64,000 bases of DNA from Ruminiclostridium herbifermentans (GTDB lineage: Bacteria; Bacillota; Clostridia; Acetivibrionales; DSM-1351): the NCBI RefSeq assembly GCF_005473905.2, contig NZ_CP061336.1:1348501-1412500 (forward strand), given 5' to 3'. The notes below the pieces were generated by a model. That model was given only the letters and a program-made list of their open reading frames with translations, did not search any database and was not told where the DNA came from. Positions 1-64,000 of this stretch are shown piece by piece; position 1 is the first letter of the stretch, and every line of letters begins with the position of its first letter. Both the position numbers and the translations under genes were made by a program.

Positions 1-148
1 CAAAAATGTTTTCCCGATACTTACTGAAAGCTTCTATATTGTTTTTATAAAACTCAGCATCTATGATATTAAAGTCTTTATAAAAATTAGATAGAATTTC
101 AAAAGGATTGGTATTATCAGCAGCACTAGTTTTATTTCTAGTATCCAT
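1..148 (-). CDS. Unknown protein, N-terminal part only
   Basis: The reverse strand reads an open frame from an ATG at 148 to the window edge, with no stop in 49 codons. A good ribosome-binding site (GAGGAGG) lies about 13 bases upstream of the ATG. The visible peptide begins MDTRNKTSAADNTNPFEIL and goes on with aromatic and charged residues likely to form a helix. It has no signal peptide or membrane segment. A phasin-like or other small helical protein is conceivable, but I do not recognise the family, and the rest of the gene lies outside the window. Confidence 0.6.
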   Translation of the reverse strand, partial: MDTRNKTSAADNTNPFEILSNFYKDFNIIDAEFYKNNIEAFSKYRENIF

Positions 149-300
149 AAATATTATCCAGCCTCCTCATAACAGTGAATTTATTAAAGAAATGGAATGG
201 ACATGCTCCTTCTTCTTTTTTATAAACTTCACATATACTAACCCAATATAGTGCCTAGATTAAAATGAAATTACTCCATTGCAGAAAAAATCAATACATC

Positions 301-420
301 TTGAAGAATTTCACTACAATAGTAGCGTTTTTACGAGGCGTAATATATTCTCACCGTCTAGAAAACCAAAACAGTACCCGACACTAATAGAAGAGGGGTA
401 CATTTAAGCCTCGTTATATA
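301..420. other. Structured element, copy 1 of 2 (candidate RNA)
   Basis: ACGAGGC at 333-339 pairs with GCCTCGT at 408-414, enclosing about 68 nt. Inside, GTACCC and GGGTAC can form a second stem. The segment aligns with the reverse complement of 36811-36923: both start TTGAAGA, share GCGTTT before the closing stem, ATATTCTC and a CCAAA/TACC block inside, and end GCCTCGTTATAT. The second copy is a gene leader read on the minus strand, which makes the plus strand the matching orientation here. No intact gene follows this copy on the plus strand. The class is not recognised. Confidence 0.45.
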
Positions 421-513
421 TTAAAAAGTTCTTAAACTCAAAATTAGGCAGACCTACAATAACAGTATATGAATAATATACTCAAGTGTTACAATTAGGA
501 AGACAGAGGAAAT

Positions 514-563
514 AAAAAAATGAATGATTAAATTAGCAGATTTGGCTAATCTAATCATTCATT
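514..563 (-). terminator. Intrinsic terminator for the Crp/Fnr gene
   Basis: A 19-bp stem with one mismatch (519-537 with 545-563, 7-nt loop) contains AATGAATGATTA and its complement. Read on the minus strand it is followed by a run of seven T. It lies about 220 bp downstream of the stop of the regulator at 782 and is oriented to end that transcript. Confidence 0.6.
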
Positions 564-690
564 GTGCATAATTTAACTTTAGTATGAAAAGTCCAGATAT
601 ACGTTGGACAATGAGCTGCTATCAATGGATGAATGTGTGAAAGCTACAGAAGCGTTTATGTAAACTCAAAATTAGTAGTAGAAAGAATAA

Positions 691-763
691 GGGACTGCTG
701 CAAATCAAAAATTTATGTATACTGATAACTTTTTGACAAAAACTACGCGAGTGCAGCAACCCC
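691..763. repeat. Repeat family A, short end-only copy
   Basis: This stretch contains CTGCTGCAAATCAA followed by a TATAC segment and closes with GTGCAGCAACC, so the ends are inverted complements. The left end matches the left ends of the copies at 6344 and 57991. The long internal core of the full copies is absent. It lies just past the stop of the regulator at 782 and may help stop transcription. Confidence 0.4.
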
Positions 764-781
764 ATTTTGTGCAACTTCTAT

Positions 782-1471
782 TTAAGTTAAACACTCCTTC
801 AAAGCTTCAATGGACAGAATCTTAAAAGAATTTTGATAGTAGTCGAGAATATTTTCTTCCTTCATTTTTGCAAGTTCGCGACACATAGAGGTTCGGGAGA
901 CATTGAGAAATTCAGCTAGTTCATTTCTATTAGGAGTAATCTGAAAACTCATGCTATTTTTTTCTTTAGCTTCATTTAAAAGGTAAGCTGCAATTTTTTC
1001 TCTCATGCCTTTTAGAGTAAGAAGTTCAATTTTAGTGTTCAGAGTATAATTTTTTTGACCAAGAATAATCATCATATTCTGAATTATCTGAATGTGAAAG
1101 TTGCAGGAATTGCTACAGCTCTTGGTAATTCTCTCATATGGAATAAATAGAATTTTTGAATCTTCTTTAACTCTGATAGTAACAGGAGATATGCGTTTTA
1201 AAGTACAAACAATTCCCTCACCAAAAATCTGAGAAGGGCTTAGAAAAGCCATTATATGACGGTTACCAGCAAGGTTTTCTTTAATAATTTCTGCTTGACC
1301 TGATAAAATTATTCCTATATGATTAATTTCATTTCCTGCGAAGAAAACATATTCATCATTCTTGTAGTTCTTTGTATATGAACCTAGACAGGTTAACAAT
1401 TGCTCCAGATCTTCATTTGCAATGCCCTTAAATAATGTACATTTTGATAATATAGAAGCATAATTCTCCAT
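782..1471 (-). CDS. Crp/Fnr-family transcriptional regulator (HcpR-like)
   Basis: This 229-residue protein has an N-terminal cyclic-nucleotide-type beta-roll (about residues 10-125) and a C-terminal winged helix-turn-helix (about 150-225, including NELAEFLNVSRTSMCRELA). The length is typical of the Crp/Fnr superfamily. The N-terminal four-cysteine iron-sulfur motif of true FNR is not present, although scattered cysteines occur (for example KSCSNSCNF near residue 120). It is divergent from the hybrid cluster protein gene with about 208 bp between starts. In Clostridia and sulfate reducers this arrangement is typical of HcpR, which senses nitrosative stress and activates hcp. The link to hcp is inferred from position. 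The start codon has only a weak ribosome-binding site. Confidence 0.85.
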   Translation of the reverse strand: MENYASILSKCTLFKGIANEDLEQLLTCLGSYTKNYKNDEYVFFAGNEINHIGIILSGQAEIIKENLAGNRHIMAFLSPSQIFGEGIVCTLKRISPVTIRVKEDSKILFIPYERITKSCSNSCNFHIQIIQNMMIILGQKNYTLNTKIELLTLKGMREKIAAYLLNEAKEKNSMSFQITPNRNELAEFLNVSRTSMCRELAKMKEENILDYYQNSFKILSIEALKECLT

Positions 1472-1572
1472 ATTTATAGGCTGTTCCCATTCTACTTAAA
1501 CTTTATTAATGTAAAAATGAGAATCAAGTTCACCTCCAAAAAAATTGTTAATTTGTTCTAATTTTTTATTAT

Positions 1573-1601
1573 TTGTATCTATAGCTACATCATAATATAA
1601 C
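1573..1601 (+). promoter_or_regulatory. Candidate promoter of the hybrid cluster protein gene
   Basis: TTGTAT at 1573-1578 and TATAAC at 1596-1601 are separated by 17 bp, which fits a sigma-A promoter, about 80 bp before the start codon. A second possible -10 (TATACT, 1612-1617) lies close by. The shared intergenic region probably carries the operator of the divergent Crp/Fnr protein, but I could not identify a convincing palindrome. Confidence 0.4.
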
Positions 1602-1679
1602 TTATTCTATTATACTAAGCATATCAAATCAAGCAAAAAAAAAACAACTACAATAAAAATATAAAGGAGATAGGTTATT

Positions 1680-3509
1680 ATGGAAAATAAAATGTTTTGT
1701 TATCAATGTCAAGAAACTGCAGGCTGCACAGGATGTACCAATGTGGGTGTATGTGGAAAGTCACCAGAACTTGCTAAAACTCAGGATTTATTGATTTATG
1801 TTACAAAAGGCTTAAGTGTTGTTACAACTGCACTAAGAAATCAGGGAGAAAGTGTTTCACCAGAAGTAAATCATCACATTACACTAAACCTTTTCACAAC
1901 AATTACAAATGCCAACTTCGATAATGATGTAATTTATCAAAGAGTGCTAGATACTTTAAAAATCAAAGAAACTCTATTGAATAAAGTAACTAATAAGGAA
2001 AGCTTGCATCTAGCGGCATTGTGGAATGGTACTACAAAAGAGGAACTAGATGCAAAAGCTGAAACAGTTGGAGTTCTTGCAACAGGAAATGAAGATGTAC
2101 GAAGCCTTAGAGAACTTATTATATATGGAAATAAAGGCTTGGCAGCTTATATGAAACATGCTAACGAATTAGGTTATGACGACGATGCAATAAATGCATT
2201 TATGCAGAAGGCATTGGCTGCAACTTTAGATGATAGCTTAAGTGCCGATGATTTAGTAGCACTTACATTAGAAACAGGAAAAACTGGTGTGGATGGTATG
2301 GCACTTCTAGATACTGCAAATACTTCAACCTATGGCAATCCTGAAATTACAAAAGTTAATATTGGTGTAGGTAAAAACCCAGGTATCTTAATTTCCGGAC
2401 ATGACTTGAAGGACTTAGAACAGCTGCTTGAACAAACACAGGGCACAGGAGTTGATGTATATACTCATTCAGAAATGCTGCCAGCTCACTACTATCCAAA
2501 ATTCAAGAAGTACAGCAATTTTGTAGGTAACTATGGAAATGCATGGTGGAAGCAAAAAGAAGAGTTTGAAAGCTTTAATGGACCAATTCTTATGACAACA
2601 AACTGTATTGTACCTCCAAAGGAGTCATATAAAGCAAGATTATTTACAACAGGCTCAGCAGGCTTCACTGGATGTACTCATATAGGAAAGGACGAGAGTG
2701 GTCATAAAGATTTCTCTGCATTAATAGAAATGGCGAAAAACTGTCCAACACCTACACAAATAGAAGAAGGAGAAATCATTGGAGGCTTTGCTCATAATCA
2801 GGTTTTAGCATTGGCTGACAAGGTTGTAGATGCAGTAAAATCAGGTGCTATCAAGAAATTCTTTGTAATGGCGGGCTGTGATGGACGTCAAAAGGCTAGA
2901 AACTACTACACTGACTTTGCAAAAGCACTTCCAAAAGATACTGTAATAATGACTGCAGGTTGTGCAAAATATAAGTATAACAAGCTGGAACTTGGAGACA
3001 TTAACGGAATACCAAGAGTACTTGATGCAGGACAATGTAATGATTCATACTCCTTGGCAGTAATAGCACTTAAACTTAAGGAAGTATTTGGACTTGATGA
3101 TATTAATAAGCTGCCTATCGCTTTCAACATTGCATGGTATGAACAAAAGGCTGTTATCGTTCTTCTTTCACTTCTATACTTGGGAGTAAAGAATATTCAC
3201 TTAGGACCAACTTTACCAGCATTCCTTTCACCAAATGTGGCGAAGGTGTTAGTTGATAACTTTGGAATTGGCGGAATAACAAATGTAGAAGATGATATCA
3301 AAATGTTTTTAGGCGGTGAGGAAAAGACTGCTATTACAAAAGATATGATAATTGGCGATATTTTAAAAGCAAATCCTGATAATGCAAAAGTATTAATAGA
3401 AGCAGGAATGCATTGTCTAGGCTGCCCTTCATCACAAGCTGAATCATTAGAAGATGCTTGCAGAGTGCATGGGTTGGATGTTGAGGAACTGCTAAAAAAG
3501 TTAAACTAA
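1680..3509 (+). CDS. hcp: Hybrid cluster protein (hydroxylamine reductase) with C-terminal DUF1858-type domain
   Basis: The protein binds a 4Fe-4S cluster and a hybrid Fe-S-O cluster and acts in the cytoplasm; the family reduces NO or hydroxylamine. The N-terminal cysteine motif ([19 protein letters not shown], then VCGK) is the class with closely spaced cysteines. Later hybrid-cluster ligands are visible around [27 protein letters not shown] and AGQCNDSYS. At 609 residues it is longer than the usual 540-550. The extra C-terminal 55-60 residues form a DUF1858-like redox-disulfide domain with [10 protein letters not shown], which is often found as a separate neighbour of Hcp. An AAGGAG ribosome-binding site lies about 10 bases before the ATG. 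The gene is divergent from the Crp/Fnr regulator. Confidence 0.95.
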
Positions 3510-3563
3510 GAAACAGACAAATATGAATTGATAATATACTTAAAATAATAAGTATTTTTATGG

Positions 3564-3603
3564 AGACTCTCTAATTAGATTTATACTAAGTGGGGAGTCT
3601 TTC
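3564..3603 (+). terminator. Terminator after hcp
   Basis: AGACTC pairs with GAGTCT around a loop that contains CTAATTAGATT, followed by TTTC. The first part of this terminator recurs at 4084 (see the direct-repeat entry). Confidence 0.6.
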
Positions 3604-4100
3604 ATTTTGAATTAGATGAACATTAAACAAGTAGCCCAATAATTGAGGGGCGTGTCTATAAAATTGGACAAATTGGGACATTTGTTAAAATACCAAATGG
3701 AAATGTGATATCTTATGGACTTGTTTCTTCAGTAAGTAATACACCCTCTAAGTTAGTTGATAATGAATTGAAAATAAATGTTGGGTCAAGATATTTAACT
3801 GTTAATTTAGTTGGGGAAAAGATTGGAAATGCTCAATTTGAAAAGGGAATAGGTCTATATCCAACTATTAATGACGAAGTTCATATTGTACTAGAATTTG
3901 ATCTTGCAGATATATATGGTAAAGAAGATGTAACGTCTATTGAGATAGGAAAGCATTCATCATCTGACAAATTAGATGTTTTTATAGATATTCATAAGTT
4001 AATATTAAGGCATAGTTAATGAGAAGTATATAAATGAATTATATATTACTATAGCGCCATAGACATATTTAAATAGCAAAGATGACTCTCTAATTAGATT
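3566..4100 (+). repeat. Direct repeat bracketing the HerA-type remnant
   Basis: The 17-mer GACTCTCTAATTAGATT occurs at 3566-3582 and again at 4084-4100. In both places it forms the left arm of a hairpin ending in GAGTCTTT. The duplicated terminator brackets a broken foreign gene. This is what an insertion or recombination into the hcp terminator would leave. Confidence 0.55.
3627..4019 (+). pseudogene. Remnant of a HerA/DUF87-type ATPase (N-terminal HAS-barrel only)
   Basis: The frame is open from just after a stop at 3624 to the stop at 4019. It reads IIEGRVYKIGQIGTFVKIP and then SYGLVSSVSN, LTVNLVGEKIG and GIGLYPTINDEVHIV. This resembles the N-terminal barrel of HerA-family ATPases, including those paired with SIR2 in antiphage systems. 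The conserved part begins before any usual start codon; the first in-frame start is GTG at 3705 and has no ribosome-binding site. The frame stops before the Walker A motif, so the ATPase core is missing. The family call is from pattern memory. An unrelated small beta protein is the alternative. Confidence 0.5.
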
Positions 4101-4122
4101 AATTCTAGGTAGAGAGTCTTTT
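4084..4122 (+). terminator. Terminator after the HerA remnant
   Basis: A perfect 9-bp stem, GACTCTCTA (4084-4092) with TAGAGAGTC (4110-4118), is followed by TTTT. It is the partner of the hcp terminator described above. Confidence 0.65.
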
Positions 4123-4335
4123 ATTGCGTAACAAATAATATATGTTCTTTATGCGGACATGACTTTATAATTTTGTAATAGTGCATATACTCTTGAACAG
4201 GATAAAATGCAATTCGATATAAAATTGAGGAAATATCTCAAGAATTTATTGAAATTTAAATATATATTTAGTAATATGGATATAATATATTAAAAATGGA
4301 GAAAAAATCTCAAATTATATCTGGAGGCTAATACT

Positions 4336-5583
4336 TTGTTAAGTCAATTTTTATTTTCAAATTTTAAATCATTCAAAAAAGAGGCTTTTTTGGACTTTAC
4401 AGCTGAATCAATTAAGGATAACCTTGACAGCATAATTATTGATAAAATTGATGGAGAAAAGTTCTTACCAGTTATTGCGATTTATGGACCAAATGGTGGA
4501 GGTAAATCAACTGTCTTAGAAGCTTTAGGCTACTTAAGGGCTTTTGTACTAAAGAAGATAATTATATCGCAAATGTATGAAAATGATTCTACAAATGATG
4601 CAATTATAAAAAAGTTCTCAGATATTGATTTTAAAAATAAATATCATAAATTTGATTCAAAGTGTCAATATACACCTATAGCGTTTGATATTTTGTTTCG
4701 AACAAAAAACAAGCAATATAAATATCAACTTTCTATTTTGCAGAATAAGATTATTAAAGAAAACCTTTATATGCAAATTGTTGGAGAAAAGGACGCATCA
4801 ATTATATTTGAACGTTCGGAAAATGAGTGCGTTTTAGGTGAAGATTTAGAGGGTATAGCAGTTGAAAAAGTTAATAATACTATGCCATTGATTTCACATG
4901 TGGCTATAAACTATGATATTGAGTCAGTTGATGAAGCTGTTTCTTGGTTTATGAATATAAATTTCGTAGATTATGATAACCCTATTAAAGACCGGCAAAT
5001 AATCATTCCAAAGACTAATAAGGATAGATCACTGATGTTTCAAATGTTAAAAAAAATGGATATAAACATTTCAGACTTTCGTATTGAGAAGGATAGTGAT
5101 GGAAATATTGAAAAAATATATACCAAGCATACACTTGAAAATGGAGAAACTTATGAAATTCTTTTTGAAGAAGAGTCAAGTGGAACAAGAAAGCTTTTTA
5201 GCTGTTTAGCTAAGATTTTGGACTGTTTGGATGAAGGAACTTTAATGGTTGCAGATGAATTAGATGCAAAATTACATCCTAAATTGCTTAGATATATTAT
5301 TGAATTGTTTACAGATCCAAAGAGTAATAAAAAAGGAGCACAGCTATTGCTTACCTCTCACGATATTACAACAATGATTCCAGAGGTATTTAGAAGGGAT
5401 GAGATTTGGTTTTGTGCCTTAAACCCTCAAAACGCATCAAAATTATATTCTCTTATTTCATTTAAAAAGGAAAACGGTCAAAAACCTAAAAATGATGAGG
5501 TTTATGGAAAGCAATATCTTGAAGGTCGTTATGGGGCAGACCCATATATAAGAAAAATTTTGGATTGGGGGACAAAAGAATGA
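4336..5583 (+). CDS. AAA-family ATPase of an AbiL/RloA-type defence pair
   Basis: A 415-residue ATPase of the AAA_15/OLD-like type. The Walker A motif is GPNGGGKST at residues 51-59, a signature-like ESSGTRKLFS follows near 285, Walker B is VADELDAKLHP near 305, and LLLTSHD lies near 338. N-terminal LSQFLFSNFKSFKKE is the usual opening of this family. The start is TTG at 4336 with GGAGG about 9 bases upstream. The stop overlaps the next start (ATGA). An ATPase of this kind translationally coupled to an RloB protein matches the two-gene AbiL abortive-infection system (AbiLi/AbiLii) of Lactococcus and the RloA/RloB pairs of restriction loci. The antiphage role is inferred from family and context. 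Confidence 0.8.
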   Translation: MLSQFLFSNFKSFKKEAFLDFTAESIKDNLDSIIIDKIDGEKFLPVIAIYGPNGGGKSTVLEALGYLRAFVLKKIIISQMYENDSTNDAIIKKFSDIDFKNKYHKFDSKCQYTPIAFDILFRTKNKQYKYQLSILQNKIIKENLYMQIVGEKDASIIFERSENECVLGEDLEGIAVEKVNNTMPLISHVAINYDIESVDEAVSWFMNINFVDYDNPIKDRQIIIPKTNKDRSLMFQMLKKMDINISDFRIEKDSDGNIEKIYTKHTLENGETYEILFEEESSGTRKLFSCLAKILDCLDEGTLMVADELDAKLHPKLLRYIIELFTDPKSNKKGAQLLLTSHDITTMIPEVFRRDEIWFCALNPQNASKLYSLISFKKENGQKPKNDEVYGKQYLEGRYGADPYIRKILDWGTKE

Positions 5584-6254
5584 GCCTCAAACCAATAAAG
5601 GCAAGTGAACAAAAGAAAAATCAAGAAAGAATTAATGCAAAAATGCAGAAACGGAAAAAAGAATTGCTTGATGATCCTCCGCCTTACATATACATTGTTA
5701 GCGAAGGGAAAGAGACTGAACCTAACTACATTTCAGGATTGGCAAAAGCAATTAATTCAAAATTTTCGGATTTATCATCAGGAGATAGGATAATTGTCAA
5801 AGGGACAGGAAGAAATACAAGAGGCTTGTTAAAATATGCAAGGAAAGTAGTTGAGAGTGATTTCCCTCAAGCTGCTGTAGTATGGTTAATGTATGATAAA
5901 GATGATTTCCCTCTTGATGATTTTGACAATACACAGTATAGCGCTGAAGACAAAAAAGATAATAGACAATATAGAGTAGCTTGGTCAAATGAATGTATTG
6001 AACTATGGTTTGTCTTGCACTTTCAAGAGTTAGAGGTAAACAATGGACGAGAACATTATCGTAAAATTCTAAGACAAAAATGTGGGTATGAAAAGAATCT
6101 TAAAAACATATATGATTTATTAATGGACAAAACTAATATCGCCATTAAGCGAGCCAGGCGTCAGTATGAATCATATAATGATTTACCTCCATCAAAGAGA
6201 TGCCCAGCTACAAGGGTATATGAACTGGTGGAGGAATTGCAGAAATATCTTTAA
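5580..6254 (+). CDS. RloB-domain protein (AbiLii-like, TOPRIM-type)
   Basis: The 224-residue protein starts at the ATG at 5580, which overlaps the upstream stop as ATGA; the GGGGGA just before it is the likely ribosome-binding site. After a basic helical N-terminus come YIYIVSEGKETEPNY (about 36-50, acidic residues E42 and E47), VVWLMYDKDDF (D106, D108, D109) and NECIELWFVLHF. These acidic motifs in this order are those of RloB/AbiLii proteins, regarded as TOPRIM-like nucleases. The tight coupling to the ATPase implies one complex. It is probably the effector, since the ATPase carries the nucleotide-sensing motifs; that division of labour is inferred. Confidence 0.8.
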   Translation: MSLKPIKASEQKKNQERINAKMQKRKKELLDDPPPYIYIVSEGKETEPNYISGLAKAINSKFSDLSSGDRIIVKGTGRNTRGLLKYARKVVESDFPQAAVVWLMYDKDDFPLDDFDNTQYSAEDKKDNRQYRVAWSNECIELWFVLHFQELEVNNGREHYRKILRQKCGYEKNLKNIYDLLMDKTNIAIKRARRQYESYNDLPPSKRCPATRVYELVEELQKYL

Positions 6255-6343
6255 GAATATGATTGAACTTTGAGTTAAAACCACAAAAAAATACCATAAA
6301 ATATAAATGAACTTTGAATTATAACTACCAATAAATAACAAAT

Positions 6344-6460
6344 GGTTGCTGCAAATCAATTTCTATATACCGCTGACATATTGCTAGAAATAGCAATTGA
6401 ACACTATTTAAGCAAGCCGTTAGCTTGTAGATATAGAGTATTTCTTGCTTTGCAACAACC
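6344..6460. repeat. Repeat family A, deleted copy; likely bidirectional terminator
   Basis: Starts GGTTGCTGCAAATCAA and ends TTGCTTTGCAACAACC, so the ends are nearly perfect inverted repeats. The inner CGCTGACATA and ACTATTTAAGCA blocks match the flanks of the full copies at 57991 and 62629, while the core of about 240 bp is missing. It sits between two convergent genes (ends 6254 and 6478) and could terminate both. Confidence 0.5.
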
Positions 6461-6477
6461 TTTTAATGATATTCTAT

Positions 6478-7884
6478 CTATTTCACTTCAATTGATTCAT
6501 AAACACTATTGTTTTTAACAACAACATACTTTGATTCTGTAACTAGCTTATCAATATATAAGTCAGCCGCATTATTTATGAGTTGTGTGCGGATAGATTC
6601 CTTTACATCTTCAAAAGTGCTTCTTTTTACAAATTTCATAATATGATATCCATAAGAGGTTTTTATAATACCGGTATCGCCTTCTTTAGCTTGGAAAGAC
6701 CAATCCTCAAATTCCTTTACCATTTCACCTCTGCCAAAGGTATATTCTCCGCCAGTATTCTTAGAACCTGGATCTTCTGAATACTCCTTTGCAAGAGAAG
6801 CAAAATCTTCTCCAGCATTTACCTTGTGTAAAATATCTTCAGCCTTTTTCTTAATTGTTTCGTGTTCTTCAGCACTTTTACTTGAATCAGCCATAAATAA
6901 AATATGCTTTACAGTAACCTTATCATAGCCTGCTTTATTACTTTCATAGGCCTTTAAAATCTCATCATCTGATATTGGAAGATTACGTAATTCTGCCTGT
7001 AAATTTTTGTTGGCCAATTCATAATCCTTTAAGAATTGAGAGTACTCTGCTAAGCTAACACCATAAAATTCCTTTAAGCTTTTCTCTGAGGCTTCTTTAC
7101 TGCCCTCCTGCATAATAATTTGTTCTATTGAGTTATCAATTTTTGAAAGTTCCTCAGAAGTTAAAACAGTATTATTTGCTTTAGCTCTTGCTAAAAAGAT
7201 TGCATGCTCTTTTGAATAATCAAGAGCCATTTCTTTAGCTAAGGTTGCAGCTGTTTTATTGTTTATCACTGTATCCCATATATTTTCTTCTATGGTTAGT
7301 GTTCCTGCATACTGAGCCATATAATTTTTTAGATAGTTTTTAGCGTTGCTTAAGTAAATATAAAATTCAGCTTTATTAATTTTCTCACTGCCAAAACTAG
7401 CTACATAATCAGTAGGTGAGCCTATAGAAATTGACTTAGTAGTGCCTTCCCAGTTTACGCATAAACCAAGATTTTCTGAAACAAATTTTAAAGGTACCAT
7501 AGTTCTTCCGTTAATCTCTTTTGGTGCTATAGTTGTTGTTACTTTTTTACCATTTACAACAGCCGATGTGTTATTAAGCCATAACTCAACTTTATTTTTA
7601 TTGTATGTAATAGTTACTTTTTTACTTTTGCTGTCCCAGCTGACTTGTCCGCCAAAGGCTTCAATTATTGCACGTATGGGGACTAAAGTAGTGTTATTAA
7701 CCAATACAGGAGTAACTTTAGTATCTGTGTCAATAGCTGTTTCAATTCCGCTAACCAACATATTTGGCTTACCAATGTTAAGTAAAATTACCTCATCACT
7801 TTTGACTGCAGCATAGGAAGAAATTACAGAACCTCCTGCTAACAAAATTGCTAAGCCCATTGCTATCAAGGATTTGTTTTTCAT
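6478..7884 (-). CDS. Exported parvulin-type prolyl isomerase with copper-amine-oxidase-like N-terminal domain
   Basis: The start at 7884 (MKNKSLIAMGLAILLAGG) is preferred over an upstream frame start because GGAGGAGG lies 6-8 bases before it. The 468-residue product opens with a signal peptide ending near SYAAV. Next comes a stalk domain of the copper amine oxidase N-terminal type (LVPIRAIIEAFGG near 65 and MVPLKFVSENLG near 125), a helical SurA/PrsA-like chaperone region, and a parvulin rotamase domain near residues 320-420 (VKHILFMAD, FASLAKEYSEDPGSK, GGEYTFGRG, YGYHIMKFV). It probably folds secreted or surface proteins. There is no lipobox, so it differs from classical PrsA lipoproteins. 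It is transcribed alone. Confidence 0.85.
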   Translation of the reverse strand: MKNKSLIAMGLAILLAGGSVISSYAAVKSDEVILLNIGKPNMLVSGIETAIDTDTKVTPVLVNNTTLVPIRAIIEAFGGQVSWDSKSKKVTITYNKNKVELWLNNTSAVVNGKKVTTTIAPKEINGRTMVPLKFVSENLGLCVNWEGTTKSISIGSPTDYVASFGSEKINKAEFYIYLSNAKNYLKNYMAQYAGTLTIEENIWDTVINNKTAATLAKEMALDYSKEHAIFLARAKANNTVLTSEELSKIDNSIEQIIMQEGSKEASEKSLKEFYGVSLAEYSQFLKDYELANKNLQAELRNLPISDDEILKAYESNKAGYDKVTVKHILFMADSSKSAEEHETIKKKAEDILHKVNAGEDFASLAKEYSEDPGSKNTGGEYTFGRGEMVKEFEDWSFQAKEGDTGIIKTSYGYHIMKFVKRSTFEDVKESIRTQLINNAADLYIDKLVTESKYVVVKNNSVYESIEVK

Positions 7885-8587
7885 TTTAGCCTCCTCCAAA
7901 AAAAATAGTAATATCCTGATTGCTTCAACATTCCCGCATGAAATGCTTGTCACTGTTCAAACGTATAAAAGGCTTGCTGTTGAAATAATCAGAAACTATA
8001 GCTGGCGTTTACATGGTGAATTTTAGCCACAAAAAACATAAGCTTTTACCAACTAATTCTTAATTGTTTAGCTTTTCATTTGCAATGCTATAATACATGC
8101 AATTTTCAACTTAAAAAGCTGATTATTTACTTTAAAACAGAATATTTACAATTCGATTATATACTATTTAATATATAATCTCCACGATTTTTAGAAATAA
8201 TTTCTGTTATATCCTGTATATATAAAAAGAATAAGTGTCGTAAATGCTTATATTTTAGGGAATGTTGCTAATCGTGTAGGTTGCTAAGTGTGTGAAATGG
8301 ACAACAATGATTATGTTGGTGCATAAAAGTGGAAACACAAGAGTATTAATTAAATGAATTATTTTGGAATTATATTATAAGATTTAATATTAATTATAGA
8401 CAAAGTAAATTGTAAAAGCATAATACATAATGGCTAAACTAAATTTGAAAGGAGAAATATAAGCATAAGAAAATATATTGAAAAATGGTTTAGAGAAATT
8501 TATAATTGCATATATATTGATAACAAAAATATATTGTTTAGTTATATACGAATTTAAATGGTTGTGTTAATTATTTTATAAACCTTG
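7885..8587. other. Long AT-rich intergenic region
   Basis: No convincing gene. At 8451-8459 there is a strong ribosome-binding sequence (AAAGGAG) followed by a frame of about 30 codons (IRKYIEKWFREIYN and on) that has no ATG, GTG or TTG start; it looks like the decayed front of a gene. The stretch before it holds only AT-rich sequence, with candidate promoter elements for the minus-strand foldase gene that I could not place precisely. Confidence 0.4.
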
Positions 8588-8878
8588 CAGAGTAAATTAT
8601 AGTACTATTTACTGGTACTTCCGCACTAACTTAGATAAATGGGCTACTCCCAAGATATTTGTTGAATTTGTATTGGTTCATCATATTTAATTATACCGTT
8701 GCTCACGTTCAGCATCCATGCTTCATTGTTTCGCTAAAACTTACATCGTGTAGGTTTTACGGTAGAATTAACTATTCTTCACCAACATATTCAAACAAAT
8801 ATCTTTAACCAAGTACCCCATTTATCTAAGTTGTACTCGCGTACCAGTATAAGCAAAGTAGTTTATCTGCAAACTCTG
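8588..8878. repeat. Repeat family B, full copy with long terminal inverted repeats
   Basis: The left part (GCAGAGTAAA, then ACTGGTAC, ACTTAGATAAATGGG and AAGATATTTGTTGAAT, ending about 8667) is the inverted complement of the right part (AAACAAATATCTT, CCCCATTTATCTAAGT, GTACCAGT, up to about 8878). The inverted repeats are therefore about 80 bp each. The interior holds a small hairpin (AAAACTTACA with TGTAGGTTTT). Related copies lie at 22932-23150 and 37055-37160, and a probable core at 39841-39930. The element carries no gene. It looks like a miniature transposable element or a folded RNA. Confidence 0.65.
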
Positions 8879-8939
8879 TTCATAATAATTAGCACAACGC
8901 GTGTATTTAAAAAGTCAAACAGAATTATTTAGGAGATAT

Positions 8940-9836
8940 ATGATTAAAATATATAATAGAAAAACAGGAGAATACGAAACTGAAAATGTGGCAGGAGGCG
9001 CACTCCTTAATGCCTTATACACATCAAAGGCAGGCAAAGTAGGCCTTGAATTGTTAGTGAAGAGAAAAATATATTCTGCACTAACAGGCTTCTTCTGTGA
9101 TCTAAGGTTGAGCAAGAGAAGTATAGGAAAATTTGCAAAGAACTTCTCAATTGATTTAGAGGAATGTGAAAATAAGCTTGATGACTATAGCAGTTTCAAT
9201 GATTTCTTTTCAAGAAAATTAAAGCCTGTAGCTAGAAGCTTTGACAAGCCAGAAAATGAACTTTTATCACCGGGTGATGGACGATTACAGGCATGGAATA
9301 ACATTGACTATAAAGATATTATACAAATAAAGGGTATGAGTTATAGTCTTTCAGACTTGCTGCTTGATGAAAATTTAGCAAAAGAATATGACGGCGGAGC
9401 ATATATGATTTTGAGGCTTTGCCCAGTAGACTATCATAGATTTCACTTTTTTGACAGCGGTGTTTGCAGCAGTACAAAAAGGATTAAGGGTGAATACTAT
9501 TCTGTTAACCCTGTGGCCCTTAGGAAAATCCCAGAGTTATTCTGCAGAAACAAGAGAGAATATAGCATATTCAAGACGGACAACTTTGGTGAAGTTTTAT
9601 ATGTTGAAGTAGGAGCAACTTCTGTTGGCTCAATAGTTCAGACTTACGTTCCTGACTCTAGAGTAATAAGGGGAGAGGAAAAAGGGTATTTTAAGTTTGG
9701 TGGTTCAACAATTCTTCTGTTTTTTAAGAAGGATAAAATTGTGATAGATATGGATATCATAAATCAGACAAGTAATGGTTTTGAAACAAAAGTTTCAGCT
9801 GGTGAAGCTATCGGGAAAAAATACTCAAACAGTTAA
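8940..9836 (+). CDS. psd: Phosphatidylserine decarboxylase proenzyme
   Basis: Converts phosphatidylserine to phosphatidylethanolamine at the membrane using a pyruvoyl group made by self-cleavage. The ATG at 8940 (MIKIYNRKTGEYE) follows AGGAGATAT directly and is chosen over an in-frame start 39 bases upstream. The 298-residue product has FSRKLKP near 95, LLSPGDGR, the substrate-site block LCPVDYHRFHFF near 165 and the cleavage motif FGGSTILLFF near residue 262. In this motif the family is cut between Gly and Ser, and the GGST form is common in Clostridia. No phosphatidylserine synthase gene is adjacent. Confidence 0.93.
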   Translation: MIKIYNRKTGEYETENVAGGALLNALYTSKAGKVGLELLVKRKIYSALTGFFCDLRLSKRSIGKFAKNFSIDLEECENKLDDYSSFNDFFSRKLKPVARSFDKPENELLSPGDGRLQAWNNIDYKDIIQIKGMSYSLSDLLLDENLAKEYDGGAYMILRLCPVDYHRFHFFDSGVCSSTKRIKGEYYSVNPVALRKIPELFCRNKREYSIFKTDNFGEVLYVEVGATSVGSIVQTYVPDSRVIRGEEKGYFKFGGSTILLFFKKDKIVIDMDIINQTSNGFETKVSAGEAIGKKYSNS

Positions 9837-10078
9837 CTATACAAATTATACAAATTTTGTGCTCTAGAAATAGGTTGATTTTTTGTTGTTAATAGTTTTA
9901 TATTGGTTTATAATAAATTCAGTTGGATTTAATATACAAAGGCTTTGTATTTAAAAATGCAATATAGATAAACTATGTTGCTTATGCGGCTTCAACGGAG
10001 ATGCAGCATTTATATAATTTGATTGAGACATTACGAATATAAAATTTGTTGATGTAAGTAAGGGTTATGGAGGTTGTT

Positions 10079-11062
10079 ATGAGCGAAATAAAATCAATCG
10101 GAGTTTTAACCAGCGGCGGAGATGCACCCGGTATGAATGCTGCTATTCGAGCAGTTGTTAGAACTGGAATATATTATGGAATTAAAATGTTTGGAATAAG
10201 AAAAGGCTACAATGGTTTAATCAGTGGTGATATTTTTGAAATGAACGCCAGAAGTGTTTCTGATATAGTTCACCGTGGCGGGACAATATTGCAGACTGCT
10301 AGGTGCAAAGAATTTACTACAGATGAGGGTATGCAAAAGGCAATGTCGCTGTCAAGAGCCTTTGGATTAGATGCTCTTGTTGTAATTGGTGGAGATGGTT
10401 CCTATAGAGGAGCTAGAGATTTCAGCAAATATGGAATGAAGGTCATGGGGCTTCCTGGCACTATTGACAATGATATAGCCAGCACTGAATATACAATTGG
10501 CTATGACACTGCAATGAATACAGTTCAGGATGCACTTGATAAAATCAGGGATACTGCATATTCACATGAAAGATGTAGTGTGCTAGAGGTTATGGGCAGA
10601 CATGCTGGTCACATAGCACTGAATGTAGGTGTTGCTGGAGGTGCAGAAGTAATTTTACTTCCAGAAAAACAGTTCGATTTTGATAAGGATATTATTAGGA
10701 GAATAGTTCAAGGACGTAATAACGGTAAGAAAAACTATATTATAATCTTGGCAGAAGGTGTTGCTGAGAAAATTGGTGGAGCTCTTGAATTGGCAAAGAA
10801 GGTAGAAGACCTTACTGGTATAGAGACTAGAGGTACAGTACTTGGTTATATTCAAAGAGGTGGAAGTCCATCAATCAGAGACAGGGTAATGGCTAGTGCC
10901 ATGGGAGTAAAGGCAGTTGAACTGCTTAAGGATGGCGTATATAATAGAGTAATGTGTGTTGAAAAAGCTAAAATTGTTGATATAGATATAGATGAGGCTC
11001 TTTCAATGACTAAGGATATTGACCATGAAATGCTTAGATTAGTTGAAATTTTATCTATTTAA
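10079..11062 (+). CDS. pfkA: ATP-dependent 6-phosphofructokinase
   Basis: Phosphorylates fructose-6-phosphate in glycolysis. The ATG at 10079 has GGAGG seven bases upstream; the in-frame ATG at 10067 lies inside that site. The 327-residue product has TSGGDAPGMNAAIRA at the N-terminus, VIGGDGSYRGA near 103, LPGTIDNDI near 124, TIGYDTA and MGRHAGH. Gly in GGDGS and Gly in PGTIDND are the ATP-type residues; PPi-dependent enzymes carry Asp and Lys there. The gene stands alone, without pyk or accA nearby. Confidence 0.95.
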   Translation: MSEIKSIGVLTSGGDAPGMNAAIRAVVRTGIYYGIKMFGIRKGYNGLISGDIFEMNARSVSDIVHRGGTILQTARCKEFTTDEGMQKAMSLSRAFGLDALVVIGGDGSYRGARDFSKYGMKVMGLPGTIDNDIASTEYTIGYDTAMNTVQDALDKIRDTAYSHERCSVLEVMGRHAGHIALNVGVAGGAEVILLPEKQFDFDKDIIRRIVQGRNNGKKNYIIILAEGVAEKIGGALELAKKVEDLTGIETRGTVLGYIQRGGSPSIRDRVMASAMGVKAVELLKDGVYNRVMCVEKAKIVDIDIDEALSMTKDIDHEMLRLVEILSI

Positions 11063-11086
11063 TTAAGATTATGTACAAAACTAATA

Positions 11087-11143
11087 ACCCTTAATAAAGA
11101 TATGCTTTAGCTAGGTAGTATATCTTTATTAAGGGTGTTTTAT
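11087..11143 (+). terminator. Strong terminator between pfkA and the convergent gene
   Basis: The 17-bp arms 11087-11103 and 11120-11136 (ACCCTTAATAAAGATAT and its complement) are perfect, followed by GTTTTATT. It probably works in both directions, because the next gene converges on it. Confidence 0.85.
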
Positions 11144-11178
11144 TATGCTAAAATGTGGATTTCTAAATTCTTTTATTT

Positions 11179-12174
11179 CTAATTTTTAAAAATTAAATTC
11201 TGATATTTAAATGGGGCAGAAATATTGCAATCTACTCCTGAGAGATAGGAAGTATTTCCAAATAGTTTTAAAGCATATGATATGCTAGAAGTATTATTAA
11301 ATATAGCAGAGTATAAGACATCGCAGAATCTCTGAGTCCTTTGGTATGCTTCATTGAAAAGATCAATAAATGAGAGTCTGCTTTTTATATTTTCGTCATG
11401 GGGCATACACCATTCTGAATTCTCAAGATTCAAATAATCAAGTCCGTCAGTTAGCTTCAGGGGAAAGATAATACTTGAATAAAGAGGAAATCCATATATT
11501 ATAGAGTCTAATAATCCAATTGCTTTTAGCTTTATCCCATGGGTGTCCTTACATAGCTTTTCTACAAAAATCATGTCTTTAATGGCTTTGACAATTTCCT
11601 TTTTTGGAATTTGAATATCATAAACTGATTTAATAGCGCTTTCGTACATTTCGCTAATTATATTCCGTTCTGTAGGGGCCACATCAATAAGCTTGTAAGG
11701 ATTTATTTCATGAACTTTCTTATTTAGAAGCATGTCGCACATTAATACATCAATAGAGGTTTCAAATTTTCTATGATAGCAAATAAACAGATTTTCATTT
11801 GTATTTAGATGCGTTTTGAAACCTGATCTGTAATAAATATATGGATGGCCTAGGCTATCCATGCAGTTATGGCATAAGAAACCCATAAAATATACAGTTA
11901 GCAGACTTTTGGTATATTCATTTTGCTTAAGTATATATTCAATAATTGCCTTGAAAAATAAATTTACTTTTGTAGTATGCAAAATGTGTCCAATATTAGA
12001 GGGAAAGTTTTTTTTGCGCCAGGGCCAAACTTCATGGAAAAACATTATATCAGGGCCTTGAGTTCCTAAGTTAAATACATTTTGAAATTTGCCAATAAGC
12101 TCTTTGCATTTTTTACTTTCTATATTTTTAATAGCCTCTAACCCACAAAGGTAATGAGTTACTATATTTGGCAT
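11179..12174 (-). CDS. Zinc-dependent phospholipase C family protein
   Basis: The 331-residue product starts at 12174 (MPNIVTHYLCGLEAIKN) with AGGAGG six bases upstream. Histidines spread in the pattern of the zinc phospholipase C/S1-P1 nuclease fold are visible: VTHYLCG (7), LGTQGPDIMFFH (about 33-44), GHILHTT (about 60), YFMGFLCHNCMDSLGHPY (about 93-110) and CYHRKFETSIDVLM. No signal peptide is seen, which is usual for this uncharacterised bacterial subfamily and argues for an intracellular or unconventional location. Whether it hydrolyses lipids is not shown. The gene converges on pfkA. Confidence 0.75.
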   Translation of the reverse strand: MPNIVTHYLCGLEAIKNIESKKCKELIGKFQNVFNLGTQGPDIMFFHEVWPWRKKNFPSNIGHILHTTKVNLFFKAIIEYILKQNEYTKSLLTVYFMGFLCHNCMDSLGHPYIYYRSGFKTHLNTNENLFICYHRKFETSIDVLMCDMLLNKKVHEINPYKLIDVAPTERNIISEMYESAIKSVYDIQIPKKEIVKAIKDMIFVEKLCKDTHGIKLKAIGLLDSIIYGFPLYSSIIFPLKLTDGLDYLNLENSEWCMPHDENIKSRLSFIDLFNEAYQRTQRFCDVLYSAIFNNTSSISYALKLFGNTSYLSGVDCNISAPFKYQNLIFKN

Positions 12175-12668
12175 ATGTGCCCTCCTATAATTAGAGAAAT
12201 ACTCCTTAGCATAGTTTAACTTAACGTTAAAATATACTATTTTATTTTTCCATAAGTTTATTATATTTATTATGTCTAAATACATTTATTATATCAGCTA
12301 AATATTACTATATCTATAATTTGACCAAAATATTCCACTAAATACTGTTTTTACAATAGAATAAATAGAACAACTTGTTTTCATATATTACAGTGGGAAA
12401 TTGCAGTTACATACTTATATTAGAAAGTTGACTTAATATTTTAAGTGTTAAATAAGTACATGCGGATATTTAGGTGTGTTTATGTTTCTCATCTGCTTTG
12501 GCTGCTTAAAAACTATATACTTAATTTTGCTTCTTTTCTAGTTTGTTTTAGTTTCATCAATTTCCGTTTCTTTATGCGATACTAAATCAAATCCTAAAGC
12601 AATTGATAATGCATTAGCTGGTTCAAAATTATTAAAGACTATTGACAATGGACTTAATTAGTTATATA
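12175..12668. other. Intergenic region without an intact gene
   Basis: From about 12544 to 12661 a plus-strand frame reads FVLVSSISVSLCDTKSNPKA and on to GLN stop. It has no start codon or ribosome-binding site, so it could be the decayed end of a gene. The rest is AT-rich, with nothing identifiable. Confidence 0.3.
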
Positions 12669-12715
12669 GTTAGTTACATAAGTAATTAACCAAATGGCCA
12701 ATTAACACATATAAT
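12669..12715 (+). promoter_or_regulatory. Operator palindrome and promoter of the first GntR-ABC operon
   Basis: The 22-bp sequence at 12669-12690, arms GTTAGTTAC and GTAATTAAC with an ATAA centre, is palindromic with one mismatched pair. A -10 TATAAT lies at 12710-12715. The right arm of the palindrome overlaps where the -35 would sit, so binding there would block transcription. The obvious candidate to bind is the GntR protein encoded 56 bp downstream. Confidence 0.6.
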
Positions 12716-12745
12716 GTTTTTGAATAAAAATGTGGAGGTGATATT

Positions 12746-13114
12746 TTGAAAATAGATTTTGATAAAGATAAGCCAATTTATATCCAGTTAGCTGAAGGGA
12801 TAGAGGATGCTGTACTTTCAGGAGTATATGATGAGGAAACACAGATTCCATCTACAACTGAGATTTCTGTAAATTACAAGATTAATCCTGCAACGGCGCT
12901 GAAGGGAATAAACTTATTGGTTGATGAGGGTATTGTATATAAGAAGAGGGGGTTAGGTATGTTTGTAGCAACAGGAGCAAAGGAAAAAATTCTAGACAAG
13001 AGAAAAGTAACTTTTTTTGATTCATACATTAATACACTAATTTCTGAAGCTAAAAAGCTTTCTATATCTAAGGAAGATATAATAAAAATGATAGAAAGAG
13101 GGTTTGATAAATGA
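12746..13114 (+). CDS. GntR-family regulator, YtrA type
   Basis: This 122-residue protein is only the winged-helix DNA-binding domain (FDKDKPIYIQLAEGIEDAVL, then TTEISVNYKINPATALKGINLL) plus a short helical tail that probably dimerises. That is the YtrA subfamily layout, which controls ABC transporter operons in Firmicutes. The start is TTG at 12746 with GGAGGTG upstream. It overlaps the ABC ATPase gene by four bases (ATGA), so the two are coupled. Likely autoregulated through the upstream palindrome. Confidence 0.88.
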   Translation: MKIDFDKDKPIYIQLAEGIEDAVLSGVYDEETQIPSTTEISVNYKINPATALKGINLLVDEGIVYKKRGLGMFVATGAKEKILDKRKVTFFDSYINTLISEAKKLSISKEDIIKMIERGFDK

Positions 13115-13962
13115 GTTATATAGAGATAAAAAATATTACGAAGAAATTTGGAGATATAGCTGCTCTTGAAGATGTATCTATAACTTTGGAGAAAAACAAA
13201 ATATACGGGCTATTAGGAAGAAATGGTGCAGGAAAGACCACATTACTAAATCTTATAACAAACAAGATTTTTCCTACAGAGGGAGAAATATTGGTAGATG
13301 GTGATAATGTGATAGAAAATGATAAGCCCTTATCAAAAATTTATTATATGACTGAAAAAAACTTCTATCCAGATTCAATGACTGTAAAAAGTGCTTTTAG
13401 GTGGGGTAAAGAATTTTATCCGGATTTTGATATTAATTATGCAGAAGCTTTGAGTGAGAAGTTTTTACTAAAAACTAATAAAAAGATAAAATCTCTTTCA
13501 ACAGGATATAAATCCATTTTTAAGATTATTATTTCATTATCCTGTAATGCACCAGTTATTTTGTTAGATGAACCTGTACTTGGCCTTGATGCCAACCATA
13601 GAGATTTATTTTACAAAGAACTCATTCAAAGTTACAGTGAAAACCCTAGAACAATAATTATTTCAACACATTTGATTGAAGAAGCTGCAGATATAATAGA
13701 GAATGCAATAGTTCTGAAAAATGGGAAGATAATTATGAATGACTCAGTTGAAAGCATACTTTCAAAAGGCTTTTGTGTTTCAGGTGGGGCGGCTGCAGTT
13801 GATAAATTTATAGCTGGGAAAAATGTATTAGGAACTGATGTACTTGGAGGGCTAAAAACTGCTTACCTCATGGAAAAGCTTGATCAAAACAGTGTTCCTG
13901 AAGGATTGGAAATATCAAAATTAGATTTACAAAAATTGTTTATTTATATGACGAATTCTTAG
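13111..13962 (+). CDS. ABC transporter ATP-binding protein
   Basis: A 283-residue ATPase with Walker A GRNGAGKTT near residue 37, an abbreviated signature LSTGYKS near 130 in place of LSGGQ, Walker B VILLDEPVLGLD near 150 and the switch histidine in STHLIEE near 188. It pairs with the permease encoded 10 bp downstream. Transporters of this GntR-linked class usually export or remove antimicrobial peptides or handle envelope stress. The substrate here is unknown. Confidence 0.88.
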   Translation: MSYIEIKNITKKFGDIAALEDVSITLEKNKIYGLLGRNGAGKTTLLNLITNKIFPTEGEILVDGDNVIENDKPLSKIYYMTEKNFYPDSMTVKSAFRWGKEFYPDFDINYAEALSEKFLLKTNKKIKSLSTGYKSIFKIIISLSCNAPVILLDEPVLGLDANHRDLFYKELIQSYSENPRTIIISTHLIEEAADIIENAIVLKNGKIIMNDSVESILSKGFCVSGGAAAVDKFIAGKNVLGTDVLGGLKTAYLMEKLDQNSVPEGLEISKLDLQKLFIYMTNS

Positions 13963-13972
13963 GAGGTATAAA

Positions 13973-14707
13973 ATGAGACTAAAATCTGTAGTTAAGTATA
14001 ATCTTTATGATATAAGATATGGGGTAATGGTTTATTATATTGTTATAGCTGCATTAATGGGTTTACTTATTTTTATGCGGCAAACTGGACTTGTAAGAAT
14101 TGGCACTAGCGGTTTTGTTAGTGGAGCTGAGGCTTCTGCAATTTTCTTGTTTGTGTGCGGCTTAAACTCCTTCAAGCAAATTTACTTGTATTTATCCACT
14201 AATGGAATAACCAGAAAAACTCAGTTTTATGGATTTCTCATTAGTTCAGTTATTATATCTGCAGGGATGGCTTTCATTGATACTGCATCTACAAATATAA
14301 TAAATATATTTATGAATTATCGTCCAATGTTTTATCAACTTTTTAATCAATTTACAGTGGAATCTTCTCAATTTCTAATTACGATAATGAGCTTTTTATG
14401 GAATGCAACAGTTAATTTACTAGCATTTGTTATAGGATATTTAATTACTACTTTATATTATAGAATGTCTAAGATACTAAAAATAATTGTATCTGTTGGT
14501 GTACCGTCTTTTTTTATAATTGGTTTTCCAATGTTAGCTAGTTATTTATATAAGATTGGATATATTAATGAATTTACAGCTGCAATAAAATTTTTGATAG
14601 ATGGAAATGGTAATCCTATTGTGAATGTAATAATTATTGTATTAGAAATTGCTATAGTGGCAGGATTATCATATTTGTTGGTTAGAAAGGCACCTGTGAA
14701 AGAGTAA
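13973..14707 (+). CDS. ABC transporter permease, small hydrophobic subunit
   Basis: The 244-residue protein has about six predicted membrane segments, including YYIVIAALMGLLIFM near 25, SAIFLFVCGL near 62, a long segment near 155-165, and a C-terminal segment ending LVRKAPVKE. AGGAGG lies eight bases before the ATG. It is the third gene of the operon and very probably the membrane partner of the ATPase. I do not recognise a named family beyond ABC-2-like permeases. Confidence 0.75.
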   Translation: MRLKSVVKYNLYDIRYGVMVYYIVIAALMGLLIFMRQTGLVRIGTSGFVSGAEASAIFLFVCGLNSFKQIYLYLSTNGITRKTQFYGFLISSVIISAGMAFIDTASTNIINIFMNYRPMFYQLFNQFTVESSQFLITIMSFLWNATVNLLAFVIGYLITTLYYRMSKILKIIVSVGVPSFFIIGFPMLASYLYKIGYINEFTAAIKFLIDGNGNPIVNVIIIVLEIAIVAGLSYLLVRKAPVKE

Positions 14708-14743
14708 AACAAAAATGCTGCAGTATAAGAAAGTTAAGTTATT

Positions 14744-14851
14744 AAAAAAGTACCAGATGTTTAATCCTTTGAACAGCCCCCCATAAGTTAGGACTAAAAC
14801 TTTAACTTATGGGGGCGCATTACTTTGCAGGATATAACAACTGGTACTTTA
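14744..14851. terminator. Nested inverted repeat between convergent ABC operons
   Basis: An inner stem of 13 bp, CCCCCATAAGTTA (14778-14790) with TAACTTATGGGGG (14803-14815), is enclosed by outer arms AAAGTACCAG and CTGGTACTTT with partial pairing between. It lies exactly between two convergent operons. A bidirectional terminator is the simplest reading; the nested outer arms also resemble a miniature mobile element. Confidence 0.6.
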
Positions 14852-14914
14852 TTAATTTCACAACTCTAAAATATCTGACTATTAAACTATCACGTTAGTA
14901 TACTTAGATGCTAA

Positions 14915-16924
14915 CTATTTTTCTTCTAAAGGCTTTATCTTATCCAAATAGCTTTGTAATTCCTTGGAAATATTATCGCCAAAGGTTACTACATAATCAT
15001 AATAGTGATGGTTTAAACTACCCTTGAGTATAACCAAATATGACGAAGAACTGTCTTTATATACCTCGTCAGTAGGATATTCTAAAATTTCTTTGATTAG
15101 TGCCTTGTCAGTTATTTCAATAGCAGTGGATGACTCTATACTTTCCACTTTTACGTAAGAATTAAATGTATAATCATATTTATAATCCATTGACTGAAGG
15201 GTAATATATTCTATATCTTCTGGTTTTATAATTATTTGATCATAAAGGCCTTCTTTTTTCAACCAATCAATAGTATTTGTATAATCTGATCTCAGTGCGT
15301 AAGTAATATTTTTATTCTTTGTATCAATAATAGTTATAGTGATTATTTCATTTGGAGATGATATCAAATCCTTATAATCTAAAGTTTTAATATCCTTTCT
15401 AATAGCTGTTTTAAATCCTTCTAGCTGAGTTTTATCTGAAACAATAAGTGGATTTTTAGCTGCGCGTCGGTCGTTTAATTCTATATATTTTATATCTTCA
15501 GCTTCCTGATAAAGTATAGGGAATCTATTTTCTTTGTATTCATCACTTTCATAAATTGGAGCAAGAACTGAAGCATGAGTGATAGTATCTATTGAATATC
15601 TTCTAATTAATCTTTTGCCGTTTTTCAGCTTATATGCGATGTACTGATTGTTTCCATTGTTATTTCTGTTGTCAAGGACATATTGATGCAATTTTGTAAC
15701 GTTTTCAATGTTTTTTATATCTTTATAAAGAGTTGTATCACTATTACCATAATTGTTTTCATTAAAGTCTGGATCATCCTTGTGTTCAAACCAATAAATA
15801 TTGTATCCGATATATGTTTCTTCAATTTCGTCTGGATTTGGAATCTTGTTAACATAGCCTATAACATCAAAATGTACACCTAATATCAATAATACTAAAG
15901 CCAGTGCGAATCCTAAATATCCCTTATAGGTGTGTAAAATCTTAAAGGATTTGTTTGTTAACATTTGAACTACAACATATGCAATTAGCGAACTTATAAA
16001 ATACCCTACAACTGCAAATGAAAACTTTTCATTTCCTATTCCTAAAAAGTAAGCTCCACCAAAAAGAGTTGCGCATGTAACAAAGCCATAAATAAATATT
16101 GGTCTAATAGGTCTAAAAGTAATTATATCTCCAGCAGTCTCTGGTCTTCTGACTTTAAAGGCATATAGTCCGCCAATAAGTAATGCTATAGTAACAACAA
16201 TGTAAACAATTGTTATCACAAGCTGAGAGGATTCATAATCATCTATGTTAAACATTCTGAACATTGGCATATCATAGTAAAAATTTCTGTTTGAATAAGT
16301 ATCAAATCCGTATAGCATGCCACGAAGATTTACTCTTACAAATTCTGATAAGTACAAAGGAAGCAGATTAAGTATATAGACAAAAGCCAGCTGTGCAATA
16401 GAACTGCCTGTAAACATTCCTACAAATACGGACATGGCTAAAAACATAATACCAAAGAGAAGCGTATAACCTAACCAGATGAATATCAGTGCAACAGAAT
16501 AAATGTCTGACAGTGAGCTAAAGCAATTCATCAGCAGCATTATTATTGTATTTAAAAATACTGGTGCAGCAAATAAAATTATTGCAGATAAAATACTGTT
16601 AAAATATAGAGCTGTTCTTGTTAATGGTAAGCTATGATATAGGGATACTTGACGATTTTTTTGCATATATCTGAAAACTAAGGCCCCAATAGCAATTGGT
16701 ACTACAAGAAGGAAAACTTGACTTGAGCCTCCATTAAAAAGTAGTTCTCTTTCAATAGAATCCTTAAGCCATTGAGAATTATTATTATCATTTATGTGCT
16801 GAATATAATGATTGAAGGGCATTACAAAAAATAGTGCTAAAGCGTATAAAACACTAACCCACCAAAATCTTTTAATATCGCTTATTATTAATCCCTTTTT
16901 AAATGAGGATGTTTTCAATTTCAT
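14915..16924 (-). CDS. ABC transporter permease, large subunit with extracytoplasmic domain
   Basis: The 669-residue protein has membrane segments near residues 22-40, 70-88, 105-130, 145-165, 170-195, 235-255 and 275-360. A hydrophilic domain of about 300 residues at the C-terminus is likely extracytoplasmic and resembles the DUF6449 region of YtrC/YtrD-type permeases. The N-terminus (SDIKRFWWVSVLYALALFF) and the RQVSLYHSLPLTR motif near 90 are typical of this group. It overlaps the ATPase gene by 26 bp, and a GGGGGTAAAGG site precedes the ATG. Its substrate is unknown, but the large external domain suggests peptide binding. Confidence 0.8.
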   Translation of the reverse strand: MKLKTSSFKKGLIISDIKRFWWVSVLYALALFFVMPFNHYIQHINDNNNSQWLKDSIERELLFNGGSSQVFLLVVPIAIGALVFRYMQKNRQVSLYHSLPLTRTALYFNSILSAIILFAAPVFLNTIIMLLMNCFSSLSDIYSVALIFIWLGYTLLFGIMFLAMSVFVGMFTGSSIAQLAFVYILNLLPLYLSEFVRVNLRGMLYGFDTYSNRNFYYDMPMFRMFNIDDYESSQLVITIVYIVVTIALLIGGLYAFKVRRPETAGDIITFRPIRPIFIYGFVTCATLFGGAYFLGIGNEKFSFAVVGYFISSLIAYVVVQMLTNKSFKILHTYKGYLGFALALVLLILGVHFDVIGYVNKIPNPDEIEETYIGYNIYWFEHKDDPDFNENNYGNSDTTLYKDIKNIENVTKLHQYVLDNRNNNGNNQYIAYKLKNGKRLIRRYSIDTITHASVLAPIYESDEYKENRFPILYQEAEDIKYIELNDRRAAKNPLIVSDKTQLEGFKTAIRKDIKTLDYKDLISSPNEIITITIIDTKNKNITYALRSDYTNTIDWLKKEGLYDQIIIKPEDIEYITLQSMDYKYDYTFNSYVKVESIESSTAIEITDKALIKEILEYPTDEVYKDSSSSYLVILKGSLNHHYYDYVVTFGDNISKELQSYLDKIKPLEEK

Positions 16925-17798
16925 AGCCTTTACCCCCTAATTCGTAAATAAATATTTCTTCAAGAGAAAGTGGGAGAATATCCATAATTACTGGATTAGT
17001 TGATTTAACTCTTGAAAGAATGCTTTCTTTGCTGCCTCTAACAATGAATTGCGACACACTTCCACTTTTAGTATGATGTAAAATTTCGGCATCCTTAAAA
17101 ATATCTGCCGGAGCATCACCTGTGTAGGCTACCTGTATTTTATGAATGTCAGATTTCATATTGTCAAGCTCTCGTTCAACCATCATTTTACCCTTATATA
17201 GGATTCCAACATGATCACAAACATCTTCTAATTCACGTAAGTTATGAGATGAAACTAATACAGTAGTGCCATATTCAGCAACATCCTGTAAAACCAGATT
17301 CCAAACCTTTTTTCTCATAACAGGGTCAAGGCCATCTACAGGTTCGTCGAGAATCATAACCTTTGGTTTAGCAGAGATTCCTAGCCAGAAGGCAACCTGC
17401 TTTTGCATTCCCTTTGAAAGTTTTGTCACTCTTCTCTTAATATCAATAGGAAATACCTGCTTCAAGGTATTGAATCTTTCCCAGCTCCATGTGGGATACA
17501 TGCTTGCGTAGAAGTTTGCCATTTCCTTTATACTGTATTGAGAAAAATAAAATAGGTCATCAGATATATAAACAATTTTTGCTTTTGTTTCAGGGTTATC
17601 AAATACAGATTTATCATCTATGGTAATGGTACCTGATTCATTTTTGTATATACCGACTAAATGCTTTATAAGTGTAGTTTTACCTGAGCCATTTGGCCCG
17701 AGAAGCCCGTACACAGAGCCTTCCTTGATATGTATATCAAGTTGGTCTAAAGCTTTAAAATCGCCAAATGACTTGCTTAGTGATTTAACATCTATCAT
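16899..17798 (-). CDS. ABC transporter ATP-binding protein
   Basis: The 299-residue ATPase has Walker A GPNGSGKTT near 37, the variant signature LSKGMQKQVAF near 135, Walker B VMILDEPVDGLD near 155 and the switch histidine in SSHNLRELED near 190. It overlaps the regulator gene by four bases and the permease gene by 26, so the three proteins are coupled at translation. It is the counterpart of the ATPase at 13111, although the two operons use very different permeases. Confidence 0.9.
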   Translation of the reverse strand: MIDVKSLSKSFGDFKALDQLDIHIKEGSVYGLLGPNGSGKTTLIKHLVGIYKNESGTITIDDKSVFDNPETKAKIVYISDDLFYFSQYSIKEMANFYASMYPTWSWERFNTLKQVFPIDIKRRVTKLSKGMQKQVAFWLGISAKPKVMILDEPVDGLDPVMRKKVWNLVLQDVAEYGTTVLVSSHNLRELEDVCDHVGILYKGKMMVERELDNMKSDIHKIQVAYTGDAPADIFKDAEILHHTKSGSVSQFIVRGSKESILSRVKSTNPVIMDILPLSLEEIFIYELGGKGYEIENILI

Positions 17799-18184
17799 TT
17801 TTTTGATGCCTCCTTTTTTGCGTAAGTATCATGTATTACATTAATAACAGTTTGTTCAGTGGTTAAAAGGTATATCAGTTCTTCAGTTGTTTTGACCAGT
17901 TGTGCAAATAGTTCGTTTCGTCGTGTTTCTACAGAAGTTTTATCGAGTGGGGCAATAAAGTTGCCTTTTCCTTTTATGGAATAGATACAGCCTTCAACTT
18001 CCAATTCTTTGTATGCTTTTTGAATTGTGTTGGGATTGATTGTAAGCATTTGCGCAAGCTCTCGTACAGATGGAATTTTTTCATTTGGCTTGACAGCACC
18101 GCTGATAATCAATTCCTTAATCTTATCCTTTATCTGTTCGTATAAAGGGTTAGAGTCTTTGAAATCTAATTGAATCATAGGCAC
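17795..18184 (-). CDS. GntR-family regulator, YtrA type
   Basis: A 129-residue winged-helix protein (DSNPLYEQIKDKIKELIISG, then SVRELAQMLTINPNTIQKAY and IYSIKGKGNFIAP) with a short helical C-terminus, as in YtrA. It is first in a three-gene operon and is preceded by a near-consensus promoter overlapped by a repeated AGTACA motif. It probably represses its own operon and is relieved by an envelope-active compound, by analogy with the family. Confidence 0.9.
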   Translation of the reverse strand: MPMIQLDFKDSNPLYEQIKDKIKELIISGAVKPNEKIPSVRELAQMLTINPNTIQKAYKELEVEGCIYSIKGKGNFIAPLDKTSVETRRNELFAQLVKTTEELIYLLTTEQTVINVIHDTYAKKEASKK

Positions 18185-18212
18185 CTCCTTAATTTTTAAC
18201 TGTATTAATAGT

Positions 18213-18264
18213 AATAGTACACTTAGTACAGTATTAGTATAATGCCAAATGATGGGGATGTCAA
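18213..18264 (-). promoter_or_regulatory. Sigma-A promoter with overlapping operator of the second GntR-ABC operon
   Basis: Read on the minus strand, TTGACA (18264-18259) and TATACT (18241-18236) are separated by exactly 17 bp, an almost perfect housekeeping promoter. Just downstream, 18235-18213 holds an imperfect palindrome in which AATACTGTAC faces GTACTATT. Its place at the transcription start fits a repressor site for the GntR protein encoded by the first gene. Confidence 0.8.
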
Positions 18265-18504
18265 TATACTTAATTATTAAAATAAGATGTTAATTTATTA
18301 CACCCACTAATAAAAATTTTTAAGAAAGTAATCAAAAAATATAAATTAAAGACTAGCAATGAAAATCAACAAAATTAAAATAAATAATAACAATTATAGA
18401 GGAATTTAAAATATTTTGAAGAATTAAACATATAAATAAGCATATGGATATAATTATGTTATATATTGAAAGAAAATAAATATGGTACAAAGGGAGATGA
18501 TATT

Positions 18505-20199
18505 TTGCTCGATAATAAAATTGAAGCTAAAGAGATACTAGTTAAGGATTTATTTGACTCTAAGTTTTTATTTAGGGTACCTGAGTATCAAAGACAATTT
18601 TCATGGGAGAATGACAATTTTGATCAATTGTTTGAAGATATAAAGGAGTCATTAGAAAGTGAAGAGGATAATTATTTTTTAGGTAGTGTTATTTTGCAGG
18701 TTAATGAAATAAATCTAGATGGAAGTGGAATATATGATATTGTTGATGGACAGCAAAGGCTAACTACAATAACTATACTTTTAGCAGTTATGAGAGATTT
18801 AACAAATAGTACACAGGCTAAAGCAACATTACAAGAAAAAATATATCAAAAAGAAAATGAATATATGGGAACGAAGGAAGAAGTACGAATACATGTAAGA
18901 GATAGGGAAAAAGATTTTTTTAGAAAGTATGTATTAGAGGAAGAAGGAACGAAGAAGGCTACTATAAAGAATAATTTATCAGAGCCACAACAAAGGATTG
19001 TGACTGCTATAGAGGTGTTTAGAAATAAATTCTATATCGATGGAGCTGTAAATCAAAAATTGTTAAGTAATATGATAAAATATATTCTTAACAATTGTGT
19101 TTTGGTTTATGTAAAAACTGGTAATTTTACATCTGCTTTCAGACTTTTTTCAGTCCTTAATGACAGAGGTATGCCTTTAGCAACAAGTGATTTACTGAAA
19201 AGTGCAAACTTATCTGCAGTTAAAGAAAATAATAGGAAGAGATATCAAATGTCTTGGGAACAGATTGAGGAAGACTTAGGCAGGGATGAATTAGATAAAT
19301 TAATTGGGTTTATAAGGACAATACTTATAAAAGAAAAGCCTAGAAAAAATATTGTGGATGAATATAATCAAATGATTTTTAATGGTATTATGGAACCTGG
19401 AGAAGAATATATACAGTATCTAGATGAAGTTGCGAACATTTATAAAGAGCGGATTCTTAATGCCAATATTGGGATATCTACAAATATTGAAGTTAAATTT
19501 TATAATTTAATTTCAATAATGCGTGATTTCATTCCTTTTTCAGATTGGATGGTAGCTTTTATAAGTTTTGCACTTAAATATCCAGAAGAAAGTAATTTAT
19601 ACAACTTTCTAATAATTCTTGAAAAGTCCTATGTCATTAATTGGATTATAGGAATAACTACAACTAAACGAATAGTAGAAACAAATAGAATACTTCAAGT
19701 CATAGAAAAGAGTAAGAATGCTAAAGAAGTATTTAATGATGATGTTTTTGATTTGAATGATTATAAGAATGAAGTACAAAGATTATTAAACGATAGCCTT
19801 TTTTATAAAATGAAGTTTTGTAAATATATTTTATTAAGGCTAGATTTATATTTGTGTGAAAATAGTAATATAAATAAATGTTATAAAGGTACTGTTAGTG
19901 TAGAACACGTTTTACCTCAAAATCCAAAAGAAGATAGTGAATGGACAAGAACCTTTGATTCTAATTCGAGAAATGAACTTACACATAAATTAGGTAATTT
20001 GGTTCTACTCAGCAGAAAAAAGAATTCTGCTGCTAATAATATTGATTTTAAAGAAAAAATTATAAAATATTATTCAAATGGAATTACTGATTTTGAGATA
20101 ACAAGAGAAATTAAAGATTATTCCATATGGAATCATTCATCAATTCAATCAAGACAAGTAAAACAATTAAATAGAATATTAGATATATATTATAGCTAA
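18505..20199 (+). CDS. DUF262/DUF1524 protein, GmrSD-like modification-dependent nuclease
   Basis: TTG at 18505 is chosen as start because AGGGAG lies eight bases before it; an earlier TTG at 18466 has no such site. The 564-residue product has an N-terminal DUF262 domain (RVPEYQRQFSWEND near 25, YDIVDGQQRLTTI near 78, ParB-like NTPase) and a C-terminal DUF1524 HNH domain (VSVEHVLPQN near 465, HKLGNLVLLSRKKNSAANN near 492). The fused order matches GmrSD type IV restriction enzymes, which cut phage DNA carrying modified bases. It is a single gene without a methyltransferase, as expected for type IV. Its AT-rich surroundings hint at transfer. Confidence 0.85.
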   Translation: MLDNKIEAKEILVKDLFDSKFLFRVPEYQRQFSWENDNFDQLFEDIKESLESEEDNYFLGSVILQVNEINLDGSGIYDIVDGQQRLTTITILLAVMRDLTNSTQAKATLQEKIYQKENEYMGTKEEVRIHVRDREKDFFRKYVLEEEGTKKATIKNNLSEPQQRIVTAIEVFRNKFYIDGAVNQKLLSNMIKYILNNCVLVYVKTGNFTSAFRLFSVLNDRGMPLATSDLLKSANLSAVKENNRKRYQMSWEQIEEDLGRDELDKLIGFIRTILIKEKPRKNIVDEYNQMIFNGIMEPGEEYIQYLDEVANIYKERILNANIGISTNIEVKFYNLISIMRDFIPFSDWMVAFISFALKYPEESNLYNFLIILEKSYVINWIIGITTTKRIVETNRILQVIEKSKNAKEVFNDDVFDLNDYKNEVQRLLNDSLFYKMKFCKYILLRLDLYLCENSNINKCYKGTVSVEHVLPQNPKEDSEWTRTFDSNSRNELTHKLGNLVLLSRKKNSAANNIDFKEKIIKYYSNGITDFEITREIKDYSIWNHSSIQSRQVKQLNRILDIYYS

Positions 20200-20215
20200 T
20201 AGCAAAAGTTTGATA

Positions 20216-20278
20216 CTAGGCAGGCATATTTTGTTTTTTGATACATATAACATAATGAGATAATATATACTTGCCTAG
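20216..20278 (+). terminator. Possible terminator after the DUF262 gene
   Basis: CTAGGCA (20216-20222) pairs with TGCCTAG (20272-20278), and adjacent ATATT/AATAT stretches extend the stem. There is no T-run after it. A second weak hairpin with a long T-run (AGGTGTTAAG with CTTAATGCTT, about 20516-20547) lies before the next gene. Confidence 0.35.
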
Positions 20279-20673
20279 GCCTATCATAATTAAAAATGTT
20301 TAAGGGGATCTTTATAAGAGTAGTAGTGAAATATGTTGGAGTAATGATTTATATAAAAGAAGCTATTGTAAGGATAGAATCGTTGTTAAAGCTAATGAAT
20401 TACATTTTATGAAACACAAAAATTAATTAAAAATAAATCCTTAATGAAGTGTATTTTTTTATAAAACTGAGAAAACAATCAACATAATATGAATTGAATC
20501 AGGATTAGTCAATAAAGGTGTTAAGTTAGTGCTTAATGCTTTTTTTGATTTTATTTAAATACAGTACCGAAAAAGGTAATAACAATTCTGAAATATAAAC
20601 ATCAATGATATAATAAAAAATAAAGTTTAGTCAATTTTACAACCCAAAATAAGCTTGCGGAATGGAGAAATAT

Positions 20674-21693
20674 ATGACAAAACCTATTATTGGAATACCT
20701 ATGGGAGACCCGGCAGGTATCGGCCCTGAAATAATTGTAAAGGCATTAAAAGACGAAAAAATATATGAGACATGTAATCCCCTTGTGATTGGCGATGCTA
20801 ACATAATAAAAAAAGCTGCTCAAATATGTAATGCAGATTCAAAAATGAACATAATTACATCTGCTAAAAAAGGAATTTATAACAAAAATACAATAAACAT
20901 TATTGATTTAAATAACATTGATGTTGAACAATTTGAATACGGCACTGTTCAGGCACAAAATGGACGTGCTGCCTATGAATATATTAAAACAAGTGTTGAA
21001 ATGGCGCTTTCTGATGAAATAACGTCTATTGCAACTACACCAATAAACAAGCCTGCATTAAAGGCTGCTGATGTTGACTTTATTGGGCATACCGAAATAC
21101 TTGCAGGACTTACAAATACAAAGGATCCCCTGACAATGTTTGAAGTGAGAGGAATGCGAGTATTTTTTCTTACCCGGCATGTATCACTAAAGCAAGCATG
21201 TGATATGGTGAGCGTGGAAAGATTACTTGACTACATAGACAGGTGTACTGAAGCCTTAAGAAGTCTCGGTGTAAATGAAGGCACGATGGCTGTGGCAGGA
21301 CTTAATCCTCATAGCGGAGATAATGGCCTGTTTGGAACAGAGGATGATGAAATTATTAAACCTGCTGTATTAGCTGCCAAGGAACAAGGGTATAAAGTAG
21401 AAGGCCCTGTAGGAGCTGACTCAGTATTCCATTTAGCATTAATGGGAAGGTATAATTCTGTACTTTCTCTCTATCATGACCAGGGACACATTGCAACTAA
21501 GACTCTGGATTTTGAAAGAACAATTGCTATTACGCTTGGGCTGCCGTTTTTGAGGACATCTGTAGATCATGGAACTGCATATGATATAGCAGGTAAGGGC
21601 ATTGCTAGTGAGGTAAGCATGGTTGAGGCAATTTTATTGGCTGGAAAATATTCAGAATCATATTCAAGATGGGTAAAGAGAGAAAAAAAATAA
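20674..21693 (+). CDS. PdxA-family 4-phospho-hydroxyacid dehydrogenase
   Basis: ATG at 20674 is preferred: GGAG lies six to eight bases upstream and overlaps the in-frame ATG at 20662. The 339-residue product opens [18 protein letters not shown] and has TTPINKPAL near 115, FIGHTEIL (metal His) near 135, [13 protein letters not shown] near 210 and [11 protein letters not shown] near 270. This is the full set of PdxA metal and substrate motifs. It is either 4-hydroxythreonine-4-phosphate dehydrogenase of the DXP-dependent vitamin B6 route or the PdxA2 type acting on phospho-threonate. No other pdx gene and no kinase is adjacent, so I leave the symbol open. Confidence 0.85.
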
Positions 21694-22145
21694 TATATTA
21701 GTCCGGTATCTTATTGTAATTAAGAACAGTAAACGCAATTTGAACCGCATAGATTATAATGCACGGGAAGTACCATTAAGCAACTTACTGTTGATTATAT
21801 TATTCCTTGTTGTGCAACAATGTCTACATTTTGTTAAAAAAATACAGACAGTAATTAAATTCTTTCGTATATTATTAATATATATGCTTTTTGAGATGTT
21901 ATTTTTTGAATGCTAAAAAATTTGCAGGATTAATAAAAGCATCAGCTAGATAAACATTTTTTAGTAACTACAGCGCTTTTCGGATACATGATATTTACAA
22001 AGTTTTTCTATATTGTGCAGTAAATATGTACGTTTAAATTTGTAGGGTTAAGTAATAAAAAAATAAAAATGCGTGCCTTTGAAAAGCAGAGGTTTTACGC
22101 GAAAAATTCAATATATTTTGCCATAAGTTGGCGTAGGAGGTTAAA
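21694..22145. other. Intergenic region containing a family A fragment
   Basis: At 21768-21820 the sequence GTACCATTAAGCA followed by TGTTGATTATATTATTCCTTG matches the right flank of the full family A copy at 58264-58312. Nothing else identifiable is present; the last 100 bases probably carry the promoter of the AIM24-like gene. Confidence 0.45.
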
Positions 22146-22916
22146 ATGGGAGACGTAATTGATTACAAAATAATCGGGGATGATATGCAGATTGTTGAGA
22201 TTGAATTGGATCCCTCGGAAGGTGTTAGGGCAGAAGCTGGTGCAATGATGTACACTGACCAAAATATAGTGATGCAAACATCAACACAGGGTGGCGCACT
22301 TAAAGGCTTCAAAAGAATGCTTACAGGAGAAAGCTTTTTTATCACTACCTTTTACAATACGGGTACACAAAAAGAGCATGTAGCATTTTCAGCACCTTAT
22401 CCTGGAAAGATAATCCCTATTGATTTAGCCAGTGTTGGTGGAAGCTTTTTGTGTCAAAAGGATGCTTTCCTGTGCTGTGCAAATGGAGTGGAGGTTGAAG
22501 TTGCTTTTACCAGGAAACTGGGTGCAGGCTTCTTTGGAGGAGAAGGATTTATTCTTCAAAAATTAGTTGGTGATGGAATGGCTTTTATTCATGCAGGAGG
22601 TACCATTATTCGAAAAGATCTTATGCCAGGTCAAACTTTGAAGGTTGATACAGGCTGTTTAGTTGCATTTTCACCGACAGTGGATTATGATATTCAGTTT
22701 GTAGGAGGTTTCAAGAATGCATTGTTTGGTGGTGAAGGAGTATTCCTTGCAAAGATGACAGGCCCAGGAACTGTTTATCTACAGAGTTTACCACTAGCAA
22801 GGCTTGCAGACAGGCTGACATCAGCAAGTTCTGTACGCCGTGAACAGCAATCAGGTGTTGGAGGAATTGGCGGAGGAATACTTGGAGGTCTGTTCGGAGG
22901 AGACAATAAATATTAA
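22146..22916 (+). CDS. AIM24/TIGR00266-family protein
   Basis: A 256-residue soluble beta-rich protein: YKIIGDDMQIVEIELDPSEG at the start, AEAGAMMYTD, LKGFKRMLTGESFFITTF near 55, GGTIIRKDLMPGQTLKVDTG near 155 and GGEGVFLAKMTGPGTVYLQS near 205. This is the conserved AIM24 domain, repeated hydrophobic beta strands related to tryptophan RNA-binding attenuation-like folds. The C-terminal tail is glycine-rich (GGILGGLFGGDN). The biochemical role of bacterial members is unknown. AGGAGG lies five bases before the ATG. Confidence 0.88.
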   Translation: MGDVIDYKIIGDDMQIVEIELDPSEGVRAEAGAMMYTDQNIVMQTSTQGGALKGFKRMLTGESFFITTFYNTGTQKEHVAFSAPYPGKIIPIDLASVGGSFLCQKDAFLCCANGVEVEVAFTRKLGAGFFGGEGFILQKLVGDGMAFIHAGGTIIRKDLMPGQTLKVDTGCLVAFSPTVDYDIQFVGGFKNALFGGEGVFLAKMTGPGTVYLQSLPLARLADRLTSASSVRREQQSGVGGIGGGILGGLFGGDNKY

Positions 22917-22931
22917 TGTACTTTTACAAAT

Positions 22932-23150
22932 TAAACAAATATCTTGGAAGTAGCCCATTTAGATAAGTATGTACGGAATTATATGTAATTGAGTACTTTA
23001 AAACTATCTGTATGACTCATTATAAAATTAGCACAACGCCAGTTAAATTAACTAGTTGTGCTAATCTATTTTAAACTGAGTATGCAGGTAAACTATTTAT
23101 TGTTGATTACTTATACGTGAGAGCAACTTAGATAATTTGGTTACTTGAGG
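22932..23150. repeat. Repeat family B, second copy (inverted relative to the first)
   Basis: Contains AACAAATATCTTGG, TAGCCCATTTAGATAAG and TACGGAATTA at the left, and TGCAGGTAAACT with GCAACTTAGATAATTTGG at the right; these match the arms of the copy at 8588-8878. The block from CCCATTTA to AGCACAACG is the reverse complement of the copy at 37055-37160. An internal hairpin (ATTAGCACAAC at 23027-23037 with GTTGTGCTAAT at 23055-23065, then CTATTTT) may terminate the AIM24-like transcript. Confidence 0.6.
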
Positions 23151-23460
23151 TTAATAGAAAGATTCTGAATGTCATAACTTGATATCAGAATCTTTTAATA
23201 TTTTGCGATAATTGTAGAATTTGATATATTATTTTAATTAAAAAAATTATATTTTGCATTAAAGCAATTACAGGATATGCTATAATACTATTTGTTGTGT
23301 TCAACAGCATAAAATAACCTTTGTCAGCTTTGAACCATTGCTGAAATGCGGCTATATAAAATATGATTTTACATTAAAATGCACATAAATATGCAAATTT
23401 GCTTAAGCTGATTTTACACAAGAATAAATTATATATAACAAGTACATAGAGGATTGTGAA

Positions 23461-24210
23461 ATGGAATTAAATAAAAAAGAAATACTGACAGATGAAAACC
23501 AAAGCAAGTACGATTTTATAGATGGAATAAAAAAGAGTATTCCTATTGCTTTAGGATACTTTCCAGTTTCATTTACATTTGGGCTAATGGCTGTAAATGG
23601 CGGGATTCCTGTATGGATTGTAATACTTATTTCAATGACCAACTTGACATCGGCAGGACAATTTGCTGGTACAAACCTAATTATAGCTGGTGCTGGATAT
23701 GTTGAAATAACTGTTACCACATTTGTTATAAATATTAGATACATGCTTATGTCACTATCTCTTTCCCAGAAATTAGTTCGGGGTATATCAAATGCTAAAA
23801 GATGGATTATGTCTTTTGGAATAACAGATGAAACTTTTACTGTGGCTGCCATGCAGAAAAATGATATTACATTTTCTTTTATGGTGGGGCTTGAAATTTT
23901 GCCTTATTTGGGATGGGCGTTAGGAACTGCATCAGGTGCAATTGTCTGTACCTTGCTGCCTGAAACTCTGCAGAATTCGATGGGAATTGCACTTTATGCT
24001 ATGTTTATTGCGTTAGTTATACCAGCGGCTAAAAAATCAAAAGCTGCTCTTTTAGTTACTGCTTGTGCAATTTGTATAAGTTCTCTTATTAAGTGGGTAC
24101 CAATATTCTCTTTTATATCTAGTGGTTGGAGAATAATTATTGCTACAGTGATTGCATGTACTTTAGGAGCGAAAATTTTTCCGATGGAGGATGTAGAAGA
24201 TGACCGCTAA
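23461..24210 (+). CDS. azlC: AzlC-family branched-chain amino acid export subunit
   Basis: A 249-residue membrane protein with about five to six hydrophobic segments. The opening FIDGIKKSIPIALGYFPVSF, then FGLMAVNGG, TSAGQFAGTNLI near 65 and RYMLMSLSLSQKL near 98 are characteristic of AzlC. With AzlD it forms a two-component exporter of branched-chain amino acids and their analogues in the cytoplasmic membrane. An AGAGGA site precedes the ATG. It overlaps azlD by 11 bp, so the pair is coupled. Confidence 0.92.
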   Translation: MELNKKEILTDENQSKYDFIDGIKKSIPIALGYFPVSFTFGLMAVNGGIPVWIVILISMTNLTSAGQFAGTNLIIAGAGYVEITVTTFVINIRYMLMSLSLSQKLVRGISNAKRWIMSFGITDETFTVAAMQKNDITFSFMVGLEILPYLGWALGTASGAIVCTLLPETLQNSMGIALYAMFIALVIPAAKKSKAALLVTACAICISSLIKWVPIFSFISSGWRIIIATVIACTLGAKIFPMEDVEDDR

Positions 24211-24508
24211 AACAATAATAGCAGTGCTTTTAATGGCTATTGTAACATACCTTCCAAGAGTATTGCCTATGGCTATTTTCAAAAATAAAATACAGTCGCG
24301 TTTTCTAACTGCATTTTTGAGCTATGTGCCTTATGCAGTTTTGGGTGCAATGATTTTTCCTGATATATTGTTTTCAACAGGTCATTTAACATCTGCAATT
24401 ATAGGTTTTGCTGTGGCTGTCATCTTGGCGTATTTTGAAAGGGGTCTGTTACAGGTTGCTGTTTGTGCAATAATTGCAGTTTACGTATGTGAATTGCTTG
24501 TTGGATAA
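24200..24508 (+). CDS. azlD: AzlD-family small export subunit
   Basis: A 102-residue protein of three to four membrane segments: AVLLMAIVTYLPRVLPMAIF at the N-terminus, FLTAFLSYVPYAVLGAMIFP in the middle and two further hydrophobic stretches. The sequence and size are those of AzlD, the partner of AzlC encoded directly upstream with overlapping ends. GGAGG sits upstream of the ATG within the end of azlC. Confidence 0.92.
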   Translation: MTAKTIIAVLLMAIVTYLPRVLPMAIFKNKIQSRFLTAFLSYVPYAVLGAMIFPDILFSTGHLTSAIIGFAVAVILAYFERGLLQVAVCAIIAVYVCELLVG

Positions 24509-24642
24509 ATTCTGTAATTATATTATAATAATCAATAAGATTGGAGAAATGACATAAAAATAGATAAGTATGACTAGATTATTAAAAGTTAAAAAATTTT
24601 TACCATTATTATGTGCCTTAAGCGGGTGTGGGAGGATTAAAA

Positions 24643-25935
24643 ATGGATATAAAGCAAATGTGCATAAATGCCAGTGATGCAGCTATTAGAATGGCAGCAT
24701 TGGATACAGAAACAAAGAATAATGCATTAGCAAGAATTGCTTTAGCATTGCTGGAAAATAAGGACAAAATAATAGAAGCTAATAATGCTGATTTAAAAAG
24801 AAGTGAGGAAGAAAAGCTTGCTTCTCCACTATTAAAAAGACTCAAATTTGATGAGAAGAAAATTAATGATGTAGTTGAAGGAATCAAAAGCTTAATAGGA
24901 CTTGTTGACCCAGTTGGAAAGACAATGCTCTCAACAATGCTAGATGATGGACTTGAACTTTACAAGGTTACATGTCCAATCGGAATTATTGGAATTATTT
25001 TTGAATCAAGGCCTGATGCACTTGTACAAATATCTACATTGTGCCTGAAGAGCGGAAATAGTGTCCTATTGAAAGGTGGAAGAGAAGCTAAAGAGACAAA
25101 CAGGGTATTAGCAGATATTATTGAGGAGGCTTCAGTAGCTGCTGGACTGCCAAAGGGATGGATTAACCTTTTAGAGAGCAGGGAAGATGTCAATGAAATG
25201 CTTAAAATGGATAAGTATATTGACCTCATTATTCCAAGAGGTTCAAATGAGTTTGTGCGTTATATAATGGATAATTCAAAAATACCTGTTATGGGACACG
25301 CAGATGGTATATGCCACGTTTATGTTGACAAAGAAGCAGACCTTGATATGGCTATAAAGGTTGCTGTTGATTCAAAAACTCAGTATGTTGCAGTATGCAA
25401 TGCAGCAGAAACCTTATTAGTAAATGAAGCTATTGCTGAGAAATTCCTACCTGCCTTAAAAGCAGAGTTTGATAAAAAAAATGTAGAGATTTTTGGTGAT
25501 GAAGGCACTCAGAAGATAATAGAATCAAAACCAGCAAGTGAAGCTGACTGGGCAACAGAATATTTGGATTATACTATTTCTATTAAGATTGTTGCAGATG
25601 TTGATGAAGCTATTAAGCACATAAATACTTATGGTTCAGGACATACAGATTCTATTATTACTAGCAATAAAGAAAATGCGCTGAAGTTTATGAATCTTGT
25701 TGATTCAGGCAATGTTTTCTGGAATGCTTCCACCAGATTTTGCGATGGCTACAGGTATGGCTTTGGAGCAGAGGTTGGTATTAGTACAAGCAAACTCCAT
25801 GCAAGAGGTCCTGTAGGTCTTGATGGATTAACAAGCTATAAGTATAAACTTATTGGAGACGGACATATTGTTGATGATTATGCTACAAAGAAAAAAAGCT
25901 TTAAGCATATAAAAATTAATAAAAGTATAGAATAA
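24643..25935 (+). CDS. proA: Gamma-glutamyl phosphate reductase
   Basis: Reduces glutamyl-5-phosphate to glutamate-5-semialdehyde in proline synthesis, using NADPH. ATG at 24643 has GGGAGG about eight bases upstream, which excludes the in-frame GTG at 24628 inside that site. The 430-residue product has GIIFESRPDALVQI near 118, LLKGGREAKETNR near 140, LIIPRGSNEFV near 195, the catalytic Cys in YVAVCNAAETLL near 250, and FCDGYRYGFGAEVGISTSK near 365. The length is usual. The kinase gene proB is not next to it. Confidence 0.96.
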   Translation: MDIKQMCINASDAAIRMAALDTETKNNALARIALALLENKDKIIEANNADLKRSEEEKLASPLLKRLKFDEKKINDVVEGIKSLIGLVDPVGKTMLSTMLDDGLELYKVTCPIGIIGIIFESRPDALVQISTLCLKSGNSVLLKGGREAKETNRVLADIIEEASVAAGLPKGWINLLESREDVNEMLKMDKYIDLIIPRGSNEFVRYIMDNSKIPVMGHADGICHVYVDKEADLDMAIKVAVDSKTQYVAVCNAAETLLVNEAIAEKFLPALKAEFDKKNVEIFGDEGTQKIIESKPASEADWATEYLDYTISIKIVADVDEAIKHINTYGSGHTDSIITSNKENALKFMNLVDSGNVFWNASTRFCDGYRYGFGAEVGISTSKLHARGPVGLDGLTSYKYKLIGDGHIVDDYATKKKSFKHIKINKSIE

Positions 25936-25968
25936 GAAAGTGAATAATTAATAAGGAGAAATAAGGTT

Positions 25969-26349
25969 ATGAATATTGAGATAATTTCAACTGACAAAGC
26001 GCCTGCTGCGATAGGTCCATACTCACAAGCTGTAAAGGTGGGCAATACTATTTACACTTCTGGTGCTATACCTATAAATCCTAAAACAGGAGAAGTGGTG
26101 TCAGGTGGTGTGGCAGAACAAGCAGAACAGGCACTTCAGAATTTAAAAGAGGTTTTAATTGGTGCAGGTGCGAGCCTTGACAATGTAGTTAAAACTACAG
26201 TTTTTATTAAAGATATGGGTGATTTTGCTGTAATAAATGAAGTGTATAAAAAATATTTTACAAAGAATTTTCCAGCGAGATCATGTGTCGAGGTAGCAAG
26301 ACTGCCAAAGGATGTATTAATTGAGATTGAATGTGTTGCTGTAGTATAA
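25969..26349 (+). CDS. ridA: RidA/YjgF-family enamine-imine deaminase
   Basis: A 126-residue member of the Rid family. The landmarks are [16 protein letters not shown] near 10, [14 protein letters not shown] near 30, and the C-terminal [19 protein letters not shown] whose arginine binds substrate carboxylate in true RidA. It hydrolyses reactive enamine/imine intermediates of amino acid metabolism in the cytosol. It lies 33 bp after proA with its own AAGGAG site, so it is probably co-transcribed with it. Confidence 0.95.
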
Positions 26350-26381
26350 TTTTGCTTTAAACTCTGAAAAGTAAATCGAAT

Positions 26382-26436
26382 AAAAAATGCCTCTAATTTA
26401 CTGAAGCGTGAAATTCAGTATTAGAGGTATTTTTTA
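26382..26436 (+). terminator. Terminator after proA-ridA
   Basis: AAAAAATGCCTCTAAT pairs with ATTAGAGGTATTTTTT, with further pairing of TTTACTGAA and TTCAGTA inside, and ends in a T-run. Confidence 0.85.
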
Positions 26437-26460
26437 TTAGGGAATATTGCTAAAATAGTA

Positions 26461-26530
26461 CTCTTGTGCAATATATATGACTGGCTCACGAAATTGACGC
26501 TGAAATAAATGCGGTGAAGAACTAGCATTG
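26461..26530 (-). repeat. Repeat family A, 3' half only, reversed
   Basis: Read on the minus strand this stretch contains TAGTTCTTCACCGC, TTATTTCAGCGTCAATTTCG and TATATATTGCAC. These match the 3' half of the full copies at 58197-58256 and 62837-62898. The sharp match in the middle with decayed ends shows a broken copy. It has no coding capacity. Confidence 0.6.
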
Positions 26531-26707
26531 TATATAAGTGTTTATCAGATGATTATTATAAATTATTTGCATTAATTCCATTAAAAAATAAAATTAATTG
26601 ACAATTTACAGTAAAAAGATATAATAGAATCATAAGTAATTATGTACAAAAATTCTAAAAAATAACAAATTGGAGTGTTGTAAATCGATGTAAGGAGGAA
26701 TATTTTT

Positions 26708-27319
26708 ATGACAATGCAAATAAATAATACATACAAGGAGTGTAGTTCATTTACTGGAACAGTTGAAAATTGTGGTGACAAGTCAGTTAATGTTGTTTCA
26801 AAAGAACAATATTTAAACCAACTCTCAAAAAAATTTCCTGATGTTAACTTAATAGAAGGAACATATCGCCAAGGAACGATGTTTGGTCCTAAAGGTCAAT
26901 GTAATATTATGATTTCTCCTGTAATTCTGGGAAAGATGTCAAGAGATCCTGAAGTTGCATCGAAAATTGAACAAATTATCAAAGACATTCCGAGAGAAGA
27001 ACAAATTTTTAGGGCAAAGTGTAGCAGTGCTGGGATGAACGTTGTATCAAGTGGAACTATAATTGATGCAAACGGAGGAGTTTCAGGATATTGCTTTACT
27101 ACAAGAAAAAGCGAAGGAACTTCAGATAATAGAAAAAAAGATAAGACTGAAGCTACTAAAAGTTATAGATTGAATCAGAAGCGGAAAGCGGACGAAGAAT
27201 TGCAAAAAGCAATAAGAAAAAATCTTGAAGAAAAAATCCAAGAACAAAAAGCATTGCAACAATACAATTCATCACAATTATATGTGCCCAATAGCTATAA
27301 ATTTTTTAAACAAGAATAG
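26708..27319 (+). CDS. DUF6033-like protein
   Basis: A 203-residue soluble protein with a Ser/Thr/Asn-rich start, then YLNQLSKKFPDVNLIEGTY near 38, NIMISPVILGKMSRDPEVASKIEQIIKDIP near 68, NVVSSGTIIDANGGVSGYCF near 112 and a charged, coiled-coil-like tail. The PDVN, ISPxxLxKMxxDP and GTxIDANG features match small clostridial proteins annotated DUF6033, whose function is unknown. The assignment is from memory of the family pattern. A strong AAGGAGGAA site precedes the ATG. It lies 118 bp before the peptide precursor gene, but nothing shows that it belongs to that cluster. Confidence 0.65.
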   Translation: MTMQINNTYKECSSFTGTVENCGDKSVNVVSKEQYLNQLSKKFPDVNLIEGTYRQGTMFGPKGQCNIMISPVILGKMSRDPEVASKIEQIIKDIPREEQIFRAKCSSAGMNVVSSGTIIDANGGVSGYCFTTRKSEGTSDNRKKDKTEATKSYRLNQKRKADEELQKAIRKNLEEKIQEQKALQQYNSSQLYVPNSYKFFKQE

Positions 27320-27437
27320 TTTAGTTTCTCTTTAATATGGAGTCCGGGTTCATTTTATGCGAGAAATCTAAATTATACATTTATTAGGAGAGAACTAACT
27401 CTTAAACAAAGGCATGATAAGAAAGGAGGTGCTTGAT

Positions 27438-27647
27438 ATGGCTAATATCAAATTGGGTAAGAAAAATAATTTTGAGAATGGAACATTTATGGCATATGCT
27501 TGTAACTGTAATTGTTTCTGCTATTGCAGTGCATGTAATAACTGCAATACAAAAACACCAACTGCCACAGGATCATATGCATTGAAATTTGCAAATACAA
27601 CCACAAACGATACAAAATCATTTACAGTACCAGCATTGCTTGGATAA
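27438..27647 (+). CDS. Cys-rich RiPP precursor peptide
   Basis: ATG at 27438 follows an ideal AAAGGAGGTG site. The 69-residue peptide has a basic leader (MANIKLGKKNNFENGTFMAY), then seven cysteines at 22, 24, 26, 28, 30, 33 and 36 (spaced CxCxCxCxC, then xxC twice). A 33-residue Thr/Ala/Asn tail without cysteine ends TVPALLG. It lies directly upstream of a radical SAM/SPASM maturase, as in the clostridial CLI_3235/Cys-rich peptide families. Cysteine sulfur-to-carbon crosslinks (sactipeptide or ranthipeptide type) are expected, with acceptors probably in the Thr/Asn-rich tail. The modification, the leader boundary and any activity are inferred. Confidence 0.85.
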   Translation: MANIKLGKKNNFENGTFMAYACNCNCFCYCSACNNCNTKTPTATGSYALKFANTTTNDTKSFTVPALLG

Positions 27648-27979
27648 GCAGATAAGCTTCTAGTCATTAATGACTTAAATTTAAACATATACATATTATA
27701 AAGCTGCCTGCCTTTCGCCTTTATCAATATCTATAACCACTAATTTCACACTATAAGTGTTGGAATATAGTGCTATGATTTTGGACAAAGATTTCTATGT
27801 TGAAGAAGAATTACGAATTTCTCTTGAAGCAAGTACTTTGAGTTTAAGGAGAGGCAGGCTATAATAATTTCTTTATACTTTGAGTTTTCAATCTCTGAGG
27901 TAATCTTTTTTTTTATTAAAGTGACTAATTTAAAATGAAAACTGAATGTAATTATAAATTGTACAAGGAGTATTTTAGT
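27648..27979 (+). other. Precursor-to-maturase intergenic region with inverted repeats
   Basis: A 14-bp perfect palindrome AGTCATTAATGACT (27662-27675) follows the precursor stop. GCCTGCCTTTC (about 27706-27716) is the near-perfect complement of GAGAGGCAGGC (27849-27859), enclosing about 130 nt. Such structure between a precursor and its enzymes often sets a high precursor to low enzyme ratio by partial termination or processing. There is no T-run, so it is not a classical terminator. A 29-codon frame at 27774-27863 has no good ribosome-binding site. Confidence 0.4.
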
Positions 27980-29416
27980 ATGCTTAGCTATATTCCTCAT
28001 ATTCACTTGATGGAATTATACGGTGAATATTATTTTTATGATGTTAATACTAATGCAATTGTATCCATTCCTTTTGAGACGTATGGATATTTAAAAGCAA
28101 TAGTTTCACAAAATACAGATGATTATGCAGAGGTGCCCGAAAAAGTTAGGGAAGGGATAGAGTTTCTTATTTCTCAGGGATTATTATCTCAGAAAAGCGA
28201 AGAATTAAAAATCCAACATACTGAAGCAAATATACTTGAAAATATGTACGAAAACAATCTAAGTACTATTACGCTTCAGGTAACACAAAATTGTAATTTG
28301 CGCTGTAACTACTGTGTTTATTCTGGAAGCTATCACAATAGAGTACATAATAATAAAAGAATGTCTTGGGAAACAGCAAAAAAAGCGTTGGATTTTTTCC
28401 ATAAGCATTCTAGCAATAGCAGAGAAATATCAGTAGGATTTTATGGCGGAGAGCCGTTGCTGGAGTTTAAACTTATAAAAAAATCTGTTGCTTATATAAA
28501 AGAATTATTCAATGGTAAGGACGTAATATATACATTAACTACAAATGCAACATTGCTTACTGAAGAAATGATTTTGTTTTTCTCAGAAAATAACTTTAAT
28601 CTGGTAATAAGTCTGGATGGACCAAAGGATATTCAGAATAAAAACAGAATCTTTGCAGATGAACATAAAGGTACTTTTGAAATAATTATGCAGAATTTGA
28701 ATAAAATTAGAAGCATAGATGAAAAATTTTATTCAAAAATTTCATTTAACGCAGTAATTGACTTAAATCAAGATTTCGCTTGTGCAAATGACTTTTTTAT
28801 GACTTACGATGAAATAAAGGAATTGCAGGTTACTGGAAACTATATTGATGATGCAAACCGCACAGATAGATACATTGTAAACGACCAATATTATGTAGAC
28901 TCTCAATATGAAATATTCAAAGTATTTCTATATTACTGCACAGATATATTTCGCATATATAAACCTAAGCTTCTAAATTCTGTAGTTACTTCTCTAAAAC
29001 ATGATATGTATGAACGGTTTATTGTCAAAGGGCAAAAGCAAAAACATTCTTCTCCTGGAGGGCAATGTCTTCCGGGAATACACAGACTTTTGGTTAATGT
29101 AGATGGCAAATTGTATCCGTGCGAAAGGCTCAACGAAAGTTCAGATGTGCTATGTATAGGAGATATAGATAATGGTTTTGATATTCAAAAAGCTAAAAAT
29201 ATATTAAATGTAAGTAGCATTACAGCTGAACAATGCAGGAATTGTTGGGCATTTAAACTATGTGAGCAATGTGTATCATTGGCTGAGGAAGAAGGAGAAC
29301 TTTCTAAAACAAGAAGACTATCTATATGCAACAGTATGAGAAATTCTCAGGAACAAAAAATAAAAAATTATATTACTCTAAGAAAATATGGATGTAATTT
29401 TGAAAAACTAGATTAG
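27980..29416 (+). CDS. Radical SAM/SPASM peptide maturase (CcpM-like)
   Basis: ATG at 27980 (MLSYIPHIHLMELYGEYYFYD) is preferred because AAGGAG lies eight bases upstream; an in-frame ATG at 27935 has none. The 478-residue enzyme has an N-terminal RRE-like/PqqD-like region (about 1-80), the radical SAM motif CNLRCNYC near 107-114, GFYGGEPLLEF near 155, and a C-terminal SPASM region with LLVNVDGKLYPCER near 378, then CRNCWAFKLCEQC near 420 and a final Cys near 455 for auxiliary iron-sulfur clusters. It should install thioether bonds on the cysteine-rich precursor just upstream. It resembles the clostridial Cys-rich peptide maturase family (CcpM) as I remember it. Confidence 0.9.
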   Translation: MLSYIPHIHLMELYGEYYFYDVNTNAIVSIPFETYGYLKAIVSQNTDDYAEVPEKVREGIEFLISQGLLSQKSEELKIQHTEANILENMYENNLSTITLQVTQNCNLRCNYCVYSGSYHNRVHNNKRMSWETAKKALDFFHKHSSNSREISVGFYGGEPLLEFKLIKKSVAYIKELFNGKDVIYTLTTNATLLTEEMILFFSENNFNLVISLDGPKDIQNKNRIFADEHKGTFEIIMQNLNKIRSIDEKFYSKISFNAVIDLNQDFACANDFFMTYDEIKELQVTGNYIDDANRTDRYIVNDQYYVDSQYEIFKVFLYYCTDIFRIYKPKLLNSVVTSLKHDMYERFIVKGQKQKHSSPGGQCLPGIHRLLVNVDGKLYPCERLNESSDVLCIGDIDNGFDIQKAKNILNVSSITAEQCRNCWAFKLCEQCVSLAEEEGELSKTRRLSICNSMRNSQEQKIKNYITLRKYGCNFEKLD

Positions 29417-29433
29417 AGGAAGGTATAGAAAAT

Positions 29434-30531
29434 ATGAAGGTAATGGTTTTCCCATATGATTTTGAATTTTTGCCGATATTTAAAAACAGACATTTGTTAA
29501 AAGATATTATTATCAAGTATCTAGTTTCACCGAGTGGCTTTGGGCTTACGGGTAAGGATGGATGCTTCTTTAATAATGAAATTGATTCAGGTATTATAAT
29601 ACAGGATCATATGACTAAAGAAGATTTAATGGATATAGATGCTGTTTGGCTTACTGAATCTTTGAACAAGCTTAATGATGAAGAAATTAAGACAACTATA
29701 AATACTATAGGACAGTATGCTAAGCAGATAATATATACACCTAACGGAGACAAAGAATTTGAACAGAATATAAATGAGTTATGCAAAAAATATAATTTAA
29801 AAGTGACTATGCCAAGGGATTATATAGATTTATATAAACTAGTAGATGAAAGAACTATTGTGAGTTCATTTACATTGCGAAAATTCGAAACACCTGTTAT
29901 TACTGTGTTAGGTATATGCGGAATGACACAGAAATTTGATATTCAGCTTTATCTAAGAAGCCATTTTTTAAAAAATGGATATAAAGTCAGTCAAATAGGA
30001 ACAAAACAAGCATGTGAGATTCTAGGATTTCATTCTATACCTGATTTTCTTTTTGAAAAAAATTATTCTGAAGTTGAAAAGATTTTAAAATTTAACTCTT
30101 TCATCAAAGAAATTGAGAAAAAAGAAAAGCCAGATCTGATTATTATAGGTGTGCCAGACGCTATTATTCCGCTGAATCGAAAACATCATCTGGGGTTTGG
30201 AATACCAGCTTATGAAATATGCAGCGCAATTCAATCTGATTTTTCAATATTATCAATGTTTAATGGGGAATACAGCAATGACTTTTTTGATGAGATGAGC
30301 AAAGTTTGTAAGTATAGGTTAAATATTGAGCTGGATGCTTTTTTTATTTCAAATTATACTCCTATATCAAATTCCTTGGATCAGGAAAATCTTGTGTTTA
30401 CATATACAAAAGGCACTGAGAAGATTAATGACAGGTACCCAATATATAATGTTCGTAATTTGAATGATGATAAGCTTTTTAATCATGTGGTTAAAAAATT
30501 AGCTATGTATGGTGAATTCAGCGTAATGTAA
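29434..30531 (+). CDS. Peptide maturation system protein (TIGR04066-like)
   Basis: A 365-residue soluble protein beginning MKVMVFPYDFEFLPIFKNRH. Mid-protein it has ITVLGICGMTQKFDIQLYLR near 154, NGYKVSQIGTKQACEILGFHSIPDF near 183, PDLIIIGVPDAIIPLNRKH near 232 and FGIPAYEICSAIQSDFSILSMFNG near 255. The ICGMTQKFDIQ loop resembles a nucleotide-binding start without a full Walker A. Proteins of this kind accompany Cys-rich peptide maturases in Clostridia and were annotated as TIGR04066 family; their biochemistry is unknown. It is 17 bp downstream of the maturase with its own AGAGGAAGG site. Confidence 0.75.
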   Translation: MKVMVFPYDFEFLPIFKNRHLLKDIIIKYLVSPSGFGLTGKDGCFFNNEIDSGIIIQDHMTKEDLMDIDAVWLTESLNKLNDEEIKTTINTIGQYAKQIIYTPNGDKEFEQNINELCKKYNLKVTMPRDYIDLYKLVDERTIVSSFTLRKFETPVITVLGICGMTQKFDIQLYLRSHFLKNGYKVSQIGTKQACEILGFHSIPDFLFEKNYSEVEKILKFNSFIKEIEKKEKPDLIIIGVPDAIIPLNRKHHLGFGIPAYEICSAIQSDFSILSMFNGEYSNDFFDEMSKVCKYRLNIELDAFFISNYTPISNSLDQENLVFTYTKGTEKINDRYPIYNVRNLNDDKLFNHVVKKLAMYGEFSVM

Positions 30532-30542
30532 GGAGAATAGAA

Positions 30543-30812
30543 ATGGACAGGAAAAAGATTGAAGACTCATTAAATAAGATATTCAAAGAAAAATTTCTTA
30601 TTGATATGAAAAAAGTGCCGGATAGACAGAAAGAATGCAGCTTATTAGATAAAGAGTTTGGACTTATGCCAAGGGATCTAATTGTTTTATTTTTTGAATT
30701 GCAAAAGGTTTTTAATGTAGAATTTCAAGAAGAGGATATTACCAATACCAGATTTGATTATTACTATAATATTATTGATATAATTTATAAAAAGCAAGCA
30801 TGTGCTTGTTAG
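30543..30812 (+). CDS. Acyl-carrier-like protein of the peptide system, attachment serine absent
   Basis: An 89-residue, mostly helical protein with the acyl carrier pattern LLDKEFGLMPRDLIVLFFELQ followed by FNVEF. Aligning the helix-II region (ELQKVFNVEF with eLEeeFgieI of carrier proteins) puts the canonical D-S-L at M-P-R. The serine that would carry phosphopantetheine is therefore not there. It may serve as a binding or scaffold module rather than a thioester carrier. It matches the acyl carrier-related proteins known from clostridial peptide maturation clusters (TIGR04069 as I remember it). It ends in ACAC, two terminal cysteines. AAGGAG precedes the ATG. Confidence 0.75.
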   Translation: MDRKKIEDSLNKIFKEKFLIDMKKVPDRQKECSLLDKEFGLMPRDLIVLFFELQKVFNVEFQEEDITNTRFDYYYNIIDIIYKKQACAC

Positions 30813-30830
30813 TATTTTTCAGGAGCAGTT

Positions 30831-32297
30831 ATGGCGGATAAAATACATATTGCAATATTGGATGACGGAGTAGTTTCTGGTGTTTATGTAAATATTGAAA
30901 ATAGCTTATATGTTGATGAAGAAAATAACATTAGGCAGTACACAAATCACTCAGAAACGATATCACACGGAACGATTTGTGCTATTGTTTTAAAGAGTTA
31001 TGCTCCAGATATATTACTTAGCAGTATAAAAATTTTACAGTCAGAAGGCATAGGGCGAATTGAAAAGCTTTATCCAGCTTTGCAATGGTGTCTAGATAAT
31101 AATGTGAAAATTGTTAGTTTAAGTCTTGGAAGTACGCATTTTATGGATTATGCCTTGATTAGGTCTATTATTAATGATTACACCAACAAGGGCATAGTTA
31201 TTGTCAGTGCGGGTTCTAATAGTGGATATACTTCGTACCCCGCTTATTTTTCAAATGTAATAGGTGTTGCATCTTGTAGCAATGAAGTTACAGATAGATA
31301 CTACAATTTCGTTTCGGACATTCACACAGGTATTGACATAGAGGCTGTTTCTTTCTGTGGAATAACTATAAATAATCAAAAAATAGATATTCCTAGAAGT
31401 AATAGCTATGAAGCACCGTTTATTACTGCAAAGGTATCTGAAATAATCAGTAGCAATCCTTTTTTATCAATATATCAAATTAAGAAAAAGTTAATTCAGT
31501 ATTCTGCAAATTTTAATGATACAGTCAAAATATGTAATAATCCAGATTGGATTTCTTGTGCGTATATTTCTGATAAAACAAAGCTAAAAAGTAAAGCAAG
31601 CTTATATTTCACTTCTTTTACAGAAAGTAATTATCAGCATGTAAAAGATAAAGTGGATACCATCATTGTTTTTAGCCATCAAGATGTAGAATTCTATAAG
31701 AATGAAAACAAAAAGATTGTATACATTGGTGATGGCTATATGATAAATGAGGAAGAAATGATTGATTATTTTTGGTGTAGTGAGTACAAAAACTTACAGA
31801 TAGAGAATTGTAAAGATAAGAATTACTGTATGGATGTTCCTTTGATTATTATAAATTTAGACAAAAACATGGACGAATTATGGATATTGCAGAAATTAAG
31901 AAATCTGTTTGCGGAGGAAGCATATAATATCTATGCCTCAAGCGTTATAGCCCAGTGTGTTTTATACGATTTAGAATACATACCATTTAAGTACATTAAG
32001 TGTGAACATTTAAATAAAAAATTATTTCAGTTTCTTTGTGGAGAAGTATATTACAAAAAAGTAGATGCTGTTGTTATTGGGGCTAGCGGTAAAGGTGAAG
32101 TTTTAGAAAGATTTGCTTCTATTACAGATGCACAGCTTAAAGTAAACATAATAAAAACTGATACATATAAAGTTATGTTATGTGACAATATTGGAAATAT
32201 AGAGGCAATAGAATATGGAGATATGGATGAAACTGCAATAACATCGATTTACAGGCATATACATAATATGCTGATTGGAGAGGCAGCAAATGAGTGA
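30831..32297 (+). CDS. Subtilisin-like (S8) peptidase of the peptide cluster
   Basis: A 488-residue protein whose first 215 residues form a subtilase domain. Catalytic Asp is D11 in AILDDGVVSG, His is H46 in ETISHGTICAIV, the oxyanion Asn region is VSAGSNSGYTSYPA near 126-138, and Ser is S192 in SNSYEAPFITAKV, replacing the usual GTSMATP. There is no signal peptide, so it acts in the cytoplasm. The C-terminal 270 residues are unlike subtilases and contain GASGKGEVLERFA near 422. With no C39 domain on the exporter, this enzyme is the natural candidate for leader cleavage. It overlaps the exporter gene by 8 bp. Confidence 0.85.
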   Translation: MADKIHIAILDDGVVSGVYVNIENSLYVDEENNIRQYTNHSETISHGTICAIVLKSYAPDILLSSIKILQSEGIGRIEKLYPALQWCLDNNVKIVSLSLGSTHFMDYALIRSIINDYTNKGIVIVSAGSNSGYTSYPAYFSNVIGVASCSNEVTDRYYNFVSDIHTGIDIEAVSFCGITINNQKIDIPRSNSYEAPFITAKVSEIISSNPFLSIYQIKKKLIQYSANFNDTVKICNNPDWISCAYISDKTKLKSKASLYFTSFTESNYQHVKDKVDTIIVFSHQDVEFYKNENKKIVYIGDGYMINEEEMIDYFWCSEYKNLQIENCKDKNYCMDVPLIIINLDKNMDELWILQKLRNLFAEEAYNIYASSVIAQCVLYDLEYIPFKYIKCEHLNKKLFQFLCGEVYYKKVDAVVIGASGKGEVLERFASITDAQLKVNIIKTDTYKVMLCDNIGNIEAIEYGDMDETAITSIYRHIHNMLIGEAANE

Positions 32298-34056
32298 TAA
32301 AGATATTAAAAGAAAGCTTTTTGGCATAGTAAAAAGTAATGGAAAGAAGTTTTTTTTGATAATAATTTTTCTGATTGTATCCTCTGGTATAGCACTTGCT
32401 TTGCCACTTATAAGCAAAGAGATAATGGATAACGGATTTATAAAAGGCAATTTTAATGTAGTGATTTACTATAGTGGTATAACTTTATTTCTGGTGGTAC
32501 TGGACAAAGTAATTGAATATATAAAAGAAAAGATGCGTGCATCGTTGAAAGCGGAAATTACATATTCTCTTTTTGAGAAAGCATTTCGTCATTTTGAAAA
32601 AATTAAACTTTCTGAACTTAACAAAAAAAGTAATACAGAAATTTTAAATAATCTCCACAGTGACATATCAAATATTTCCATGCTGGCGGATAGTGTTTTT
32701 TTTATGGCTGTAACTCAGATATTTGATATTCTGGGGGGAATAGCAGGACTATTTATTATTAGTTGGGAATTAACTTTTATAGTATTATGTTTTATTCCAC
32801 TAAAAATATGGGCAGTTATGCTTCTTTCGAAAATTAGAAACAAAATAATATATGAATACATGCAGGAAAACTCTGAATTTGCAAGATGGTTTGGGGATAC
32901 CTTAAGTGGTATTAAAGAAATAAAAATATTTGGTCTGTTTAGTCATAAGATGAAGGAATTTGAACACAGTCAGAAAAAAATTGTAGGCATAGAGAAAAGA
33001 CTTACTATTCAGGAATCTGTAAACAATACATTTGACAAAATATTATTACAAATTCTAACCACTGCACTATATATTATAGGAGCGAAGATGGTTTTTAATC
33101 TTAATATTTCAGTGGGAAGTGTATTTACTTTTATAGCTTATAGCACGTATGTAATAATGCCTGTGTCCGCATTGTTTAATCTTAGCCTTATACTATCTGA
33201 AATAAGACCTGCTGCAAAAAGGTACTATAATTTTTTGAATATGGAGATGGAGACTGAATATAAAGAAGAGGCAGAAAATACTAAGTGTATTACTGCTGAA
33301 ATGAAATATACTCCAGAAATTACTTTTAGAGATGTAACTTTTTCATACGACAAAACATATGAGGTTCTTAAAGGCATCAGTTTTAGTATACATGCTGGAG
33401 AAAAAGTGGCCTTGGTAGGATTAAATGGGTCAGGTAAGACTACGATAATCAATCTTCTTATGCGATTTTACAAGCCTATTTCAGGAAGCATTCAAATAAA
33501 TGGAGTAGATATACGAAATATTTGTATAAATGAGTATCGGAAAAATATTTCTATAGTTACGCAGAACAGTTATTTATTTGATGATACTATAAAAAACAAT
33601 ATATGCCTTTATAAAGAAATTGAAGAGCAGAAATTTATACAAATATTAAAAGATTGCAATTTATATGATTTTTATTGTAGTATCCCTGAAGGCTACAAAG
33701 TAGGACAAGACGGGTGCCAGCTATCAGGTGGACAAAGACAGAAAGTTCTAATAGCGCGGGCATTGGCAACTGGAAACAATTTGATAATATTGGATGAAGC
33801 AACTTCAAATGTCGATATGGAAACGGAAAACCAGATTAATGAACTTATTAAAACAAAACTCAGAGAAAAAACGATACTTGTAATTTCTCACAAACCTAGC
33901 ATTTTGAAATATATGGACAAATGTATTGTGCTGAAGGATGGAAAGATAGATGCAATTGGAGTGCATGAACAGCTAATAAAAGAAAATCAGGTATATAGGT
34001 CATTTATACATACTGGTAGAAATGCTTACAATGTCAGTAAAAGTTTAGTCTACTAA
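32290..34056 (+). CDS. ABC exporter (fused permease and ATPase) of the peptide cluster
   Basis: ATG at 32290 has GGAG about ten bases upstream and lies inside the end of the protease gene. The 588-residue half-transporter has about six membrane helices (first near residues 17-40, last near 270-300). The ATPase has Walker A GLNGSGKTT near 378, signature LSGGQRQKVLIARAL near 480, Walker B LIILDEATSNVD near 501 and the switch His in ISHKPS near 535. It lacks an N-terminal C39 peptidase domain, so processing must come from another enzyme. It probably exports the mature peptide and may provide self-protection, as no other immunity gene is visible. Confidence 0.9.
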   Translation: MSDKDIKRKLFGIVKSNGKKFFLIIIFLIVSSGIALALPLISKEIMDNGFIKGNFNVVIYYSGITLFLVVLDKVIEYIKEKMRASLKAEITYSLFEKAFRHFEKIKLSELNKKSNTEILNNLHSDISNISMLADSVFFMAVTQIFDILGGIAGLFIISWELTFIVLCFIPLKIWAVMLLSKIRNKIIYEYMQENSEFARWFGDTLSGIKEIKIFGLFSHKMKEFEHSQKKIVGIEKRLTIQESVNNTFDKILLQILTTALYIIGAKMVFNLNISVGSVFTFIAYSTYVIMPVSALFNLSLILSEIRPAAKRYYNFLNMEMETEYKEEAENTKCITAEMKYTPEITFRDVTFSYDKTYEVLKGISFSIHAGEKVALVGLNGSGKTTIINLLMRFYKPISGSIQINGVDIRNICINEYRKNISIVTQNSYLFDDTIKNNICLYKEIEEQKFIQILKDCNLYDFYCSIPEGYKVGQDGCQLSGGQRQKVLIARALATGNNLIILDEATSNVDMETENQINELIKTKLREKTILVISHKPSILKYMDKCIVLKDGKIDAIGVHEQLIKENQVYRSFIHTGRNAYNVSKSLVY

Positions 34057-34062
34057 CTTTAT

Positions 34063-34090
34063 ATTTATATACTTGTGCAAGTATATAAAT
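34063..34090. other. Perfect AT-rich palindrome
   Basis: ATTTATATACTT, GTGC, AAGTATATAAAT forms a perfect 12-bp stem seven bases after the exporter stop. There is no T-run; it may protect the mRNA 3' end or assist termination. Confidence 0.5.
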
Positions 34091-34210
34091 AGACAACGAT
34101 ATGTGTGAAGCACTTTGGAAATTTTGTATGTTATTTGATTAATCAGTTAAACTTGTTCAAATTATCAACATGAAGAATTTCCTAAATAAAATCTTTTGGT
34201 AAACACTCAT

Positions 34211-34265
34211 AAAAAATCTCCTCTCTAGTTAATACTTAAATTCTTAACCAAAGAGGAGAATTTTC
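34211..34265. terminator. Bidirectional terminator between convergent genes
   Basis: AAAATCTCCTCT on the left pairs with AGAGGAGAATTTT on the right, flanked by A and T runs on both sides. It separates the peptide cluster from the minus-strand gene ending at 34285. Confidence 0.8.
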
Positions 34266-34284
34266 CTTGATTCAAACACAAAGA

Positions 34285-36750
34285 TTACATATCTCTATAG
34301 TAACTAAGATTTGCTTCTAAATCTGCATCAATTGGCTCATCTTTAAACATTTTGGAATATTTGCCTGCTAATGATTTTGCTGTTTTAGCCCAGGAGTTGT
34401 TCAATTGTGTTGCTAAGTCAGCGAATGCAGGCTGCTTTGCAAGTGTATTTCTCATTTCCTTTGGCAAAGGACAATAGCGGAACATAATAGATCTGACTAT
34501 TTTATTAAGTCGCAGTATACCTTTTGACTCATAATTTATCCAAGTATCATAGTCACTTGTGAAAATATCCTTCATCAGATTTCTGTTCTTCTGAATTTGT
34601 ACCTTAATCTTAGCTTTTGCATCCTCTGTTAAGTCATGGTTCTTTTTGTAGAATTGAATATAATCAGTATATTCAGAGGTTAAAGATTTCTCTGTTATAT
34701 CATTCCACGAAATTCCCATCATTGTACGGCAAAGCTCCCAACGGAAAGTACCGATAAGCTTCAACATAAGAACATCAATATTTTCATCTGTGAACGCAGG
34801 CAAAATGAATCTTCCAGGAGTATTTCTAGCTCTGCCTGTTATTTCCTGCCACATAGAACCACGTGAACCGAAGGTTGGCACAAGGATTATATCAGGTAAA
34901 ATTTCCTTCATAATCGGCTCTTTTTCAATTCCTTTAGATTCGTTTTTATACCAGATTTCTCTATAGAATACAGAGAAATCAACTTCTAGTATTTTTTCGA
35001 TAGCACGTTCTATTTTATCAGGAGTTAATACAGCTTTTTCCAAATCCCTAGTTATAATATCCTTATGCAGAATAGGGAAATAGCTGCTCATTTGTCCATG
35101 ACAAACCTTTTGATTTGTTTTAATCATATTATTTATTTCAAAGGATAATTTAGCATTATAATCATTATCGTAAGCAGGCTTGTCTTTGTCTGTAACAATT
35201 TTTCTTTTTTTCATATCTCTGAATAAGTCGTAATAGTCTTGTCCAAAGTCATTAATTGATGGATCCTTCTCGTTCCTGTATATTTTCTCTAACCATTCTT
35301 TAGTACTATAAATAGAGTACTTTGGACTTGATAAATCCTTATCACAGAGTCTGTATAATGCTATTGTTTGTTCCTTGGTCAGCAGGCGTTCATCCATATA
35401 TCCATAATTTAAGAACATATTGATTAGTCTAGGACAGCGTTGTTCTTCTTGAGACTTTTTAAAAACATCCTCATATATAACAAAAAAATCAGCTGAGAGA
35501 GAAGCGCGCAGTTCTCTAACTTCAGGGTCGGAAGATGTTTTATCCTTCAGCATCCTGAACTGGCTAAGTCTTTTATTTATGCTGTCTATAATATCCTGAG
35601 AGCAAGAGCAATATTTCAAAATTTTCTCAGTACTATTTTCTAATTCTTGAGGCAACTCATTGCCAACCACTTGAATATCATCAAGGCTAATAGTAGATTG
35701 TTTTATAGAAGTTTTTTCTTTAATAATATCATAGTAACCAAGTAAGTCAGGCGTATTTAAGTTTGTAAAACAGTCAAATTCATTTTGTAGCTTTTCTATA
35801 TTGTTTGACAGTGTTTCAAGAGCCTGCTTTAATATAGCTAATCCAGTTATTGCAGCTTCTTTGTCATCCTTTGAAGCAACAATTATTTTACCATAGGTTC
35901 TAATTAAGTTTTCGGATGAAAGATAAAGCAGGTCTATGTTTTTATATAATGTTGATAAAAGGTTTTTAGTACTGTTAATCAAAAGGTCAAGATAATCAGA
36001 ACCCTTTTGAATATGGTACTCACAAATAACATCATCGCAATTAAAGAAACCTTTTCGCTGCTCTAGAGGTACATTCAGTAGCCTTGAAAAATACTCAATA
36101 CTTGAGATGTCCATTTCAGATTCGTCTTCTTGGATGGCCTGAAAATCATATTTAGAAAACAAAGATTCGGAATCTAAAGGGAAGAATTTGTAATCGGAGT
36201 TTTTGGCATCATCGTAAATTTTTTTGTAGTTTTCAATACCTTCTAGATTGTCTTCGCTCTGAAAATAATATTTATCTTTTATCGCCCAATAATATACACA
36301 TAGGTTTTGAGTCAAAGTATTAATGCTCTCACATATTGGCAATAGCTTCTGATATGCAGTATAGCTTAGGTCTATTAGCGTTGCTAAAGAAGATACAATA
36401 TAGGTTGAATAATCTTTTTGAGTAGCAATAATATTTTTGATCCCTTTAATAGAAGTAGCTGGGAAACAATATAAATTACTTGCTTCTTTTGCCTTTAAAC
36501 TAAAGGAGCTTTGACCATTACGTATAATGTCATTAACACCTAAAAAAGTATTCTGATCAAGTGTAAAGAGTCGGCAATTCTTGGCTATAGCTGAACTGTC
36601 TTCTGTTGATAGATTCTCATATGGTGATAAGTAAACATCAATTTTTCCAGTGAGCATTAATATAATAGATGATATGCGTTCGCCTTCACATATTAGTTGT
36701 TCACCTTGCTTTCCTGAATATTGACCTGAATAATCCAATTTTATGCCCAT
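34285..36750 (-). CDS. Large cyclic-nucleotide-domain protein of unknown function
   Basis: The start at 36750 (MGIKLDYSGQYSG) has AAGGAG seven bases upstream. The 821-residue soluble product begins with a Crp-like cNMP-binding beta-roll (about 12-110: GEQLICEGERISSIILMLTG, then FLGVNDIIRN). The remaining 700 residues are largely helical, without a helix-turn-helix, kinase, cyclase or membrane motif that I recognise. A well-conserved-looking stretch lies near 615-670 (ILVPTFGSRGSMWQEITG, then ILPAFTDENIDVLM). It may be an effector or scaffold controlled by a nucleotide or another ligand. A structured leader (36811-36923) precedes it. Confidence 0.7.
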   Translation of the reverse strand: MGIKLDYSGQYSGKQGEQLICEGERISSIILMLTGKIDVYLSPYENLSTEDSSAIAKNCRLFTLDQNTFLGVNDIIRNGQSSFSLKAKEASNLYCFPATSIKGIKNIIATQKDYSTYIVSSLATLIDLSYTAYQKLLPICESINTLTQNLCVYYWAIKDKYYFQSEDNLEGIENYKKIYDDAKNSDYKFFPLDSESLFSKYDFQAIQEDESEMDISSIEYFSRLLNVPLEQRKGFFNCDDVICEYHIQKGSDYLDLLINSTKNLLSTLYKNIDLLYLSSENLIRTYGKIIVASKDDKEAAITGLAILKQALETLSNNIEKLQNEFDCFTNLNTPDLLGYYDIIKEKTSIKQSTISLDDIQVVGNELPQELENSTEKILKYCSCSQDIIDSINKRLSQFRMLKDKTSSDPEVRELRASLSADFFVIYEDVFKKSQEEQRCPRLINMFLNYGYMDERLLTKEQTIALYRLCDKDLSSPKYSIYSTKEWLEKIYRNEKDPSINDFGQDYYDLFRDMKKRKIVTDKDKPAYDNDYNAKLSFEINNMIKTNQKVCHGQMSSYFPILHKDIITRDLEKAVLTPDKIERAIEKILEVDFSVFYREIWYKNESKGIEKEPIMKEILPDIILVPTFGSRGSMWQEITGRARNTPGRFILPAFTDENIDVLMLKLIGTFRWELCRTMMGISWNDITEKSLTSEYTDYIQFYKKNHDLTEDAKAKIKVQIQKNRNLMKDIFTSDYDTWINYESKGILRLNKIVRSIMFRYCPLPKEMRNTLAKQPAFADLATQLNNSWAKTAKSLAGKYSKMFKDEPIDADLEANLSYYRDM

Positions 36751-36810
36751 GTTTTTTCTCCTTCTTTCCAGAATTATAAACACTACATTAATACGTATAT
36801 AATAAATCAA

Positions 36811-36923
36811 TATAACGAGGCAAGAAAAGGCCCCCTACAAGTAGCAGGTATCGCTTTGGCTTATAGGCGAAGAGAATATCTCCCGCCTCGCTTACAAACG
36901 CGATTAATGAAATTTATCTTCAA
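36811..36923 (-). promoter_or_regulatory. Structured leader element, copy 2 of 2
   Basis: On the minus strand the element runs TTGAAGATAAATTTCA, GCGTTT, then GCGAGGC closing with GCCTCGT; inside are GAGATATTCTC, AAGCCAAAGCGATACC and the hairpin CTACTTGTAG. It ends 61 bases before the start codon of the cNMP-domain gene. The closing stem and internal blocks match 301-420. A riboswitch-like or protein-bound leader is possible. It does not match any class I can name. Confidence 0.5.
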
Positions 36924-36975
36924 CAGAGTACTACTTCTATTGTAGATAAATATAAATAATATAAATTCTTGTAAT

Positions 36976-37005
36976 AAAAAAAAGCTAGGTTATTACACCT
37001 AGCTT
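36976..37005 (-). terminator. Terminator after asd
   Basis: On the minus strand a 9-bp stem AAGCTAGGT with ACCTAGCTT, 6-nt loop, is followed by a run of eight or nine T. It ends the aspartate-semialdehyde dehydrogenase transcript before the structured leader. Confidence 0.85.
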
Positions 37006-37054
37006 CTTTATCGGCAGAAGATGACAAAATATTAACACCATTTAACTTAACGGA

Positions 37055-37160
37055 CGTTGTGCTAATTATATAATGAGTCATACAGATATTTTAAAGTACT
37101 TGCTTAATGTTAATTCCGTACATACTTATATAAATGGGCTACTCCCAAGATATTTGTTGA
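37055..37160. repeat. Repeat family B, partial copy
   Basis: GTTGTGCTAATTATATAATG, CATACAGATATTTTAAAGTA, TTCCGTACATACTTAT and AAATGGGCTACTCCCAAGAT are, in order, the reverse complement of 22942-23038. The last block also matches 8637-8656. Only one end of the element is kept. Confidence 0.6.
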
Positions 37161-37186
37161 AGTAGCAGAACATTTAATTTTAGCAA

Positions 37187-38272
37187 TTACTTAGCTTGAA
37201 TATATCCTTTTGCTTTTAGGTATTCAGCCATCAGAACGGCACCGCCTGCAGCACCACGAACAGTGTTATGTGAAAGACCTACAAACTTATAATCATATAA
37301 GCTGTCTTCACGAAGTCTTCCAGCAGTAATTCCCATTCCATTTTCAATATCTCTGTCAAGCTTTGTCTGTGGTCTGTTGTCCTCTTCAAAATATGTTATA
37401 AATTGCTTTGGTGCACTAGGAAGTTCAAGTGTCTGAGGTTCTCCTTTGTAATTTTTCCAAAGTTCTAATATTTCTTCTTTTGAAGGTTTTTTATCAAAAG
37501 AAACAAATACAGTAGCTAAATGACCATCTGTTACAGGAACTCTTATACATTGAGTTGTAATTAATGGAGATGCAGCTTTAACTATTTCACCATTTGAAAC
37601 AGTACCCCAAATTTTAAGTGGTTCCTGCTCACTTTTTTCTTCTTCTCCACCTATATAAGGAATAACGTTATCCAACATTTCTGGCCAATCAGTAAAGTTT
37701 TTACCAGCACCAGAAATTGCTTGGTAAGTTGAAGCTACAACATTTTTAATTCCAAACTTCATCAAAGGCTCCAGCAATGGAACGTAGCTTTGAATAGAGC
37801 AATTGGGTTTAACAGCAATAAAGCCATTTTTTGTTCCAAGTCTCTTTCTCTGAGCATCAATAACGCTTACATGCTCAGCATTTATTTCTGGAATGAGCAT
37901 AGGAACATCAGGAGTCCATCTGTGAGCTGAGTTATTAGAAACTACAGGAGTTTCATTTTTTGCGTATTCTTCCTCAAGCTTTTTGATTTCGTCTTTTTTC
38001 ATATCAACTGCGCAAAAAACAAAATCAACTTCTGCGCAGATTTCTTTTACTTGTTCAGTAGCATTTTTTACTATAATGTTTTTAACTCCTTCAGGAATAG
38101 GAGTTGACATTTTCCATCTGCCTTCTATAGACTCAGCATAAGTCTTGCCAGCAGATTTACCGCTTGCAGCTATAGAAACCACTTCAAACCATGGATGATT
38201 TTCAAGAAGTGCAATAAATCTTTGACCAACCATTCCAGTACCACCAATAATACCAACCTTTAATTTAGACAT
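37187..38272 (-). CDS. asd: Aspartate-semialdehyde dehydrogenase, archaeal/fungal type
   Basis: Makes aspartate semialdehyde, the branch point to lysine, diaminopimelate, threonine and methionine. The start at 38272 has CGGAGGAAA nine bases upstream; upstream frame extension is ignored. The 361-residue product opens KVGIIGGTGMVGQRF (NADP-binding), has the catalytic Cys in KPNCSIQSYVPLLEPL near 155, SGAGKNFTDWPEML near 182, and GHLATVFVSF near 250, with the late His in HNTVRGAAGGAVL. NCSIQ and the 360-residue length place it in the archaeal-type branch rather than the usual bacterial 330-340 residue form. Confidence 0.95.
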   Translation of the reverse strand: MSKLKVGIIGGTGMVGQRFIALLENHPWFEVVSIAASGKSAGKTYAESIEGRWKMSTPIPEGVKNIIVKNATEQVKEICAEVDFVFCAVDMKKDEIKKLEEEYAKNETPVVSNNSAHRWTPDVPMLIPEINAEHVSVIDAQRKRLGTKNGFIAVKPNCSIQSYVPLLEPLMKFGIKNVVASTYQAISGAGKNFTDWPEMLDNVIPYIGGEEEKSEQEPLKIWGTVSNGEIVKAASPLITTQCIRVPVTDGHLATVFVSFDKKPSKEEILELWKNYKGEPQTLELPSAPKQFITYFEEDNRPQTKLDRDIENGMGITAGRLREDSLYDYKFVGLSHNTVRGAAGGAVLMAEYLKAKGYIQAK

Positions 38273-38528
38273 GTATATTTCCTCCGTTCTATTATTCTTC
38301 GTAAAATTATATTTGTCAAATGCTAATCCTGTAAAATGCCAGAATGACAAGTGTTTTCTATAATATTAATGTTTACTTGCAACTATGTTTTAAATAAAGT
38401 GTCCGTCATTCAGTGACAAATGTATTTCTATTGTGTATTTTATCATATCAAATGTTATAATTCAAGATAGATATTATTTTCTATAGCAAGATTATTGTGC
38501 TAATAATATAAATTGTTTATATGAATAG

Positions 38529-39641
38529 CTATTTTATACTGCTTTGGATTTCAAAGGGATTTTGTGTAACACCCCATTTTATCAATTCATCTTGTGTACC
38601 AACCCAAACATCAGCTTTTAGAGGAACGAGAGGGAATAGTTCTTCAACACAATAATTCTGCATTCTTATACAGCCGTGTGATATATATTTACCGATAGAA
38701 TAAAAGGAATTGGTTCCATGAATTCCATAGGAGCCATCTGTTCTATTAATTCCTATCCAACGGCTACCAAGAGGATTTTCAGGTAGACCGCTTTTTACTG
38801 GTTTAGCAAAGCCTCCGCCACCCCAATCAGGATTTTCGATTTTCATATTTACGATAAATTTACCGCTTTTGGTGAGACTTGCAGGGTTTCCAACTGCAAC
38901 AGCATACTTCTTTAGGACCTTTGTTCCTTCATAGAGTGTCAGCGTTTTTTTTGTTTTATTAACGACAATCCACTTACCTTTAGTTGGAGCAGATTTTATT
39001 GTATCAAGATATGTAAATGTTGGACTTACCAATCTTTTAATTAGCATTTGCTTGGTTGCTTCGTCCCAAGTGCCAGTCACAGTCATGTTATGATTACTTT
39101 GAAAGAGAAGAATCGTATTTCTGATATTCAGGGCTTCATCATTTTTATAAACATTTTTATAATAACCTAACTTTTTTAAATAGTCTATGTAGTTTTTGCT
39201 GGTAATTTCTGTTTTTAGTTTGTTTTGCTTATTTTGAATATCAATCTTTTCCTGTTCTTTTTTAAATTCTTTTTGGTCATTTTTTAACTTTTCCTGTGCT
39301 TTTTTTAACTCATTTTGTGCTGCTTCAAGTTCCTTTTGATGAAGTATTAATTGTTCTTGATCCTTTTTTAGTTGTTCTTGTTCAATTTTAAGCTGTTCTT
39401 GCTCCTTAATTAACTGTTCCTGCTCCTTTCTGAGTTGCTCCTTAAGAAGGATAAGCTCTACTTGTGAAAGAGGGGAATCATAAATTTTGAGTTGTTCATT
39501 TGCATCAGCCTGTACAGCTATTTCCATTGAGTTTAAAAGCTGATTTTCTTGATAAATACTGCTCTCTACGCTATAAGCAATTGAACTTTGAATAAGAAGA
39601 GAGGCTGATAAAAATCCAATACATAAATATTTGTGTATCAT
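38529..39641 (-). CDS. L,D-transpeptidase (YkuD) with coiled-coil stalk
   Basis: The ATG at 39641 has AAGGATGG about eight bases upstream and is chosen over one four codons earlier. The 370-residue product has a signal peptide (LCIGFLSASLLIQSSIAYS) and a long coiled coil (about 58-145) built from seven-residue KEQEQL-type repeats. A peptidoglycan-binding-like segment follows (near 158-200, LFQSNHNMTVTGTWDEATK) and then a YkuD domain near 222-350 with GIHGTN and the catalytic SHGCIRMQNY. It acts at the cell wall, forming 3-3 crosslinks or anchoring proteins. The coiled coil probably positions the catalytic domain away from the membrane. Confidence 0.92.
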   Translation of the reverse strand: MIHKYLCIGFLSASLLIQSSIAYSVESSIYQENQLLNSMEIAVQADANEQLKIYDSPLSQVELILLKEQLRKEQEQLIKEQEQLKIEQEQLKKDQEQLILHQKELEAAQNELKKAQEKLKNDQKEFKKEQEKIDIQNKQNKLKTEITSKNYIDYLKKLGYYKNVYKNDEALNIRNTILLFQSNHNMTVTGTWDEATKQMLIKRLVSPTFTYLDTIKSAPTKGKWIVVNKTKKTLTLYEGTKVLKKYAVAVGNPASLTKSGKFIVNMKIENPDWGGGGFAKPVKSGLPENPLGSRWIGINRTDGSYGIHGTNSFYSIGKYISHGCIRMQNYCVEELFPLVPLKADVWVGTQDELIKWGVTQNPFEIQSSIK

Positions 39642-40440
39642 TGTATTATCCATCCTTGATTAAAATTATTTGAAATGCTAAATATATAATACGTAAAACT
39701 TGTGCTAAAAATTACCTGTAATTTATTAAAACTCAAATTTTGTATATGAAAATATATTGGTGCGGTAGAATTATCAATGGTTTGTTGCCATAATAATTAA
39801 ATGAATTAGTATGTGGTAAGAATTGGCACTATTCACTCTCAGTCTTTTTACTGTCGCACACATTCACCATCCATGGTTCATAGTGTGCTAAAACCGAAAT
39901 CGTATAGTTTTTTCAGCAAAAACAATTAGAGCTTGCTGAATTAATATAAACATAAATACTGCTTTCAAAAATACTAAATTATATTCATTTAGCAAGCTTT
40001 TCTTATACAACTAATTCTTGCAATTATTTCTAATGCAGCTTTCATTGATATTGCTTCCATACTTGGTGTTATAAATAAAATTAATAAAGGTATATGTTTA
40101 TTTATTAAAAAAATGGGTAAATAAGGTGTAACGATTAGCGTACAAATGAATTTTTTGATTATAAAAATTAATTGCATCAGCGTAGTTTCAAAGAGGCTGT
40201 ATATATTTACACTGACTAAAAACAAAAGTTGTACATATTATTTATTTAGGAGGGAGATGATACATCGCTAAAAAGAGTGGTTTTGAATAATAATTTAGTT
40301 TAATGTTGGATAAAATAAGTTACAATATGACAATATAATACAAATTATTTTGCATAATATCATTAATTTTAAGCAAAATGTTGAATTTTTATGCATTGAA
40401 GATTATAATTGTCATATATATTTTGGATAGGGGGATAATA
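39642..40440. other. Long intergenic region with a repeat B core and gene debris
   Basis: At 39841-39930 the blocks CACATTCACCATCCATGG, GTGCTAAAACCGAAATCG and TATAGTTTTT match the interior of repeat family B at 8703-8760, suggesting a fourth decayed copy. A strong ribosome-binding sequence AGGAGGGAGATGATAC at 40249-40264 leads only into CATCGC and a stop. A 78-codon minus-strand frame (39989-40225) is hydrophobic but has no usable ribosome-binding site. The stretch reads as decayed DNA plus the promoter of the transporter operon. Confidence 0.4.
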
Positions 40441-41241
40441 ATGAACGGTATATTAAAAAAGATACTTTGCGCTTCAATGGCAGCAGTAATAGGATTATCT
40501 TTAGTAAGCTGCGGAAAAACATCAACAATGGAAAGAATAGAAAAGAGCGGAAAACTGGTAGTTGGAACAAGTGCGGATTATGCACCTTATGAGTATCACA
40601 CAATGATTGACGGCAAAGACACTATTATTGGAATAGATATTTCAATAGTAAATGAGATTGCAAAGGATCTTGGTGTACAGCTTGAAATAGTTGATATGAG
40701 TTTTGACGGCCTTTTAGCTGCACTTAATTCCGATAATGTGGATATTGTTATTGCAGGAATGAATCCAGATGAGGACAGAAGAAAAGCAGTTGATTTTTCA
40801 AAGATATATTATGAAGCAAAGCAGGGAGTTTTAATTAGAGCAGAGGATAAAGACAAGATAAAAACTATTGAAGACCTTAAGGGCAAAAATGTTGGTGCAC
40901 AGCTAGGAACAACTCAGGAATCAATAGCAAAGAAGCAAATGGAAAATTCTACACTTGTTTCGTTAGGAAAGATACCTGATTTAGTTATGGAATTAAAGAA
41001 TAACAAGATAGATGCACTAGTTGTTGAACTTCCAGTTGCTAATGGATATGTTAAAAACAATAGTGATTTAGCTTTGTCAGAAATTACTGTAGAAGAAGAA
41101 TCAGGTGGATCTGCGATTGCAGTTAAGAAAGGAAATGCTGATTTGGTAGCTCTCATTGACAAATCGTTAGATAGGCTTATGGAAGAAGGCGCTATCGAAA
41201 AGTTTGTTCAGGAAGCAAATGAAAAGAACGTGACTAAATAG
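40441..41241 (+). CDS. Polar amino acid ABC transporter, substrate-binding lipoprotein
   Basis: ATG at 40441 has AGGGGG upstream. The 266-residue lipoprotein has a signal peptide and lipobox LSLVSC near residue 22. The family-3 solute-binding fold follows: LVVGTSADYAPYEYH near 40, IDISIVNEIAKDLGV, MSFDGLLAALNSDNVDIVIAGM near 85-110, VGAQLGTTQES near 150. It catches a polar amino acid outside the membrane and delivers it to the permease and ATPase encoded next. The downstream isoaspartyl dipeptidase suggests aspartate, asparagine or glutamine-like substrates, but the ligand cannot be fixed. Confidence 0.92.
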   Translation: MNGILKKILCASMAAVIGLSLVSCGKTSTMERIEKSGKLVVGTSADYAPYEYHTMIDGKDTIIGIDISIVNEIAKDLGVQLEIVDMSFDGLLAALNSDNVDIVIAGMNPDEDRRKAVDFSKIYYEAKQGVLIRAEDKDKIKTIEDLKGKNVGAQLGTTQESIAKKQMENSTLVSLGKIPDLVMELKNNKIDALVVELPVANGYVKNNSDLALSEITVEEESGGSAIAVKKGNADLVALIDKSLDRLMEEGAIEKFVQEANEKNVTK

Positions 41242-41426
41242 ACTTTTCTTATTTTTTGGGGCTGTTTCGTTTGAGGCAGTCTCAATTTATGTCAAAATTA
41301 GGTTTAGATACATATTTAAGGCTTGTTTAATAACTAAATCAACATTTGCACATGATAGTCTATGGGTATATGAGGATTATAAATATTTTGTTGATAAAAT
41401 AATTGCTTTTGTGAGGGGGTAATAGC

Positions 41427-42092
41427 TTGGATTTTAGCTTTTTAAAAGATTATTCACCGTATTTTATTAATGGTACTATAAGTACTATTGTGATTGCCAT
41501 TTTAACTGTTTTTTTAGGTGTAATTATAGGAACTATTCTGGCGTTGATGAAGATTTCAAATAAACGTATAGCAAAAGCTATTGCATCGGCATATATAGAG
41601 TTTATAAGAGGAACTCCTCTTTTAGTTCAAATTTCAATAATATATTACAGCATATCATTTCCTAAGTTCACTATATTAGATATTGAGATGAATAGATTTA
41701 TACCTGGTGTAATAGCTATGGCCATTAATAGCGGGGCTTATGTGGCAGAAATTATAAGAGCAGGTATTCAGGCTGTGGACAAGGGTCAGATGGAAGCTGC
41801 TCGTTCAATTGGCTTTAACAGTATTCAGGCTATGAGATATATTATATTGCCTCAGGCCATTAGAAATATTCTTCCAGCATTAGGAAATGAATTTGTTGTT
41901 GTAATAAAGGAATCCTCTGTGTTATCAGTTATAGGTATCGTAGAACTGATGAGAAGTGCTGATATTGTAAAAGCTGCAATTTATAAACCGTTTGCGCCAT
42001 TAATTGTGGTTGCTGTTATTTATTTTATTCTTACATTTACATTGACCAGAGTGCTGGGCTTTGCTGAGAGGAGGATGAGGACTAGTGATTGA
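41427..42092 (+). CDS. Polar amino acid ABC transporter, permease
   Basis: A 221-residue His/Glu/Gln-type permease with about five membrane helices. The start is TTG at 41427 with AGGGGG upstream. [17 protein letters not shown] near 60 and the EAA loop [34 protein letters not shown] near 128 are diagnostic. A gap of 185 bp separates it from the binding protein gene. That gap holds a modest GGCTG/CAGTC hairpin (about 41262-41283) that could lower downstream expression. It overlaps the ATPase gene by 8 bp. Confidence 0.93.
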
Positions 42093-42807
42093 TATTATTA
42101 ATTTGCACAAGAAATTTGAAACACTCCATGTTCTAAAGGGAATAAATACTTCTATTAAAAAGGGTGAGGTTGTAGTTGTCATAGGCCCTAGTGGTTCTGG
42201 TAAGAGTACTTTCCTTAGGTGCCTGAATTTACTTGAATACCCTAGTGACGGCAAAATAATTTTTGAAGGTGTAGATATTACAGATAAAAGTAATGATATC
42301 AACAAGCAGAGACAAAAAATGGGGATGGTTTTTCAAAATTTTAATCTTTTTCCACATCTCACAATAATGGAAAATATTACTCTTGGACCAATTAAGCTAA
42401 AAAATATTCCTAAAGAAAAAGCAGAGGAAGAAGCAAAATTGCTTTTAAAACGTATAGGACTTGAAGATAAAGCAAATAATTATCCTGTACAATTATCAGG
42501 CGGGCAAAAGCAACGTATAGCAATTGTGCGTGCCCTTGCTATGTCACCTGATGTTATGCTGTTCGATGAACCAACTTCTGCACTAGACCCTGAAATGGTA
42601 GGAGAGGTACTTGAGGTAATGAAGGAATTAGCAGCAGAAGGAATGACGATGGTGGTGGTTACTCATGAAATGGGTTTTGCTAAAGAAGTCGCTACTAGAG
42701 TTTTATTTATGGATGAGGGAATGATAAAGGAAGAGGGCTCTCCAGAAGATATTTTTATTAATCCCAAAAATGACAGAACAAAAGAATTTTTGAGCAAGGT
42801 ATTATAA
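42085..42807 (+). CDS. Polar amino acid ABC transporter, ATP-binding protein (GlnQ type)
   Basis: A 240-residue ATPase starting with GTG at 42085 inside the end of the permease gene, with GAGGATGAGG upstream. Walker A is GPSGSGKST near 33, the Q-loop is [14 protein letters not shown] near 80, the signature [15 protein letters not shown] near 136, Walker [20 protein letters not shown] near 157 and the switch [15 protein letters not shown] near 195. It closely resembles GlnQ/ArtM/HisP proteins and powers uptake by the transporter. Confidence 0.95.
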
Positions 42808-42874
42808 GAGGTCTGTACTATAAGCTGGGAATACAGTATAAAAACTAGCAGCTAGTTTATGGCGGAGGAAATGA

Positions 42875-44005
42875 ATGTTTACACTAATGAAGAATGCAAC
42901 AGTATATTCACCTGATTATCTTGGTAAGAAGGATATACTGTTTTGTTTTGATAAAATAGCATTAATTGAAGATAGTATAGAATTAACTGCTTTAAAGGAT
43001 GTTAATGTTATTGATTGCAGTGAATATATTGTTCTCCCAGGATTTATTGATTTGCACGTCCATATAGCAGGGGGAGGCGGAGAAGGAGGATATATTACCA
43101 GAACAGCTTCTGCTGAAACTAATGATATACTTAAAAATGGAATTACTACTGTTGTTGGTATACTTGGTGCAGATGCTGTGACCAGAAATGTTGCAAGCTT
43201 ATATGCAAAGGCAAAACAGCTTGAAATGGAGGGTTTATCTACTTATATATTTACTGGAGCATATCAGATTCCAGTTGTTACATTAACAGGAAGCATTCAA
43301 AGCGACATGGTTTTTGTTGATAAAGTTATTGGTGTAGGAGAAATATGTTTAGGAGATAGTAGATCTTTTGAACCTACATTTGAGGAACTTAGCAGAATTG
43401 CAGCACAAACTAGAAACGGTGCATTGATTTCTGGAAAAGCTGGACTTGTTCATTTTCATATGGGAGATGATGAAAAGGATATGGATTATTTGTTTAGATT
43501 AATAAAGGAAACTCATATTCCCAAAAATCAATTTCTTCCAACACATATGAATAGAACACATAAACTATTTGAGAAAGCCATTCTATATTTAGAAGAAGGA
43601 GGCTATATTGACCTTACAGCTGGTTTTATACCAAATGAAAGGGATAGTGATTGTGTTGCCTCTTATGATGCTATTTTGCAGCTTATTGATATTGGTGCGG
43701 ATATTAGCAGAGTTACAATGAGTTCAGATGCCTATGGAAGTGTTCCTGTTTTTGATGATAAAGGGAATGTTATATCTTCTGAAACTGTCAGCACCAAAAT
43801 ATTGTTTGAGGAAATCAGAATTGCTATAAAACAGCTGGGGGTTCCTATAGAAAAGGCAATTTCATTAATAACAAAAAATTCTGCTGAGGTGTTGAAAATA
43901 TATAATAAAAAGGGCAGCATAGAAGTTGGTAAGGATGCTGACTGTGTTATTTGTGACAAAGATTTAAATATTATTAAGGTATTTGCTATGGGAAAGGAGT
44001 ATTAA
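42875..44005 (+). CDS. iadA: Isoaspartyl dipeptidase (beta-aspartyl peptidase)
   Basis: A 376-residue amidohydrolase that splits beta-aspartyl dipeptides left when isoaspartate-damaged proteins are degraded. Metal ligands are visible in LPGFIDLHVHIAGGGGEGG near 58, GKAGLVHFHMGDDE near 190 and PTHMNRTHKLFE near 220, with the metal/catalytic Asp in MSSDAYGSVPVFD near 280. GGAGG lies about seven bases before the chosen ATG. It follows the amino acid transporter by 67 bp and is probably in the same operon, so uptake and hydrolysis of aspartyl compounds would be linked. Confidence 0.93.
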   Translation: MFTLMKNATVYSPDYLGKKDILFCFDKIALIEDSIELTALKDVNVIDCSEYIVLPGFIDLHVHIAGGGGEGGYITRTASAETNDILKNGITTVVGILGADAVTRNVASLYAKAKQLEMEGLSTYIFTGAYQIPVVTLTGSIQSDMVFVDKVIGVGEICLGDSRSFEPTFEELSRIAAQTRNGALISGKAGLVHFHMGDDEKDMDYLFRLIKETHIPKNQFLPTHMNRTHKLFEKAILYLEEGGYIDLTAGFIPNERDSDCVASYDAILQLIDIGADISRVTMSSDAYGSVPVFDDKGNVISSETVSTKILFEEIRIAIKQLGVPIEKAISLITKNSAEVLKIYNKKGSIEVGKDADCVICDKDLNIIKVFAMGKEY

Positions 44006-44111
44006 TTCATTAAATGACCTTATGCTATCATATAATTAAGCAATGGATAAGTTATTGGATGTCCAAATCTAATATAGGGTACAAAATTTACCCGTATGGA
44101 GGCTGAGGGAG

Positions 44112-45443
44112 TTGAATAAAGAAATACGAAAAGCAATATTAATAATTTTTGTGATCTTTTTTATATTTACATGCTTGGTATTAATTTCGGAATTTATAAA
44201 TTATAGGCAAATACTAAATACATATCCGCAGAATCCGCATTTAGCAGTACCAGATACAGTTTCTGTAGCTATGCCAACACAAGCAGCTTTTGATTTTCAG
44301 CGGAGCAAGGTGACAACCTGGTTAATCAGATTATTTCTTGGTTTTGTAGTTCCTGCATTTTTTATCTTTTCTAAACTCTCGGCAAGCATCAGAAATTGGG
44401 CTAGGAGAAAGGCTAAACGCTGGACTCTTATAATAATGCTATATTTCATTTTATATTCAGTAATTGAAATACTGATATATCTGCCGCTGGACTTTTATAC
44501 AGGATTTGTGAGAATGCATCAATATGGCTTATCAAATCAAACCTTCGTTCAGTGGCTTATTGAGACTGTTAAAAGTTTTTTTGTAAATACTGTGATTTTA
44601 GCTGTCATTATATGGATTCCATTCTTAATAATCAAGAAATCTCCTAAGCGCTGGTGGCTTTATCTTGCGCTTGTTTCAATACCATATATGTTTTGTATAT
44701 CTTATTTACAACCTATTGTAATTGACCCAATGTTTAACCAATATAAGGAAATAGAGGATGGAGAGCTGTCATTAAAGATTGATGAACTGCTGAGTAAGAC
44801 ATATATAGAAAATTGTCAGGTGCTTCAGGTTGATAAAAGCAAAGATACAAATCAAATGAATGCATATATGACAGGGGTATTCAACACAAAAAGAATAGTA
44901 TTGTGGGATACTACAATTAATTATTTAAATGTGGATGAAATTCTTGGAATTGTAGCCCATGAGATGGGACATTATTTAATGGGACATATATGGAAGTCAA
45001 TTTTTTTAGGAGGGCTTGGAGGCATTCTTATATTATATTTGGTATATAGGATATGCAACTGGTTTTTGGAAAAGTCCAAAGGAAAGTATGGATTTTACAG
45101 ACTTTCAGATGTTGCTGCTTTTCCATTAATAATACTTGCAATTAATCTTATGTTATTTATAACTGCTCCTATTTCAAACGCATATTCAAGAAGTATAGAG
45201 CTTGAGGCAGACAGGTTTGAGTTAGAACTTACCCAAAACAATTTTGCCACAGCAACTGCAACTGTTAAGCTGCATCAACAGAGTTTGGCTATGCTAGAGC
45301 CAGGATATATTTATATGCTATGGACTTATGATCATCCAACATATAAATCAAGGGTTGACTTTGCAAACCAATATAGGCCATGGGAAGAAGGTAAGCCTTT
45401 AAAATATCAGAAATATATGAAGGAAAATGAACAAGCAAAGTAG
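44112..45443 (+). CDS. M48-family membrane metalloprotease (Ste24/CAAX prenyl protease type)
   Basis: A 443-residue integral membrane protease, start TTG at 44112 with GGAGG about nine bases upstream. It has membrane segments near residues 8-27, 75-95, 110-130, 160-180, 190-210, 305-325 and 345-365. The zinc motif is IVAHEMGHYLMGH near 280-292, and the third ligand Glu lies in SIELEADRFELEL near 368. The N-terminal multispanning part resembles CAAX prenyl protease N domains rather than the shorter HtpX. Bacteria lack prenylated CAAX proteins, so it probably degrades or processes membrane proteins. Confidence 0.9.
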   Translation: MNKEIRKAILIIFVIFFIFTCLVLISEFINYRQILNTYPQNPHLAVPDTVSVAMPTQAAFDFQRSKVTTWLIRLFLGFVVPAFFIFSKLSASIRNWARRKAKRWTLIIMLYFILYSVIEILIYLPLDFYTGFVRMHQYGLSNQTFVQWLIETVKSFFVNTVILAVIIWIPFLIIKKSPKRWWLYLALVSIPYMFCISYLQPIVIDPMFNQYKEIEDGELSLKIDELLSKTYIENCQVLQVDKSKDTNQMNAYMTGVFNTKRIVLWDTTINYLNVDEILGIVAHEMGHYLMGHIWKSIFLGGLGGILILYLVYRICNWFLEKSKGKYGFYRLSDVAAFPLIILAINLMLFITAPISNAYSRSIELEADRFELELTQNNFATATATVKLHQQSLAMLEPGYIYMLWTYDHPTYKSRVDFANQYRPWEEGKPLKYQKYMKENEQAK

Positions 45444-45649
45444 AATATACTTAAGCGTTTCAAATGGGATTTTGGATATACTAACTATTTTAGGATTCAT
45501 TTTTAAATATGTTTTAGTATAGGAAAGTGTTTTGGTATTTATTCTGAGATAATCTTGGGATAAAAAATATAGCAGCGGTTGATATCCTAAGATCAATATC
45601 TAGATGAGCCATTTAAGGATAATTAAACTAATTTGGAGGAAGAGAGATT

Positions 45650-46021
45650 ATGGAATTACTTAAAGGACTCGGATTAATGGAACCATCATTTTTAGTGCCT
45701 GTAATAGTAATAGTTTTAGTGCTGGTCATTATAGCAAAGGTGGCAAAAAAGATACTAAAGCTTGCAATACTTATTGCTGTAATTGCATTTGTTGCTACTA
45801 CATATGTTAATCTGCCTACTTTCAAGGTTGAGAATGGGACGGCAACGCTTGATTTACAAGGTAAACAGTATACCATCAGTACAAAGGATGTTAAAATTGT
45901 TACAGAACAGAAGGACGGGGATATGCAAACTATATTAGTATCAGGGAGTACTCGTATAGAATTGCCGTTTAGTAAAGAATTTGCTGATAAATTTATAATG
46001 GAAAAGCTAAAAGAGAAATAA
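45650..46021 (+). CDS. Small membrane-anchored protein of unknown function
   Basis: The 123-residue protein has two closely spaced hydrophobic segments (FLVPVIVIVLVLVIIAKV and ILKLAILIAVIAFVATTYV, about residues 14-50). A 70-residue external or cytosolic beta-rich tail follows (ATLDLQGKQYTISTKDVKIV near 64). GGAGGAAGAGAG precedes the ATG. It sits 27 bp before pflA and may be co-transcribed with it. I do not recognise a family. Confidence 0.7.
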   Translation: MELLKGLGLMEPSFLVPVIVIVLVLVIIAKVAKKILKLAILIAVIAFVATTYVNLPTFKVENGTATLDLQGKQYTISTKDVKIVTEQKDGDMQTILVSGSTRIELPFSKEFADKFIMEKLKEK

Positions 46022-46048
46022 TATTTTGCACTGCATGGAGGGTAAAAT

Positions 46049-46768
46049 TTGGAAACTAAAGGCAAGGTTCACTCCTTTGAAACATTTGGAACAGTAGATG
46101 GTCCTGGAATTCGGTTTGTAGTATTTATGAAAGGCTGTCCGTTAAAATGTAAGTACTGTCATAACAGAGATACCTGGAGTGCTGAAGGCGCACAGCTATA
46201 TACTGCCGAGGAGGTTATGACTGAAGTTCGGAAATACAGGAATTTCATAGATTCCTCAAAAGGCGGTATAACTGTTAGTGGTGGAGAGGCTCTAATTCAG
46301 CCTCAGTTTATTTTAGAACTTTTCAAAAAGTGCAAAGAAGAAGGAATTCATACAGCAGTGGACACTTCTGGATATGTAAATGTTGAGGATGTCAAGGAAG
46401 TAATGGAGTACACTGACCTTGTACTGCTTGATTTAAAGCATGCGGATGAATTGAAGCATAGGGATCTAACAGGTGTTGATAATGAAAAAATTAAACGCTT
46501 TACGGAGTATTTGTGTGATATTAACAAGCCTGTTTGGATTAGATATGTTTTGGTACCAGGGTATACAGATGATGAAGAGGATTTATTAGCAGCACATGAT
46601 TACTTAAAGAATTTTAAAAATATTGAGAAGATTGAGGTACTGCCTTATCACTCAATGGGTAAAGTAAAATGGGAAAATCTCAACGCAGAATATCCCTTAG
46701 AGGGTGTTAGAGAACCTACAGCTGATGAGGTTGAGAGAGCACAGAGAATTTTGAGGGGTGGAGAGTAA
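46049..46768 (+). CDS. pflA: Pyruvate formate-lyase activating enzyme
   Basis: A 239-residue radical SAM enzyme that installs the glycyl radical on pyruvate formate-lyase under anaerobic conditions. The iron-sulfur motif is CPLKCKYCHNRDTW near 30, GGITVSGGEALIQP near 72, and DTSGYVN, LLDLKHAD and VLVPGYTDDEEDL follow in the expected order. The start is TTG with GGAGGG upstream. It is the short form without an extra ferredoxin domain, typical of true PFL activases. The lyase gene itself is not in the window. Confidence 0.94.
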   Translation: METKGKVHSFETFGTVDGPGIRFVVFMKGCPLKCKYCHNRDTWSAEGAQLYTAEEVMTEVRKYRNFIDSSKGGITVSGGEALIQPQFILELFKKCKEEGIHTAVDTSGYVNVEDVKEVMEYTDLVLLDLKHADELKHRDLTGVDNEKIKRFTEYLCDINKPVWIRYVLVPGYTDDEEDLLAAHDYLKNFKNIEKIEVLPYHSMGKVKWENLNAEYPLEGVREPTADEVERAQRILRGGE

Positions 46769-46842
46769 GAATATAAGTTCAGTGTATATATTCAATACTA
46801 TGTAATTTACCATAAGTAAATAATAAATAAAAAATATCAAAT

Positions 46843-46903
46843 AAAAAGTACTAAACTTTCAATAAATTGGGCAAGCTATTTATTGTTATTTAGTACTTTT
46901 TGT
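46843..46903 (+). terminator. Hairpin with T-run just before the glucan synthase gene
   Basis: AAAAAGTACTAAA (46843-46855) pairs with TTTAGTACTTTTT (46889-46901), and an inner CAATAAA/TTTATTG stem extends it. It terminates pflA but ends only 34 bp before the next start codon, so it could also act as an attenuator for that gene. Confidence 0.75.
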
Positions 46904-46936
46904 TTGAAAAAAATTTGATAAAAATGGTGAATACAT

Positions 46937-49900
46937 ATGAATATATATATCTTTTTAATAATATTTTTGGCTGTGGCATTAATTTCTGTTATTTTAATAT
47001 GGGTTAAAAATCTTAATAGGTTTCAGTTTCAGATTGAGGATATTGTTTTGTCTGCGGATGAACTAGAGAAACATGCGGAGAGTCTTGCAAAGGTTCAGGA
47101 GACATCAAAACGCAAATATGCAATGAAAAGAATAACTAGAAGAATTGAGTCAAAGTTTCAGTACATTTCCTTAACCTACAAAAGGTTTAATGAAGATGCT
47201 TCAGCAGGATTTCCTATACCGCCGGCAGCAGAGTGGCTGCTTGACAATTTCTATATAATCGAGGAACAAAAAAGCATTATTGTCAGAGAATTATGTGACT
47301 TAAAAAAGGCACTGCCAGTAATAACTGAAGGAATATATTCAGGTTTTCCTAGAATATATACAATAGCTATTGAGATTGTGTCTCATATTGACGGAAATGC
47401 TAACGAAAAGGTCATAAAAGACTTTATAACTGCTTATCAGAGATATAATTTTTTAACAATTGAGGAACTATGGATGCTGACTCTGATGGTTAAAGCAGCT
47501 TTAATTGAAAAGCTGTGGGTTGTATGTGAGAAAATGAATTCAACTCATCAAGATTGGCATAAGGCAGAGCAGACACTTGAAATTGTTAACGACAATAACC
47601 CGTCAAATGATACCTGTGAAAATTTTTATTCAATGATAGAAGAGTTAGATGATATAACACCTGCATTTGTGGAATATCTTATTAAAAAATTAAGAAAAAA
47701 GGGTTCAAAAACTCTTTGGATGATACAATGTATAGATGGCATTCTTGCACAGAAGAGCACCACTACAGATAATTTAATTTCAATTGACCATTTAAATCAG
47801 GCAGTAACTCAGGTGTCTATTGGAAATGTAATAAATAGTTTGCGTAGCCTATCGGGCTTTGACAGCACTGCGCTTTTTGAGGAATTAAGTGAGGTAGAGA
47901 GAATATTAAAGCAAGATCCTTGCAATATATATTCTAAAATGGATTTTAATTCGAGAAATCAATATAGAAATATTATTACAAAGTTAGCTGATAAATTTAA
48001 AACTACAGAGATTCATGTTGCAAGACTATGCTATGAACTTGCTGAAGATGCAGTTAATACGGGAAGTCAAGAGACATCAGCTGACCATATAGGATATTAT
48101 CTTATTGGGAAAGGGCAAAAGGCTCTGTTTGAAAGCTTGAATTCAAAATCAAAGAATGCAGTTAGATATAAAAAGTTGAATGAAAAACATTCTGTAAATT
48201 TATATATATCAGCAATTATCTTATTTACTATAGCAGTTGTTCTTATTCCGTTGATATATAGCCTTAATAGAGAGACAAAAGTAGAAGATATATTTGCTGT
48301 TATTCTGGGAATATTTGGATTGATTCCTGCTAGTGAAATAGTTATATCCATAATTAATAACTGCTTGGGGAATTTTATAAAACCTGCAAGGCTGCCTAAG
48401 CTAGAGTTAAAGAAAGGAATACCTCAGGAACTGGCTACAATGGTAATAGTTCCAACTCTTGTTCCTAATGTTAAAAGGACTCTTGACTTAATTGATAATC
48501 TTGAGGTTTTCTATTTAGCAAATAAAAGCGATAATATTTATTTCTCACTAGTTGGAGATTTTAAGGACGGCAACGAAGAAACCTCATCAGAGGACAAGGC
48601 TATAGTTGATGCAGCTTTAAAAAGAATACGAGAACTAAATAAAAAATATTCAACTGAAGGAAATGATATTTTCTTTTTATTCTGTCGTGCTAGACAATTT
48701 AATAAGCAACAGAATAAATGGCTTGGATGGGAACGAAAAAGAGGAGCAATTATTGAATTTAATAGATTGCTTCGTGGAGACAAAAATACAAGCTATATAT
48801 TTAACAGTGTCGATATAGATGAATTGCCGTATATTAAATATGTTATTACACTAGATGCAGATACCCAATTACCTCTTGAATCAGCAGCACAGCTGGTGGG
48901 GACAATAGCACATCCTTTAAACAGAGCTGTTTTTAATGAAGAGAAAGGTATTGTTACAGATGGTTATGGAATACTTCAGCCTAGAGTTGATGTAAATATT
49001 GAAAGTGCCAATGTATCATATTTCACTAAGGTGTTTGCTGGACAAGGTGGAATAGATCCATACACCACCACTGTTTCCGATGTTTATCAAGACACCTTTG
49101 GAGAAGGTATTTTTACTGGAAAGGGTATATATGAGCTTGATATTTTTCAAAAGGCTTTGGATAATATAATTCCTGAAAATACTATTCTTAGCCATGACCT
49201 GCTGGAGGGTAGTTATTTAAGGACAGGACTTGTTACAGACATTGAACTGATAGACGGATATCCTTCTAAGTATAACTCCTTTATGATGAGACTGCACCGC
49301 TGGACAAGAGGAGATTGGCAGCTATTACATTGGATATTTGGTAAAACACCAGTTACAAAACTATCTAGATGGAAAATGTTTGATAATCTTAGGAGAAGTC
49401 TGCTTTATCCAACATTAATAATTGTATTATTCTTGAGTTTGACTCTGCTTAGAAATAGTATTAATGCGTGGATTTGGCTGGATATTGTTGCGCTATGCTC
49501 ACCTGTTGTGGGATATTTTGTGCACACAATATTAGGATGTAACTACAAAGTTTACATTACGAAACGAAAAACTATTGTTTTGACAGGCTTCAGCGGTATA
49601 TTGGTGCAAATTGGTTTGCTTTTGGCATTTGCACCATATCAGGCATATTTAATGACTAATGCTATTGTTAAAACTCTTTATAGGGTGTTGATTTCTAAGA
49701 AAAATCTGCTTGAATGGATTACTGCAGCAGATATGGAATTGGCGCTAAAAAATGATTTAAGCAGCTATTACAGAAGAATGTGGTTTTCGCCTGTTTTTGG
49801 AGCAGCAGTTTTGGTTGTTTGTCTATTCTTAGCAAGGGATTATATTTGCTTGGGTGTGGCCTTTTATATTTTATGGCTTCTAGGACCATATATTGCATAC

Positions 49901-52900
49901 TTCATTAGCAAACCTATATGTAATAGTAATAATGCTTTAAGCAATGAAACTATAAAGGATTTTAGACTTTTATCAAGAAAAACTTGGTTTTATTTTGATG
50001 AATTTGCAGGAATTAGTGATAATTATCTTCCTGCTGATAATTATCAGGAGGAACCATATAAAGGAGCGGCCCATAGAACCTCTCCAACTAATATAGGGTT
50101 ATTACTGGTGTCAAATCTGGCTGCTAGAGATATGGGATATATAAACACTGTGGATTTGCTAGATAGAATTGAGAATACAATTACAACTATAGAAAAACTA
50201 GAAAAGTGGAATGGACATCTTTTCAATTGGTATAATACAGTAACCCTTGATATACTTCGTCCAAAATTTGTTTCAACTGTTGACAGCGGAAACTTCGTGG
50301 GCTATTTAATGGTCTTGAATGAAGGCTTAAAGGAATATAGAAATAAGCCTATATATGACGAGGCAGTAATTGAAGGTATTTTTGACTTATTAGAACTTTG
50401 CAATTTGGAAATTGACAAAGAGAAGCCTTATTTTGACATGGTAAGGCTTAAAAATATTGCTCAAAACACCTACAGCTCAGACACAAGTGTGAATGTTAAA
50501 ACTGTTAATGTCAGGGCAGAAGCCGTTAAAAAGCTAGATACGAGTATTGAAAATGATGAGGCTGTTCAAAGCATAAAAAACAGATATGAGGTGCTTTTTT
50601 CAGAAATATCAACTGCATTAAATGCTCTTATAGACAGAAATAAACTAGGCTATTTTACTAAAAAACTGGTGTATCAGGTTAATATGTACCATACTTTACT
50701 TGAAAAATACAATGACAAAATATTTAGCAGTATAGATGAAATTACTGAAAAAAGTGTTCAGATAGATACGCTTATAAATAGAATTCAGACTCTTATTGAT
50801 AATATGAAGTTCAAATGCTTGTTTGATGAGAACAGAGATCTGTTTTCAATAGGCTTTAATGTTGATGAAGGACATCAAATAAAATCCTATTATGATTTGT
50901 TTGCATCTGAAGCAAGACAGACAAGCCTTATTGCAATAGCAAGAGGTGAGGTTTCCAAGCAGCATTGGTTCAAGCTTGGAAGGAAGTTAGTAAGTATTGG
51001 AGGGGGTGCCGGCCTTGTTTCTTGGACAGGTACTATGTTTGAATACCTTATGCCTAGATTGCTTATAAAGTGTTATTCCAATACTTTAATTGAAAGAACC
51101 TATAAATCTGTTGTCAAGGCACAAATTAATTATGGATTAAGCAAAAATATTCCTTGGGGTATTTCTGAATCTTCTTTTTATGCATTTGATATAGCATTGA
51201 ATTATCAATACAGAGCATTTGGAGTACCAAGTCTTGGGCTTAAAAGGGGCTTGATAAACGATTTAGTAATAGCACCATATGCTACAATTATGGCAATAGA
51301 TATAGAGCCAGAGCAGTGCGCCAATAATATTGAAAGACTTAGGAATTTAGGTGCTGAGGGACAGTTTGGATTATATGAGGCTGTGGATTTCACAGATTCT
51401 AGGCTAAAGATGGATCAAAAATGTGCTATTGTAAAAAGCTATATGGTTCACCATCAAGGCATGAGTATGCTTGCATTTGTTAACTTTTTCAAAGACAACA
51501 TAATGCAAAGAAGATTTCATGCAATACCTGAGATAAAGGCTGTTGATGCATTAATACAAGAAAAATATCCTGCAAGTGTATATATATCTAAGGATTGTAA
51601 AGATAAGCCTAAGTATGATGTGCGGAAAAAGGCAGAAGATGAAGAAATAGTTATTCGAAGCTATAATAATACATCACCTATTCCTAAAATGCACCTTCTT
51701 ACAAATGGTAACTACAATTTGGTGCTGACCGACAAGGGTTCAGGGTACGGCAAATGCAATTCAATGGCAGTATACAGATGGATTAATGACTATATGCAAA
51801 GCAGCGGGGCTTTTATATATATAAGAAATGTAAATTCAAATGAGTACTGGTCTACTACCTATAGCCCTGTAAATACTGAGCCAGAGGCATACAAAGTTAT
51901 ATTTGCACCTCACAAAGCAGAATATATTCGAAGAGAAGGTAATATTGAAACAAATACTGAGATTCTCATAAGTACTGAGGATAATGCAGAAATAAGAAAA
52001 GTAACTATTTTTAACCATAGTACTTCTAAAAGGGTTGTTGAACTCACAAGCTATATGGAAATTGTGCTGTCGCAGCCTGAAGCAGATTCAGCCCATCCTG
52101 CATTTAGCAAGCTGTTTGTAAAAACAGAATATATAGAACAGCATAATGGACTTTTAGCAATGAGGAGAAAGAGGGATGACGTAAAGCAAACAGTTTGGGG
52201 ATATCATACTGTATCAACAGACGGAAATATTCAAGGAAAAGTGGAATATGAGACTAATCGTATGAATTTCATTGGCAGAAATAGAAGTCTTGCTTGTCCT
52301 AATGCCATGGAACCAGATCAGCCTTTATCAAATTCAGTTGGAGCTGTATTAGACCCTATTTTCAGCTTGAGAATACGAGTTTGTATTGAACCTGGAGAAA
52401 GTGAGGTGGTTAATTTCTGCATTGGTACATGTGACACCAGAAAGAATGCAATTGAAATGCTGGAAAAATACTGTGATACTTCTTCAGCAGAAAGAGTTAC
52501 TGAAATGGCATGGACCAGAAGTATTGTTGAAGCAGGCTTTCTAAATGTAAATGCCAGAGATGAAAGAGCATATTTAAAATTGCTCCCAAGGATTCTATAT
52601 GGATTGGATAGAATAGAAAGTGCTCAATACATTATAAATAATACTCTAAGCCAAAGTGAACTATGGCCTTTTGGTATATCAGGGGACGTACCCATAATAT
52701 TAGTCACAATTGCAGACAGAGATAGCTTTGAAGAAGTTCAATGGGCTTTAAAGCTGCATGATTATTTTAGACTAAAGGGATTAACTTTTGACTTGGTGGT
52801 TTTGGTTACAGAAGAAGAAACCTATAATCAGCCAATATTTGAAATGGTTAAGGATATGGCTGTATCTGGGCGCTCTTATGAGCATATTGACAGAAAGGGA

Positions 52901-55666
52901 GGCATTTTCATTAGAAAAGCTCAGCAAATGAGTTCTGAACAGAGGTGCCTGTTGTTTACATGTGCAAAGATAATAATAGATGCAGATAAAGGTATTTTTG
53001 ATTTTCTTGATGAAGATGAAGACTCAAATGTAAGGTTAGAGGATATCCCAGAATTAGTTTCTGCTAGAAAGCACGATGATGTTTCTAATAGGCTTTCCAA
53101 TAGAGACATATTTGGAAACTTAGCAAAATCAGAAGAGGCTATAAAAACTACAGAAACAAATAGAACTGTGTCTCAACCGAGAGAAAATAATCAGGATCAA
53201 GCAGAGATTACAAAGGTAGAAAAAGATTATGAGGAAGCTATTGAAGATGAATATATCTCTAACATTGCTGAGAATTTAAAGTTTTTTAATGGAATAGGCG
53301 GTTTTACTAATGATGGAAATGAATACGTAATATGCTTAAGAGCAGGGGTAACTACACCGGCACCATGGGTAAATATAATTTCAAATGATAAATTCGGCTT
53401 TATTTGTACTGAATCGGGAGGGGGATATACTTGGCATCAAAACAGCAGCCAAAACAAGCTGACTTCATGGGCAAATGACCCAGTTTCAGATACACCATCA
53501 GAAATAATCTATTTGCACAGCAAAAATACTGATGCTATATGGAACTGTACACCATTGCCTGTCAGAGAAAGTGAACCATACGTTATAAGACATGGTTTTG
53601 GATATACCAGCTTTTTGCACAAAAGTCATGGCCTTGAGCAAGAATTATTGCAGTTTGCTGCCGTAGATTCTCCTATTAAGCTAAGTATTGTAAATCTTAA
53701 AAATATTAGTAATAAAGAATTAAATATTGATGTAGCTTATTATTTTAGACCTGTATTAGGTGTTGAAGTTAGTAAAACGTCACCATATATTATTACAAGC
53801 TATGATCAGGAACTTAAAGCTTTATATATGGAGAATGTCTACAGTGATGATTTTAGAGGGTTAAGGGCATTTTTGTCCTGCTCAGAAGAGAATGTGACCT
53901 ATACGGGGCAAAGGATTGAGTTTATAGGAAATAATATGGACTTTTCTGATCCCGTAGGGATGAGAACTTCTTTAAATGGCAAGGTAGGATCAGGCTTTGA
54001 TGCATGTGCTGCTATTAAGACTACAGTTGACATTTTGCCTTATGAGAGTAAGCAAGTGGTATTTTTATTTGGGCAGGAGGAAGCTGAAAAAACTCATGCA
54101 CTAATAGAAAAATTCAAAGATAAAAATTATGCTAATGAAGAATTCAATAGAGTAAAAGAAAGCTGGTATAAAAAACTAAAACAAATTCAAGTAAATACTT
54201 CCGACTCTGCTATGAATATTTTGCTTAATGGATGGCTTCAATATCAAGTTCTGTCTTCTAGAGTATTTGCCAGAACTGGTTTCTATCAGGCAGGAGGAGC
54301 ATTTGGATTCCGTGATCAGCTGCAGGATGTTATGTCAGTTGTTTACACTATGCCTGAAATCACCAAAAAGCAGATATTACTGCATTGCCGGCATCAATTT
54401 TTAGAAGGAGATGTACAGCATTGGTGGCATGAGCAGAAGAACAATGGAATTAGAACCAGATATTCTGATGATTTATTGTGGCTGCCTTATGTAACCTGTG
54501 ATTATATATATTCTACAGGAGACTATAAAATATTGAATATTAGCGAGAACTATATACAGTCTGAACTTTTAGGAGATAATGAACACGAAAGATATGAAGT
54601 GGCTACAGTATCTGAGACAAAGGGAACAGTTTACGAACATTGTATTAGGGCAATAGATAAGAGCCTTAAATTTGGAGTTCATGGAATACCACTAATGGGT
54701 GGTGGAGACTGGAATGACGGTATGAACCTGATTGGTGCACATGGAAAGGGCGAAAGTGTTTGGCTTGGTTGGTTCCTATATTGTGTTCTTCATAAAATGA
54801 TACCTATTTGCACACATATGGGAGATTTAGAACGGGCAAATAAGTACAGAGATCATGCGACCAAAATAATTGAGGCAATTGAAAAGGAAGCATGGGATGG
54901 CAGTTGGTACAGGAGGGCTTACTTTGATGATGGAACACCTTTAGGCTCAATACAAAATGATGAAGGAAAGATTGATTCTCTTTCTCAATCTTGGGCAGCA
55001 ATATCGGCTGCTGCTAAGCCTAGTAGAGTTGAGGAGGCTATGAGCGCTCTTGAAAAGTATCTTATCGACAGAAAAAATGGCTTAATCAAGCTGCTGACAC
55101 CGCCTTTTTATGACAGTGAGTTGAATCCAGGTTACATTAAAGGATATCTTCCAGGGGTTAGAGAGAATGGAGGTCAGTATTCTCATGCGGCTACTTGGGT
55201 TATATATGCTTATACACAGCTTGGAAACGGAGAAAAAGCATGGGAACTTTTTAGTATGATAAATCCTATAAACCATGCTAGAACAGATATGGAGTGCATA
55301 ACTTATAAGGTAGAGCCTTATGTAATGGCTGCTGATGTTTACGCAGTCCCTCCGAATGAAGGCAGAGGAGGCTGGACATGGTATACAGGTGCGGCAGGAT
55401 GGATGTACAGAATTGGTATGGAGCATATTTTGGGAATTAAAAAACAAGGTAAGTTTTTGAAGCTTGCACCTTGTATTCCAAAGATGATTAAGGAATATTC
55501 AGTGAAATATGTTTTTGGTGGTTCTGTATATGAAATTAAGATAATTAATAATAGCAACAAAAATACTGGAGTAAAACAGATAAAAATAGATGAAAGGACA
55601 GTTAATTCTGATACAATAGAACTTATTGACGATGGGAAAATCCATAGGCTTGAGGCATATATGTAA
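46937..55666 (+). CDS. Cyclic beta-1,2-glucan synthase-like giant protein (GT84-glucoamylase-like-GH94)
   Basis: The 2909-residue protein has a membrane anchor at residues 3-23. Membrane segments lie near 422-445 and 453-476, then a GT84-type glycosyltransferase (about 490-810: YVITLDADTQLPLESAAQL near 634, HDLLEGSYLRTGL near 752, RLHRWTRGDWQLLHW near 786). More membrane helices run to about 1000, followed by a glucoamylase-like region near 1300-1530 (SYYDLFASEARQTSLIAIA, WGISESSFYAFD). Two carbohydrate-binding beta-sandwiches precede a C-terminal GH94 phosphorylase domain (about 2400-2870) with the catalytic Asp in GGGDWNDGMNLIG near 2590. The order is that of NdvB/Cgs proteins, which polymerise, trim and cyclise beta-1,2-glucan. 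A linear sophorose polymer is possible instead. The gene is intact, with a weak ribosome-binding site. Confidence 0.9.
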   Translation: MNIYIFLIIFLAVALISVILIWVKNLNRFQFQIEDIVLSADELEKHAESLAKVQETSKRKYAMKRITRRIESKFQYISLTYKRFNEDASAGFPIPPAAEWLLDNFYIIEEQKSIIVRELCDLKKALPVITEGIYSGFPRIYTIAIEIVSHIDGNANEKVIKDFITAYQRYNFLTIEELWMLTLMVKAALIEKLWVVCEKMNSTHQDWHKAEQTLEIVNDNNPSNDTCENFYSMIEELDDITPAFVEYLIKKLRKKGSKTLWMIQCIDGILAQKSTTTDNLISIDHLNQAVTQVSIGNVINSLRSLSGFDSTALFEELSEVERILKQDPCNIYSKMDFNSRNQYRNIITKLADKFKTTEIHVARLCYELAEDAVNTGSQETSADHIGYYLIGKGQKALFESLNSKSKNAVRYKKLNEKHSVNLYISAIILFTIAVVLIPLIYSLNRETKVEDIFAVILGIFGLIPASEIVISIINNCLGNFIKPARLPKLELKKGIPQELATMVIVPTLVPNVKRTLDLIDNLEVFYLANKSDNIYFSLVGDFKDGNEETSSEDKAIVDAALKRIRELNKKYSTEGNDIFFLFCRARQFNKQQNKWLGWERKRGAIIEFNRLLRGDKNTSYIFNSVDIDELPYIKYVITLDADTQLPLESAAQLVGTIAHPLNRAVFNEEKGIVTDGYGILQPRVDVNIESANVSYFTKVFAGQGGIDPYTTTVSDVYQDTFGEGIFTGKGIYELDIFQKALDNIIPENTILSHDLLEGSYLRTGLVTDIELIDGYPSKYNSFMMRLHRWTRGDWQLLHWIFGKTPVTKLSRWKMFDNLRRSLLYPTLIIVLFLSLTLLRNSINAWIWLDIVALCSPVVGYFVHTILGCNYKVYITKRKTIVLTGFSGILVQIGLLLAFAPYQAYLMTNAIVKTLYRVLISKKNLLEWITAADMELALKNDLSSYYRRMWFSPVFGAAVLVVCLFLARDYICLGVAFYILWLLGPYIAYFISKPICNSNNALSNETIKDFRLLSRKTWFYFDEFAGISDNYLPADNYQEEPYKGAAHRTSPTNIGLLLVSNLAARDMGYINTVDLLDRIENTITTIEKLEKWNGHLFNWYNTVTLDILRPKFVSTVDSGNFVGYLMVLNEGLKEYRNKPIYDEAVIEGIFDLLELCNLEIDKEKPYFDMVRLKNIAQNTYSSDTSVNVKTVNVRAEAVKKLDTSIENDEAVQSIKNRYEVLFSEISTALNALIDRNKLGYFTKKLVYQVNMYHTLLEKYNDKIFSSIDEITEKSVQIDTLINRIQTLIDNMKFKCLFDENRDLFSIGFNVDEGHQIKSYYDLFASEARQTSLIAIARGEVSKQHWFKLGRKLVSIGGGAGLVSWTGTMFEYLMPRLLIKCYSNTLIERTYKSVVKAQINYGLSKNIPWGISESSFYAFDIALNYQYRAFGVPSLGLKRGLINDLVIAPYATIMAIDIEPEQCANNIERLRNLGAEGQFGLYEAVDFTDSRLKMDQKCAIVKSYMVHHQGMSMLAFVNFFKDNIMQRRFHAIPEIKAVDALIQEKYPASVYISKDCKDKPKYDVRKKAEDEEIVIRSYNNTSPIPKMHLLTNGNYNLVLTDKGSGYGKCNSMAVYRWINDYMQSSGAFIYIRNVNSNEYWSTTYSPVNTEPEAYKVIFAPHKAEYIRREGNIETNTEILISTEDNAEIRKVTIFNHSTSKRVVELTSYMEIVLSQPEADSAHPAFSKLFVKTEYIEQHNGLLAMRRKRDDVKQTVWGYHTVSTDGNIQGKVEYETNRMNFIGRNRSLACPNAMEPDQPLSNSVGAVLDPIFSLRIRVCIEPGESEVVNFCIGTCDTRKNAIEMLEKYCDTSSAERVTEMAWTRSIVEAGFLNVNARDERAYLKLLPRILYGLDRIESAQYIINNTLSQSELWPFGISGDVPIILVTIADRDSFEEVQWALKLHDYFRLKGLTFDLVVLVTEEETYNQPIFEMVKDMAVSGRSYEHIDRKGGIFIRKAQQMSSEQRCLLFTCAKIIIDADKGIFDFLDEDEDSNVRLEDIPELVSARKHDDVSNRLSNRDIFGNLAKSEEAIKTTETNRTVSQPRENNQDQAEITKVEKDYEEAIEDEYISNIAENLKFFNGIGGFTNDGNEYVICLRAGVTTPAPWVNIISNDKFGFICTESGGGYTWHQNSSQNKLTSWANDPVSDTPSEIIYLHSKNTDAIWNCTPLPVRESEPYVIRHGFGYTSFLHKSHGLEQELLQFAAVDSPIKLSIVNLKNISNKELNIDVAYYFRPVLGVEVSKTSPYIITSYDQELKALYMENVYSDDFRGLRAFLSCSEENVTYTGQRIEFIGNNMDFSDPVGMRTSLNGKVGSGFDACAAIKTTVDILPYESKQVVFLFGQEEAEKTHALIEKFKDKNYANEEFNRVKESWYKKLKQIQVNTSDSAMNILLNGWLQYQVLSSRVFARTGFYQAGGAFGFRDQLQDVMSVVYTMPEITKKQILLHCRHQFLEGDVQHWWHEQKNNGIRTRYSDDLLWLPYVTCDYIYSTGDYKILNISENYIQSELLGDNEHERYEVATVSETKGTVYEHCIRAIDKSLKFGVHGIPLMGGGDWNDGMNLIGAHGKGESVWLGWFLYCVLHKMIPICTHMGDLERANKYRDHATKIIEAIEKEAWDGSWYRRAYFDDGTPLGSIQNDEGKIDSLSQSWAAISAAAKPSRVEEAMSALEKYLIDRKNGLIKLLTPPFYDSELNPGYIKGYLPGVRENGGQYSHAATWVIYAYTQLGNGEKAWELFSMINPINHARTDMECITYKVEPYVMAADVYAVPPNEGRGGWTWYTGAAGWMYRIGMEHILGIKKQGKFLKLAPCIPKMIKEYSVKYVFGGSVYEIKIINNSNKNTGVKQIKIDERTVNSDTIELIDDGKIHRLEAYM

Positions 55667-55719
55667 AGTATAAGTTGATAAGTTGATATGTTAAAAATTA
55701 TATATTTAATATTATATTA

Positions 55720-55771
55720 AGCTGCTGCTAAACAACACAGTAAGTATGAATTAGCAGTGGTTTTTTTTTTA
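55720..55771 (+). terminator. Terminator after the glucan synthase gene
   Basis: GCTGCTGCTAA (55721-55731) pairs with TTAGCAGTGG (55751-55760) and is followed by ten consecutive T. Confidence 0.8.
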
Positions 55772-56100
55772 TAAAATTTTGATTTTTTATTCTGGTAACA
55801 GTTATAATATATGGTGAAGCATGGAATTAAAGTGCGTAAACTAGTCGATGCTAGCATTTTATTTAGTTTAATGTCAAATTGGTATTGAATATATAATATA
55901 TTTTTATATTATTATATTAGTTAATGAGTTTAGCACCGCATTTTATGGGTATATTATTTTTATATGGACTAACTTGCTATGGTAATTTTATGCTATTTTT
56001 TAAAAAAGAAAGAATTGTGTCGATAAAAAGAGTATACTATATTTAAATACTATTTATGTTATGTAATTTTTAGTAATTGAGCCAGTGGTAAAATTACACA
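55772..56100. other. Intergenic region before the H-NOX receptor
   Basis: AT-rich, no gene. AAGAAAGAATTGTGTCGATA followed by AAAAGAGTATACTATATT near 56009-56045 contains a possible sigma promoter, but I could not assign -35 and -10 boxes firmly. Confidence 0.3.
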
Positions 56101-56116
56101 TTAAAGGAGAATGGAA

Positions 56117-57928
56117 ATGAAAGGAACAGTAGTTACAAATTGGTTAAAAAGCTTGGAAGCACTATATGGAGAAGATATTGTTGCTAAAGCGTTGGCTAGT
56201 AATTCTTGGCCAGAAGGCAGGATTATTAATCCAAAAGAAAATATCGAAGATGAATCAATTTTTGCTGTGATGAATTCTGCTGCAAAACTGATTGGAAAGC
56301 CTATAGAAGAGGTATGGAGAGAAGTTGGACGAAGTAACATAGTATCTTTTTCAAAATGGTTTCCTTCATTTTTTGAAAGAGCAAGTCTTAAAGGCTTTTT
56401 GATGATGATGGATCATGTGCATACTCAGTTAACTAAAATGATTCCTGGCGCAAAGCCTCCAAGGTTGATAGCAAAAGAATTATCTACAAATGAAATTGAA
56501 ATGAGATATTCTTCAAGACGCGGAATGTATGATTATTTTCTTGGGTTGCTAGAGGGCAGTGCAACATTTTTTAATGAAAAGCTAACATATGATGAAATTG
56601 AAAGAGGTACCGATGGAGAGAATAAATTTTTACGTGTTAAAATAAAATTTGAAAAAGAAAGTAAAAAGCCTAAGAAATTTATACTTAGCAAGGTGCTATC
56701 TCTAGGTTTTTTGAAGTCCATTCCATTAAAAACCAGTGTGCTTCCAGCAATTATTTCAACAGCAGCCTTAGCAATTGTATTTCCCGGACAAGGAATACTA
56801 AAATATGGAATCAGCTGTATATTAATTTTCCTGCTGATTTTAGCGGCATCTAAAATATCTCAGCAGCCTATACGTTATCTAAATAAAGAACTGGACAATC
56901 TTATAAATCTTGATTTTTCTGAAAAAATTCTTGTGCAAAGTGGAGACGAAGTAGAGAAATTTGCAGATAGAATGAATATACTTAAAGAAACAATGACAAA
57001 GGACTTCCTTTTCCTTAAGGGCGGAAGTGATGACATGTATTCGTTTACATCTTCATTTTCAGAAATTGCCTCTAAAATGGAGTTTGTTTCTGATGGTATA
57101 TCCAGCTTAGTGTATGAGGTTGCTAATGGTGCAGTTCATCAGGCTGAAGAAACAGAAAAATCTGTTTATATTTTAAACTCAAATATTGAGGAAATTAACA
57201 GAATTACCTCTGAACAGACTGATGGTAAAGGCAATCTTGAAGAAGCAGTAAATAAGCTTGAAAGCTCTTTTAATCAAACCGAAAAAGTAGCAAGTATGCT
57301 TTTAAATGTAAGAAATAATTTTGAACAAGTAAATAATGATGGTGTGCAGTTATCAAAACAGGTCAATGAGATATTGGATATAGTAAATACTGTTGCTGAT
57401 GTGGCTGATCAAACTAATTTGCTGGCTCTTAATGCTGCCATTGAGGCTGCAAGAGCAGGTGAAGCAGGAAAGGGCTTTGCTGTTGTAGCAGATGAAATCA
57501 GAAATCTGGCAGAAAGCTCAAGAACCTCAGTAAATGTAATTAACGACAGCTTAATGATGTTTACTGGGCAAGTTTCTGGATTTGTTGAAAAGATAAATGA
57601 ACAATTCGCACAATTAGAAGAGAGCAGCAAAACTCTTGCGGATGTATTAAACGGTAATAGGAATTCTACACAGCAGATTGTAGTGGTTGCCAATTTAATT
57701 GCTAATTTGGTTGCACAGCTATCTAGTGAAACACAGAAATTATCAAGCATTAATGAAAATATGCATTCGCTGGCTGCTATCGCAGAAGAGAATTCGGCAT
57801 CATCAGAGGAAATGAGTTCTAATGTATCAGAATATTCTGATAAAATTAAGGACTTGGTTCAGAATATTCAAATGCTTGAAGATTTGTTGGATATGTATAA
57901 GACAGAATTGAGGAAATATACAATATAG
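56117..57928 (+). CDS. H-NOX heme-sensor methyl-accepting chemotaxis protein
   Basis: ATG at 56117 ([13 protein letters not shown]) is preferred because AAAGGAG is eight bases upstream; the ATG two codons earlier is too close. The 603-residue product has an N-terminal H-NOX heme domain (1-185): proximal His H102 in [15 protein letters not shown]115, and the heme-propionate motif Y131-S133-R135 in [11 protein letters not shown]. Distal residues W9, N74 and Y140 occupy the positions that bind oxygen in the Thermoanaerobacter protein. Two membrane helices (about 212-255), a HAMP-like region and the MCP signalling hairpin (near 420-480, [20 protein letters not shown] and [12 protein letters not shown]) follow. 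It should report oxygen or NO to the chemotaxis machinery at the membrane. Confidence 0.94.
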
Positions 57929-57990
57929 TATAATGTTAGTTGGTATTGTTAAATCTTTATAAAGTATTAGTTAAATTGAAGAAATAATAC

Positions 57991-58315
57991 GACTGCTGAA
58001 AAAAATTTACTGTATACCGCTCTTTTTACAAGAAATAGTAGGCGAGTGTAATATATATCTATTTGCGAAGTTCGGTTAGAATTTGATGCTAGAAAAGATA
58101 GGTGAAGAACAAGTATTGTAGCCGACACAGCAGAAGTCAGTAGCTGTGAGTATTAACTCGAGATAGAATGCCTTGGTTATACGTTCGGTGGAAATGCTTG
58201 TTCTTCACTAATTATTTCAGCGTCAATTTCGGGAGCGAACAATAGATATATATTGCTACGTCCGTACTATTTAAGCAGATTATTGTTGATTATATTATTT
58301 CTTGTTTTGTTACAT
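57991..58315. repeat. Repeat family A, full copy
   Basis: The core 58042-58278 is foldable end to end. GTAATATATATCTATTTGC faces GCGAACAATAGATATATATT, ATTTGATGCT faces AGCGTCAATTT, and GTGAAGAACAAG (12 bp) faces CTTGTTCTTCAC perfectly. GCCGACACAGC leads to an apical AGCTGTG hairpin. The flanks GACTGCTGAAAAAA and TTGTTGATTATATTATTTCTTG recur at 6344, 691 and 21768. No open frame is present. It lies between the chemoreceptor gene and icd. Confidence 0.75.
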
Positions 58316-58430
58316 ATCTTTAAATATTTACAAAAATCAAGTTTACATACCCTGTAATGATATGCTAATATTAAGTATGTTAAAATTATATCAAAAAATA
58401 AAATCAATTCTATTATAAAGGAGTATGTTT

Positions 58431-59636
58431 ATGGCAAAGATTATTATGAAAACTCCACTTGTTGAGATGGATGGAGACGAAATGACCAGAATAATCTGGA
58501 AGATGATAAAGGATATTTTAATTCTACCTTATATCGACTTAAAATCTGAATACTATGACTTAGGTCTAGAATACAGAGAAAAGACTGGTGACCAGGTTAC
58601 AATTGATTCTGCAATGGCAACAAAAAAATATGGAGTAGCTGTAAAATGTGCTACTATTACTCCTAATGCTGAGAGAGTTAAGGAATATAATCTTACTCAG
58701 ATGTGGAAGAGTCCAAATGGAACTATAAGAGCAATATTAGATGGTACTGTTTTCCGTGCTCCAATACTTGTGGACAGCATTAAACCGTTTGTTAAGTCTT
58801 GGGTAAAGCCAATAACTATTGCCAGACATGCATATGGAGATGTTTATAAAAATGTTGAATACCGTGTACCAGAGGCAGGTAAGGCTGAATTAGTATTTAC
58901 AAACGAAAAGGGCGAAGAAACTCGCCAAACAATATTCGATTTTAAAGGCCCTGGAATAATACAAGGACAACACAATATAGACAAATCTATAGAAAGCTTT
59001 GCAAGATCCTGCTTTAACTATGCATTAGATCAAAAGCAAGACGTATGGTTTGCAACAAAGGATACTATTTCTAAGCAGTATGACCACAGATTTAAAGACA
59101 TTTTCCAAGAGATATATGACAAGGAATATGATGCTAAGTTTAAAGAAGCTGGAATTGAGTATTTCTATACATTAATTGATGATGCTGTTGCACGTGTTGT
59201 TAGATCTGAAGGTGGCTTTATTTGGGCATGTAAGAACTATGATGGTGATGTTATGTCCGATATGGTAGCAACTGCTTTTGGAAGCTTAGCTATGATGACA
59301 TCAGTTTTAGTTTCACCTGAAGGATATTATGAATATGAAGCAGCTCATGGAACTGTTCAAAGACATTACTATCAGCACTTAGAAGGAAAAGAGACATCTA
59401 CAAACTCTATGGCAACATTGTTTGCTTGGACAGGAGCACTTCGTAAGAGAGGCGAACTTGACGGAATTAAAGAACTTGTTGAATATGCAGACAAGATGGA
59501 CAAGGCATCAATTCAAACAATAGAAAGTGGCATAATGACAAAAGACCTTGCTATGCTTTCAGAGTTAAAAGATATAAAAACAGTAAATACAGAGCAATTC
59601 CTGCTTGAAGTAAAGAAAACTTTTGATGCAATGTAA
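58431..59636 (+). CDS. icd: NADP-type isocitrate dehydrogenase (eukaryote-like class)
   Basis: A 401-residue enzyme that oxidises isocitrate to 2-oxoglutarate. ATG at 58431 is chosen since AAAGGAG lies eight bases upstream. Landmarks are [16 protein letters not shown] near 13, the substrate loop [17 protein letters not shown] near 94, [13 protein letters not shown], the metal region with [22 protein letters not shown] near 263-285 and [15 protein letters not shown] near 302. The MDGDEMTR opening and HGTVQRHY belong to the class shared with eukaryotes, in which this region gives NADP preference. A citrate synthase gene lies 3.7 kb downstream. Confidence 0.95.
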
Positions 59637-59708
59637 AATACGTTCACATATATGATTTAAAATGTATAGTTACGATACTTATATATAAAGTAAACTTAAT
59701 TTAAAATA

Positions 59709-59755
59709 AAATGCACTATAAAAATCAATTTTTTTTTGATTTCTATAGTGCATTT
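59709..59755 (+). terminator. Terminator after icd
   Basis: AAATGCACTATA and TATAGTGCATTT form a perfect 12-bp stem, extended by AATCAA/TTGATT around a T loop, then a T-rich tail. Confidence 0.8.
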
Positions 59756-59848
59756 CATTATATTTGTGATACAATGACTGATAATTAATAATTATAAAAA
59801 ATTGTAAAAACTTAATGTAATATTCGAAAATAAGTGGGGAGGTAAACC

Positions 59849-60859
59849 ATGAAAAACCTTATAAAACCAGATGGATATAAATCTAGTCTTAATATCCGAA
59901 TGACAGAAGTGGCTATAAAGCAGACTAAGGATTTCTTTGAAAATGAACTTGCTAAAGAACTGAACTTAACTAGAGTTTCAGCACCGTTATTTGTTAAGCC
60001 TGAAACTGGATTAAACGACAATCTTAATGGAGTAGAGAGACCTGTTTCTTTTGATGTAAAGGGTGTTGGCGGAGATACAGTTGAGATTGTGCATTCACTT
60101 GCAAAATGGAAGAGAATGGCTCTTAAGCGTTATGGTTTTGAATCAGGTGAAGGCCTATATACAGATATGAATGCTATCAGAAGAGATGAAGATTTGGATA
60201 ACTTGCATTCAGTGTATGTAGATCAATGGGATTGGGAAAGAATTATTCAAAAAAGTGAAAGAACAGAAGAAACATTAAAGAATATCGTAAAAAAGATTTA
60301 TTCTGTTTTCAAAAGAACTGAGGACTATTTAGCAAGCCTATATCCTGAATTAGAACGCATTTTACCAGAGGATATATTCTTCATTACAACTCAGGAATTA
60401 GAAGATATGTATCCTACGTTAACTCCAAAAGAAAGAGAAAATGCTTTGGCCAGAGAAAAGAAAGCTATATTTATCATGAAAATTGGTGATTTACTGAATT
60501 CTGGAATTAAACACGATGGAAGAGCACCTGACTATGACGATTGGTCATTGAATGGTGATATCGTTTTCTATTATCCAGTACTTGATATAGCATTTGAAGT
60601 ATCCTCAATGGGTATTAGAGTAGATGAGGATTCACTTGTTGAACAGCTTAAAAAGGCTGAGTGTGAAGACAGGAAGAAATTCAAATTCCACAAGGATATT
60701 ATTAATAAGGAACTTCCTTATACAATAGGTGGCGGAATAGGTCAATCAAGAATATGTATGTTCTTCTTAAGAAAAGCTCACATAGGTGAAGTTCAAGCTT
60801 CAGTATGGAGCGATGAAATGTTTGAAGAATGTTTAAATAATAATATATATTTACTGTAA
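59849..60859 (+). CDS. asnA: Aspartate-ammonia ligase (asparagine synthetase A)
   Basis: A 336-residue class-II aminoacyl-tRNA-synthetase-like enzyme that makes asparagine from aspartate, ammonia and ATP. It has [22 protein letters not shown] near 50, [15 protein letters not shown] near 80, [16 protein letters not shown] near 103, [14 protein letters not shown] near 122 and the ATP-site end [19 protein letters not shown] near 293. The length and motifs are those of AsnA. The start has GGGGAGG about nine bases upstream. It is flanked by terminators on both sides, so it is a single-gene unit. Confidence 0.96.
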
Positions 60860-60934
60860 AAGGACAATGTTTGAACTAACCGAAAATATAGTATGTTTTA
60901 CAAAGTTTATTTTCGTGTTCATATGCCATATAAG

Positions 60935-60979
60935 AATAGCCGAAATGTACATTTGTCGCTGTATGTTTCGGCTATTTAT
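60935..60979. terminator. Terminator between asnA and the DUF4397 gene
   Basis: AATAGCCGAAATGTAC pairs with GTATGTTTCGGCTATT (16 bp with one or two wobbles), followed by TATAT. The genes converge, so it may serve both. Confidence 0.75.
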
Positions 60980-60997
60980 ATGCAGTAAGTGGTGAGA

Positions 60998-61660
60998 TTA
61001 GTCTCTCAAATAAGTTGTACCATCCATTGGAATATAAACCTCAAGTGAGGATGGTTGTTGACCGTACATTCCAACTACATAGAATGTTAGGTTCCTGTTA
61101 GGCAGTAAGCGCACATTAGGCAAATTTACAACAACAGTATTAACTGTGGTAGGTTTTACTACTAAATTATAAATGCCTGGCAAAATGGTTGTATATTGAC
61201 TTCCTTCTGTGTAATGGATGTCAGTAAATATGTTTTGTCCATATCTAAGTGCAAGATTTAATGCTGGAGCATTAGGTGACAAGTTGACAAAACGAATATT
61301 AACTCTGTTTCTAAAGAGTGGTTGATATACATCTTCCACGGGGAGTATTCCAATATTTGGCAATATGCCTATAACGGATAAAGTATATACTTTTTTCTCT
61401 GCTATTGGGAGGCGAATACTTAAAATAGGAGAATCCTTTAATCCAACAGGAAATGCTTCAATAATATACATACCAGCACTTACTGAAACATAATCTGTAA
61501 ATTGACCAAAGGCTAACCTGTTGGCAACTTTTTTTCCATTGGCATAGATATCTACTTCAGGCGCGCCTGGAGCAGCATGAAATACTCTAATATTGGAAAC
61601 ACCTGGCATTTGTCGTGGATTAATTGTTTCATCGGGACAGTAAAAGCTATCATTAATCAT
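60998..61660 (-). CDS. DUF4397-domain protein
   Basis: A 220-residue beta-rich protein: SNIRVFHAAPGAPEVDIYANGK near 22, FGQFTDYVSVSAGMYIIEAFPVG near 51, a second half with NIRFVNLSPNAPALNLALR near 122 and a matching GSQYTTILPGIYNLVV. The repeated VRFVHxxPxAPxVDV pattern is the DUF4397 fold, two immunoglobulin-like repeats. There is no signal peptide, which is unusual since many members are secreted or anchored. Small clostridial and bacillar versions have been connected with the spore or cell surface, but nothing here shows it. A GGTGGTGAA site precedes the ATG. Confidence 0.85.
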   Translation of the reverse strand: MINDSFYCPDETINPRQMPGVSNIRVFHAAPGAPEVDIYANGKKVANRLAFGQFTDYVSVSAGMYIIEAFPVGLKDSPILSIRLPIAEKKVYTLSVIGILPNIGILPVEDVYQPLFRNRVNIRFVNLSPNAPALNLALRYGQNIFTDIHYTEGSQYTTILPGIYNLVVKPTTVNTVVVNLPNVRLLPNRNLTFYVVGMYGQQPSSLEVYIPMDGTTYLRD

Positions 61661-61774
61661 TTTTTCACCACCATATTAATCAATCTTATATTGCAATATA
61701 TGCATATTAATCCATAAGGGTTAATACAAACGATTTGTTGTCCCTAAAAATGTATGAATAAGCTTATTAAAACA

Positions 61775-61948
61775 TTGACTAACTGATTCAATCAAATATA
61801 ATTAACTATAAATACCAATGATATGTATTAATAGCGAAAATTTACATAAAATATACATGAATTTCAGTGAAGATTAATTAAAAATTAAATTTAGCTTAAA
61901 TTTAATAATAAAATAAATAGTGAATGATAAAGATGTTTATGGTATAAT
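61775..61948 (+). promoter_or_regulatory. Candidate promoters of the SEC-C gene
   Basis: Two options are visible. TTGACT (61775-61780) and TATAAT (61797-61802) are 16 bp apart. Nearer the gene, TGGTATAAT (61940-61948) is an extended -10 without a clear -35. Both point to the gene starting at 61989. Confidence 0.45.
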
Positions 61949-61988
61949 AGCTAAGGATTTTAAAAGAAAAGGAAAAGGAGTATTTGTT

Positions 61989-62483
61989 ATGACACTATAT
62001 GAAAAGTGGAGCGAAATAGCCGAACAAGATAGAACTCCACAGGAAAACGAAGCTTTCTGGAAGGAATACTTTTTAAAAGAAAAAGACAATTATGCGGATA
62101 TACTAGCTAACAATCGCAAAACATTGAAAGGAACACTTTCAGAACTTGCCAGTTCTTTTAATATGGATACAGTTACTTTTACAGGATTTTTAGATGGAAT
62201 GAATACCAGCTTGGTAGAAGAACTTGATTTAGAGTCTCTAGAGGAGACAACAGAGATATCTATTGAAATAGATTATGAGAAGTTGTACTTTAATATGCTA
62301 GATGCAAAAGCTGATTGGCTTTACAATTTACCTGAGTGGGAAAACATTCTATCAGAGGAAAAAAGAAAGGCTATTACGAAAGAATACAGAGTATCCAAAA
62401 TGGCAGTTAGCAATAGGGTTGGTAGAAATGATCCATGTCCTTGCGGGAGCGGGAAGAAATATAAGAAATGCTGTGGAAAGTAA
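61989..62483 (+). CDS. SEC-C zinc-motif protein
   Basis: ATG at 61989 has AAAGGAG about ten bases upstream; the longer frame begins before the candidate -10 and is rejected. The 164-residue protein is acidic and helical ([20 protein letters not shown], then [19 protein letters not shown]). It ends with a SEC-C metal-binding motif [20 protein letters not shown], which binds one zinc through three cysteines and a fourth ligand. Beyond SecA, such tails occur on many small proteins that touch the ribosome or translocase. The specific role is unknown. Confidence 0.85.
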
Positions 62484-62515
62484 GAGGCTAGAATATAACA
62501 TAATAGACAATCAGT

Positions 62516-62556
62516 AAAAACAGACAATTTTAACTTAAGATTGCCTGTTTTTTATA
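62516..62556 (+). terminator. Terminator after the SEC-C gene
   Basis: AAACAGACAAT pairs with ATTGCCTGTTT (one mismatch), followed by six T. Confidence 0.7.
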
Positions 62557-62628
62557 TATCAAAAATGCAAATGTTAATTTACCGATGAAGGTGGTATTTA
62601 CTTAAACGATGTGCTTTTTGATGGATGG

Positions 62629-62930
62629 GCTGTTAAAACACATTTTCTGTATAGAGATGTTATATTGCAATAAATAGTGCGAGTGTAATATATATCTAAT
62701 TGCGAAGAACGGTTAGAAATTGATGCTAGAAATAGTAGGTGAAAAACAAGTATTGTAGCCGACACAGCGGAAGTAAAGTAGCTGTGAGTATTAACCTGAG
62801 ACAGGACGCCTTTGTGTAATACGGTCGGCGGAGGTGCTTGTTCTTCGCCGCAATTATTTCAGCGTCAATTTCGTGAGCAAGCAATAGATATATATTGCTA
62901 CGTCCGTACTATTTAAGCAGTTTAAAGTAA
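62629..62930. repeat. Repeat family A, second full copy
   Basis: The core 62679-62920 aligns with 58042-58278 along its whole length, in the same orientation, at roughly 85-90 percent identity by eye. AAATTGATGCT faces AGCGTCAATTT, GCCGAC faces GTCGGC, CACAGC faces GCTGTG, and the terminal GTAATATATATCTA faces TAGATATATATTGC. The left flank is more decayed than in the first copy. It lies between the SEC-C gene and citrate synthase. Confidence 0.75.
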
Positions 62931-63293
62931 TGAACTTAAAACTTAGAGTTTGCTGACCAACTTTAATCATAAATGAATACTGATTTTGTTATTTCATTTG
63001 TAAAAGGCTGAATGTAATTATATTTTCATAAGTTTGTGAAATTTTTAATAATTAAACTTGCATTATTGGCTTATATAATATAGAATTGAAGTGGCTAGAG
63101 ATATTTTTTTGAATTTATTTAAGTCTATTAATTCACATATAAGTGATTTTTGAAGTGATTTTTGAACAGACATTAGTCATATTATTTATAAAGCATACTA
63201 TCATTATAACATTGGGGATATGTTTATATTGCTGATAGTATACAAGGCTTGATAAACTTATGGCAAAAAAATTGAAAAGAAGAAAAATTTTTT

Positions 63294-63351
63294 GGAGGTG
63301 TCAGACCATGTCATTTGGTTATATTTTAATTGATTAGAAATGATGACATGG
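63294..63351 (+). promoter_or_regulatory. Leader ORF and hairpin at the start of citrate synthase
   Basis: A strong GGAGGTG (about 63294-63300) is followed by ATG at 63308 and a nine-codon frame, MSFGYILID, ending in TAG at 63337. Two bases later, ATGATG begins the citrate synthase frame. CCATGTCAT (63306-63314) is the complement of ATGACATGG (63343-63351), so both start regions lie in one stem. This could couple or control translation. A frameshifted N-terminus is the alternative. Confidence 0.5.
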
Positions 63352-64000
63352 GAAATACATATGAATGAAAAGATTAATAATTATGTAGATAAGAAGATAG
63401 ATGATATTAAAAAGATAAACTATATCAATCTTGAGCAATTTGTAAGATACAATGTAAAAAAAGGATTGAGAAATAGTGACGGTTCAGGAGTATTAGTGGG
63501 ACTCACAGAAATTGGAGAGGTTCATGGATATGTACTTTATGAAGGTGAAAGAAAAGAGGACGAGGGTCGTCTTATTTATAGAGGTATAGATGTTGTTGAT
63601 TTGGTTAAAGGCTTTCAACAGGAGAGTAGGTTTGGATTTGAAGAGGTTTGCTATTTGCTTTTATTTGGTGAATTACCCAGTAAAGTTCAATTAGATGAGT
63701 TTGTTGAAGTGCTAAGTGAATTAAGAAATTTGCCAGAAGGATTTACAGAGGATATGATTCTTAAAGCACCAAGTTCTGATATAATGAACAAGCTTGCACG
63801 AAGCGTATTGGTGCTATATTCCTATGATGAAAATCCAGATAGTGTTGATGCAAAGAACTTATTAAGACAAAGCATTGAGTTAATAGCTAAGTTTCCAACA
63901 ATGGTTGCATATGGATATCAAGCAAAATCTCACTATTATGGTGGAAAGAGCCTATATATACATAACCCAAGACCTGATTTGTCAACTGCAGAAAATATTT
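63340..64000 (+). CDS. gltA: Citrate synthase, N-terminal part (cut by window edge)
   Basis: The frame is open from ATG at 63340 (another in-frame ATG at 63361) to the window end, 220 codons. It reads GVLVGLTEIGEVHGYVLYE near 55, GRLIYRGIDVVDLVKGF near 82, FGFEEVCYLLLFGELPSKVQ near 103 and SIELIAKFPTMVAYGYQAK near 180, ending soon after LYIHNPRPDLSTAENI. These are N-terminal citrate/2-methylcitrate synthase motifs, and the catalytic His and Asp lie beyond the edge. The long N-terminal extension before GVLVGLT is typical of clostridial citrate synthases. With icd nearby it suggests citrate to 2-oxoglutarate flux for glutamate. Confidence 0.88.
   Translation, partial: MMTWEIHMNEKINNYVDKKIDDIKKINYINLEQFVRYNVKKGLRNSDGSGVLVGLTEIGEVHGYVLYEGERKEDEGRLIYRGIDVVDLVKGFQQESRFGFEEVCYLLLFGELPSKVQLDEFVEVLSELRNLPEGFTEDMILKAPSSDIMNKLARSVLVLYSYDENPDSVDAKNLLRQSIELIAKFPTMVAYGYQAKSHYYGGKSLYIHNPRPDLSTAENI

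Follow-up and report, generated by a model that had tools for sequence, protein, structure and literature searches.

Within the 64,000-nucleotide window, the whole stretch of DNA analysed here, positions 27438–34056 carry six co-directional genes on the + strand, in the order precursor peptide, CcpM radical SAM/SPASM maturase, TIGR04066 protein, acyl-carrier-related protein, subtilase and ABC exporter. All six were found on the one strand and in the order that the original prediction gave. The short gaps and overlaps expected downstream of the maturase are also there, as spacers of 17, 11 and 18 bases and then an 8-base overlap (reckoned with the exporter ATG at 32290), and the subtilase (30831–32297) and exporter (32290–34056) close the operon as proposed. 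The NCBIfam cut-offs are passed by the precursor, the maturase and the TIGR04066 protein, with the carrier-like protein below its own; assignment to the CLI_3235/CcpM kind rests on the first three, the carrier-related part being set aside. Judged by its sequence, the locus is a RiPP operon of this kind, whose genes are predicted to cover the whole path of a small, modified, cysteine-rich peptide from synthesis through trimming to export.

The class proposed at the outset, a cysteine-rich RiPP with a CcpM-type maturase and the partners named, is upheld by these family matches and by published clusters with the same set. The SacP23 cluster of Paenibacillus polymyxa #23 is described as holding a CLI_3235-family precursor, TIGR04068, TIGR04066, TIGR04069, a subtilisin-like protease and an ABC transporter, as here; unlike the present locus, it has a sigma factor gene and one gene without an assigned role, and its listed order is different (PMC10731318). 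A five-gene cluster of Roseburia intestinalis L1-82 comprises TIGR04068, TIGR04066, TIGR04069, a subtilase and an ABC transporter in the order found here; according to the account drawn on, its authors saw no obvious precursor or immunity gene, whereas a precursor is present in our case (PMC4573289). Since the gene set has been published for both, the cluster belongs to an already described kind. What is new is the clue to the nature of the helper proteins; the gene set itself is known from other bacteria.

The precursor (27438–27647, + strand; 69 residues) scores 30.6 bits against TIGR04065 (cut-off 26), and its ATG is preceded by a GGAGG ribosome site. It has the seven cysteines that had been predicted, at residues 22, 24, 26, 28, 30, 33 and 36, in a segment (22–36) that lies between a leader of about residues 1–20 (KLGKK...GTFMAY) and a cysteine-free tail (37–69). 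Because two other stop-to-stop frames in the window also hold seven cysteines per 15 residues, cysteine density alone is insufficient as proof of a precursor; what marks this one out is its ribosome site, its match to the family model and an ortholog whose start resembles its own. The ortholog cluster, at locus L120 from another bacterial family, has the same gene order, and its precursor begins similarly (LGKKN-FE-GTFMAYACNCNCF). In agreement with the original prediction, we know of no product whose sequence matches this core.

The maturase scores 522.5 bits against TIGR04068 (cut-off 500). Its listed open reading frame starts at 27935, where no ribosome site is evident. The ATG at 27980 is preceded by AAGGAG, and the product from it begins MLSYIPHIHL compared to MLKNIPHIHL in the ortholog; the start should thus be 27980, giving a protein of 478 residues (27980–29416, + strand). 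The N-terminal part aligns with 5wgg from its residue 7. The CxxxCxxC motif is found in 52 of 52 maturases and seven further cysteines are each kept in 50–52 of the 52, which bears out the expected combination of CxxxCxxC and SPASM cysteines.

These features make sulfur-to-carbon crosslinks in the product plausible. The spacing CxCxCxCxCxxCxxC resembles what we take to be a metal-binding run and the number of precursor cysteines varies among relatives from 2 to 7, as might be expected if the segment bound metal or formed disulfides, with CcpM making few or no thioethers. We regard this as improbable given that a full radical SAM/SPASM maturase with conserved cysteines adjoins the precursor, and that the thioether maturases RumMC and PapB are among its best other NCBIfam models (neither above cut-off). 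Alternatively, the bonds could be carbon–carbon (cyclophane-like) or of another type: Tyr, Asn and Ser abound in the precursors of many relatives, and cyclophane maturases appear among the weaker NCBIfam matches. The cyclophane models are outscored by RumMC and PapB, however, and it is cysteine that recurs across the cores, leaving this reading with little credence also. We retain thioether formation as the preferred chemistry. The published accounts of such clusters, in the parts drawn on here, contain no proven crosslink for any family member, and the thioether links of SacP23 were still to be elucidated according to its authors (PMC10731318).

A contig search with the single maturase protein gave one distant locus, and relatives were then gathered by whole-genome searches. 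CcpM matches occur in all 11 genomes of the genus searched, which lends genes of this kind their importance, and six maturase loci lie in this genome. Over 53 genes matching the CcpM model, a leader-like motif with a cysteine-bearing core stands beside 46 (43 from the neighbourhood scan plus L059, L129 and L124); for the other seven no precursor was found. A TIGR04066 gene is near 53 of the 53, a carrier-like gene near 47, an exporter near 28 and a subtilase near 23; in these counts adjacent clusters on one locus share neighbours, and one subtilase is counted on both L041 and L042. As 30 of the 53 have no subtilase of this cluster's family within the scanned span, a linked subtilase is not universal. 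Among plasmid records, two carried distantly related radical SAM genes (E below 1e-40) and none had TIGR04066, so there is no sign of a plasmid carrier.

The loci fetched have a common leader and variable cores, and the window's own cluster type is patchy in its distribution. The variability of the cores and the patchiness argue against a signal or development peptide, as does SacP23, since expression of its cluster yielded an antibacterial peptide in the published account (PMC10731318). The presence of CcpM matches throughout the genus genomes searched and the absence of any recognised immunity gene for the cluster would favour such a signalling function, which we consider rather unlikely but worth keeping in mind. 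An antibacterial product is the reading we prefer.

The subtilase (30831–32297, + strand; 488 residues; PF00082, 1.6e-12) has its catalytic part in residues 1 to about 235, with D11, H46, N130 and S192 kept in 20 of 20 proteins. A phage protease family in PHROGs matches it at 5.9e-21. Among NCBIfam models, QhpE (NF049966; 1.3e-21) fits the catalytic part best, at 76.9 bits compared to a cut-off of 165 for family membership, and we liken the two by probable way of working. The exporter (32290–34056, + strand; 588 residues) has permease and ATPase fused (PF00664 and PF00005), and its list of 18 Pfam families includes no C39 domain. Together with the conserved catalytic residues, the QhpE match and a sequence with no evident signal or pro-peptide, this fits cytosolic cutting of the leader by the S8 enzyme rather than by a C39 domain, as had been supposed. 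A comparable logic is described for the qhp operon (QhpD, QhpE and QhpF), with radical SAM crosslinking, cytoplasmic leader cutting by a subtilase and ABC export (PMC7876137). There, in contrast, the substrate is an enzyme subunit, and the account as drawn on here names no TIGR04066 or carrier-like partner (PMC7876137); the QhpE model has 219 positions against the 488 residues of the present subtilase.

The extra length is a C-terminal half from about residue 241 (31551–32294), which hhalign joins to TIGR04066 with 96.7% probability (with decoys), identifying it as a degenerate copy of that protein. The TIGR04066 protein itself (29434–30531, + strand; 295.1 bits, cut-off 200) has a predicted structure (pLDDT 85.7) that Foldseek matches to the DUF1611/DgcN proteins 2g0t, 2obn and 7xrj at 9–12% identity, and more weakly to other P-loop and Rossmann proteins. 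It has the overall fold and the position of the P-loop lysine in common with these proteins, and hhalign joins it to two DUF1611 proteins with the same lysine position. The P-loop-like motif lies at about 29911–29946, where K167, F168 and Q171 are invariant. The lysine is kept in 51 of 51 proteins, but 44 of these have Asn, Gln or His in front of it, unlike the Gly of DUF1611/DgcN proteins. No Pfam DUF1611 match was listed at E up to 1, and a PDB sequence search with the TIGR04066 profile gave a best E of 0.17; as modelled, the kinship is at the level of fold and profile only. Because a direct hhalign comparison of DUF1611 with the C-terminal half of the subtilase gave 0.5%, which speaks against a direct link, any DUF1611 kinship of the protease runs through TIGR04066 only. 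A PDB search with the C-terminal profile gave a best E of 0.39. The best 50 of 1277 Foldseek matches of the subtilase are subtilisins that all cover the catalytic part, so these 50 include no structural match to the C-terminal half alone.

The fold link and the related half of the protease provide a lead on the product chemistry and on the roles of the TIGR04066 and carrier-like proteins. They also argue against the published proposal that TIGR04066 is the immunity protein, made for SacP23 (PMC10731318). A predicted DgcN-like fold with an invariant P-loop lysine fits immunity poorly, as do the fusion of a related half to the protease and the occurrence of TIGR04066 near every maturase-model gene, and we consider that role very improbable.

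The acyl-carrier-related protein (30543–30812, + strand) matches TIGR04069 at 59.2 bits (E 4.1e-16), below the cut-off of 70; it occupies the same position as its relatives and aligns with them. In hhalign its family is joined to eight AcpP of the genus at 75.7% (E 2.4e-5; eight true AcpP rows, with the unrelated frame L158 left out). The serine that would carry phosphopantetheine is replaced by Pro43, and is absent in 43 of 46 such proteins (Ser in three). One PHROGs family without an assigned function matches the protein at 0.006. It is conceivable, though we think it unlikely, that TIGR04066 is an active DgcN-like P-loop enzyme that acylates the new peptide N-terminus, with the degenerate copy in the protease complexing with it and the serine-less carrier presenting the peptide; capping would then be coupled to removal of the leader. 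The N-terminus of SacP23 is reported to be Edman-blocked (PMC10731318), which fits capping but also crosslinking or cyclisation.

Our analysis establishes which genes are present, the families they belong to, their conserved motifs and orthology, and the kinship of folds and domains; the following scheme builds on these. The leader would bind to the N-terminal part of CcpM, whose SAM radical chemistry may link several of the seven cysteines through their sulfur to carbon atoms in other residues, perhaps those of the cysteine-free tail. The TIGR04066 and carrier-like proteins would form a cytosolic maturation subcomplex, to which the subtilase may dock via its TIGR04066-like half before removing the leader in the cytosol at a presumed site. 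The ABC protein would then export the peptide, most likely an antibacterial against Gram-positive bacteria. The family models, conserved Fe–S cysteines, leader-like motifs, partner genes, ortholog, catalytic residues and qhp logic support this scheme as a whole, to which we assign a probability of roughly 0.8. Counting against it are the sub-threshold score of the carrier-like protein, the lack of a recognised immunity gene, the maturase genes with no subtilase or precursor nearby, and the statement of the SacP23 authors on its thioether links.

The base composition of the cluster (30.3% GC compared to 32.4% for the window, with GC3 alike) gives no clear foreign signal. Six Rfam matches were obtained, all below the gathering score, and a terminator scan of the region gave no excess over shuffles. 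The intergenic stretch between precursor and maturase (27648–27979, + strand) contains an imperfect long inverted repeat (GCCTGCCT...AGGCAGGC); folding of 27648–27934 is weakly distinguished (z −2.0; 4 of 200 shuffles fold equally well). Upstream, on the same extra stretch as the cluster, is a DUF6033 gene (26708–27319, + strand; PF19498, 5.6e-19), with no relative among the other 32 clustered loci. Promoter-like sites in the region are in no excess (42, against 49.5 in shuffles); one of them, TTGACA-16-TATAAT 5′ of the DUF6033 gene (26598–26625, + strand), matches the consensus at 12 of 12 positions and may feed the cluster as well.

By scoring the six co-directional genes at 27438-34056 (+ strand) against family models we recovered, in a single unit as originally predicted, a precursor, a maturase, a TIGR04066 protein, a carrier-like protein, a subtilase and an ABC exporter. 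The precursor (TIGR04065, 30.6 bits, cut-off 26), the CcpM maturase (TIGR04068, 522.5 bits, cut-off 500) and the TIGR04066 accessory protein (295.1 bits, cut-off 200) are members of their NCBIfam families; the carrier-related protein lies under threshold (TIGR04069, 59.2 bits, cut-off 70). A PF00082 match (1.6e-12) identifies the protease as a subtilase. The exporter is a fused ABC protein and, in line with the original prediction, shows no C39 match among the Pfam families listed. The start of the maturase should be set at the ATG at 27980, on the grounds of its ribosome site and of its agreement with the start of the ortholog.

These family memberships bear out the proposed Cys-rich RiPP class with a CcpM-type maturase, as does the SacP23 cluster of Paenibacillus polymyxa #23, which has the same parts (PMC10731318). 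When that cluster was expressed in B. subtilis, the peptide obtained showed its main peak at m/z 3404, was Edman-blocked and was active against several Gram-positive bacteria; its expected thioethers are putative. A Roseburia intestinalis cluster listed in 2015 has the same five downstream genes as the window cluster (PMC4573289). Thus, this type of cluster is already known from other bacteria. Of two further papers, PMC9062424 gives CcpM as an annotated group, and PMC7343975, citing Haft and Basu 2011, mentions CLI_3235.

All seven cysteines of the precursor fall within residues 22-36, followed by a Cys-free tail. Since two further frames in the window equal its Cys density, this density by itself is weak evidence; the predicted precursor stands on its ribosome site, the family model and its kin. 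We surveyed 50 stretches, comprising part of the window and 49 fetched loci (two without CcpM; L041 and L042 overlap by 2 kb). A leader approximating [K/R]-L-x-K-[K/R] ... [T/S]-[I/V/L]-x-A-[Y/F], then a Cys-bearing core, adjoins 46 of the 53 CcpM-model genes (43 from the main scan plus L059, L129 and L124), a description rather than a blind test, as the patterns were drawn up after inspection. No such precursor was seen beside the CcpM-model genes of L042, L044, L056, L072 (at a contig start) and L136, or beside two divergent maturases of L126. The leader is conserved and the cores are variable (alignment of 21 sequences), with 2 to 7 cysteines per precursor. The clusters of L122, L125 and L134 each contain between two and four precursor frames whose leaders are similar. 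The divergent CcpM-like L126 maturases lie in tandem (L126:2084-4809); a small frame of another kind, bearing NGCGCGC, lies nearby and may represent a further RiPP type.

The subtilase is, by profile comparison, fused to a degenerate TIGR04066-like half. Its catalytic D11, H46, N130 and S192 are kept in 20/20 sequences, and no signal or pro-peptide is evident by sequence reading, the protein starting at the catalytic fold. Pfam, searched to E 0.1, gives no match for the C-terminal half of the subtilase. A 14-sequence profile of this half, however, aligns with TIGR04066 along 251 columns (96.7%, E 3.8e-10, score 79). Decoys scored 21.8 (reversed profile), at most 18.8 (20 column shuffles), 16.3 (subtilase N-terminal part) and 16.0 (carrier-like profile), and the strand/helix order of the two models is alike by eye. 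The P-loop Lys and Gln of TIGR04066 are lost, with E349 at the matching position and Lys in at most 6/20 at each of columns 343-355. Against this reading, DUF1611 compared directly with the half gives 0.5%. We suggest that the degenerate TIGR04066-like half is probably a docking part. No paper naming such a fusion was seen in the literature searched, which lies mostly outside subscription journals.

The TIGR04066 protein itself, modelled from 36 sequences (pLDDT 85.7, pTM 0.87), matches DUF1611 structures along its whole length (2g0t, E 6.5e-11; 2obn, TM 0.58/0.61; 7xrj, titled N-acetyltransferase DgcN, TM 0.51/0.55). Sequence identity to these structures is 9-12%, and the rmsd is 6-7 A. The profiles agree moderately: in hhalign, comparison with two DUF1611 proteins yields 68% (E 4.8e-5), or 94% (E 7.9e-8) when the alignment is run in the opposite direction. 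Since K167 aligns to the DUF1611 P-loop Lys, and K167, F168 and Q171 are present in 51/51, the protein probably still binds a phosphate ligand. At L134:2367-4721, adjoining a CcpM cluster, a family 2 glycosyltransferase carries a fused TIGR04066/DUF1611-like part whose P-loop is canonical (VGKFSSQ). The carrier-like protein aligns with eight AcpP from the genus (75.7%, E 2.4e-5). It has Pro43 in the pantetheine Ser column, where Ser occurs in just 3/46, suggesting that it is likely a binding module and not an acyl carrier.

The N-terminal part of CcpM aligns from residue 7 with 5wgg, which we take to be CteB, with a leader-binding domain. The parts, motifs and kinship of the cluster are established; by analogy with relatives, this N-terminal part would bind the precursor leader and the enzyme would form thioethers on the peptide. 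The ABC protein would export the peptide, presumably for antibacterial use. The subtilase's top NCBIfam model is QhpE, under cut-off, and the leader would be removed in the cytosol as described for QhpE (PMC7876137).

Among 11 genomes of the genus all have a CcpM match, over cut-off in 10. The 4.8 Mb host genome holds four precursors and six CcpM loci over cut-off, one of which (L042:5187-6416) carries an inner stop and is probably broken. The window maturase is 33-44% identical to the other listed maturases of the genus and 61% to that of G219, a genome from a different family of the same class. There, L120 has the window cluster's gene order, with identities of 61% (CcpM), 53% (TIGR04066), 45% (carrier-like), 40% (subtilase) and 59% (ABC). 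Both precursors carry LGKKN-FE-GTFMAYACNCNCF (51% overall), and among the 53 labelled genes only these two clusters have the full order. In the maturase tree (52 rows) they pair at 100/100 support, and L126 (genome G026) joins at 100/98, a point where, by the tool's warning, long branches meet; the L126 precursor, MAKKTLGKKTVMQDGTLVAFSCSC..., is of the window's type. Across the 206 genomes of G219's family, no other match at E up to 1e-90 exceeds 43% identity. This patchiness suggests horizontal transfer; GC gives no sign of it for the window cluster. Subtilases of the cluster's family also occur on fetched stretches without CcpM (L132:8557-9771 and L133:7924-9111). In the genomes concerned (G002, G006), the CcpM clusters that were fetched lack a linked subtilase, and these enzymes may act in trans.

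The window cluster is flanked, 7.9 kb apart, by a gene we take to be RidA-like and an 841-aa gene (34285-36810). The same two genes lie ~65-90 bases apart in 4/4 relatives (L046, L049, L050, L053), where a different CcpM cluster sits slightly upstream of the pair, before a presumably AzlC-like gene. The stretch without counterpart between the flanking genes of these relatives also holds a DUF6033 gene (26708-27319), preceded by a perfect consensus promoter (26598-26625).
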